DNA of 33,406 nt from Planctomycetales bacterium (lineage in GTDB: Bacteria > Planctomycetota > Planctomycetia > Pirellulales > Pirellulaceae). The position numbers and the translations under genes are program-made. Below the pieces are notes generated by a model. It was given only the letters and a program-made list of their open reading frames with translations. It was not told where the DNA came from and searched no databases. Below, one piece after another: positions 1 to 33,406 of the stretch; the stretch's first letter is position 1, and every line of letters begins with the position of its first letter. The stretch covers positions 1 to 33,406 of the forward strand of contig JAGQPD010000133.1 in assembly GCA_020426865.1 (NCBI GenBank), in the 5' to 3' direction.

Positions 1-156
1 CACCCGTTCTTCCGATCCCTTTTCCACGGTGTCGATGCAACCCCAGAGAACACGGAGAGCACAGAGCTTTTCTAGTTTCCGACGGACATGTCCCTGCGAC
101 CCAACACAGCAGTGCGCTCTCTGAGCCCACTGCGGTTCACCCGTTCTTCCAACCCC
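1..156. other. Intergenic leader, no gene recognised
   Basis: No open frame with coding character is visible. The stretch holds two copies of the 13-base word CACCCGTTCTTCC (1-13 and 138-150). It also has an imperfect palindrome with arms CAGTG (110-114) and CACTG (128-132), and an 'agaacacggagagcacagag' run at about 46-65 that resembles purine-rich dispersed intergenic repeats of planctomycete genomes; that last point is recollection, not a search. The upstream neighbour lies outside the window. Confidence 0.4.
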
Positions 157-184
157 TTGACATTTACGACACAAGTCATAAAAT
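157..184 (+). promoter_or_regulatory. Sigma-70-like promoter of the blaI-M56 operon
   Basis: A perfect -35 hexamer TTGACA (157-162) is followed after 16 bases by TAAAAT (179-184), one mismatch from the -10 consensus. It lies 40 bases before the repressor start and overlaps both operator-like palindromes, so a bound repressor would block RNA polymerase. This suggests negative autoregulation, as is known for BlaI/MecI systems. Confidence 0.65.
164..181. promoter_or_regulatory. Operator-like palindrome 1 (BlaI-type)
   Basis: TTACGAC-N4-GTCATAA is an inverted repeat with one mismatch between its 7-base arms. It sits in the promoter spacer and -10 region. BlaI/MecI/CopY repressors bind short dyads of this kind, so it is the probable site for the repressor encoded at 225. 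The binding assignment is inferred from position and symmetry. Confidence 0.65.
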
Positions 185-202
185 TTACGACATCAGTCAT
201 AA
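185..202. promoter_or_regulatory. Operator-like palindrome 2 (BlaI-type)
   Basis: This is a second copy of TTACGAC-N4-GTCATAA, with identical arms and a different 4-base centre (ATCA instead of ACAA). It starts exactly 21 bases after the first copy, so both dyads lie on the same face of the helix. Two dimers could bind cooperatively over the -10 region and transcription start. Confidence 0.65.
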
Positions 203-224
203 AAACAACCTAGTGGAGGTTAAG

Positions 225-620
225 ATGCGGCAATCTAGGCGAACGCGTGTGACGCCGGGGGAAATGGAGATCATGGCATTGTTGTGGGAGCACGGCGAAC
301 TATCGCTAAGCGAAGCACAGCAAGAGTTCCCACGCGAGATTGGTTACACGACGATGCAGACACGGCTGAATCGACTAGTCGACAAGGGCCTCGTCCGCCG
401 CTCGACACAACGCCCAGCGCGGTATGCGGCTACGGTAAGTCGCGAGGCTGTCAGTGCCAATCAGCTGCAAACATTGTTGGACCGAGTCACTGGCGGCCAG
501 ATCGTACCATTGGTCGCTCAACTTGTGGGCGACCGATCGCTGACCCGTAATGAGCTTGGCGAGCTAAAACGGCTGATCGCCGAAGCGGAGCAGCGGATGG
601 ACAAGGACAAGAATCGATAA
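225..620 (+). CDS. BlaI/MecI/CopY-family transcriptional repressor
   Basis: A predicted DNA-binding repressor of the BlaI/MecI family, 131 residues, the usual family length. Residues about 8-75 form the winged helix: 'TPGEMEIMALLWEHGELS' followed by 'YTTMQTRLNRLVDKGLV', the typical recognition helix and wing. The C-terminal part is the helical dimerisation region, which in this family is cut by a partner M56 protease to relieve repression. I chose ATG at 225 because GGAGG (215-219) lies 5 bases before it; an in-frame GTG at 213 would place the ribosome-binding site inside the gene. Upstream are a sigma-70-like promoter and two operator-like dyads, so autoregulation is likely. The M56 protease gene starts 24 bases downstream, completing the expected sensor/repressor pair. 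No beta-lactamase gene is nearby, so antibiotic resistance should not be assumed. Confidence 0.93.
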   Translation: MRQSRRTRVTPGEMEIMALLWEHGELSLSEAQQEFPREIGYTTMQTRLNRLVDKGLVRRSTQRPARYAATVSREAVSANQLQTLLDRVTGGQIVPLVAQLVGDRSLTRNELGELKRLIAEAEQRMDKDKNR

Positions 621-644
621 CACTTTTCTGGAGGTAAGACAAAC

Positions 645-3323
645 ATGTTCGCATGGTTCGACACGGCTTTCCTGAGCGTTATCAGGATATCTTTTTCCTT
701 AGTTGTCGCGATGATGTTGGTCACGACGGTGTTACGTTGGTCAAAGACCCGATCAAGCAGAGTCCACTACTGGGCATGGAGCCTCGTTTTGGCTCATGGT
801 TTGATGTTCGTGCCATGGCGAACGGAGATCGCTCTCCTGCCGCGAATGGATGGGGTTTCCCGCATCGATTCGCCGGGAACGATGGCCATGGTTGCCGAAC
901 GGCCCATTGCTGCATCGGAATCGGCGGACGAAACAAAGGCAATTGGCATGAGCGACGTTTTGCGAGATGACGACGCTGGTGCAGCTTTCATCGCGCAATT
1001 CGCGCCCGACGATGCGTATCGGGACACAACCACAATCGAGCCATCTGCGAAGATTCAAGCAAGTTCGTTCGCACCGGCTGCAGTTGCGCAGGGCGAACAC
1101 ATTGAGGCGAATTCGCCGGCGGCTGAGTCCAATTCAATTTCGCAACTTGCAACATGGATAACCATGCTTGCAACTTGCTGGCTTACCGGATGCATCACGA
1201 TCTTGGCCAAATGGGTTCTGCAGTATCGCCGTCTGTGTTGTTCGGTCGCACAGGCTGAACCCGCCCCCGCCTCCTGGTCCGCGTCATGGCAGCAGGTAAC
1301 ATCTGCTGTACGGCAACGTCCCGTACCGATGCTGGTGCACGATGACATCGGTCCCCTGCTCTGCCTGACACCTGTCGGCTATCGGTTGGTCGTACCTAGT
1401 AACTTCTGGTCGGCGATCAGCCAAAGGCAGCGACACGCGGTCCTCCTGCACGAAGCGGCCCATCTGCAACGCAATGACATCCTATGGTCATTGTTGGCCA
1501 ACATCATCGCCGCACTTCACTGGTTCAATCCGTGTGTATGGCACGCCTTGCGCCGGCACAGCGAGGCAGCCGAATGGTGTTGTGACGACACCGTGCGTCA
1601 CGATCCATCGCGTCACACATTGGAATATGCTCGGCTGCTGCTCGAGCTCGTCGAAGTCGGGCAGCCGCGGATCGGATACACGGCGATCGGCGGCGCCGAG
1701 CTTTCACGTAGAATTCGCCGATTATTGGAAAGCGTTCCGCGAGCAGCGAGTCCGTGGCGACAGCGGTTGTTGGTATTGGTGCTATCGACCACTTCCTTGT
1801 TTGGTTTGCTGCGAATGGAAATTGGTCCCAACAAGGTGATCGCCGGTGGTGACGTCGGTAGCAACGACGGCAGCGAAACCAATTTGCCTGGCGTATCTGC
1901 TACCGATCCGGAAGCGGCAACTCGCGAGCGACTTCGTCAGTTCGCAGACGAATTGGTTACAGCCGATGATCCGCGCATGAAGGCATTTCAAGAACAATTG
2001 ACGACAGAGTCGGCAGCAATCGTCGCGATGGATCGTGCCAGTTGGGTAGCGGATGAACTCCGGCGGTCTTCCGAGGGCGAGTCATTGGTGAAGTTCTTGC
2101 AGGACCACTTTCGGAAGAACGGTGACCGCGTGGAGGCTCGCGATGCGCAATGGTCGGCTTCGTTCATCCGCAAGCACAACGCCTATCAGGCTGACGTGCG
2201 GCAAATCGCGACGGTCCTGGGAACAATCGCTCAGAACATAGCGATCGAGCGCGACGAAGACAGACTGCTTCAACGGGTACTAACCGACGACTTCGCACCA
2301 TCGATCCTGTACATGGAGCGATTACGGAACCAGTTGCAGCCGGACGTGATGACGGTCTACGATCGTTTGGGAGACGTCTTTATTGCCGACGGTAACCAGT
2401 TCGTGATCCGCGGCAGTCGTCGCGCGGACGCCGAGCAATTGGTCGCGAACTTGCAGGCTGCGACGGAATTCGAACACCGCCTGCGCGCAGACTTGCCAAC
2501 ATTTACTGAGGATTTTTCGGAAACCGACCAGCAAGCTCAACGTTTCAAAGCGCTGTTGAACTCGGACGTATTTTTTGGCAAGACGGCATTTGACGTTTCG
2601 CGAGAGCTACGGGAGTCCCGCCAGCCTGTCCAAGTTTTCCTCGATCGCGCATTCGAACAGCTGGAATGGATCGTCGTCGACGGCCCCGACGGGTTACGGA
2701 TCAATTCCGAGCAAACCGAGCGTGTGGAGGAGTTGTTCAAAGAGGCGGAACGTCTGGGAGAGGCAACGGAGCGGTTACGACAACCCTTTGCGGCGTTTGC
2801 CGAACGTATTGCACCGATCGATCCGCTCCACGAGTCGTTTCGCGCGATCATGCTTACCCCCGCAGCTCGCGTTGGCTTTGCGGGTGATTACGAAGTTGGC
2901 GTGACGACACCCGAGCAGGCGTTTCGGGAACTGCTGTCGGAGGTAACGGTTACGCAGGACGACGGGCGTCTGAGAATTGCCGACGAGCACGCCGAGGAGT
3001 TCGCCAATCATGCGGGAGAAATATTCCGGATGGCTCGGACGCTCAAACGAAAACTCCGTCCGGTCGACGAACTGGCAGCGCGCGTCACAGATCCCGCGTT
3101 ACGGAATGCGATGAGCGACGTCATCGGCAAACTGGTTTTCGTCGAAGAGGTAAAACAGGCCCAGGCCCGGGAACGAATCGATGCGCTCGCATTGTGGATC
3201 GACAAATATTTCGTTAAGACACCCGAGGGCTATCGCGTGCAAGAAGAGTCGATCGACGAGATCGAAGGATTTTTGGAGCAGGTCCGATCGCTGCAAGAGC
3301 AAGCGGAGGAACACGATTTTTAG
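645..3323 (+). CDS. M56 (BlaR1-like) membrane metalloprotease with a repeated C-terminal sensor-like region
   Basis: An 892-residue integral membrane zinc protease, the probable partner of the upstream BlaI-type repressor. Hydrophobic segments lie at about residues 8-30, 41-57, 167-190, 280-293 and 374-390. The zinc motif HEAAH is at 269-273, followed by 'LHWFNPCVWHALRRHSEAAE'; E310 in E-W-C-C-D fits the third metal ligand of the M56 family. The region from about 430 to the end is not a penicillin-binding sensor domain. It is charged and helical and appears to be about five diverged modules with a G (mostly D/E-G) turn at residues 493, 583, 683, 774 and 862. GGAGG at 630-634 supports the ATG at 645. 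Known M56/BlaR1 proteins sense a signal outside the membrane and trigger cleavage of the repressor; the signal here is unknown. The gene is probably cotranscribed with the repressor and possibly with the DUF1549 and DUF1501 genes downstream. Confidence 0.88.
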   Translation: MFAWFDTAFLSVIRISFSLVVAMMLVTTVLRWSKTRSSRVHYWAWSLVLAHGLMFVPWRTEIALLPRMDGVSRIDSPGTMAMVAERPIAASESADETKAIGMSDVLRDDDAGAAFIAQFAPDDAYRDTTTIEPSAKIQASSFAPAAVAQGEHIEANSPAAESNSISQLATWITMLATCWLTGCITILAKWVLQYRRLCCSVAQAEPAPASWSASWQQVTSAVRQRPVPMLVHDDIGPLLCLTPVGYRLVVPSNFWSAISQRQRHAVLLHEAAHLQRNDILWSLLANIIAALHWFNPCVWHALRRHSEAAEWCCDDTVRHDPSRHTLEYARLLLELVEVGQPRIGYTAIGGAELSRRIRRLLESVPRAASPWRQRLLVLVLSTTSLFGLLRMEIGPNKVIAGGDVGSNDGSETNLPGVSATDPEAATRERLRQFADELVTADDPRMKAFQEQLTTESAAIVAMDRASWVADELRRSSEGESLVKFLQDHFRKNGDRVEARDAQWSASFIRKHNAYQADVRQIATVLGTIAQNIAIERDEDRLLQRVLTDDFAPSILYMERLRNQLQPDVMTVYDRLGDVFIADGNQFVIRGSRRADAEQLVANLQAATEFEHRLRADLPTFTEDFSETDQQAQRFKALLNSDVFFGKTAFDVSRELRESRQPVQVFLDRAFEQLEWIVVDGPDGLRINSEQTERVEELFKEAERLGEATERLRQPFAAFAERIAPIDPLHESFRAIMLTPAARVGFAGDYEVGVTTPEQAFRELLSEVTVTQDDGRLRIADEHAEEFANHAGEIFRMARTLKRKLRPVDELAARVTDPALRNAMSDVIGKLVFVEEVKQAQARERIDALALWIDKYFVKTPEGYRVQEESIDEIEGFLEQVRSLQEQAEEHDF

Positions 3324-3413
3324 TTACGCGGACAAGGGATAGCAGCCTCGTTCGGTGTTCCGGAGCTGGCCCGGCAGATGCGATGAGAAAGTTGTTGACG
3401 AGGAGATCGGTGT

Positions 3414-4751
3414 ATGTCGGCAATGGTAAGTGTGGTCCTCGCCTGGACCATGGCGACTTCGGGCGACCATCCGGTGGACCGAATTCTGAAGGACGCACAA
3501 GCGTCGGCCCGTGTCGCAGTGGCGGAGCGATGCGACGACGACACGTTTGTGCGCCGAAGCTGTCTTGACCTCATCGGGCGGATCCCGACGGAAGACGAGT
3601 GGCGTCAGTTTCGCGACCAGCCAGATCGGTCGCGCTGGATCGAGCAATTGGTGGCCCGTCCCGCCTTCGCCCAACACATGTCTGAGGTCTGGACGGCGGC
3701 GTGGATGGGATTCGCAAATGACGGACAGGCGGACCGCGAGTTGTTGCGAATGTGGCTACAAGACCAGTTGCAGAGCGACGTTCCATTCGACCGGATCGGG
3801 CAGTCGCTGATTGCGGGGCGCGGCGATTCTGCCGTGAATGGCCCAGTCAATTTTGTTCTGCAACACGGCGATGACGCTGGCGTCCAGGTGGCTCGCCAAT
3901 TCTTGGGCGTCCGCCTCGATTGTGCACGATGCCACGATCATCCGTTTGCCAATTGGACACAGGACGATTTTGCGAAATTCTCTCGCTTTTTTTCGCTGGT
4001 AGAAATGACCGACATCTCTCGTGGCAACATTCGTGTCACGGACAGATTGGCAGAGCCCGACGAGGCGGACATGCCGCGGTTCCTCAACGGAGGTCGTCCG
4101 CAGACGTCGCAGTGGCGCAGTGAGTTAGCGCTGTGGACTATACGTAGTCGTTCTTTTGCTCGCAATTTCGCCAATCGCACGTGGTACCACTTCATGGGAC
4201 AAGGCATCGTCGATCCACCTGACGAAACGCATTCAGTACAACAAGCTAGTTGCCGGCCACTACTAGAGTTTCTCGCGGACTATAGCCGGCGACACGAATT
4301 CAGTATCCGTGACCTGGCGACGCTGATCTGCACATCGGAGGCTTACCAGCGTTCCTCGGCAGATCCGATCACGGACGACAACGCTGTGTTGCTTTTCGCC
4401 GTTCACCCATTGAAGCCGCTCACGCCGGAACAGCTATTCGATTCCATCGCCACCGCGTACCAACTGAAACCCGACGCTTCCGAACGAAGGGAGTTTGTGC
4501 AATCCCATCGGGGAAACGTGCTCGATCAAGACTTTGTCTTGACATGGAAATACCGAGAAACGTGTCAGCAACTATTGGATCGAATGACAACCGACAGTTT
4601 GCCGACCTGGTCGGGTGATCTCGATTCAGTATTCCTGCGGTTACTTAGCCGACACCCAACGCCAGCACAGCGCGAGTTGTGCCGGACGCATTCGATCGAA
4701 ACCGTAGCGTTTGCGCTGCTACAGTCGAATGAGTTTGTGTTTAGCCATTAG
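3414..4751 (+). CDS. DUF1549/DUF1553 domain protein (short planctomycete PSCyt2-PSD1 type)
   Basis: A 445-residue protein of the planctomycete DUF1549-DUF1553 group. DUF1549 covers about residues 18-200: 'RRSCLDLIGRIPTEDEW', then 'FLGVRLDCARCHDHPF' with C170-x-x-C173-H174. DUF1553 follows from about 232, with 'RNFANRTWYHFMGQGIVDP' as its clearest match. Many family members are considerably longer and carry an N-terminal cytochrome-like domain; this one is compact and has only a weak hydrophobic N-terminus, so export is uncertain. CxxCH is a heme-attachment pattern, but it is conserved in DUF1549 as CAxCHDHP and may bind metal instead. AGGAG at 3401-3405 supports ATG 3414. It lies 90 bases after the M56 gene and 50 before a DUF1501 gene, the standard planctomycete pairing. 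The molecular function of the family is unproven; a role in exported polymer degradation is often suggested. Confidence 0.88.
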   Translation: MSAMVSVVLAWTMATSGDHPVDRILKDAQASARVAVAERCDDDTFVRRSCLDLIGRIPTEDEWRQFRDQPDRSRWIEQLVARPAFAQHMSEVWTAAWMGFANDGQADRELLRMWLQDQLQSDVPFDRIGQSLIAGRGDSAVNGPVNFVLQHGDDAGVQVARQFLGVRLDCARCHDHPFANWTQDDFAKFSRFFSLVEMTDISRGNIRVTDRLAEPDEADMPRFLNGGRPQTSQWRSELALWTIRSRSFARNFANRTWYHFMGQGIVDPPDETHSVQQASCRPLLEFLADYSRRHEFSIRDLATLICTSEAYQRSSADPITDDNAVLLFAVHPLKPLTPEQLFDSIATAYQLKPDASERREFVQSHRGNVLDQDFVLTWKYRETCQQLLDRMTTDSLPTWSGDLDSVFLRLLSRHPTPAQRELCRTHSIETVAFALLQSNEFVFSH

Positions 4752-4801
4752 CGTTAATCCGTGCCCACGGCCCCAACCGCAACTCTCTCAGGAGTGAGTC
4801 C

Positions 4802-6055
4802 ATGAACCAACCGCGATTCGCTAACTCTGCGATGCATTCTTCTGGCCGGCATCAACGACGTACATTTATCCGACAGATGGGGAGTGGTTTCTTCGGCCTG
4901 GCCCTGCTGCATCGTCGCGAGCACCTGTTCGCGGCGGAGGCGACCGGTCAAGCTAAACGCTGCCTGGTACTGTGGATGGATGGCGGCCCGAGCCAATGGG
5001 AGACGTTTGATCCTAAACCGGGCACGGAGCGTGGCGGTCCCACGAAGGTAGTTCAGACGCGGACCCCGGGAATCCATTTCGCCGAAGGCTTGCCGCGGAT
5101 GGCATTGCACTCCGAGTCCCTGGCTGTGATTCGCAACGTGCGATCGCCGGAAGGAGACCACCAACGCGGCACCTATCTATTGCACACTGGTTATCGACAG
5201 ATTCCGGGGTTCCCGCGACCATCGCTGGGGAGCATCATCTCGCACGAGCAACCAACCAAACAAATGCCGGGGCACGTGGCACTGGGCAATGGCGCAACAT
5301 TTGGACCAGCCTATCTTGGATTGGATCACGCTCCGTTTTCAATTCGCTCGGCCTCCGAATCGCTGGCGACGTTCCGCCGATTACAACAACGACGGGGGCG
5401 GATCGAATTGGTGCGATCGCTGAGCGCCGAATTCGACGCGTTGCATCAGGACGATGCACTGCGGCGCCGCAATCAACTACTGCAGCAACTAGATCAGTTG
5501 CCGGAGACGCCGTTCATCGACGCCTTGGATATCGCGAAGGAATCGGCGCGCACTCGCAACCTGTTCGGCGAAGGGGAGTTTGCTGAATCGTGCCTGGCTG
5601 GATTTCGATTATTGAAAGCCGGGCTCCCGTTTGTGGAAGTGCAGTTGTCCGGGTGGGACACGCATACGGACAATTTTCGACAGACGCGTGACTTGTGCCA
5701 GCAACTGGATCGCCCCTGGAGTGCAATAATGGAAACGCTCGCTGCGGAAGGGATGCTCCAGGAAACATTGATTGTATGGATGGGCGAATTTGGCCGCACG
5801 CCTCGCATTAATGCGCAGAACGGGCGCGACCACTATCCCGATGTCACTCCTGTGGTACTCGCGGGCGGGCCCATTCGCGGAGGGCGTTCGATTGGCGCTA
5901 CGAATGAGACAGGCGCCGTGGACGGCGAATCGCACGCAGTGGCCGACGTCTTCGCCACGATCTTTTGGGCAATGGGAATCGACCCGCAGCGACAGTTCAC
6001 GACCGAATTCGGCGCGCCGACCCAGATTACTGACGGCGGCAACCCTATCGGTTGA
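4802..6055 (+). CDS. DUF1501 domain protein (alkaline-phosphatase/sulfatase-like fold), Tat-like signal
   Basis: A 417-residue DUF1501 protein. The N-terminus has a twin-arginine-like stretch (HQRRTFIRQMG, residues 17-27) followed by a hydrophobic run, so export through Tat is plausible. Residues 55-70 hold 'LVLWMDGGPSQWETFD', the first metal-site-like segment of the alkaline phosphatase superfamily. The later segments 'GWDTHTDNF' and 'WMGEFGRTPRIN...GRDHYPD' are also typical of DUF1501. AGGAG (4790-4794) is 7 bases before the ATG. DUF1501 genes regularly follow DUF1549/DUF1553 genes in planctomycetes, which suggests joint action on an extracellular substrate, but no substrate can be named. 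The last codons fall inside a 16-bp-period tandem duplication that also contains the stop codon. Confidence 0.9.
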   Translation: MNQPRFANSAMHSSGRHQRRTFIRQMGSGFFGLALLHRREHLFAAEATGQAKRCLVLWMDGGPSQWETFDPKPGTERGGPTKVVQTRTPGIHFAEGLPRMALHSESLAVIRNVRSPEGDHQRGTYLLHTGYRQIPGFPRPSLGSIISHEQPTKQMPGHVALGNGATFGPAYLGLDHAPFSIRSASESLATFRRLQQRRGRIELVRSLSAEFDALHQDDALRRRNQLLQQLDQLPETPFIDALDIAKESARTRNLFGEGEFAESCLAGFRLLKAGLPFVEVQLSGWDTHTDNFRQTRDLCQQLDRPWSAIMETLAAEGMLQETLIVWMGEFGRTPRINAQNGRDHYPDVTPVVLAGGPIRGGRSIGATNETGAVDGESHAVADVFATIFWAMGIDPQRQFTTEFGAPTQITDGGNPIG

Positions 6056-6072
6056 CGTCCCTATCGGTTGAC
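6043..6072 (+). repeat. Exact 14-bp direct repeat, 16-bp period, spanning the DUF1501 stop codon
   Basis: CCCTATCGGTTGAC occurs at 6043-6056 and again at 6059-6072, separated by GT. The first copy encodes the last residues and the TGA stop of the DUF1501 gene. The second copy lies just outside the gene. Confidence 0.9.
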
Positions 6073-6208
6073 AACGCCCTCCGGAATCGACAATACCTCG
6101 AACCACAAAGTATTGCATGGTTGGCGGGGCTGCGTGATGTGGGCCGGTTGCCATCGCCATTGACTGCTGCTACAAACAAGGGAATCACCTTCACCTTTAT
6201 CAAGCAGC

Positions 6209-6240
6209 GGGCGGCGATACGGCCGCCCCGTGGCTTTTTT
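6209..6240 (+). terminator. Intrinsic terminator after the DUF1501 gene
   Basis: GGGCGGC (6209-6215) pairs perfectly with GCCGCCC (6222-6228) across a 6-base loop. Six T residues follow at 6235-6240, after a short CGTGGC gap. It closes the blaI-M56-DUF1549-DUF1501 unit and separates it from the PQQ-like gene. Confidence 0.65.
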
Positions 6241-6268
6241 CTCACGCTCGTTCATCCATGAGATAAGT

Positions 6269-7627
6269 ATGTCGCAACCCCAGCCCACACGATCGCTTCT
6301 GGTTGTTGTTTTCACTGGCTGTCTTCTGTTGTCGGTCGCCCGTGCGGCCATGTGCGAGGAGAACTGGCCTCGATTCCGTGGCACCGATGGCACAGGAGTT
6401 ATTGACGGGGGCGAACGGTTGCCGGTGGAATGGTCGGCAACGGACCATGTGAAATGGAAGGCCGAGATCCCCGGACGGGGCTGGTCATCCCCTGTTGTAT
6501 GGAACGGTCGCATTTTCCTGACATCGGCTGTCAGCAGTGACGAGGAAGAGGAATCGAAGAAGGGACTTTACTTTGGCGGCGAGCGACGTGAACAGCCGGA
6601 AGGGGAATTCGCCTGGAACGTGATCTGTTTGGACCTCGACAACGGCAACGTGATTTGGACCCAAACGGCGCACCGGGGAAAAGCCCCCTTTGGGATCCAT
6701 ATCAAGAACAGTCACGCCACCGAGACACCGGTCACTGATGGCGAACGCATCTACTGCTACTTTGGTAATATTGGCCTGTTTTGTTATGACTTGGAGGGCA
6801 CACTGATCTGGACCCGACAGTTTCCTCCCGTCGCCACCCGTTACAGCTGGGGGTTGGCTGCCTCCCCTGTGCTCCACGAAGGGCGGTTGTATATCGTCAA
6901 TGACAACGAGGAACAATCGTATCTGTTGGCACTGGACGCCAAGACGGGCGACGACGTCTGGCGGATCGAGCGTGAAGAAAAGAGCAACTGGTCAACGCCG
7001 TTTGTCTGGCAGACTCCCAATCGCACTGAGCTTGTCGTCCCGGGAAGCGACAGGAACCGAGCTTATGACCTGGACGGCCAACTATTGTATGAATTCGGCG
7101 GAAGCTCGTCGATCACGATCGCGACGCCCTACGCGGCACAGGGACTGTTGTATGTCAGTAGCGGCTACGTATTGGACCGCAAGAAACCGATCTTCGCTAT
7201 TCGGCCCGGTGCTACTGGTGATATTTCCCTGGAGGACGATCAAACCAGCAACAGCTCCATCGCCTGGTGTCAAAAACAGGCGGGTCCGTACAATCCATCA
7301 ACCATCGTCTATCGCGATCGCCTCTACGTTTTACTTGACCGCGGCCTGTTCGCTTGTTACGACGCGACCACGGGGCAGGAGATCTACAGTCCGCAACGCC
7401 TACCAGCAGGCCGCGCCTTTACGAGTTCGCCGTGGGCGTACCAAGACCGCATTTTTTGTCTCAATGAATATGGACAAACGTACGTGATTGCCGCCGGTGA
7501 TTCCTTCAAGATCGAACGTGTCAATCATCTGGCGGACGACGATATGTCGATGGCCACACCTGCCATCGTCAATGAAAGTCTGCTGCTGCGCACCGCCGGT
7601 CGGCTCTACTGCATCACGAATCCATGA
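6269..7627 (+). CDS. Exported PQQ-like beta-propeller protein
   Basis: A 452-residue secreted protein with PQQ-like (quinoprotein dehydrogenase-type) propeller blades. The N-terminus 'MSQPQPTRSLLVVVFTG...' is a clear signal peptide ending near 'ARA'. The mature part opens with 'WPRFRGTDGTGV', the common opening of planctomycete PQQ-like proteins. Blade motifs repeat as 'VICLDLDNGNVIWTQ', 'LLALDAKTGDDVWRI' and 'LYVLLDRGLFACYDATTGQ'. I chose ATG 6269 because an in-frame GTG at 6230 falls inside the upstream terminator and would spoil the signal peptide. Catalytic residues of true quinoprotein dehydrogenases are not evident, so a binding or scaffold role is as likely as enzymatic activity. It converges with the glycine oxidase gene, 35 bases away. 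Confidence 0.88.
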   Translation: MSQPQPTRSLLVVVFTGCLLLSVARAAMCEENWPRFRGTDGTGVIDGGERLPVEWSATDHVKWKAEIPGRGWSSPVVWNGRIFLTSAVSSDEEEESKKGLYFGGERREQPEGEFAWNVICLDLDNGNVIWTQTAHRGKAPFGIHIKNSHATETPVTDGERIYCYFGNIGLFCYDLEGTLIWTRQFPPVATRYSWGLAASPVLHEGRLYIVNDNEEQSYLLALDAKTGDDVWRIEREEKSNWSTPFVWQTPNRTELVVPGSDRNRAYDLDGQLLYEFGGSSSITIATPYAAQGLLYVSSGYVLDRKKPIFAIRPGATGDISLEDDQTSNSSIAWCQKQAGPYNPSTIVYRDRLYVLLDRGLFACYDATTGQEIYSPQRLPAGRAFTSSPWAYQDRIFCLNEYGQTYVIAAGDSFKIERVNHLADDDMSMATPAIVNESLLLRTAGRLYCITNP

Positions 7628-7662
7628 GCTGCCAGCGACGATTCGAAGCGTTTACGACCGGG

Positions 7663-8787
7663 TTACTCGCGATCCAACCGAAACATCTCCAACGGTACTT
7701 GCGGGACATCGCCTTCGATCAGCTGCGCCATGACCAGCGCGGTACCGGGTGCCAATTGAATGCCATTGCGAAAGTGTCCTGTTGCCGCAAAAACGTTCTG
7801 CGTACCAGGCACGCGTCCCAAGAACGGGTAACCGTCACCCGTACCAGGGCGTAAGCCGGCCCACGTCGCTTCGACCTCCGCCTGCTCCAATAGCGGTACG
7901 TGCTGGCGGGCAAACGTAATCAGCCGCTCAATCTCTTCGGACGTTGTGCGATCATCGAATCCAACTTCCTCCATCGTCGACCCCACAATGATTCGACCAT
8001 CCAACCGCGGAACGAGATAGTTGGGCCCTACGTTGATGGTTCTCGATAGCAACCCCACCGGTCCCCGGAACAACACCATCTGTCCCCGCCACGGATGCAG
8101 CTCCAGCGTCAGCCCCAGCAACTGCAGCAACTGGCCGGACCAGGTTCCTGCCGCAATGCAAAACGACTCGGCCGACCACTTCTCGTTTTCCGAGCACACA
8201 TGCGACACTCGCTGATCATGGCAGTGAAAACGGTGCACATCAACTTCATCACAAATCGCCACTCCCTGCCGGCGGCATGCCGCCCGAAGCGCCTGCAGGT
8301 ACCTCGGAGTACGGACCGAGGCCTCTTCGGCTAGCAGATAAGCAACCTGCACCCCCCCCCGCTCGACTAACGGCTCCAACGCCGGCTCCAGTTGCAATAG
8401 TGCATACATGTCAATGCACTCAACCTGCAGGCCCTCGTCGCGCAGCTGCGCGATATTTGCCCTCAGCGCTGCGGCCTCGCCACGACCACATGCCAAATGA
8501 ATGGCACCATTGCGACGGAATTCGGTATCGATCCCCGCGTCGCGCTCGATCTTGGCGATCCAGTCGGGATACATCGCGTGGCTGATACCACGAAGTCGTT
8601 CAAACGCATTGTGGGATCGCGCCGGATCGGCTGAAGGGATCATGCCGCCGGCGGCCCAAGCGGCGGGGCGGCGGGTGTGCGTTCGATCCAATACCCGCAC
8701 CCGCCGCCCACGTCGCGATAGCTCCAGCGCCAACGAGAGCCCTATCACGCCGCCACCTAAGATCAAGCAGTCGTCTACGGTCGTCAT
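7663..8787 (-). CDS. thiO: Glycine oxidase ThiO-type FAD-dependent oxidoreductase
   Basis: A 374-residue D-amino-acid-oxidase-fold flavoenzyme. The Rossmann motif G11-x-G13-x-x-G16 in 'LILGGGVIGLSLALELSRR' with D34 after it binds the FAD ADP moiety. 'RPAAWAAGGMI', 'LHPWRGQMVLFRG' and the C-terminal 'TWAGLRPGTGDGYPFLGRV' plus 'FAATGHFRNGIQLAP' are characteristic of ThiO/glycine oxidase. ThiO converts glycine to iminoglycine for the thiazole part of thiamine. No other thiamine gene is in the window. It is the last gene of the minus-strand operon, 31 bases after the NPCBM-domain gene. The coding strand has a run of nine G residues (8352-8360) near codon 143, a possible slippage site. Distinguishing it from a general glycine/D-amino-acid oxidase would need comparison or assay. 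Confidence 0.85.
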   Translation of the reverse strand: MTTVDDCLILGGGVIGLSLALELSRRGRRVRVLDRTHTRRPAAWAAGGMIPSADPARSHNAFERLRGISHAMYPDWIAKIERDAGIDTEFRRNGAIHLACGRGEAAALRANIAQLRDEGLQVECIDMYALLQLEPALEPLVERGGVQVAYLLAEEASVRTPRYLQALRAACRRQGVAICDEVDVHRFHCHDQRVSHVCSENEKWSAESFCIAAGTWSGQLLQLLGLTLELHPWRGQMVLFRGPVGLLSRTINVGPNYLVPRLDGRIIVGSTMEEVGFDDRTTSEEIERLITFARQHVPLLEQAEVEATWAGLRPGTGDGYPFLGRVPGTQNVFAATGHFRNGIQLAPGTALVMAQLIEGDVPQVPLEMFRLDRE

Positions 8788-8818
8788 GATCGATCTTATT
8801 GCTCAAAGAAATACCAAT

Positions 8819-10087
8819 TCAATCGGCTGGCGGCGCAAGAGGGGACAAGATCAAGCGTCGAAATCTGGCGTTCAACCAGTCGGCGTGATCGCCTTGATCT
8901 CCCCAATCGGCAGGGTCCACCACCAGCGCCAAGCGTTTTGTCTTGTCCAATTCTACGACAATCGCCTGTGGGTTCCTATGGCCCCGGACAACCGAACTGG
9001 CCACGGCCTCGCGCCATTGGTCATCGGCGCCCTGCAACAGCACGCGAAACACGACGCTCCCCAATCCATCGCTCGAATCATCAATCGCGATCTCCGCGGC
9101 GAACTGCCGGGCATCGGGTGGGACATCGTAGATCAGGCGGGATGCGGAGTGCACGCTTATCCCTTTGAAGTAGCGATATCCGTTAGCTCGCAACGAATGA
9201 TGCTCCAGATTTTGGTCCAGCACGGTAGGCCATTGATCTTCCAGGAAGGGGATGTGCCGGGCGCTCGCTACGGACAAGTCTGACAGGAACACCCATTCGC
9301 GGCGGCAAGGCTGCAAAAAGGCCAGCGGATGAGAAGCGATGTTTTCCAGTGACGTTTCGAACTTCAATCCCGCTGTCGTGAGCACTCGCAATTCACTTTC
9401 ATCCATATGTAGCGACGCGGCATGAATGACATCTCCATTTCGCAATCCAACCAATCCCCGACACTGTTCCGTCGCCACGGCCGGCGCCTCGCGATGCCAG
9501 AGGACACCGATAACGCTTGCAAGATCAAGTCGTACTCGGCGCTCTCCTTCCAACAATTCGACGTGGTCGGTCGCGATTTTCGTGACAAGCCCCTCGATCA
9601 GATCGCCATTTTGGAGCATGACGACATCGTCAATTGTGGCGTGATCCGTTAACTGGCGCCACCACGTTTCGCGCTGCTCGATTGACGCCGCCGATGCCAG
9701 CACAATACCCGCCACGTGCTGCATAGGAACAACAACTTGTCCCCATAATTCACTTTCTACGGTAGCTCGACCGGCGGCGATCTGCGCCTGGCGACATATC
9801 AACTCGGTATGGTCCGTCAGGAATAAACAAACGCCTTGTCGCACTTCGACCGGGCAGCCCCATAACAGCACTTCACTCGCGTCAAACGCATTGCGTCGCG
9901 ACTCGGTAACCGAAATCTTCCAATCGTCATCGATGGCAAGAATGTCGCGTATGTCCCCCATTCCCGCACCGATGGTTGTCGTCATCCTGCGAGAATCGTC
10001 CTGAGCGCGAACGAAAGCCACTAACATCGTGACAACGGCGAGAGCAACGATTCCGCTACGCCACATAAATGACCTTCTGGCGAACAT
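8819..10087 (-). CDS. Exported NPCBM-domain protein
   Basis: A 422-residue exported protein. Start ATG at 10087 shares one base with the stop of the upstream toroid gene (TGATG), indicating translational coupling. It begins 'MFARRSFMWRSGIVALAVV...' with a signal peptide ending near 'VRAQ'. The middle (about 30-270) is beta-rich, with repeated 'LQNGDLIEGLVTKI' and 'LRNGDVIHAASLHM' strand pairs. The C-terminal ~140 residues match the NPCBM/NEW2 module: 'FLSDLSVASARHIPF', 'GYRYFKGISVHSASRLIYD', 'IDDSSDGLGSVVFRVLLQG', 'ALVVDPADWGDQGDHADW'. NPCBM modules bind glycans in known enzymes, so this is probably an envelope or extracellular glycan-binding protein. No catalytic domain was recognised. A farther upstream in-frame start would run into the toroid gene and lose the signal peptide. 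Confidence 0.83.
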   Translation of the reverse strand: MFARRSFMWRSGIVALAVVTMLVAFVRAQDDSRRMTTTIGAGMGDIRDILAIDDDWKISVTESRRNAFDASEVLLWGCPVEVRQGVCLFLTDHTELICRQAQIAAGRATVESELWGQVVVPMQHVAGIVLASAASIEQRETWWRQLTDHATIDDVVMLQNGDLIEGLVTKIATDHVELLEGERRVRLDLASVIGVLWHREAPAVATEQCRGLVGLRNGDVIHAASLHMDESELRVLTTAGLKFETSLENIASHPLAFLQPCRREWVFLSDLSVASARHIPFLEDQWPTVLDQNLEHHSLRANGYRYFKGISVHSASRLIYDVPPDARQFAAEIAIDDSSDGLGSVVFRVLLQGADDQWREAVASSVVRGHRNPQAIVVELDKTKRLALVVDPADWGDQGDHADWLNARFRRLILSPLAPPAD

Positions 10088-11205
10088 CAGCGCTGAAATA
10101 TCGGCAGATAGTTGTTCGGCATATGCAGCGTGATCACAGCCATAGCCGTGGCGTAATCGGGGCTGGTCGGATCCATCCAACTCCCGTCGCTCTTTTGAGT
10201 CTGCAGCAACACGTTGACAATTGCCGGATACCACTGATTCCAGTGCTCGCCACCGGCCTGCCACATTGCCTGTGCCGCATAGTACTGACCATAAAAGAAA
10301 TGGCCCTCGCGATTGACGCCGTTCGGATCAGGCCGGAACTGGCTCAAGTACCGGAGGCCTTTCGTGATCTCATCACCGTGATAGATACCAGCACTGTACA
10401 AGGCCACCACCCCGGCGGCGGAACGTGGAAACGCACTCGGCCCCCCTTGCAGCATGTACATGAATCCGCCATCGGCATTCTGGCTGCGTTTGACGTATTC
10501 GATGCAACGATCGATCGTATCGGAGGGAACAAAAATACCGGCATTCCGGGCCGCGCGCAGCGCCATCACCTGACAGATCGTCACAGAGATGTCAGCATCT
10601 CGCCGTTGTGGCTGATACCGCCACCCACCTTCATCATTTTGAGTATCGACGATCAACCGAACTGCGGCGGCAAGCTTTTCGCGGAGATCCGGCCGGGGGG
10701 ACATGCCATACGCCTCGGCCAAAAAGAGGCAGGCAAAGCCATGACCGTACATCGGACCATGACTACTCGACTCCGCCTCGTTAATGAATCCACTCTCGTG
10801 AACGTTGTCCAACACAAATGATAGACAACGCTCTACCGAATCGCCGTAGGGCCCTCGACCCGGCGTGCTGCCGTTGGACATGAACGCCATGCCTACCAGC
10901 GAACAAACACCAACGTTACGACTGTAAGTACCAGACCCAAACGAACCGTCCTCGTTCTGCCTGGCCCGCAGGTACTCCAAAGCATGATGGATTGCTTCTT
11001 TCGTCGACGGATTCATCCCAACGACGCCATCGTCACCCTGCATTCCCAATGCCGATCGAAACCACAACATCGAGACGATCGCCATCAGGAGCACCGCGAA
11101 CCACGGCTGCCGCTCCATCACAACAACTCTGTTCATAACGACCTTGCCGGTGACCACCGCGTTGCTCATCTCCGGCCTCCCGATTAACGTGCCAAGTTGG
11201 TTCAT
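10087..11205 (-). CDS. Exported squalene-cyclase/prenyltransferase-repeat (alpha-alpha toroid) protein
   Basis: A 372-residue protein with repeated toroid motifs: 'ALEYLRARQNEDGSFG', 'LIVDTQNDEGGWRYQP', 'CIEYVKRSQNADGGFMYM' and 'VLLQTQKSDGSWMDP'. These Q-x-x-D/E-G-S/G-F/W units are the QW-like repeats of the squalene/oxidosqualene cyclase and prenyltransferase fold. The DxDD acid motif of true squalene-hopene cyclases is not seen, so terpene cyclisation is unlikely. The N-terminus has a hydrophobic segment (about 34-52) after a long charged stretch; an internal ATG at 11136 would give a more typical signal peptide. The ATG at 11205 overlaps the upstream stop in ATGA, which favours the longer form. 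Such toroid proteins are common next to MoxR/VWA operons of planctomycetes; the function is unknown. Confidence 0.82.
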   Translation of the reverse strand: MNQLGTLIGRPEMSNAVVTGKVVMNRVVVMERQPWFAVLLMAIVSMLWFRSALGMQGDDGVVGMNPSTKEAIHHALEYLRARQNEDGSFGSGTYSRNVGVCSLVGMAFMSNGSTPGRGPYGDSVERCLSFVLDNVHESGFINEAESSSHGPMYGHGFACLFLAEAYGMSPRPDLREKLAAAVRLIVDTQNDEGGWRYQPQRRDADISVTICQVMALRAARNAGIFVPSDTIDRCIEYVKRSQNADGGFMYMLQGGPSAFPRSAAGVVALYSAGIYHGDEITKGLRYLSQFRPDPNGVNREGHFFYGQYYAAQAMWQAGGEHWNQWYPAIVNVLLQTQKSDGSWMDPTSPDYATAMAVITLHMPNNYLPIFQR

Positions 11206-11831
11206 GGGATCCCATCATCTCCATGTTGCTGTTCCGATGCAAGACGGCGAAAGTAATCTTCGATGACTTGTTGATATTCGGGCAGAAAATGATCCACCGG
11301 TATCTCGAGCAACGACATTCTCAGTTGTTCGGGCAACTCACCCCAACTCCGCCGCACGTTTTCCACAACCGGCGGAGGTGCCCGGTCGACGATCAATTCC
11401 GTCGGACCGGTGGCATCAACGGCGGTGGCAGGCGTAGTGCCCGGCGTTCCCGATGCTTTCTTTCCTGGCTCCGCTCGGTCCTCCTTCGAGGGCGAACTTG
11501 CCACACTCCCCGCCCCCGCCGACTCGCTTGGTCTTAAGCCCCCAGGCAATGGTTGCCCACTCTCGCGACTGCTACGCAGCAACTTTTCCAATTCGCGCTC
11601 GACCAATTGTTGCTTCTCGATTGCATCCCGGATGTCGGAGTCCGAACGCAACAGTTGTTCCGCTGCGTACATTTCCCGAGTAATACGCGTCCATGAACGG
11701 CGATCGTCCGCTTGGGACGTCTCCTCCGCGGACACTCGCCCAAGTGCCATACAACCGCTCAGTAGAGCGAGGCACATTTTCGTGCAATTACCTCGGCGCA
11801 ACACGTTGCGATGACGTCGTCTGGGCATCAT
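11202..11831 (-). CDS. Exported small protein of unknown function, coupled to the operon
   Basis: A 209-residue protein with an Arg-rich start and a hydrophobic segment (about 18-36) resembling a signal peptide. A Cys inside it (SGC) could alternatively indicate a lipoprotein. Residues 45-90 are helical and charged, 90-145 are low-complexity Ser/Pro/Gly linker, and the C-terminal 45 residues carry a compact segment: 'WGELPEQLRMSLLEIP', 'FLPEYQQVIEDYFRRLA'. I recall similar W-G-x-L-P...Y-x-x-x-I-x-x-Y-F/Y-R endings in small planctomycete proteins from comparable operons. It overlaps both neighbours by ATGA junctions, so production is coupled to the large membrane protein upstream. No enzymatic motif is seen. 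Confidence 0.75.
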   Translation of the reverse strand: MMPRRRHRNVLRRGNCTKMCLALLSGCMALGRVSAEETSQADDRRSWTRITREMYAAEQLLRSDSDIRDAIEKQQLVERELEKLLRSSRESGQPLPGGLRPSESAGAGSVASSPSKEDRAEPGKKASGTPGTTPATAVDATGPTELIVDRAPPPVVENVRRSWGELPEQLRMSLLEIPVDHFLPEYQQVIEDYFRRLASEQQHGDDGIP

Positions 11832-14800
11832 TTGCGACCCTCCCGCTCGACTCGTACGTTGGCTGGTGTATCCCGAACATCGACATGCGTCTCAGCATCG
11901 GTTTCGTCCCGCAAGTCCTCCGGAGCGTTCTCCAACGCTTCATCCAGGGACCGATCAAGTGCCTGGGCCGACATTTCGTCCGTGGCACGGGTTGCATCAC
12001 TTTTGTCCAATGGCTCGTCCAGACTTCCTTCGGTCGAAATCGCCCCGCCGCGCTGCTGCGTCACATCGTCGCGAGTTTCGAACAACATCTGTAGCATACT
12101 GGCCAATTCGCGTTGGATTTGTGCCAGTTCATTTCGCTCTCGCAGTGCTTCAGACGACGCGCTGTCATCGGCGTGCGTTCGCTGCCAACGCATCGTGCGA
12201 TGTCGCAGATGACTCTGTAGATTCACAACTAGTCTCAGCTCAGACTCAGCCCCGGCCCCGCCAGGTGGCGGAGCCTCACGAGATGAGAAAGCCCTTTGTT
12301 CCCCTCTTTCCGCGGACGTCAAGCCTTCCAACCCATCCACGGGCGCGAGCGAATGCTGCAACATCTCCAGTTGATCCGCCGCCTCAAGCAACGGTTCTTG
12401 CGCAAGAGGCCCCGTATCGAAACTCGCCAATCGTACTGCGGCAGATTCCATGTTCAACTGGGCATGGCTTAGTGTCCACATCCGTACTGGCAGCGCTTGC
12501 ACGATTGGCATCAAGCGTTCGACTTCACGGATCAGTGCTCGCTGTTGAACAACCAATTGCTCAATGCTCGCGATTTGAACGGACGTTGCCCCACCCCCAT
12601 TCGCAGTTCTTTCCGCTTCGACATTTACCGCTGTCTCGTAGATTCGCCTTTGCCGCTCGGCCATACCCTCGATCAAACGCAGATCATCGACTCGCGGGAC
12701 AAGTGTTCGTCTTGCGTCGTCCGGTCTTGCAACAGCGTCGATGAGGTCGTGCAGCGCCTGCACCGCCGCCAATTGATCGCGAACGGCCTCGTTCAGTTGA
12801 TTCTGTTCTGCATGTGCACCTGCGTCACGCATTTGACTGGAAATACCTAGGCTCTCCGCAAGCCGCACCGCGTTGTCCACATGTTGCCGACTCCCATCAC
12901 GGGCGAAATCCGATCGCTGCACGTTTTGACACAGATTCGCCATTACTCGATCATAGTGCCGCGCGAGCTCCTTTTGATCTTCTACAATCTGGCTCAGCTC
13001 ATTGCGTTCCGACTCGGCCAGGTCGCGTACACGTTTGCTCGTCGTCTTCCCGCATAAGATCCTGGTGGTTTCGGCGAGCTCCTCTTGTCGCGACTTCAAG
13101 TCGTACAATTCTCGCCCAATCTGCCGGAACCCTTCCCAATGGGCCAGGTCGCCGAGTAGCTGTTCCATACTGGCGATGATGTTCCATTGCGTCGCTGTGG
13201 CATCGACCAGAAATCCAATGACGTCTGCGGTATCGTCTGCGGTATCGGCGTTGGCACTTGTCCCAGCAACTTGCTCCGTCTTGCGGGATGTCGGCGGCAC
13301 GAATGCCGCGACTCCCTCAGCGCCCTTGATCGCATTGAGCAACTGCGACTCGGCGACAGCAAATTCATCAGCAAGTGTCGTTGTCAGTTGTTGTGCCACC
13401 CGCGACACTTCCCCATGCAGATTGCCGGTATCGATGCGACTTTGCTGCATTTCGATCGCCAGACCGTGAAGCTTGCTGACGGCAGACTCCTCACCGACGG
13501 TCAACACTTCGCGGACGTGTCGCTGCTGCTGCTCGATCGATTGAAGTTGATCAATGACCTGTCGATCCACATGGCTGGTCCGATCGGTCGATTGCCAACC
13601 ATCGAGTGCTGCCTTCGTGTCATTCAATGTCCGCTTCTGCTGCCGAAGCGTGTCGGCTACCTGCGACATGATTAGCGATTGACGCTGGCTGTATCGAGCA
13701 AGCAATTCTTCTGGCGACACGACATGCAATCGACGCAAGATCGACGAGCCTTCCTGTCCCTTGCAATCGCGAACGGCGGCAACAACAAACAACGTCACTC
13801 CAGCATCAACATCTGCATAGGAGGACAGATCGAAGGGGGTTTCAAATTCAACGACTTCCCGCACCAGTAACGACGCAACTCCTACTCGCGAAGGCGCCAC
13901 GCCGTCGGCAGTTTCTAACAGTGTCCCGCCTGCCAATTCGACCGTCACATTGTACACGTCGACGTCCCGTCCGACGCGCAATTCAATTGACGTCACACAA
14001 ATGTCATCAGTGGCCGACCCTTGAAACACGACGACGGACGACGGCGCCACCCACATATCGGGCTGTGGATGCGTGAAGTCGACTGTCGGAATTTGGTCCT
14101 CGACAATATTGATATGGTATTTCGTCGGAAACGTCTCACTGAGACCATGAACGTCATGCAAGATCCAACCGTACACACCCGATAACTCCATGCGCCAACC
14201 GCCGGCTACGTCGGCGGGAAACTGAAATCGCTCACGCCGATCTCCATCGATCGTCCCATCTGCGATCACGGTATCCGAACCAGATTGGATCTGCAGCTGA
14301 ACCTTTGCCAAGTCTCGATTGGCAATTCCGGAAGCACGCAACGCTGATCCGGCAAGAACCTGCATTCGGGGCTGTACCGGAGTTGGCCGAAGTCCGGTGT
14401 ATTCCGGTGGGACGACTTCGAACTGCAGCTTGTCAAGTCTCAGGGGCGGAAACAAACGCAAATTCCGCCATTCCATCTGCTGATCATCACCAGCCACGGC
14501 GCGATAACGAACCTCATCCGTAACATTAGCAAGGCGAAACCGCGCCTTCCCGTGATCGACAATCATCGGCCGTCGCTGCAGTACCGGACTTTGATTCTGG
14601 CGACTTTGATTCTGGCCAGTCTCTTCGTAGAGCAGTTCGACACGATCGGGAAGCGTCCCTTCGGCTGCCGATACGACGAACTCGACCTCGGCACCAACGG
14701 CTGCCAAAGTGGGTGCCTGATCGAATTGCAGGGAAACGGTTTGAGGCCAAGTGACATTCGCCCACGGCATTAGCAATCGCGTCACCCCAGCCCTTACATG

Positions 14801-15316
14801 TCGTGGATACAAGGCGGCAACTGTCAGGAAGATTACGACAGCGGCGGTCGCGAGAACCTTCAAACGCATACCGCTCTCGTAGTGAATTACGTCGCGAGGC
14901 TCGAAGCTGGCAACCGCCTTTTCGGCAGTTGCAACGACGGAATCGCTGAGGGCCCGCGAGCTACCGGTATCGGACGAGCTCGACAGATCTCGAAAAGCAA
15001 CGCCGCTGGAGATCAGACTTTCAAGCTGCGGATAATGTTGGTCGATATGCTGTGCCACTGTTACGTCTGACCATGCGTCACGAGGCAAATTCCTTGCCGA
15101 CCGGCGCCAGGAAATGGCCGCACACACGAGCACGGAGGCGGCGGCAAGCGCGCGGATTCTCCAGTCTTGCCAGCGAAACAGATAGTCAACAAAGATCGCC
15201 AGCCCGGCAATCAGCAGCGCCACACAGCCGCCTCGAATGGCAAGTCGCGTGTACCACTCGCGCTGGGCAAGCCGCCGCACGGCGTTCAGATAAACTGTCA
15301 GCGGGTCCTCGGACAT
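11828..15316 (-). CDS. DUF4175-like large membrane protein with Ig-like and coiled-coil regions
   Basis: A 1162-residue membrane protein. Hydrophobic segments lie at about 25-46, 54-69 and 153-172, an arrangement like DUF4175 proteins. About 180-530 is beta-rich, with 'RVELLYEETG', 'EVVPPEYTGLRPTPVQPRM' and 'SIELRVGRDVDVY', as expected for Ig-like domains outside the membrane. About 540-1080 is strongly helical with long coiled-coil-like stretches rich in Q, L, E and R. The last ~80 residues are acidic. It follows the VWA/amidotransferase-like gene by 16 bases and overlaps the next gene in ATGA. Two exact in-frame duplications lie in it (14587-14616 and 13223-13246). Its place beside MoxR, DUF58 and two VWA proteins suggests a periplasmic scaffold or client of this module; function is not established. 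Confidence 0.8.
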   Translation of the reverse strand: MSEDPLTVYLNAVRRLAQREWYTRLAIRGGCVALLIAGLAIFVDYLFRWQDWRIRALAAASVLVCAAISWRRSARNLPRDAWSDVTVAQHIDQHYPQLESLISSGVAFRDLSSSSDTGSSRALSDSVVATAEKAVASFEPRDVIHYESGMRLKVLATAAVVIFLTVAALYPRHVRAGVTRLLMPWANVTWPQTVSLQFDQAPTLAAVGAEVEFVVSAAEGTLPDRVELLYEETGQNQSRQNQSPVLQRRPMIVDHGKARFRLANVTDEVRYRAVAGDDQQMEWRNLRLFPPLRLDKLQFEVVPPEYTGLRPTPVQPRMQVLAGSALRASGIANRDLAKVQLQIQSGSDTVIADGTIDGDRRERFQFPADVAGGWRMELSGVYGWILHDVHGLSETFPTKYHINIVEDQIPTVDFTHPQPDMWVAPSSVVVFQGSATDDICVTSIELRVGRDVDVYNVTVELAGGTLLETADGVAPSRVGVASLLVREVVEFETPFDLSSYADVDAGVTLFVVAAVRDCKGQEGSSILRRLHVVSPEELLARYSQRQSLIMSQVADTLRQQKRTLNDTKAALDGWQSTDRTSHVDRQVIDQLQSIEQQQRHVREVLTVGEESAVSKLHGLAIEMQQSRIDTGNLHGEVSRVAQQLTTTLADEFAVAESQLLNAIKGAEGVAAFVPPTSRKTEQVAGTSANADTADDTADVIGFLVDATATQWNIIASMEQLLGDLAHWEGFRQIGRELYDLKSRQEELAETTRILCGKTTSKRVRDLAESERNELSQIVEDQKELARHYDRVMANLCQNVQRSDFARDGSRQHVDNAVRLAESLGISSQMRDAGAHAEQNQLNEAVRDQLAAVQALHDLIDAVARPDDARRTLVPRVDDLRLIEGMAERQRRIYETAVNVEAERTANGGGATSVQIASIEQLVVQQRALIREVERLMPIVQALPVRMWTLSHAQLNMESAAVRLASFDTGPLAQEPLLEAADQLEMLQHSLAPVDGLEGLTSAERGEQRAFSSREAPPPGGAGAESELRLVVNLQSHLRHRTMRWQRTHADDSASSEALRERNELAQIQRELASMLQMLFETRDDVTQQRGGAISTEGSLDEPLDKSDATRATDEMSAQALDRSLDEALENAPEDLRDETDAETHVDVRDTPANVRVEREGRK
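13223..13246 (-). repeat. Exact 12-bp tandem duplication inside the DUF4175-like gene
   Basis: GTCTGCGGTATC occurs twice without a gap (13223-13234, 13235-13246). In the gene it adds four residues in frame, seen as the doubled DTAD in 'DTADDTADV'. Confidence 0.9.
14587..14616 (-). repeat. Exact 15-bp tandem duplication inside the DUF4175-like gene
   Basis: GACTTTGATTCTGGC occurs twice without a gap (14587-14601, 14602-14616). It is in frame and gives the doubled QNQSR in the Ig-like region. The perfect match suggests a recent event. Confidence 0.92.
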
Positions 15317-15332
15317 TGCCTCAACGCCTCAT

Positions 15333-17681
15333 TCAAGCCAAACCCCATCGTTTTCTCAGAATCCACTCGCAGGACAGGGACGCCATGAACAAGGCTGCCA
15401 CCAACGACGAATTCCAAATGGGCCGTGATGGCAACGCCTCAACGCGAAGTTGCGAACCCAACGGAAGTTCGTGCAACATCTGTTCCACGTCCTGCATTCT
15501 ATAGTATTTTCCCCGAGAAATCTCCGCGGCCGCTCGCATCGCCTTTTCGTCCAGATCAACTCCCGTCAGCTCCGTATCAGGCGGAATGACTTCGAAGTCG
15601 CAGGCGGGGATCTTGTCCGCCACTTGGGGCGCCGCCAGCCGCGCATGGTAGCGCCCCGGTAACAACTGCGGAATCTCAACGAGAAAGAAACCGCGCAGTC
15701 CTGTCCAACGATGCAGCTGGACGGAACGATCCTGCCCACCCTCGCCCCCGATGATCACACTCACTTCGTCGTCGTGCTCGGGCGCGGTTCGCTCGTCCAG
15801 AAATCGAACGCTCAAAGTCACCGCGTCGCCAAACCGGTACTGTTCTCGCTCTGCCTGCAGTCGGATCCCCCCAGCGTCCGTCATCTTCGGGCGACCGAGG
15901 AAGCGAATGGTCTGCATCCAGTATCGGACATACGCCTGTTCGTTGGCCGTGAACTGCCATCGCCAAAGATCGTCGGACGTGTGCATGACTACATTGCCAG
16001 GACCAACGTAACTGTGACAGATCAACGGCACCGCGAAGCCACTGGAACTGGTTCGATCGGCTGCCTCGACAAGCACATGCGTGCCCGGCAACGGCTCCGC
16101 ATCGGGGACGCCCCAGTATGGACTCCATGCCCGCCACAGCTCCAGATTCCGTTTCTGCTCCATCGCCACACGCACGAAGGGCGAATGATCTCCCACATGC
16201 GAAAGTCGCACGTTCATCCCGATGCTCAAGTCCCCCGTCGACGAATTGCCAGCGGTTTCCCCCAATCGCAATGGTAACAACTCAGCCAACGGTGTGTCGC
16301 GATAGGCTTGTGGATTGTACCGTTGACCGGCAATCAACAGCGCGCCACCACCGTGTTCACGAACGAATCGGACAATGTTCTCCATGGCTACCGGGCCGAG
16401 AAACTCGGGGGCCACATCACCCAGAATGATCACGTCATATTCAAGAAGTGCCTCCCATCGAGTCGGGAAGACGCGTTGGGCGTTGTTGTCGATGTCCACA
16501 TACTCGGCGTCTGCTTCCTGCAAGATGGTAGTCAGCTCGCAGATCGACTGCGGCTCGCCCTCACTCCCAACAGCCCCTCGCCCCAAGACGTTTTTCAGGT
16601 ACCGAAATTCATAGCTCGGATACGTTTGCACCAAAAGGACACGTAAAACACTGTCGCGAACGTCCACCCGAACGACCTTTTCGTTGTTGCCGGAATCCGT
16701 CTCGCCAGCCAGCCCCTGGACGTTCACGGTCAGTTCGTGAAGGCCGGTCGTTACCGGACGCCACATCAGCGATTCCTGTTGAGCGACACCGTCGGTGGCA
16801 ATCGTAATCGGTCGTTCGTCCAGTACCTTGCCTGACGTATCACTCAACGTGAGCGTTGTCGTGTCACCGGAACAAGCCGAAGAGGTCAGCGTAACTTCCA
16901 CGGGAACGACGTCGTGGACATAGGCGACATCGTCAACAATTACGTCTCGCAATCGGATGTCGCGAGTGGATCGCTCCTGCCCGACCCCTACCAGAAACAA
17001 GGCAATGTCACGTCCTCGAGCGTCATCGCCCGACGACTCTAGCGTCGCCCCTTCCGTATTCACGCCGTCCGTAAACACAACAATCGCCGCTGTCGGACGC
17101 CCGCGCTGCTGCTCAAGGATCTCTCGTACTCGGATTCCAAGTGGACTGCGAGAATAATTCGCGCCGTGGTCGGCAATCTGCCGCGTCAGCTCGCCAAAAT
17201 CAACTCCCTGACTGTCGAATCCTCCTCCACTGAGAAACCGTACTCGCAGTTGGTAATTGCCGATCAATTTCGTCAGGATCGTTGCCTGGTCGACCAAAAG
17301 CCAATCGGTGACTCGATGAAAGCGATCCCTTTCAACACGATCATTCGCTTTGCTCTCATCTAATTCGGAGCGTCCGTCTAGCGGATGTGCGTCCGTTGCT
17401 GACATACTGGCGGAGTCATCAATGAGCAGTACCAGGTCGGACGGACTTGTTCGATACGGCCGAAGAACAAATCCATACATCATCACAAATACTAAAAACA
17501 ACGCGACAAACCGCAGGGAAAGCAGTGCCAGGTGCCGCCATGCTGGCTGCTCGGGGGAGCGACGACTGAAGCGGTAATACATCAGTACGACGATGCCAAT
17601 TGCCAACAACAGGGTCAGCCACGATGGCAAGGGCCAGTCATGTTCCAAACGCATCTCGAACGCTTGTCGTTGGCCGTTCAC
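15333..17681 (-). CDS. VWA and glutamine-amidotransferase-like membrane protein
   Basis: A 782-residue envelope protein. Transmembrane segments lie at about 20-38, 50-73 and near the C-terminus (763-778). The VWA domain begins at 'LVLLIDDSASMS', whose D88-x-S90-x-S92 is the MIDAS metal motif. A beta-sandwich region at about 240-340 (CARDB-like) is followed by a class I glutamine-amidotransferase-like fold (about 345-470; 'VLRVLLVQTYPSYEFRYL', 'YDVIILGDV', 'REHGGGALLIAG'), probably without catalysis. The start is GTG at 17681: GGAGG (complement of 17688-17692) is 6 bases ahead, and the GTGA overlap couples it to the BatA-type gene. An ATG nine codons in is the alternative. This architecture accompanies MoxR-DUF58-BatA operons in planctomycetes. 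Confidence 0.87.
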   Translation of the reverse strand: MNGQRQAFEMRLEHDWPLPSWLTLLLAIGIVVLMYYRFSRRSPEQPAWRHLALLSLRFVALFLVFVMMYGFVLRPYRTSPSDLVLLIDDSASMSATDAHPLDGRSELDESKANDRVERDRFHRVTDWLLVDQATILTKLIGNYQLRVRFLSGGGFDSQGVDFGELTRQIADHGANYSRSPLGIRVREILEQQRGRPTAAIVVFTDGVNTEGATLESSGDDARGRDIALFLVGVGQERSTRDIRLRDVIVDDVAYVHDVVPVEVTLTSSACSGDTTTLTLSDTSGKVLDERPITIATDGVAQQESLMWRPVTTGLHELTVNVQGLAGETDSGNNEKVVRVDVRDSVLRVLLVQTYPSYEFRYLKNVLGRGAVGSEGEPQSICELTTILQEADAEYVDIDNNAQRVFPTRWEALLEYDVIILGDVAPEFLGPVAMENIVRFVREHGGGALLIAGQRYNPQAYRDTPLAELLPLRLGETAGNSSTGDLSIGMNVRLSHVGDHSPFVRVAMEQKRNLELWRAWSPYWGVPDAEPLPGTHVLVEAADRTSSSGFAVPLICHSYVGPGNVVMHTSDDLWRWQFTANEQAYVRYWMQTIRFLGRPKMTDAGGIRLQAEREQYRFGDAVTLSVRFLDERTAPEHDDEVSVIIGGEGGQDRSVQLHRWTGLRGFFLVEIPQLLPGRYHARLAAPQVADKIPACDFEVIPPDTELTGVDLDEKAMRAAAEISRGKYYRMQDVEQMLHELPLGSQLRVEALPSRPIWNSSLVAALFMASLSCEWILRKRWGLA

Positions 17682-19900
17682 AGGCGGCCTCCGACGCGAT
17701 CAGCCCATAGCGGTTCAATCAGCATAAGCAGCAACACAAAGCTGAGGATGCAACGAAACAACTGCGACTCTCGCGGTCCCACCGTGACGGGCGTGACTTC
17801 CGTTGGGATCGACAGGTCGTTTTCAAACCGCACACGGTCGGGAAAGGAGTCCTTCGATGCCCGCGCCGGTTCACTCTCTCGATGGTCGATGTTCACAGCA
17901 AAAGATCGTGCGTGCGCCCGTTCGCTGGCGGAGGTCACCGAGTATCCACCCTGCCATTGCACCGGCCCGAACACCCAGTCGTAGCGAGCACCATCGAGGT
18001 TCAGTGGGACACGCTCCAGCACCTGCTCATCGTGAAAAACATCGACGGCCAAGTCGCTGCCCACCTCGAACGCAGCGTCTCGCAGCGACTCGCCAATCAT
18101 GACATTGTGTTGTCTCTGCCACGCTGACAACGTGGACTCGAGGAGGCTATGCACAATCGGCGGAAAACTGGGCCAGGTCGACCAGGCATTCCACGGAGCA
18201 GGTGGTGATTGCGACGTGTCCTTCGATGCCGGTGAGGCCGCCGTGCCGACGATGACGACCGCACCACCATCCACGCGTCTCTCGACAACCAGCGGCTCCC
18301 CTTCCCCGGATGACTCCCCTTCCCCCGCGATGATCTGCATCGCAACCTGCGATGCCGGCAGGGGCTGAAGCTCGAAGTATTGCCACACCGGCGTCGTCAG
18401 TAGTCCCGCTTGGTCCTGACCGCGAAACAACTGCACCATCGGGTGCCGATAATCCAATGGGTCGAGGCGGTAGTTGGCAAATGGGCGAATCCCGCCAATC
18501 GTTGCCGGCAGTATCGCCTGGGCAGGATCGGCACTGGCGAGCAAAAGATTGTACGAATCCGCTTGAACTCGGTCCCCTAAAAAGAAGACCAGTCCCCGCG
18601 ACCGGTGCAGAAATTGTTCAAAAACCGCCTTTTCCTCGCTACCCATTCTCGCCATGTTGCACACAAAGACGCAGTCGTATTGTTGCAGATCCTCGTTACG
18701 CAACGCCGCCTCGTTTCGTTCCTTCACTTCAACGGACGGACGTTGAGGACCGGTCGCTGCTAAAGCAAGTGCCAAATGATGGGTGTCTGCCGGTTCTCCT
18801 CCGATGCACAAGACGCGAATCGTGTCCTTGACGTCGACAGCCAGGAATCTGTGATTGTCTGTTTCCAATCCATCAACAGGAAGCCGTGCCTCGAGCAAGT
18901 GCTCACCCTCCTGCACAAATCGATGTCGAAATCGTGCCTGAATCTGCGATTTCGGCGGCACATCGACGAATTGCGTATCCACTTCGTGGTGATCGACAAC
19001 AAGAGACACTCGCACACTATCGTATCTTCGGTCGGCAAAACTCTTGACCGTGACAAGCACCTCGCACGGCTGCTGGAGTGTCAACAAACCGTTGACTGGT
19101 TGCAGTGACGTCACCGCCATGTTCTCACTCTCCTCCTGTCCAACGTCGATCACCGACAGATTCACATCACGTGGCAGCAACGCCAGTTCTCGTCGCCAAA
19201 CCGACAACGTTGCCACGTCCCACGTTTGCAGCGCCAAGTCGGTAATAATGTAGACGTGGGTTCGGGCGTATCGCTCTGGGCTGCGACTACCGACCTGCAT
19301 CGCCTCCCTTGCAAGATGCCACGCACTCGTCATACCCGCTCCTGCATGCGTCATCTGCAGCCGATCAATCTCCAACAGTACGCTGGCTTTACTCCATGAC
19401 GGTTCGCCGATCACGTTTGCCGACGGCTCGGCCATGAGAATCAAGCTGAAGCCATCACCAGGGCGAGATTGCTCCACCAGGCTGGCGCAGATTTGTTGCG
19501 CTCGGTGAAACCGCGTGATTCCCTGCCACTGCGTGCCCATGGAATACGAACCGTCGACGATCAAAATGTAGTGGGTACTTTCCAGTTCGGTCGGTACCCC
19601 CAGCAACGGCGCAGACTGCCAGACGGGATCGGCCAGAGCCAATGCCGCAAGCGTCATGATGGCAATCCGCAGCGTCAGCAGCAACCACTGCCTCATTCGC
19701 ATCCGGCGAGCATGTCGTTGGAGCGCTGCCAGCAGAAAACGTGTCGCCGCCCAGTTGCGAGTCTGGTAATTCTTGCGGCTCCAAATGTGTAGGACGATCG
19801 GCACCAACGCCGCCAGGCCCCAGAACAACATTCCGGTGTTTCCGAAACCCGCCGCAAAGAGGGGCGGCAACCCGACAACCGCCGCAGGCCCGCCAATCAT
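17678..19900 (-). CDS. BatA/aerotolerance-type VWA membrane protein
   Basis: A 740-residue protein. The N-terminal BatA-like segment (about 22-92) has a first membrane helix 'MLFWGLAALVPIVLHIWSRK' and a second at 'WLLLTLRIAIMTLAALALAD'. The VWA domain follows with 'YILIVDGSYSMG'; D116-x-S118-x-S120 is the MIDAS motif. About 290-370 is a beta-sandwich, and about 370-600 resembles the amidotransferase-like region of the next gene ('DTIRVLCIGGEPADTHHL'). A last helix lies at about 712-732. It overlaps the DUF58 gene by ATGA. BatA-type proteins work with MoxR ATPases in envelope stress or metal/complex assembly in other bacteria; the target here is unknown. Confidence 0.87.
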   Translation of the reverse strand: MIGGPAAVVGLPPLFAAGFGNTGMLFWGLAALVPIVLHIWSRKNYQTRNWAATRFLLAALQRHARRMRMRQWLLLTLRIAIMTLAALALADPVWQSAPLLGVPTELESTHYILIVDGSYSMGTQWQGITRFHRAQQICASLVEQSRPGDGFSLILMAEPSANVIGEPSWSKASVLLEIDRLQMTHAGAGMTSAWHLAREAMQVGSRSPERYARTHVYIITDLALQTWDVATLSVWRRELALLPRDVNLSVIDVGQEESENMAVTSLQPVNGLLTLQQPCEVLVTVKSFADRRYDSVRVSLVVDHHEVDTQFVDVPPKSQIQARFRHRFVQEGEHLLEARLPVDGLETDNHRFLAVDVKDTIRVLCIGGEPADTHHLALALAATGPQRPSVEVKERNEAALRNEDLQQYDCVFVCNMARMGSEEKAVFEQFLHRSRGLVFFLGDRVQADSYNLLLASADPAQAILPATIGGIRPFANYRLDPLDYRHPMVQLFRGQDQAGLLTTPVWQYFELQPLPASQVAMQIIAGEGESSGEGEPLVVERRVDGGAVVIVGTAASPASKDTSQSPPAPWNAWSTWPSFPPIVHSLLESTLSAWQRQHNVMIGESLRDAAFEVGSDLAVDVFHDEQVLERVPLNLDGARYDWVFGPVQWQGGYSVTSASERAHARSFAVNIDHRESEPARASKDSFPDRVRFENDLSIPTEVTPVTVGPRESQLFRCILSFVLLLMLIEPLWADRVGGRL

Positions 19901-20808
19901 AGGCGTCGCCTTCGCTGTGCGAAATACGACGTGAGGACCTGATCGATCGGCTGGTCCGTACGCACGCTAAGGTAGTCGATGCCAAGATCGCGACAATGCC
20001 AGCGCAATTGGCGAGTGAAGTTGTCCACTTCCTCCAGATAGGCAATTCGCAACTTGTGTGGTTCGGTCACAACATCTGGCTGGTGCTCGAGCCCACGAAA
20101 ACAGGTCGCCTGTTCAAACGGGAAGTCAAGTTCCGTCGGATCCATGATATGCATAACGACCACATCATGCTGACGATGTCGAAAATGACGGAGACCGGCA
20201 ACAATGGACTTCGGATCGTCGAAGAAATCGCTGATCAATACGACGACCCCGCGACGCGGAAAACGTTCCGCCAGTTCGTGGAACACCGGTCCCGTGGCCG
20301 TCTTCCCGCCCGCAGTACCGGCGTCCAACAACTGCAACAGTTGCGACCACTGCGAAGCGTTATTTCCCGGACGTACAAACTCGCGGACGGCTTCGTCGAA
20401 TAGCACCATGGCAACGGCGTCTAACTGCTTTAAGACGATCCATCCGATCGCCGCCGCAACACACTTCGCGTAGTCCAGCTTTGTCAACAGTGCGTCATCG
20501 CCCCGATAGGACATGCTCTCGCTGACATCGACCGCGAGATAACAGACAAGATTCGTTTCGTCGACATAACGCTTGACATAATACTTGTCGGTTCGGCCAA
20601 ACACCTTCCAATCCACGTGGCGGAGCTCATCACCCGGAGAATAGGTGCGATGCTCAGCGAACTCGATGGAGAACCCTTGCATCGGGCTTCGATGCTGCCC
20701 AGCGACGTAACCTTCGACAATGTGCCGGGCTCGCAGTTGCAACCCTTGCAGCTTAGCGAGAGTCCGCGGATCGAAATATTTCAGAGGCCTGATCTCTTTT
20801 CCGCCCAC
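19897..20808 (-). CDS. DUF58 domain protein
   Basis: A 303-residue cytoplasmic DUF58 protein with a VWA-like fold. Key features are 'GDELRHVDWKVFGRTDKYYV', the DUF58 signature, then 'YLAVDVSESM' with D-x-S-E-S in the MIDAS position, and 'RRGVVVLISDFFDDP'. I chose GTG at 20808 because GGAG lies 9 bases before it; a TTG at 20826 has no visible ribosome-binding site. Either choice makes the gene overlap the end of the moxR gene (56 or 74 bases), a larger overlap than at the other junctions. DUF58 proteins are regular partners of MoxR ATPases, probably linking them to the membrane VWA proteins encoded next. Confidence 0.9.
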   Translation of the reverse strand: MGGKEIRPLKYFDPRTLAKLQGLQLRARHIVEGYVAGQHRSPMQGFSIEFAEHRTYSPGDELRHVDWKVFGRTDKYYVKRYVDETNLVCYLAVDVSESMSYRGDDALLTKLDYAKCVAAAIGWIVLKQLDAVAMVLFDEAVREFVRPGNNASQWSQLLQLLDAGTAGGKTATGPVFHELAERFPRRGVVVLISDFFDDPKSIVAGLRHFRHRQHDVVVMHIMDPTELDFPFEQATCFRGLEHQPDVVTEPHKLRIAYLEEVDNFTRQLRWHCRDLGIDYLSVRTDQPIDQVLTSYFAQRRRRL

Positions 20809-21814
20809 CTGACTCGTCTCCGACAATTGGGTTCAGTGCTATCAGCTGTTCAATGATGTGATCCGGAGTCATACCCTCGGCATCAGCATCGAAATTGGTC
20901 TTGATCCGATGACGCAACACGGGACGAATTACGGCGATTACGTCGCTGTGGCTAACGTAGTGCCGACCAGCCATCGCCGCCTTTGCCTTTGCAGCCAATA
21001 CCAAGTATTGACTGGCCCTCGGACCGGCCCCCCACATGACAAATTCTTTCACGATCTCCGGGGCATCCAGCGTATCGCGACGCGTCATGCGGGCAAACCG
21101 CAGGGCGAATCGAGCCACATGATCGGCGATCGGGATCCGCCGCACGACCTTGCCCAAATCGACGACTTCGTTGGCCGACAACACGGGCTCCGCCTCCTCT
21201 CCACCATCCACGGTCGTGCGCTGGACAATCTGCAATTCATCATCCTCGCTGGGATAGTCGATCAGCACGTTGAGCATGAACCGGTCCAACTGAGCCTCCG
21301 GTAGCGGGTACGTCCCCTCATGTTCAATCGGGTTTTGCGTCGCCAACACGAAAAACGGTGACGGAAGCTTGCGGCAGATTCCGTTAATGGTCACCTGCCG
21401 TTCCTGCATCGCCTCAAGCAAGGCCGCCTGAGTTTTCGGGGGAGTACGGTTGACCTCATCAGCCAGCACGATATTGGCAAAGATCGGACCGGCCATGAAA
21501 CGAAGCTCGCGGTTCCCCGAGGACCGGTCTTCCTGAATGACTTCCGTCCCCGTAACATCAGCCGGCATCAAATCGGGAGTGAATTGAATGCGGCGAAATC
21601 CCAAATCCAACGTTTGAGCCAACGTGCGAATCATCAACGTCTTCGCCAGCCCCGGAACACCCACCAGCAGGCAATGCCCTTGGGCGAAAAGAGCCAGCAG
21701 CAATTCGTCCACGACCGAATGCTGTCCCACGATCACCTTACTCACCTCCGCCGAAATGCGATGGTAAACCGCTTGCAAGCGTTCGACAGACTGAAGATCC
21801 TCATGGTTCAACAC
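20753..21814 (-). CDS. MoxR-family AAA+ ATPase
   Basis: A 353-residue AAA+ ATPase. Walker A is 'GVPGLAKT' (about 52-59), Walker B is 'LADE' (117-120), sensor 1 is in 'FVLATQNPIEHEGTYPLPEAQLDRF', and the MoxR 'FTPDLMPADVTGTEV' segment lies between. MoxR proteins are chaperone-like ATPases acting on VWA partners. I chose GTG 21814 because GAGG lies just ahead; TTG at 21811 or 21826 is possible. It overlaps the end of the upstream TPR/propeller gene by 14 bases. The last ~25 residues are a basic/acidic extension that shares DNA with the start of the DUF58 gene. Confidence 0.93.
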   Translation of the reverse strand: MLNHEDLQSVERLQAVYHRISAEVSKVIVGQHSVVDELLLALFAQGHCLLVGVPGLAKTLMIRTLAQTLDLGFRRIQFTPDLMPADVTGTEVIQEDRSSGNRELRFMAGPIFANIVLADEVNRTPPKTQAALLEAMQERQVTINGICRKLPSPFFVLATQNPIEHEGTYPLPEAQLDRFMLNVLIDYPSEDDELQIVQRTTVDGGEEAEPVLSANEVVDLGKVVRRIPIADHVARFALRFARMTRRDTLDAPEIVKEFVMWGAGPRASQYLVLAAKAKAAMAGRHYVSHSDVIAVIRPVLRHRIKTNFDADAEGMTPDHIIEQLIALNPIVGDESGGRKRDQASEIFRSADSR

Positions 21815-24044
21815 GTTCCACCTCAAGACTAAACGCTACCAGCTCGTCTGCCGCAGCAATCAACAGGCGATTCTCCGCTACCATCAGATTCCCGGCCTTC
21901 ACTTTTCGCTTCGATAATGAAATCGGCGCCGCCACTTGCTGACCGTCTCTTGCTTTAATAATAAACAGCAAATGTTCTTCATCCATCGCGGGCCACCAGA
22001 TATAGTCTCCCACCAATGCTGCCCGGCCACAACCGACCGTGTGCGATCGAGACACAGCAGGATACGGGTTTGACGTGACGTCGGCGGCCAAGCGGCCAGT
22101 ATTCACATCCAGCCACCATACTCGTCGACCGGTTACAATCAAGTGTCGATCTGTCGCTCCGATCAAATGCACGCCGTCAAACACGCCCTGCGGAAATCGC
22201 GTGGTCCACAACAGACGCCCGTCGGCGGCGTCCAACGCCAGAAGCTGTTCGGTATCCGATGGTGCTGCAAAGACTCTGCCACGACTGACCAGACACGGCG
22301 CCAGATCTCGGTATACATGCCAGGCCGGGGCATGGCTCGACGCAGTCAACGTGCCAAGCCGGGGGTATTTTGTGACCCAGTGAAGCTTGCCATCGCAATC
22401 CAGGCACGCCACCGTCCCCATCCCGCTATTGAGATACAGCCGCCCTTCGTACAGCGTGAGCAGGATATGGGAGATCTCCTCCACTTCTCCCTGCCCCAGC
22501 GTTTGGGCGGAACAGATTTGTGTTCGCCACTGCAGTCTGCCCGTTGCCAACTCGTAAGCCGCCACGTGGAGCTGCGAAACGACGTCGCTTCGCCGCATCA
22601 CAACATAAAGTCGCTCCGAGTCGGCGACCGGTGTTCCCTCGAATGTCCATTGCACCGTTTCCGGACCGATCTTATCCAACAGCATTCGACCACTGTTCGC
22701 GTCGAGGCAAACCAAATAACCCCGGTCACTCCGATGCGAGGAGGTTGCCGTCGTATGCACGGTGACCGGGTCTCCCCTACGAGCAAAGAGACGCCCGTTG
22801 TGGCGGGTCAGTGTGTACCGCATTACGCCAATATGGGGCACATCCCGCGCCGTGGCAGCATCGAACTCGCCATCGGCTGGATATAGCTCGCTCGCGACTC
22901 CCGTCACGAGGTTGACACGGCGAATCCGATGCCCATCTGCTACATAGACATGTCCCGCGTCGGCGATGGGAAACATCGATAGCTCTTTGCCGTACCGTTC
23001 CGCGACGCGCCGGTCGGGAAATCCGCGCAGGTATTCCGACGCTTGATCGACCCCCGATACTTGTTCCATCGAAAGTCGCCATACGGGCTCCATGGGCAAT
23101 TCTGGCCGCATTGATAGACGCAACTCCGATTCGGCGGCGCGGTCGGGGCCCCCGCCGTAGCTGTCGTACGTACGCTTCAAAGGCCGTGCGTGCCAGTCGG
23201 ACGAGGCAAGCCAAAGTTGTTCCAGTATTTCTGAATAATTGCCTGTGCGTCCGGCAAATCTGCCACTCGCCTTCGGAAATCGAGTTTTCAATTCGTCGAG
23301 TTCCGCGCGAGCATTGCGGCGATCGCCCGTTAGAATCTCAGCCCATATCAATAGTGACCGAAGATAGGCACCCTCCGGGTCGGCGTCAGGATGACTCCAA
23401 CGTTCTTGTGCATCGCCGGCGTCCACCGGAAGGATCCGTGTCCAAGCCTCCCGTGCCCGCATCGGCATTCCCGCGTCGAGATACCACTCCCCTAGCAGCC
23501 TGGATGCGACGACACCATGACGGCTGGCAAACCACTGCTCAACCAACTCCTCCATCGATCGAATGTCATGCGACTGGCGAACCCTCGCCAATCGCCGTTC
23601 AACCAACGGATCAATTCGTTGCTGATATAATTTCAACAACGGCTGGGCCGATGGAGGCAAATGACAAAGTTGCCATTGCAGATACTGTCGCAACGGAATG
23701 TAGGTCGGATGGGTCGCCCGATACTCGCCATACGGCGCGAGAATCAATCCGTCTCCGTCGGTTTGTGACAGTCGGCGGAAGATCTCCAACGCCTCTTCCC
23801 ATTGGCCTTCGACAATTCGAGCCTGCAGACGATCCAAATCACCGTCCGTGGATGTCGAGACTCGGCGAACCTTTACATTGTGATCCAATGCCACCGGCGA
23901 AATCGAAACGCCGGTTTGGCCGTATCCCGTCAACGGCAGTAACAACAGAAATCCCGCCAGCGATGTTGACAACAACACGCACCAACGGCGACTTCGGCGA
24001 TACACGATTAATCCCACAGGCGTAAACAGGCCAAGCAATCCCAA
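21801..24044 (-). CDS. Exported TPR-like and PQQ-type beta-propeller protein, first gene of the MoxR operon
   Basis: A protein of about 747 residues. A hydrophobic segment near 24-40 ('VLLSTSLAGFLLLLPLTGYGQ') is a signal peptide. Residues about 65-290 are helical and TPR-like ('GQWEEALEIFRRL', 'MPMRAREAWTRIL', 'RRNARAELDELKTRFP'). From about 330 the protein is beta-propeller with PQQ-like blades: 'LVCLDANSGRMLLDKI', 'LHVAAYELATGRLQWRT', 'LLALDAADGRLLWTTRFP', 'VWWLDVNTGRLAADVT'. The start is uncertain: TTG 24044 gives the longest form, while GTG 24005 gives a tidier signal peptide beginning 'MYRRSRRW'. The same TPR-plus-propeller layout is common in planctomycete secreted proteins. Its stop overlaps the MoxR start region, so it belongs to the operon and may be an exported effector or sensor. 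Confidence 0.82.
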   Translation of the reverse strand: MGLLGLFTPVGLIVYRRSRRWCVLLSTSLAGFLLLLPLTGYGQTGVSISPVALDHNVKVRRVSTSTDGDLDRLQARIVEGQWEEALEIFRRLSQTDGDGLILAPYGEYRATHPTYIPLRQYLQWQLCHLPPSAQPLLKLYQQRIDPLVERRLARVRQSHDIRSMEELVEQWFASRHGVVASRLLGEWYLDAGMPMRAREAWTRILPVDAGDAQERWSHPDADPEGAYLRSLLIWAEILTGDRRNARAELDELKTRFPKASGRFAGRTGNYSEILEQLWLASSDWHARPLKRTYDSYGGGPDRAAESELRLSMRPELPMEPVWRLSMEQVSGVDQASEYLRGFPDRRVAERYGKELSMFPIADAGHVYVADGHRIRRVNLVTGVASELYPADGEFDAATARDVPHIGVMRYTLTRHNGRLFARRGDPVTVHTTATSSHRSDRGYLVCLDANSGRMLLDKIGPETVQWTFEGTPVADSERLYVVMRRSDVVSQLHVAAYELATGRLQWRTQICSAQTLGQGEVEEISHILLTLYEGRLYLNSGMGTVACLDCDGKLHWVTKYPRLGTLTASSHAPAWHVYRDLAPCLVSRGRVFAAPSDTEQLLALDAADGRLLWTTRFPQGVFDGVHLIGATDRHLIVTGRRVWWLDVNTGRLAADVTSNPYPAVSRSHTVGCGRAALVGDYIWWPAMDEEHLLFIIKARDGQQVAAPISLSKRKVKAGNLMVAENRLLIAAADELVAFSLEVERVEP

Positions 24045-24189
24045 TGAGCAGCATATTCCTGTACAAAGACGGATACACGGTGTTCCATGAAGTATACGCG
24101 TTCAGGTCCCGCCGTGAAAGTCTTGCAGCACCGACGTTCGATCTCTTGGGTGCCACAGCGGGGCACTCGCCGGCATAGCCACATCCTGC

Positions 24190-24195
24190 TATATT
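24190..24195 (+). promoter_or_regulatory. Possible extended -10 element for the nuclease-like gene
   Basis: TATATT at 24190-24195 is preceded by TG at 24187-24188, an extended -10 pattern. No good -35 hexamer lies at the right distance. It is 54 bases before ATG 24250, in the divergent gap between the MoxR operon and this gene. The call rests on sequence alone. Confidence 0.3.
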
Positions 24196-24249
24196 GCGGC
24201 CAGCGCCGCAGATCAATGCTCTTCTCGCCGTCCCGGGTAAAGGTCCCTC

Positions 24250-25623
24250 ATGAGTCGCCGACTGTGCTTCAATGCTCGACGTTTTTCCACGGGACTGCCT
24301 GGACTGTTGCTCGTCATTGCCTGTTCTTGCCGCGCGCACACCGTTACCGGACAAACACTCAATCAAGCGGGGACGAACTCGGCTGTGCCCGCAACAGCTG
24401 TCGCCGATCGACCAGCCGACGAAACTCGCGCCGGCGCGAACGGACCGGCAATTGCCCCCGATGAAGCGATTCCCCATGTCGATTGGAAGGACGCCAAACA
24501 AGTTGTCGGAAAGTCCGCGATGGTAAGCGGCACGATCGTGGCAGTCGGACACGCGCAGCGGGTTCATTTTCTCAATTTTTCTCAGGACCGAAACGTATTT
24601 AAGTTGGTGGTTTTTTCTGACGCACTTGAGAATTTCCCGGATTCACTCGAGAATCTCTACCGACAAAAGACGGTGCTTGTCCGCGGCGTCGTGACGTTGT
24701 ATCAAGGCGTTCCACAAATTCAATTGGCTAGCCCTGACAACATAAAGATTGTCGACGTCCTCCCCCCATACGTCACTCCTCGCAAACAACGCTCCGTGCC
24801 AATCGGCGACGAGATTACCGTCGGCACGTTCAACGTGCGCAATTTGTTTGACGATTTCGACGACCCCTACGCACAAGATGAAACGACTCGCGCCAAACCA
24901 CGCCCCGAATTGGAACGACTGGCTCAGACCATCCGATCGATCAATGCGGATGTCCTGGCAATGCAAGAAGTTGAATCGCGTGGATTCCTCGAACGGTTCC
25001 TCGACGTGTTTCTCCCCGATATGGGCTATCGGCATGTCGTTCACTTTGAAGGAAACGACCTCCGCGGTATTGACGTTTGTGTTCTATCGCGCGCTCCCGT
25101 TGGCAAAGTCACCTCCTATCGACACCTCGAATTCCCCGACGCTTCGGGACACTCTCGCAGCTTCAATCGCGATCTGCTCGATGTGGAAATCCTCCCAGAC
25201 CAAGGCACTCCCTTCCAGTTATGGGTCGTACATCTGAAGAGCAATTCCGACGGTCGTGAATTCGCTGAACCGATTCGCCTGGCCGAAGCCCAACAATTAC
25301 GAACCCTTTACGAACGAGCTCTTGCTGCCAACCCGCAAATACAAATCGTCCTTTGCGGTGACTTTAATGACACGATCGACAGTAAGACCTTGAAGACCAT
25401 CGTAGGTAACGACAAACTGCCGTTGCAGTCGTTCCTCAACGAGTTGCCTGACGATCAGACGATTACCTATAACCAGCCTCCGTATCTTTCGATGATCGAT
25501 TTTGTCTTCTGTTCACCGTCGATGGCAACACGGTATGTCCCTCAATCGTATCGCATTCGGCAAAACGTGTTGGAACAATCCGGTTCAGACCATAACCCCG
25601 TGACCGCCAGATTCAAACGATAG
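24250..25623 (+). CDS. Exported OB-fold plus endonuclease/exonuclease/phosphatase-family protein, possible lipoprotein
   Basis: A 457-residue protein. The signal region ends in V-I-A-C25, a fair lipobox, so it may be membrane-anchored outside the cytoplasm. A low-complexity linker (about 30-75) leads to an OB-like domain (about 80-170: 'GKSAMVSGTIVAVG', 'VFKLVVFSDAL', 'TVLVRGVVTLYQGVPQIQL'). The EEP domain follows: N195 in 'GTFNVRNLF', E240 in 'LAMQEVES', H328, D371/N373 in 'CGDFNDT', and S446-D447-H448 in 'SGSDHNPV' are all present, so catalysis is expected. Substrates in this superfamily include DNA, RNA, phospholipids and inositol phosphates; an OB domain favours nucleic acid. It is divergent from the MoxR operon and appears monocistronic. 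Confidence 0.85.
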   Translation: MSRRLCFNARRFSTGLPGLLLVIACSCRAHTVTGQTLNQAGTNSAVPATAVADRPADETRAGANGPAIAPDEAIPHVDWKDAKQVVGKSAMVSGTIVAVGHAQRVHFLNFSQDRNVFKLVVFSDALENFPDSLENLYRQKTVLVRGVVTLYQGVPQIQLASPDNIKIVDVLPPYVTPRKQRSVPIGDEITVGTFNVRNLFDDFDDPYAQDETTRAKPRPELERLAQTIRSINADVLAMQEVESRGFLERFLDVFLPDMGYRHVVHFEGNDLRGIDVCVLSRAPVGKVTSYRHLEFPDASGHSRSFNRDLLDVEILPDQGTPFQLWVVHLKSNSDGREFAEPIRLAEAQQLRTLYERALAANPQIQIVLCGDFNDTIDSKTLKTIVGNDKLPLQSFLNELPDDQTITYNQPPYLSMIDFVFCSPSMATRYVPQSYRIRQNVLEQSGSDHNPVTARFKR

Positions 25624-25927
25624 AAGGGCAACAAGGATGTCATTGAGGCCCCAGAAAAAGGATGTCATTGAGGCCCCAGTACAAATCCCTGGCTGCGTAA
25701 GTTGTCCGTTGGGGGCGGTCCACTGCCTGTCCGCGTTGCCTTGTCGGTAGGTCCTCGCGTTGAGCGAGTGACGATGTTTGACTAAAGCCATACATTCGTG
25801 CTAACCGATACTGCTTAACACTCGCCGAGCGGCGCCCTATGGCCCAATGTACGTGCATTTGGTTCGCGCTATTGCCGGGCTAGTATCGATTGCTTGGACA
25901 CGAATAAATCGCTGAGTCGAAACTGTC
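25624..25927. other. Intergenic, no gene recognised
   Basis: This 304-base stretch holds the exact 22-base direct repeat at 25633-25679 and the region before the small RHH-like gene. No intrinsic terminator or convincing promoter was found by eye. Confidence 0.5.
25633..25679 (+). repeat. Exact 22-bp direct repeat, 25-bp period
   Basis: Identical 22-base units lie at 25633-25654 and 25658-25679, separated by AAA. Each begins AAGGATGTCATTG and ends GGCCCCAG. The repeat starts 9 bases after the stop of the nuclease-like gene. It is not a hairpin. Confidence 0.93.
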
Positions 25928-26407
25928 ATGGAACAAAACGCAGCCGCGATGCTGCTGCTAGCTGCCTCCGTATGCGGCTATGCTGCCAGCGCAACGACGA
26001 ATCATAACTTGAGCACGATGATGGGGGTCGTGGCGATCGGTGTCGGTCTCTGGGGCGGCCTTTCTCTAATGCAGGCAACGGCAGCAGCAAGCGATGCGGC
26101 AAGACAAGGTCACGCTGTGAAGCGACGGACGACGCCTGCAGCAGCCATGGGCAATACAACGGATTTGCCGCCATCGAATGACTCGGTGACAACGACCGAG
26201 TTGGGGCTTTATTCTACTCCACACGGATCAACGGCTGGTGGTGAAATCGGCGGAATCTCGCTGACGCCGGAGGTCAATGCCCAGATTGCCGTGGTTGCCC
26301 ACATGAAAGGGCTCCCTCGCAATCAGATCGTCGACGAGGTTCTGCGTCGACACTTGCCGCGTTTTACGCACGAAGCGAACGACAACTCGAATCAGCGGCG
26401 AGCTTAG
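25928..26407 (+). CDS. Small membrane protein with ribbon-helix-helix-like C-terminus
   Basis: A 159-residue protein of unknown function. Two hydrophobic segments lie at about 5-22 and 31-50. A Thr/Ser/Pro-rich linker follows (about 65-105). The C-terminal ~45 residues read 'GISLTPEVNAQIAVVAHMKG' then 'PRNQIVDEVLRRHL', which has the strand-helix-helix layout and spacing of ribbon-helix-helix (CopG/Arc-like) domains. Linking such a domain to a membrane anchor is unusual. The start has no strong ribosome-binding site. The TAG stop interlocks with the TAA stop of the convergent membrane-protein gene (26404-26407). It could be a membrane-tethered regulator or an assembly factor that only uses the RHH fold for dimerisation. 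Confidence 0.7.
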   Translation: MEQNAAAMLLLAASVCGYAASATTNHNLSTMMGVVAIGVGLWGGLSLMQATAAASDAARQGHAVKRRTTPAAAMGNTTDLPPSNDSVTTTELGLYSTPHGSTAGGEIGGISLTPEVNAQIAVVAHMKGLPRNQIVDEVLRRHLPRFTHEANDNSNQRRA

Positions 26408-27303
26408 TGCGTGCTAACGGTCGCATCCGCACGGCGGCGAATCCACGATTCATCGACAAATCGTCGCAACATCGTCTGAAACGCCAGCTCCAACTGCTCG
26501 GAGTGCTCGTCGGAGAGAATTGTCGGTGACACATTCGGTCGATCGTTTCTCACGCCGAAACCACTCCACTCCAGGACGATCGGCCAATCATACCGGTGGC
26601 TGCTGGCGTTGATCCGTTGCTGAAGCCTCACTCCCCATACGATCCCGAACGAATTGCGAAAATCCAGCCACAATCGGTCGTCCCGAGAACGAATCATGAG
26701 AGGGCGGCAGTTTTGCCAGGCGACCGCGAGGGCCCCGATCGCCGTCAGAAACACTGCCAGAAATGTTCCGGTCGGTCCCATCGCGCTTCGCCATCCCGGC
26801 AGGTGCTCGGTCAAGAGCAGCACTTGGGCACCAGCAAACGCGAGCGCCGCAAGCCAATATCGTGTCAGCAACCAGTTTCCAGCACCGACCAAAATCAAGC
26901 CCCACAAGAACCAGCCGCGTGCATCATGCAGTTGCAACGACGCTTGACGCCGCACAAGACAAGCTTCGGCGGCGGGGAGCGCCAAGACCACCCACAACGA
27001 AATCACGATCCACTGCCAGGCCAGATGCTGGGGTCGTCGCGCCCCAAGGACAGCCATCGGCGGACAGAACGTGGTAACGGCCGCGGAAAATCTCAGGGCC
27101 GCCAGTCGCCCTCCGTCTGTCCCCTGCCAGCCCATCCATTCCGCAAGCACAATCGCGATTATCGAAACCAAAGACCACACCACGGGGGCAATGAGGGTCG
27201 TTCCCCGGGCCCGAGGTGATTGCCAAATGACGATCGCCGCTGTGAGAATGGCCAAAACGACCGTGGCGAGGAACATTTCGGCAGGAGAAAACCAGTCGGC
27301 CAT
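26404..27303 (-). CDS. Polytopic membrane protein of unknown function
   Basis: A 299-residue protein with about seven or eight hydrophobic segments, spread over residues 8-215: 'EMFLATVVLAILTAAIVIW', 'VVWSLVSIIAIVLAEWMGW', 'WIVISLWVVLALPAAEACL', 'GWFLWGLILVGAGNWLL', 'YWLAALAFAGAQVLLL', 'TGTFLAVFLTAIGALAVAW'. The last ~85 residues are soluble: 'DDRLWLDFRNSFGIVWGVRL', then 'DWPIVLEWSGFG'. I recall a similar W-L-D-F-R-x-x-F-G-x-V-W-G-x-R tail in planctomycete membrane proteins, but no named family was identified. Codon use and length indicate a real gene. It converges with the RHH-like gene, sharing 4 bases at the stops. Confidence 0.75.
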   Translation of the reverse strand: MADWFSPAEMFLATVVLAILTAAIVIWQSPRARGTTLIAPVVWSLVSIIAIVLAEWMGWQGTDGGRLAALRFSAAVTTFCPPMAVLGARRPQHLAWQWIVISLWVVLALPAAEACLVRRQASLQLHDARGWFLWGLILVGAGNWLLTRYWLAALAFAGAQVLLLTEHLPGWRSAMGPTGTFLAVFLTAIGALAVAWQNCRPLMIRSRDDRLWLDFRNSFGIVWGVRLQQRINASSHRYDWPIVLEWSGFGVRNDRPNVSPTILSDEHSEQLELAFQTMLRRFVDESWIRRRADATVSTH

Positions 27304-27554
27304 GTTGTGTTGTTGACGCGAACGACGAAGTGCTACGAACTACCGGCACGAAGTAAGCATTGTACAGGATCCGTAGATCATCGGCATGGCGCCGGTTCTA
27401 CGGTCCAATTAGCAATTTATGTCGCAAAAAATCAACGTGTTGCGTTTGCACACGCCATCGCTGCATGCAATGTTTCCCCTGGGCAACAGCCCTTTCCCAC
27501 CTGAGCGACCTCACCGAATCCCACCCTACCTTCCTACCTAGGAGCATCCCTATC
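27304..27554. other. Divergent intergenic region
   Basis: A 251-base gap between the divergently read membrane-protein gene and the Cys-rich exported protein. An A/T-richer patch at 27405-27440 is the probable promoter zone. An in-frame upstream extension of the Cys-rich gene to 27360 lacks a ribosome-binding site and is not favoured. Confidence 0.4.
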
Positions 27555-28268
27555 ATGAAGAACATCGCAATCCCCACGCTGATGCTGATGGCTGGCCTTC
27601 AGGCTACCGCCGTCGCAGACTGGTGTGGCTTTGGTGGCGGGGCCGAATTTGGTCCGGCCACTGGTTGCCAAGCACCTGCCGCCGGTTACGGATTCCGCAC
27701 GGGGCTTCGTTGTGCATCGCCGGAGTCCCTGTGGGCCGGCTTCTGTGCCGAGAATCCGTGCCAAAGTGGTCAATGTGCGGCCCCGGTCGCGGCGCCGGCG
27801 TGCCAGTCTTGCCAAGGCGGATATCTTTTGGATCGACTGCGCGCCCGCCAAATGCAGCAGTATCAAATGACTGCACCCTGTGATGGTTCATCGTCTTACG
27901 CCGCGCCGGCCAATCCGGCCTGTGACAGTTGTAACGGGTGTGGCGGTAGTCCGGCGAACGTTGACACCGGCACCCCCGCATTGCCTCCGCAGGATGCACC
28001 CTTGCCGCCCGAACCGGTCCCGACAACGATCGAACCGGCTCCGGACCCCGCAAACTACTTTCCTCAAGCCGAATATGGAAGCAACAATTTCGTGCCAGAC
28101 GATAGCTTGGCTCCGGCCGTCGAAGATCCGCCACTTTTGAACTCGCCATCGGCCATTGACGACCAACCAGAGGAACTCCCCAGCGCCAATGACAGCCTCG
28201 ATCCACCCGCCCTGAATAGTGACAGCCTCGAAGACGACAACCTTGAAGACAGTGATACTGATGCGTGA
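27555..28268 (+). CDS. Exported Cys-rich protein with Pro-rich, acidic C-terminal tail
   Basis: A 237-residue protein of unknown function. It begins 'MKNIAIPTLMLMAGLQATAVAD', a signal peptide with cleavage after AVA. The mature N-terminal half has about a dozen Cys in loose pairs, including 'CQSGQC', 'CQSCQGGY' and 'CDSCNGCGG', separated by Ala/Pro/Gly-rich stretches; this suggests a disulfide-bonded or metal-binding surface protein. The second half is Pro-rich and ends strongly acidic ('DSLEDDNLEDSDTDA'). GGAG at 27541-27544 lies 10 bases before ATG 27555. The stop codon is formed inside a short tandem repeat, and a strong terminator follows. A single-gene transcript is likely. Confidence 0.78.
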   Translation: MKNIAIPTLMLMAGLQATAVADWCGFGGGAEFGPATGCQAPAAGYGFRTGLRCASPESLWAGFCAENPCQSGQCAAPVAAPACQSCQGGYLLDRLRARQMQQYQMTAPCDGSSSYAAPANPACDSCNGCGGSPANVDTGTPALPPQDAPLPPEPVPTTIEPAPDPANYFPQAEYGSNNFVPDDSLAPAVEDPPLLNSPSAIDDQPEELPSANDSLDPPALNSDSLEDDNLEDSDTDA

Positions 28269-28309
28269 TACTACTGATGCGTGATACTACTGATGCATGA
28301 TACTGTTGC
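28252..28309 (+). repeat. 16-bp tandem repeat overlapping a stop codon
   Basis: Two perfect units GTGATACTACTGATGC (28265-28280, 28281-28296) are flanked by related 13-base partial units (28252-28264 and 28297-28309). The TGA stop of the Cys-rich gene (28266-28268) is the start of the first full unit. The unit length is not a multiple of three. Confidence 0.9.
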
Positions 28310-28353
28310 GTAGATTTGCCGTGTGATCCCGACTTGTTTCGCGGAACTTCCAG

Positions 28354-28391
28354 TGACGAGCGTTTGCCAAGAAGGGCAAACGCTCGTTTTT
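28354..28391 (+). terminator. Strong intrinsic terminator of the Cys-rich gene
   Basis: ACGAGCGTTTGCC (28354-28366) pairs perfectly with GGCAAACGCTCGT (28373-28385) across a 6-base loop. The T run continues to 28391. It lies 85 bases after the stop of the Cys-rich gene. Confidence 0.92.
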
Positions 28392-28497
28392 TTGTACTTT
28401 TTCGGATCAGCAAGAAAAATCATTAGAGGTGGCCAGATTCCCCTGAAGGGACAGGCGCCGATTCGCCGATACAGAGAGTAGAGTTTACCGGGAGGGG

Positions 28498-28522
28498 CGG
28501 GCCGCCTTACCGTGGCCCGTTT
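28498..28522 (+). terminator. Weak hairpin with short T run
   Basis: CGGGCC (28498-28503) pairs with GGCCCG (28514-28519) across a 10-base loop and is followed by TTT. It is too weak to be called confidently as a terminator. Confidence 0.3.
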
Positions 28523-28530
28523 CGAAAATG

Positions 28531-28572
28531 AGGTCCTGATACAACAATGGATTGTGGTATCAGGACCTTTTT
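28531..28572. terminator. Bidirectional terminator at the end of the TPR gene
   Basis: AGGTCCTGATAC (28531-28542) pairs with GTATCAGGACCT (28556-28567). Inside it, ACAAT and ATTGT extend the stem after one mismatch. Five T follow on the plus strand; on the minus strand the hairpin is followed by CATTTT. It lies 31 bases beyond the stop of the minus-strand TPR gene, so it can end that transcript and block read-through from the left. Confidence 0.8.
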
Positions 28573-28602
28573 GTTTATCGCAACTATTGGTTGGACGGTG
28601 GA

Positions 28603-30060
28603 TCAACCGCCGGCCGCGGAACCCAAGCGTGACAACATCTCGGTCGCTTCTTGTCGATAGGGAAATGCGGCTTTTCCATCGAGCGTGGTTTTGATCAAAC
28701 GCGCCGCTTCGTCCGTCCGGCCACGTTGCTCGAGGATTCTCGCGGCGAAATAGGCGCTATCGGGAGTCACATTACCTGCGGCCAATGCCTGTTGGATCAA
28801 ACGCTCGGATTCGCCGACTTGTCCCAGGCGGAACAGCACCCAGGCGAAAGTAATCGCAGCTTCGCGAGCCACCGGTTGGGTCATGTCGGTGAACAACCGA
28901 GCATTTTGTTGGGAGTATTCCAGCGCCTTGCGGCGTTTGGCTTCGTCTTCTTGCTCGACCAGGACGATCGACAGTTGATTGGTAACGACGGCGTTGGACG
29001 GTTGCAACAGGTGTGCCCGTTCGAATGCCACCTCGGCCACTCCGAGATTTTTTTCGAATCGTGCCACCAATCCGTCGAGCAGATTGACTTGGAACGAGCT
29101 GGCATTTATTTTCTTCGCCGCATCCAAACACTGTTTCGCCAAAGCCACATTCCCGTTTTCCAGGGCCCATTGCGCGACTTGCATCTGCGTCGTTTCACTG
29201 TTCGCGTCCCGTTCGGCCGCCTTGCTCATCAGATTCTGTGCGAGCTGATCGGCACCGTTGACCTCCGGGTGCTGCTGATAAAGCAGCGCCATGTTAATTT
29301 CTGGACGGGGTTGGGAGCTGTCGAGCTTGTAAACCTCTTGCAACTCGGAATAGGCCTTCTTAATCAGTTCGTCATCTTTGTTTTTAGCGCCCAATTCGAA
29401 CTGAGCACGCGCGATACGCGTATGGGCGTTAACACTTTGAGGGTCCACCGCAACCGCCTTTTCCAAGGCAGCTAGCGCACCGCTCCAATTGTCACGCGAC
29501 GCGGCCACAGCACTGGCGCCAATACTTGCCCTTGTCGCAAGATCTTTTTTTCGCTTGGGGTTTTCGCTGAAGCCGTCAAGAAGTGACAGAGACTTGGCGA
29601 AAAGCAATTCAGCCTCGGCCAACCGCCGCTGTTGAAGGGCACTTTCACCAAACAATACATACGCTTCGGGATCCTTGGGGCTTTCCGTCACCGCACGCTC
29701 CAGCGCCTCGCGGGCCGCATTGGTATCCTTTGCGGCAACGTACAACTGGGCCATCATCACCGAGGCCGGAGCAAGCTGAGGGTTCTTTTGCTTGGCGGTC
29801 TTGAGCAAATCGAGCGCACCATCGAAATCACGATAACGAAAACGAGTGATCGCGTCTTCCACGTCCTTGTACTGCGGCCCCACATCGCCCACGGCATTGC
29901 CAATCAACTGCTTGACAAGATCTCCACCTTCTTGGGCCGCTGTGGTGGTGAACGTCCCCGCCACCCCACATGCGGTCAACATGATGATCCTCGCACACGA
30001 TTGCCACCCGAACAAGAGACACACAAGTGTCTCTTGAGAATTTCCCTTGGTACGAAACAT
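28603..30060 (-). CDS. Exported TPR-repeat protein
   Basis: A 485-residue protein made largely of tetratricopeptide repeats. After an N-terminal hydrophobic segment (about 14-42, cleavage near 'TTAAQ') come helical pairs such as 'FDGALDLLKTAKQKNPQLAP', 'TNAAREALERAVTESPKDPE', 'NWSGALAALEKAVAVDPQS', 'LGVAEVAFERAHLLQPSN' and 'RTDEAARLIKTTLDG'. TPR arrays bind proteins, so this is probably a periplasmic or outer-envelope scaffold; no catalytic motif is visible. The ATG at 30060 is chosen for the signal peptide that follows. A perfect 10-bp hairpin lies in codons 9-16. The gene is single and ends at a strong bidirectional hairpin. Confidence 0.87.
   Translation of the reverse strand: MFRTKGNSQETLVCLLFGWQSCARIIMLTACGVAGTFTTTAAQEGGDLVKQLIGNAVGDVGPQYKDVEDAITRFRYRDFDGALDLLKTAKQKNPQLAPASVMMAQLYVAAKDTNAAREALERAVTESPKDPEAYVLFGESALQQRRLAEAELLFAKSLSLLDGFSENPKRKKDLATRASIGASAVAASRDNWSGALAALEKAVAVDPQSVNAHTRIARAQFELGAKNKDDELIKKAYSELQEVYKLDSSQPRPEINMALLYQQHPEVNGADQLAQNLMSKAAERDANSETTQMQVAQWALENGNVALAKQCLDAAKKINASSFQVNLLDGLVARFEKNLGVAEVAFERAHLLQPSNAVVTNQLSIVLVEQEDEAKRRKALEYSQQNARLFTDMTQPVAREAAITFAWVLFRLGQVGESERLIQQALAAGNVTPDSAYFAARILEQRGRTDEAARLIKTTLDGKAAFPYRQEATEMLSRLGSAAGG
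30013..30036. repeat. Perfect 10-bp inverted repeat at the 5' end of the TPR gene
   Basis: CAAGAGACAC (30013-30022) and GTGTCTCTTG (30027-30036) are exact complements around ACAA. In the TPR mRNA the hairpin spans bases 25-48 of the reading frame. Whether it has a role is unknown. Confidence 0.85.
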
Positions 30061-30336
30061 GGTGATTTCCCCATTGATTAACTGTTTGACGATTGTCCCG
30101 ACGCGGCTCTAGTCTATGAGCCGGCTAAAGTTGCCAACCACTCCCGGTTGCGCCTGCCCCTAGAATTGCTATTGTAGCCACCCCCCTCAATCTTTACCGC
30201 ACGTAACGAGCAAGAAACCGACCAGGAGGACGCCGATCGAGCTGCAATCCGCATCTTGTAGTGAGTCTAACGGTTATCCGACTATTTCGCGAGCCATACT
30301 CGGGCACCAACGGTTCCCCAGTCCCGACGTCAACGA

Positions 30337-30648
30337 TTATCCGTCAGACCGCAGCCGGACGTGCTGTGCCTCGTGCGCCACCATCCACTCCAACCACCGC
30401 TCGTGGTCTTCCGACAACTCGATTTCTGCCTTGGCCGCCGCGTCCAACGGAGAAACCACCTGGACTATTAAATCCTCCAACCAAGTTCGCGATTCCGCCA
30501 AATCGATCCAGTACTCCCCCGGTCCCAAGACAGGGATCCCGGGAGCGTCGCGGGGGGTCATGAAATAGGCAATTTCCGTCCGAAAACTGTCCGGCATCGC
30601 ACACGGCTGGAGATCAGGATGCGCCACCGAATGTACCCAAACCGTCAT
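30337..30648 (-). CDS. Small hypothetical protein (103 aa)
   Basis: I do not recognise a named family. The protein reads like a real soluble domain: 'MTVWVHSVAHPDLQP', 'SFRTEIAYFMTPRDAPG', 'LGPGEYWIDLAESRTWLED', 'LSEDHERWLEWMVAHEAQHV'. A histidine-containing H-E-A-Q-H pattern near the end looks like the HExxH zinc-protease core, but its position within the last ten residues and the lack of a further ligand make a protease unlikely. I chose ATG 30648 because AGGA lies 8 bases before it; ATG 30654 is too close to that site. A longer form up to 30741 would read through a tandem repeat and is not favoured. It is isolated between the TPR gene and the giant secreted protein. Confidence 0.6.
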   Translation of the reverse strand: MTVWVHSVAHPDLQPCAMPDSFRTEIAYFMTPRDAPGIPVLGPGEYWIDLAESRTWLEDLIVQVVSPLDAAAKAEIELSEDHERWLEWMVAHEAQHVRLRSDG

Positions 30649-30684
30649 CTTCATTATCCTCGCTGGCAAAACCACCACCAACCA

Positions 30685-30716
30685 TGCCCCATTGACCACG
30701 TGCCCCATTGACCACG
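30685..30716 (+). repeat. Exact 16-bp tandem duplication
   Basis: TGCCCCATTGACCACG occurs at 30685-30700 and 30701-30716 with no gap. It lies upstream of the 103-aa hypothetical gene, in the gap before the giant secreted protein. Confidence 0.92.
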
Positions 30717-30935
30717 CACTCTTCACACACCTAGTATTCAAGCCGCCGGAGGCACCAGGGAACCACTTTGAACGTCAGCCAGCACATTCGGTATGGCTGG
30801 CATCATCGATCCGGTTCGGAGGATCGGATTGATCCGGAAGATGTCAACCGACTCCAACGCACGCCCAGCTCATGAGGTAGGCTTTGTATTGTATGGCCCG
30901 ACCCCCTGTTCTGCACCCCTTCTCTGATTTTGCCG

Positions 30936-33406
30936 ATGAACTCGACAATGATCAAATCGCTGCGCTCGTGGCTTGCCTGGGGAGCCGATACCGTGGAACG
31001 GACAGGCATCTTGAATGCCGCTTCCCACCCTAGGCTTGCCGAAAGTATCTCGCGCGGTCGAGCGGACGGTGGTATCGACGTGACCCAACTGGAGGAACGC
31101 GTCCTCTGCAGCGCCACACCGCTGATGATCGACGTGCCAATACCAACCCCCGAAAACGCCGCCGGCGTACACGCCCCGTCCCTATCGTCAATCGCCGACA
31201 TTACCATCGCTGAAGACACGGCCACTCCGTCCTTGCTCTTCACCATCACCGACGCTGACACTCCATTGTCGGAACTCATCGTATCGGTTCACTCGTCGGA
31301 TACGACCTTGATCCCACTGGAAAACATCAGTATCGAAGGAACCGGCGCTGAGCGAACAATCCTCATTCGCCCAGCCGACGACCGCTACGGTGGTCCTACG
31401 GCGATCGAAATCCATGTCAGCGACGGCGTGCACACCACCGTCGAAGCGTTCAACGTCACTGTCACTCCCGTCAACGACGCGCCCACCACCACTGGTTTCC
31501 TCGACATCAGTGTCACGGAAGATTCGCCAGCAACGGTGATCGACCTGTTCTCGGCGTTTGACGATCTTGAAGATGCCGACAGCCAGTTAACGTACTCGGT
31601 AACACACAATTCCAATCCGGGTCTGTTTTCGTCGGTCCTGATCGATCAGCAGCACGGAACATTGACACTGACCTACGCGGCCAATGTCAGTGGTACCGCT
31701 GAGTTAACGTTGCGTGCTACGGACAGCAACGGAGCCTACGTGGAACGGACTACCGCGGGAGCCGGCGTCCCTGTCTACTATCGTTTCATTGGCACCGTGG
31801 GAGTCGACTACCCCGATTTCAATGCGATGGGCATGAAACCTCTGACGTATGTCAGCTACTTTGCCATGTTCGACAACGTCAACGGCAGCTACGACTTCAG
31901 CCATATCGACGAGGCGCAGCTCACCTGGGCAATGCAACAGTATTTCGCCGATGTCGACCCGACCGTTCCGGTCACGTTCAACATCGAGCTACCCGAATAC
32001 GAGAATACGCCGACCGGTCGCGACAACCTGGCACATGTGATGAACATTGCCAACGCCGTACGTCCCGACCTGCCGCTGATGGGATTTTATCGACTGATGC
32101 CGGAACGCAACTGGTGGAACCCGCTCAATTATGACCACCTGCAAAAGGACCTGGCGGCGGGGGTCACCAGTTGGTACACCAATCACGCCACTGAATTCAC
32201 GGACGCCTATAACAGTTGGCTGGCCAGAAACGAAGAATATCGCACTGTTCCACTCTCTGATTCGGTTGGTGGCGGAGTGCTAGGTGACCGCGTCGGCTCG
32301 ATACAACCATCGCTCTACACCTTCTATCGCAGCTTCAATCATCGGACGAACGAGAGGTCGTCGGTCAGCTTCAATGGAACCACCGACACGATCACCAGCG
32401 TGGCGGCGTTTGCCAACGGCGATGCCATTCGCTTCCATACGACCGCGTTGCCTCGGGGACTGGAAATCAGTAACACCTATTACGTCGTCAATTCCACTGG
32501 CACCTCGTTCCAATTGGCATTCCAACCCAATGGTACGGCGATCAACTTCGCCACCGGAACCTATAGCGGCAACAGTATCTATTTGGAGTTGCCATTCGCG
32601 GAAGACCCGGACACTGCAGCATGGGATATCTACGCAGAGTACAACATCGCCGAGGCGCGCAAGTTTGGCAAGCCGGTCTATTCCTGGTTGGCTCCCAGTT
32701 TTCGGGGAGCGGGTGTGGAGTATCTTGAAGAAGAGTTTTTCCTCCAGCAACTGCGGACATCCGCTTCCCTTTCGGATGGCATCATTCTTTGGGACCCCTC
32801 GATTCGTACGGAGAATCTGCACGCCAGCCATGGCTGGTATCGAGCCCTGAAGACATTCCTCGCGGAAAACTACAGTGCCAGCACAACGTTCACCGTGACC
32901 GTCGATACGGTCAATGATCCGCCAGTCGCTCACGGCATTGCCGACGTAAACGTCAACGAAGACGCACCGAACACAGTCTTGAACCTGTCATCGATGTTCT
33001 CCGACGCTGACGATCCGCAGGGACTCACCTACACCATCAGCACGGTCACTAATCCAGCAATCTTTTCTTCCGTTTCTTTCCATCAGGCGACCAAACAGCT
33101 GACCCTCGACTATGCCCCCAATGCCTTTGGCCAATCCGCCATCACGGTGCGGGCGATCGATCCCTCAGGTGCCACCGCGACATCGACGTTTCATGTCAAC
33201 GTCCAGTCGGTGCCGGACCGCCCGACCGCCACTTCGATTCCCGACCTGAACGTCGTTGAAGGCTCGACACCGCGTGTCGTGAATTTGGCTCCCTATTTTT
33301 CCGATATTGACAGCTTGCCTGCCCACCGTTCGTATAGCATCACCGGCAACTCGGCCCCCTCTCTATTCTCCTCGTTGAACCTGAATCCCGTCTCTGGCGA
33401 GTTGGT
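30936..33406 (+). CDS. Giant secreted LEPR-XLL/cadherin-like repeat protein with embedded enzyme-like domain (3' end outside window)
   Basis: The frame is open from 30876 (in-frame TGA at 30873) to the window end, giving at least 823 residues. ATG 30936 or 30948 is the likely start; no clear ribosome-binding site is seen. Residues 51-63, QLEERVLCSATPL, match the N-terminal signature of large planctomycete exported proteins (LEPR-XLL type). Cadherin-like repeats follow: about 84-182, ending 'VTVTPVNDAPT'; about 183-270; about 663-760; and from about 765 onward. The second repeat lacks its last strand at the expected place. 'LRATDSNGAYVE' is followed by about 378 other residues (271-648) before 'STTFTVTVDTVNDPP' completes it. 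The inserted part looks like a TIM-barrel enzyme domain ('PVTFNIELPEY', 'PLMGFYRLMPERNWW', 'KFGKPVYSWLAPSF', 'LSDGIILWD'), interrupted at about 473-549 by a small beta-rich unit. A surface adhesin or polysaccharide-acting protein is the best inference. Confidence 0.8.
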   Translation, partial: MNSTMIKSLRSWLAWGADTVERTGILNAASHPRLAESISRGRADGGIDVTQLEERVLCSATPLMIDVPIPTPENAAGVHAPSLSSIADITIAEDTATPSLLFTITDADTPLSELIVSVHSSDTTLIPLENISIEGTGAERTILIRPADDRYGGPTAIEIHVSDGVHTTVEAFNVTVTPVNDAPTTTGFLDISVTEDSPATVIDLFSAFDDLEDADSQLTYSVTHNSNPGLFSSVLIDQQHGTLTLTYAANVSGTAELTLRATDSNGAYVERTTAGAGVPVYYRFIGTVGVDYPDFNAMGMKPLTYVSYFAMFDNVNGSYDFSHIDEAQLTWAMQQYFADVDPTVPVTFNIELPEYENTPTGRDNLAHVMNIANAVRPDLPLMGFYRLMPERNWWNPLNYDHLQKDLAAGVTSWYTNHATEFTDAYNSWLARNEEYRTVPLSDSVGGGVLGDRVGSIQPSLYTFYRSFNHRTNERSSVSFNGTTDTITSVAAFANGDAIRFHTTALPRGLEISNTYYVVNSTGTSFQLAFQPNGTAINFATGTYSGNSIYLELPFAEDPDTAAWDIYAEYNIAEARKFGKPVYSWLAPSFRGAGVEYLEEEFFLQQLRTSASLSDGIILWDPSIRTENLHASHGWYRALKTFLAENYSASTTFTVTVDTVNDPPVAHGIADVNVNEDAPNTVLNLSSMFSDADDPQGLTYTISTVTNPAIFSSVSFHQATKQLTLDYAPNAFGQSAITVRAIDPSGATATSTFHVNVQSVPDRPTATSIPDLNVVEGSTPRVVNLAPYFSDIDSLPAHRSYSITGNSAPSLFSSLNLNPVSGEL

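What the first reader, a model, noticed from the sequence alone, without database searches (positions are those of the whole stretch)
31746..32879. Enzyme-like domain inserted inside a cadherin-like repeat of a giant secreted protein
The second cadherin-like repeat stops after 'LRATDSNGAYVE' and resumes about 378 residues later with 'STTFTVTVDTVNDPP', exactly where the next repeat shows 'VRAIDPSGATATSTFHVNV'. The insertion therefore sits between the last two strands of a beta-sandwich. Without its inner insertion it is about 300 residues, the size of a TIM barrel, and has barrel-like strand ends ('VTFNIELPEY', 'KPVYSWLAP', 'DGIILWD'). A catalytic domain displayed from within an adhesin repeat would be an unusual architecture.
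Basis: partly seen in the sequence, partly recalled or inferred. Interest (0 to 1): 0.65.

Follow-up and report, generated by a model that had tools for sequence, protein, structure and literature searches.

The report
Hyaluronidase-like domain inside cadherin repeat
In a planctomycete surface-type protein, a domain built like the sugar-cutting hyaluronidases of venoms and mammals sits inside a cadherin-like repeat, and itself contains a small domain otherwise seen in phage tails; the nesting is old and conserved, but whether the enzyme is active is unknown.

Summary
Cadherin-like repeat 2 of the ORF at 30936-33404 (+) breaks after residue 272 (GAYVE) and gets its last strand (TTFTVTV) 379 residues later. 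A paralogue in the same genome and related planctomycete genomes, down to 32% identity, show the same break, so it is neither chance nor an assembly artefact. The insert is a compact domain (AlphaFold pLDDT 88.6) without a Pfam or NCBIfam family. Through 13 stand-alone bacterial homologues it is a distant relative of GH56 hyaluronidases (insert family against bridge profile E 4.7e-34; bridge profile against bee venom hyaluronidase 9.7e-10); a fold search independently returns the same enzymes. Of five GH56 active-site positions it keeps Glu, both Tyr and Trp, but has Asn for Asp. Inside the barrel sits an ~85-residue beta domain related to phage tail proteins: three nested layers. The carriers form one clade (support 100) next to a free form without either nesting. 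Best reading: a glycan-acting domain held by two links in a repeat rod. Activity and substrate are untested. 'Giant' is not supported: complete relatives have about 1,150-1,460 residues.

The parts
30936..33404 (+). gene of the repeat protein; start at ATG 30936 or 30948 (TTG 30930 is the mechanical ORF start); 3' end cut by the contig end
31086..31124 (+). N-terminal motif QLEERVLCSATPL, found in similar form (LEDRVLYSAVPM, LEDRTLFSTTPL, LESRTLFSGTPL) near the N-terminus of all carriers except the paralogue L002, which has LEARMVLSG; probably a planctomycete export or sorting motif (inference)
31173..31472 (+). cadherin-like repeat 1, uninterrupted (approximate limits)
31473..31745 (+). cadherin-like repeat 2, part before the insert (strands A to F), residues 182-272
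31746..32882 (+). insert, residues 273-651; the GH56-like domain proper is residues 280-649 (31767-32876)
31980..31988 (+). N351-I-E353, at the place of Asp111-x-Glu113 of bee venom hyaluronidase; Glu353 is the presumed proton donor
32088..32090 (+). Tyr387 (GFY), at the place of Tyr184 of bee venom hyaluronidase
32316..32318 (+). Tyr463 (PSLY), at the place of Tyr227 of bee venom hyaluronidase
32325..32600 (+). inner insert (approximate limits): ~85-residue beta domain related to phage tail proteins, absent from the free homologues
32790..32792 (+). Trp621 (IILW), at the place of Trp301 of bee venom hyaluronidase
32883..32906 (+). TTFTVTVD, residues 652-659: last strand (G) of repeat 2
32910..33220 (+). 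cadherin-like repeat 3, uninterrupted (approximate limits)
33221..33404 (+). start of repeat 4, cut by the contig end

Best explanation
The insert is a bacterial, GH56 (hyaluronidase)-like glycan-acting domain held by both of its ends between strands F and G of a cadherin-like repeat in a repeat-rod protein that is probably secreted or on the surface. Two links hold it at a fixed place and angle on the rod, with its cleft outward. A glycan chain in the cleft would be contacted by the two conserved Tyr and the Trp, with Glu353 as proton donor. The small phage-tail-type beta domain, inserted after the PSLY strand, would act as a substrate-binding lid. Shown: the nesting, its conservation, the GH56 relationship and the residues. 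Inferred: export, surface display, glycan binding, hydrolysis, the role of the inner domain. Because Asn replaces the conserved Asp, a substrate or a rate different from true hyaluronidases is expected.
For: Nesting; same break in a paralogue and four other genomes. Carriers' profile against 13 free homologues: 99.9%, E 4.7e-34. Free-homologue profile against PDB: bee venom hyaluronidase 9.7e-10, wasp 8.8e-4, PH-20 3.3e-3, HYAL1 0.022. Pfam GH56 on four free homologues, E 1.9e-4 to 0.023. Fold search: five best PDB matches are GH56, probability 1.00; the model with repeats finds hyaluronidases and cadherin EC domains. Glu and the PSLY Tyr invariant, GxY Tyr kept in all carriers. Carriers monophyletic, support 100.
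Against: Asp is Asn in five of six carriers, and Trp is Tyr or Phe in four of six. A wasp hyaluronidase with both Asp->Asn and Glu->Gln is inactive (PMC6892566). TM-scores to GH56 are only 0.39-0.51. All GH56 Pfam matches are below the curated cut-off. No classical signal peptide or anchor was recognised, and no substrate is known.
Confidence: 0.6

Rival explanations
1. A former hyaluronidase-like enzyme that now only binds glycan: the barrel keeps the aromatic cleft and the Glu, but Asp->Asn ended or nearly ended catalysis, and the rod uses it as a binding head.
For: Asn in place of Asp in five of six carriers, Trp changed in four of six, while 11 of 13 free homologues keep Asp; repeat-rod setting.
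Against: Glu and both Tyr are kept in every carrier that covers them, and one carrier (L009) keeps Asp-Ile-Glu; a mere binder need not keep the proton donor. L047's second protein also has Asn beside an Asp-type twin.
Confidence: 0.3
2. The domain follows repeat 2 as an ordinary tandem domain; repeat 2 ends with its own last strand before the insert, and TTFTVTV is only a linker.
For: AlphaFold shows a short three-residue strand just before the insert (model residues 98-100), and the short Pfam repeat models score the part before the insert almost as well as the rejoined repeat. Strand pairing could not be measured.
Against: The part before the insert stops at profile position 54-55 of 71 in all five host repeats and only the stretch after the insert completes it; tandem-95 score 23.2 to 40.7 on rejoining; strand count of repeat 3.
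Confidence: 0.06
3. Another barrel family (GH5, GH18-like or unrelated), with the likeness to GH56 due to the common TIM-type fold.
For: GH5 and chitinase structures also appear lower in the fold search.
Against: Sequence profile match to four GH56 structures and no other glycoside hydrolase family, the same enzymes on top of the fold search, and active-site residues in the right order.
Confidence: 0.03
4. Assembly or binning artefact joining an enzyme gene to a repeat gene.
For: The genome is a bin of 1,341 contigs, 78% complete.
Against: Same architecture in a second contig at 59% identity and in independent genomes, including complete genes in contigs of 203,723 and 169,813 bases.
Confidence: 0.01

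Closest known systems
GH56 hyaluronidases (bee venom 1fcq/1fcu, Ves v 2 2atm, human HYAL1 2pe4, PH-20 9jub; Pfam PF01630)
   Same: Barrel fold by profile and fold search; Glu proton donor, two Tyr and Trp at matching places.
   Different: Bacterial; Asn for Asp; below the Pfam cut-off; carries an inner beta domain; inserted in a cadherin-like repeat.
Free bacterial homologues found here (L052, L053, L064, L066, L054, L055, L068, L056, L031, L038, L022, both L047 proteins; nearest L013)
   Same: Same domain over its whole length; L038 is in the window's own genome.
   Different: No inner beta domain, not inside a repeat; mostly Asp-x-Glu. Without a Pfam or NCBIfam family above cut-off.
Cadherin-like / Big_9 / tandem-95 repeats (PF17892, PF17803, PF17963, NF012211)
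   Same: Repeats 1-3 match; the host repeat does when rejoined.
   Different: The host repeat is split between its last two strands by 379 residues.
Small beta domain of phage tail spike, tail fibre and baseplate proteins
   Same: Inner insert matches by sequence (best E 7e-5) and by fold over ~86 residues, presumably this part.
   Different: Here nested in an enzyme-type barrel; function unknown.
Pyruvate kinase (beta-barrel B domain inserted in a TIM barrel)
   Same: Also a beta domain inserted in a TIM-type barrel (general knowledge); weak Foldseek matches.
   Different: No sequence relation; analogy only.

Membership tests
GH56 (PF01630) | Pfam match above the curated cut-off of 23.2 bits | tested here: not met
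   No match of the insert; best free homologue 20.9 bits
GH56 (PF01630) | Profile relationship to solved GH56 enzymes | tested here: met
   Through the 13-sequence bridge only; the carriers' own profile does not find them
GH56 (PF01630) | GH56-type barrel fold | tested here: met
   Predicted model only; top PDB matches are GH56, TM 0.39-0.51
GH56 (PF01630) | Catalytic Asp-x-Glu pair | tested here: not met
   Asn-Ile-Glu in the window and in four other carriers; Asp-Ile-Glu in L009
GH56 (PF01630) | Tyr184, Tyr227, Trp301 (bee numbering) | tested here: met
   All three in the window; Trp varies in other carriers
GH56 (PF01630) | Hydrolysis of hyaluronan or chondroitin | not testable with these tools
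   Needs an assay
Cadherin-like repeat with a domain inserted between strands F and G | Rejoined flanks make one complete repeat | tested here: met
Cadherin-like repeat with a domain inserted between strands F and G | Strand after the insert pairs in the sheet of the host repeat | tested here: inconclusive
   Strand order fits; coordinates not available to measure pairing
Phage-tail-type beta domain (inner insert) | Sequence and fold match to phage tail proteins | tested here: met
   PHROG matches weak for the window copy itself

The most novel reading that the evidence does not exclude
An undescribed bacterial branch of the GH56 superfamily, of which one clade was captured once by a planctomycete cadherin-repeat protein, took up a phage-tail beta domain as a substrate lid and, with the Asp->Asn change, shifted to a new glycan or a new chemistry, working as a rod-mounted surface enzyme.
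Probability: 0.3. Interest if true: 0.7.

Novelty: new variant of a known kind. Interest (0 to 1): 0.55.

Why it matters
GH56 hyaluronidases are treated as animal and venom enzymes; recent reviews place characterised microbial hyaluronidases in other families (PMC11669647; PMC12254123). A bacterial branch without a Pfam or NCBIfam model bears on where the animal enzymes came from and offers untested glycan-acting proteins. The triple nesting, kept over large divergence, is a natural example of a whole enzyme-type domain tolerated between the last two strands of a cadherin-type sandwich, of use to protein engineers.

Tried and rejected
Single-sequence searches of the insert in Pfam and PDB, and of the whole ORF in NCBIfam, gave nothing usable for the insert; the NTF2 matches at E about 0.7 are chance. 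The profile of the carriers alone also failed in PDB (A5 likewise); only the 13 free homologues gave GH56. Searching genomes of relatives with PF01630 found nothing, but its control rang nowhere either, so that is not evidence of absence. Other barrels (GH5, GH18-like chitinases, pyruvate kinase) rank below GH56. tblastn found the barrel in no phage record and, in plasmids, only as one weak Burkholderia match. Literature searches found no account of this nesting; only open-licence papers were searched. Assembly artefact rejected.

Full report
What was checked. The ORF on the + strand starting near 30936 is open to the end of the window, which lies in contig C43 of a metagenome-type assembly of 7.5 Mb in 1,341 contigs. 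Pfam and NCBIfam see only cadherin-like, Big_9 and tandem-95 type repeats in it; the insert matches no family.

The insertion is real. A second contig of the same genome (C592) encodes a paralogue, 59% identical in the insert, with the same layout. Genomes of the same family hold further carriers: L006/L043, L007/L044, L008/L048 and the split L009+L015 (L045+L046), at 32-37% identity in the insert. In each, the repeat stops after GAYVE, GLSVG or GLTTG and resumes about 380 residues later with a strand such as TTFTVTV, ALKVTV, MLTIDI, EFRISV or TLKVDF. The carriers come from independent assemblies, and two complete genes lie in contigs of 203,723 and 169,813 bases, so this is no chimera.

More than chance. 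I built a profile from 32 uninterrupted repeats of these proteins, host repeats left out. The pre-insert parts of the five host repeats tested end at profile position 54-55 of 71. Adding the real 14 residues from after the insert extends the match to position 66-71. Replacing them by every other 14-mer of the insert reaches the real score 0/366, 1/366, 0/369, 0/368 and 1/368 times. In the window protein only two other 14-mers of the whole protein do so, at the last strands of repeats 1 and 3. The NCBIfam tandem-95 score rises from 23.2 to 40.7 bits on rejoining (paralogue 15.2 to 20.3); an intact repeat cut at the same place gives 13.7 against 30.3. The short Pfam repeat models change little on rejoining, so the case rests on the two longer profiles. 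AlphaFold of repeat 2 + insert + repeat 3 (pLDDT 78.7, pTM 0.58) predicts strands A A' B C E F in repeat 2, then a short strand, the insert, and a strand at TTFTVTV; repeat 3 shows the full A A' B C E F G set (strand letters are my assignment).

What the insert is. Alone it finds nothing in PDB or Pfam. The carriers led to a shorter relative without the inner insert (L013), a third homologue in the same genome (L038), and then to free or terminal domains in other planctomycetes and two in one alphaproteobacterial bin. The carriers' profile and the profile of 13 such free forms match at 99.9%, E 4.7e-34, over the whole domain. The free-form profile finds bee venom hyaluronidase at E 9.7e-10, wasp hyaluronidase at 8.8e-4, PH-20 at 3.3e-3 and HYAL1 at 0.022. 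Four free forms touch Pfam GH56 at E 1.9e-4 to 0.023, all below the curated cut-off. Independently, the AlphaFold model of the insert (pLDDT 88.6, pTM 0.79) has GH56 hyaluronidases as its five best PDB matches, probability 1.00; TM-scores are low, 0.39-0.51. The model with repeats finds both hyaluronidases and cadherin EC domains.

Active site. Counting along the PDB alignment, the GFY tyrosine falls on Tyr184, the PSLY tyrosine on Tyr227, the IILW tryptophan on Trp301 and the N-I-E triplet on Asp111-x-Glu113 of bee venom hyaluronidase; the last correspondence rests on a weak fragment, but in the right order and place. These answer to Asp107, Glu109, Tyr180, Tyr223 and Trp296 named for a wasp enzyme (PMC6892566). 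Glu and the PSLY Tyr are invariant in all sequences that cover them. Asp is Asn in five of six carriers and in L013, but Asp in 11 of the 13 free forms; Trp is Tyr or Phe in four of six carriers. An Asp->Asn, Glu->Gln double mutant of the wasp enzyme is inactive; the effect of Asp->Asn alone is not given there. From memory, the same single change in PH-20 leaves a few per cent of activity; this was not checked. So catalysis is possible but not assured.

The inner insert. After the PSLY strand lies an ~85-residue beta domain, present in all carriers that cover it and absent from all free forms. Relatives of it occur by themselves in other planctomycete ORFs, several of more than 7,000 codons. 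It aligns to tail proteins of Rhizobium and Sinorhizobium phages (best E 7e-5), and the domain model matches phage tail spike, tail fibre and baseplate structures over ~86 residues, presumably this part. PHROG tail families match its relatives.

History. In a maximum-likelihood tree of the barrel, with mostly-gap columns (the inner insert) removed, the six carriers form one clade (support 100) whose nearest relative, L013, has neither nesting (support 100). One capture, kept since, is the simplest account. The order of the two insertions is not resolved.

How it may work. A doubly linked domain between strands F and G cannot swing freely, so the repeat rod would hold the cleft at a fixed distance and angle. 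The repeats suggest the cell surface or matrix, but no anchor or classical signal peptide was recognised by eye. The free homologue in the same genome (C663) lies beside CpsB/CapC and Wzz-type polysaccharide genes, a hint that this group may act on bacterial exopolysaccharide rather than on animal glycans; this is inference from one locus.

Verdict. The nesting and the GH56-like fold are both well supported (about 0.93 each); activity is somewhat better than even. It is a new variant of known kinds: a distant GH56 relative in an unusual place. It should not be filed as a GH56 member, since the Pfam cut-off and the Asp were tested and not met; it may still work like one.

Noticed in passing
L050 (own genome, contig C663), 3572-6040 (-): A third GH56-like protein of the same genome, free form with DIEHW, followed by discoidin-like and Calx-beta domains, beside CpsB/CapC, a Wzz/ParA-type protein and a transglutaminase-like gene: a possible exopolysaccharide locus.
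   Followed up: partly
L047 4480-5502 and 5503-6606 (+): Two adjacent free GH56-like genes in an alphaproteobacterial bin, one with Asp-Ile-Glu and one with Asn-Ile-Glu, lying among what look like 2-oxoglutarate dehydrogenase and succinyl-CoA synthetase genes.
   Followed up: partly
L011, L012, L018-L030, L032: Relatives of the inner, phage-tail-type beta domain occur in planctomycete ORFs, many of 7,000-11,900 codons, in G387 five times in one ORF.
   Followed up: no
L057, L059-L063: More distant domains with D-x-E and a PxxY motif in other planctomycetes, perhaps further branches of the same barrel family.
   Followed up: no
window 11828-15316 (-): A 1,162-residue ORF without any Pfam match, in a run of minus-strand genes with a VWA-type protein (15333-17681).
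   Followed up: no
window 8819-10264 (-): Protein with an NPCBM/NEW2 carbohydrate-binding-type domain at its C-terminus.
   Followed up: no
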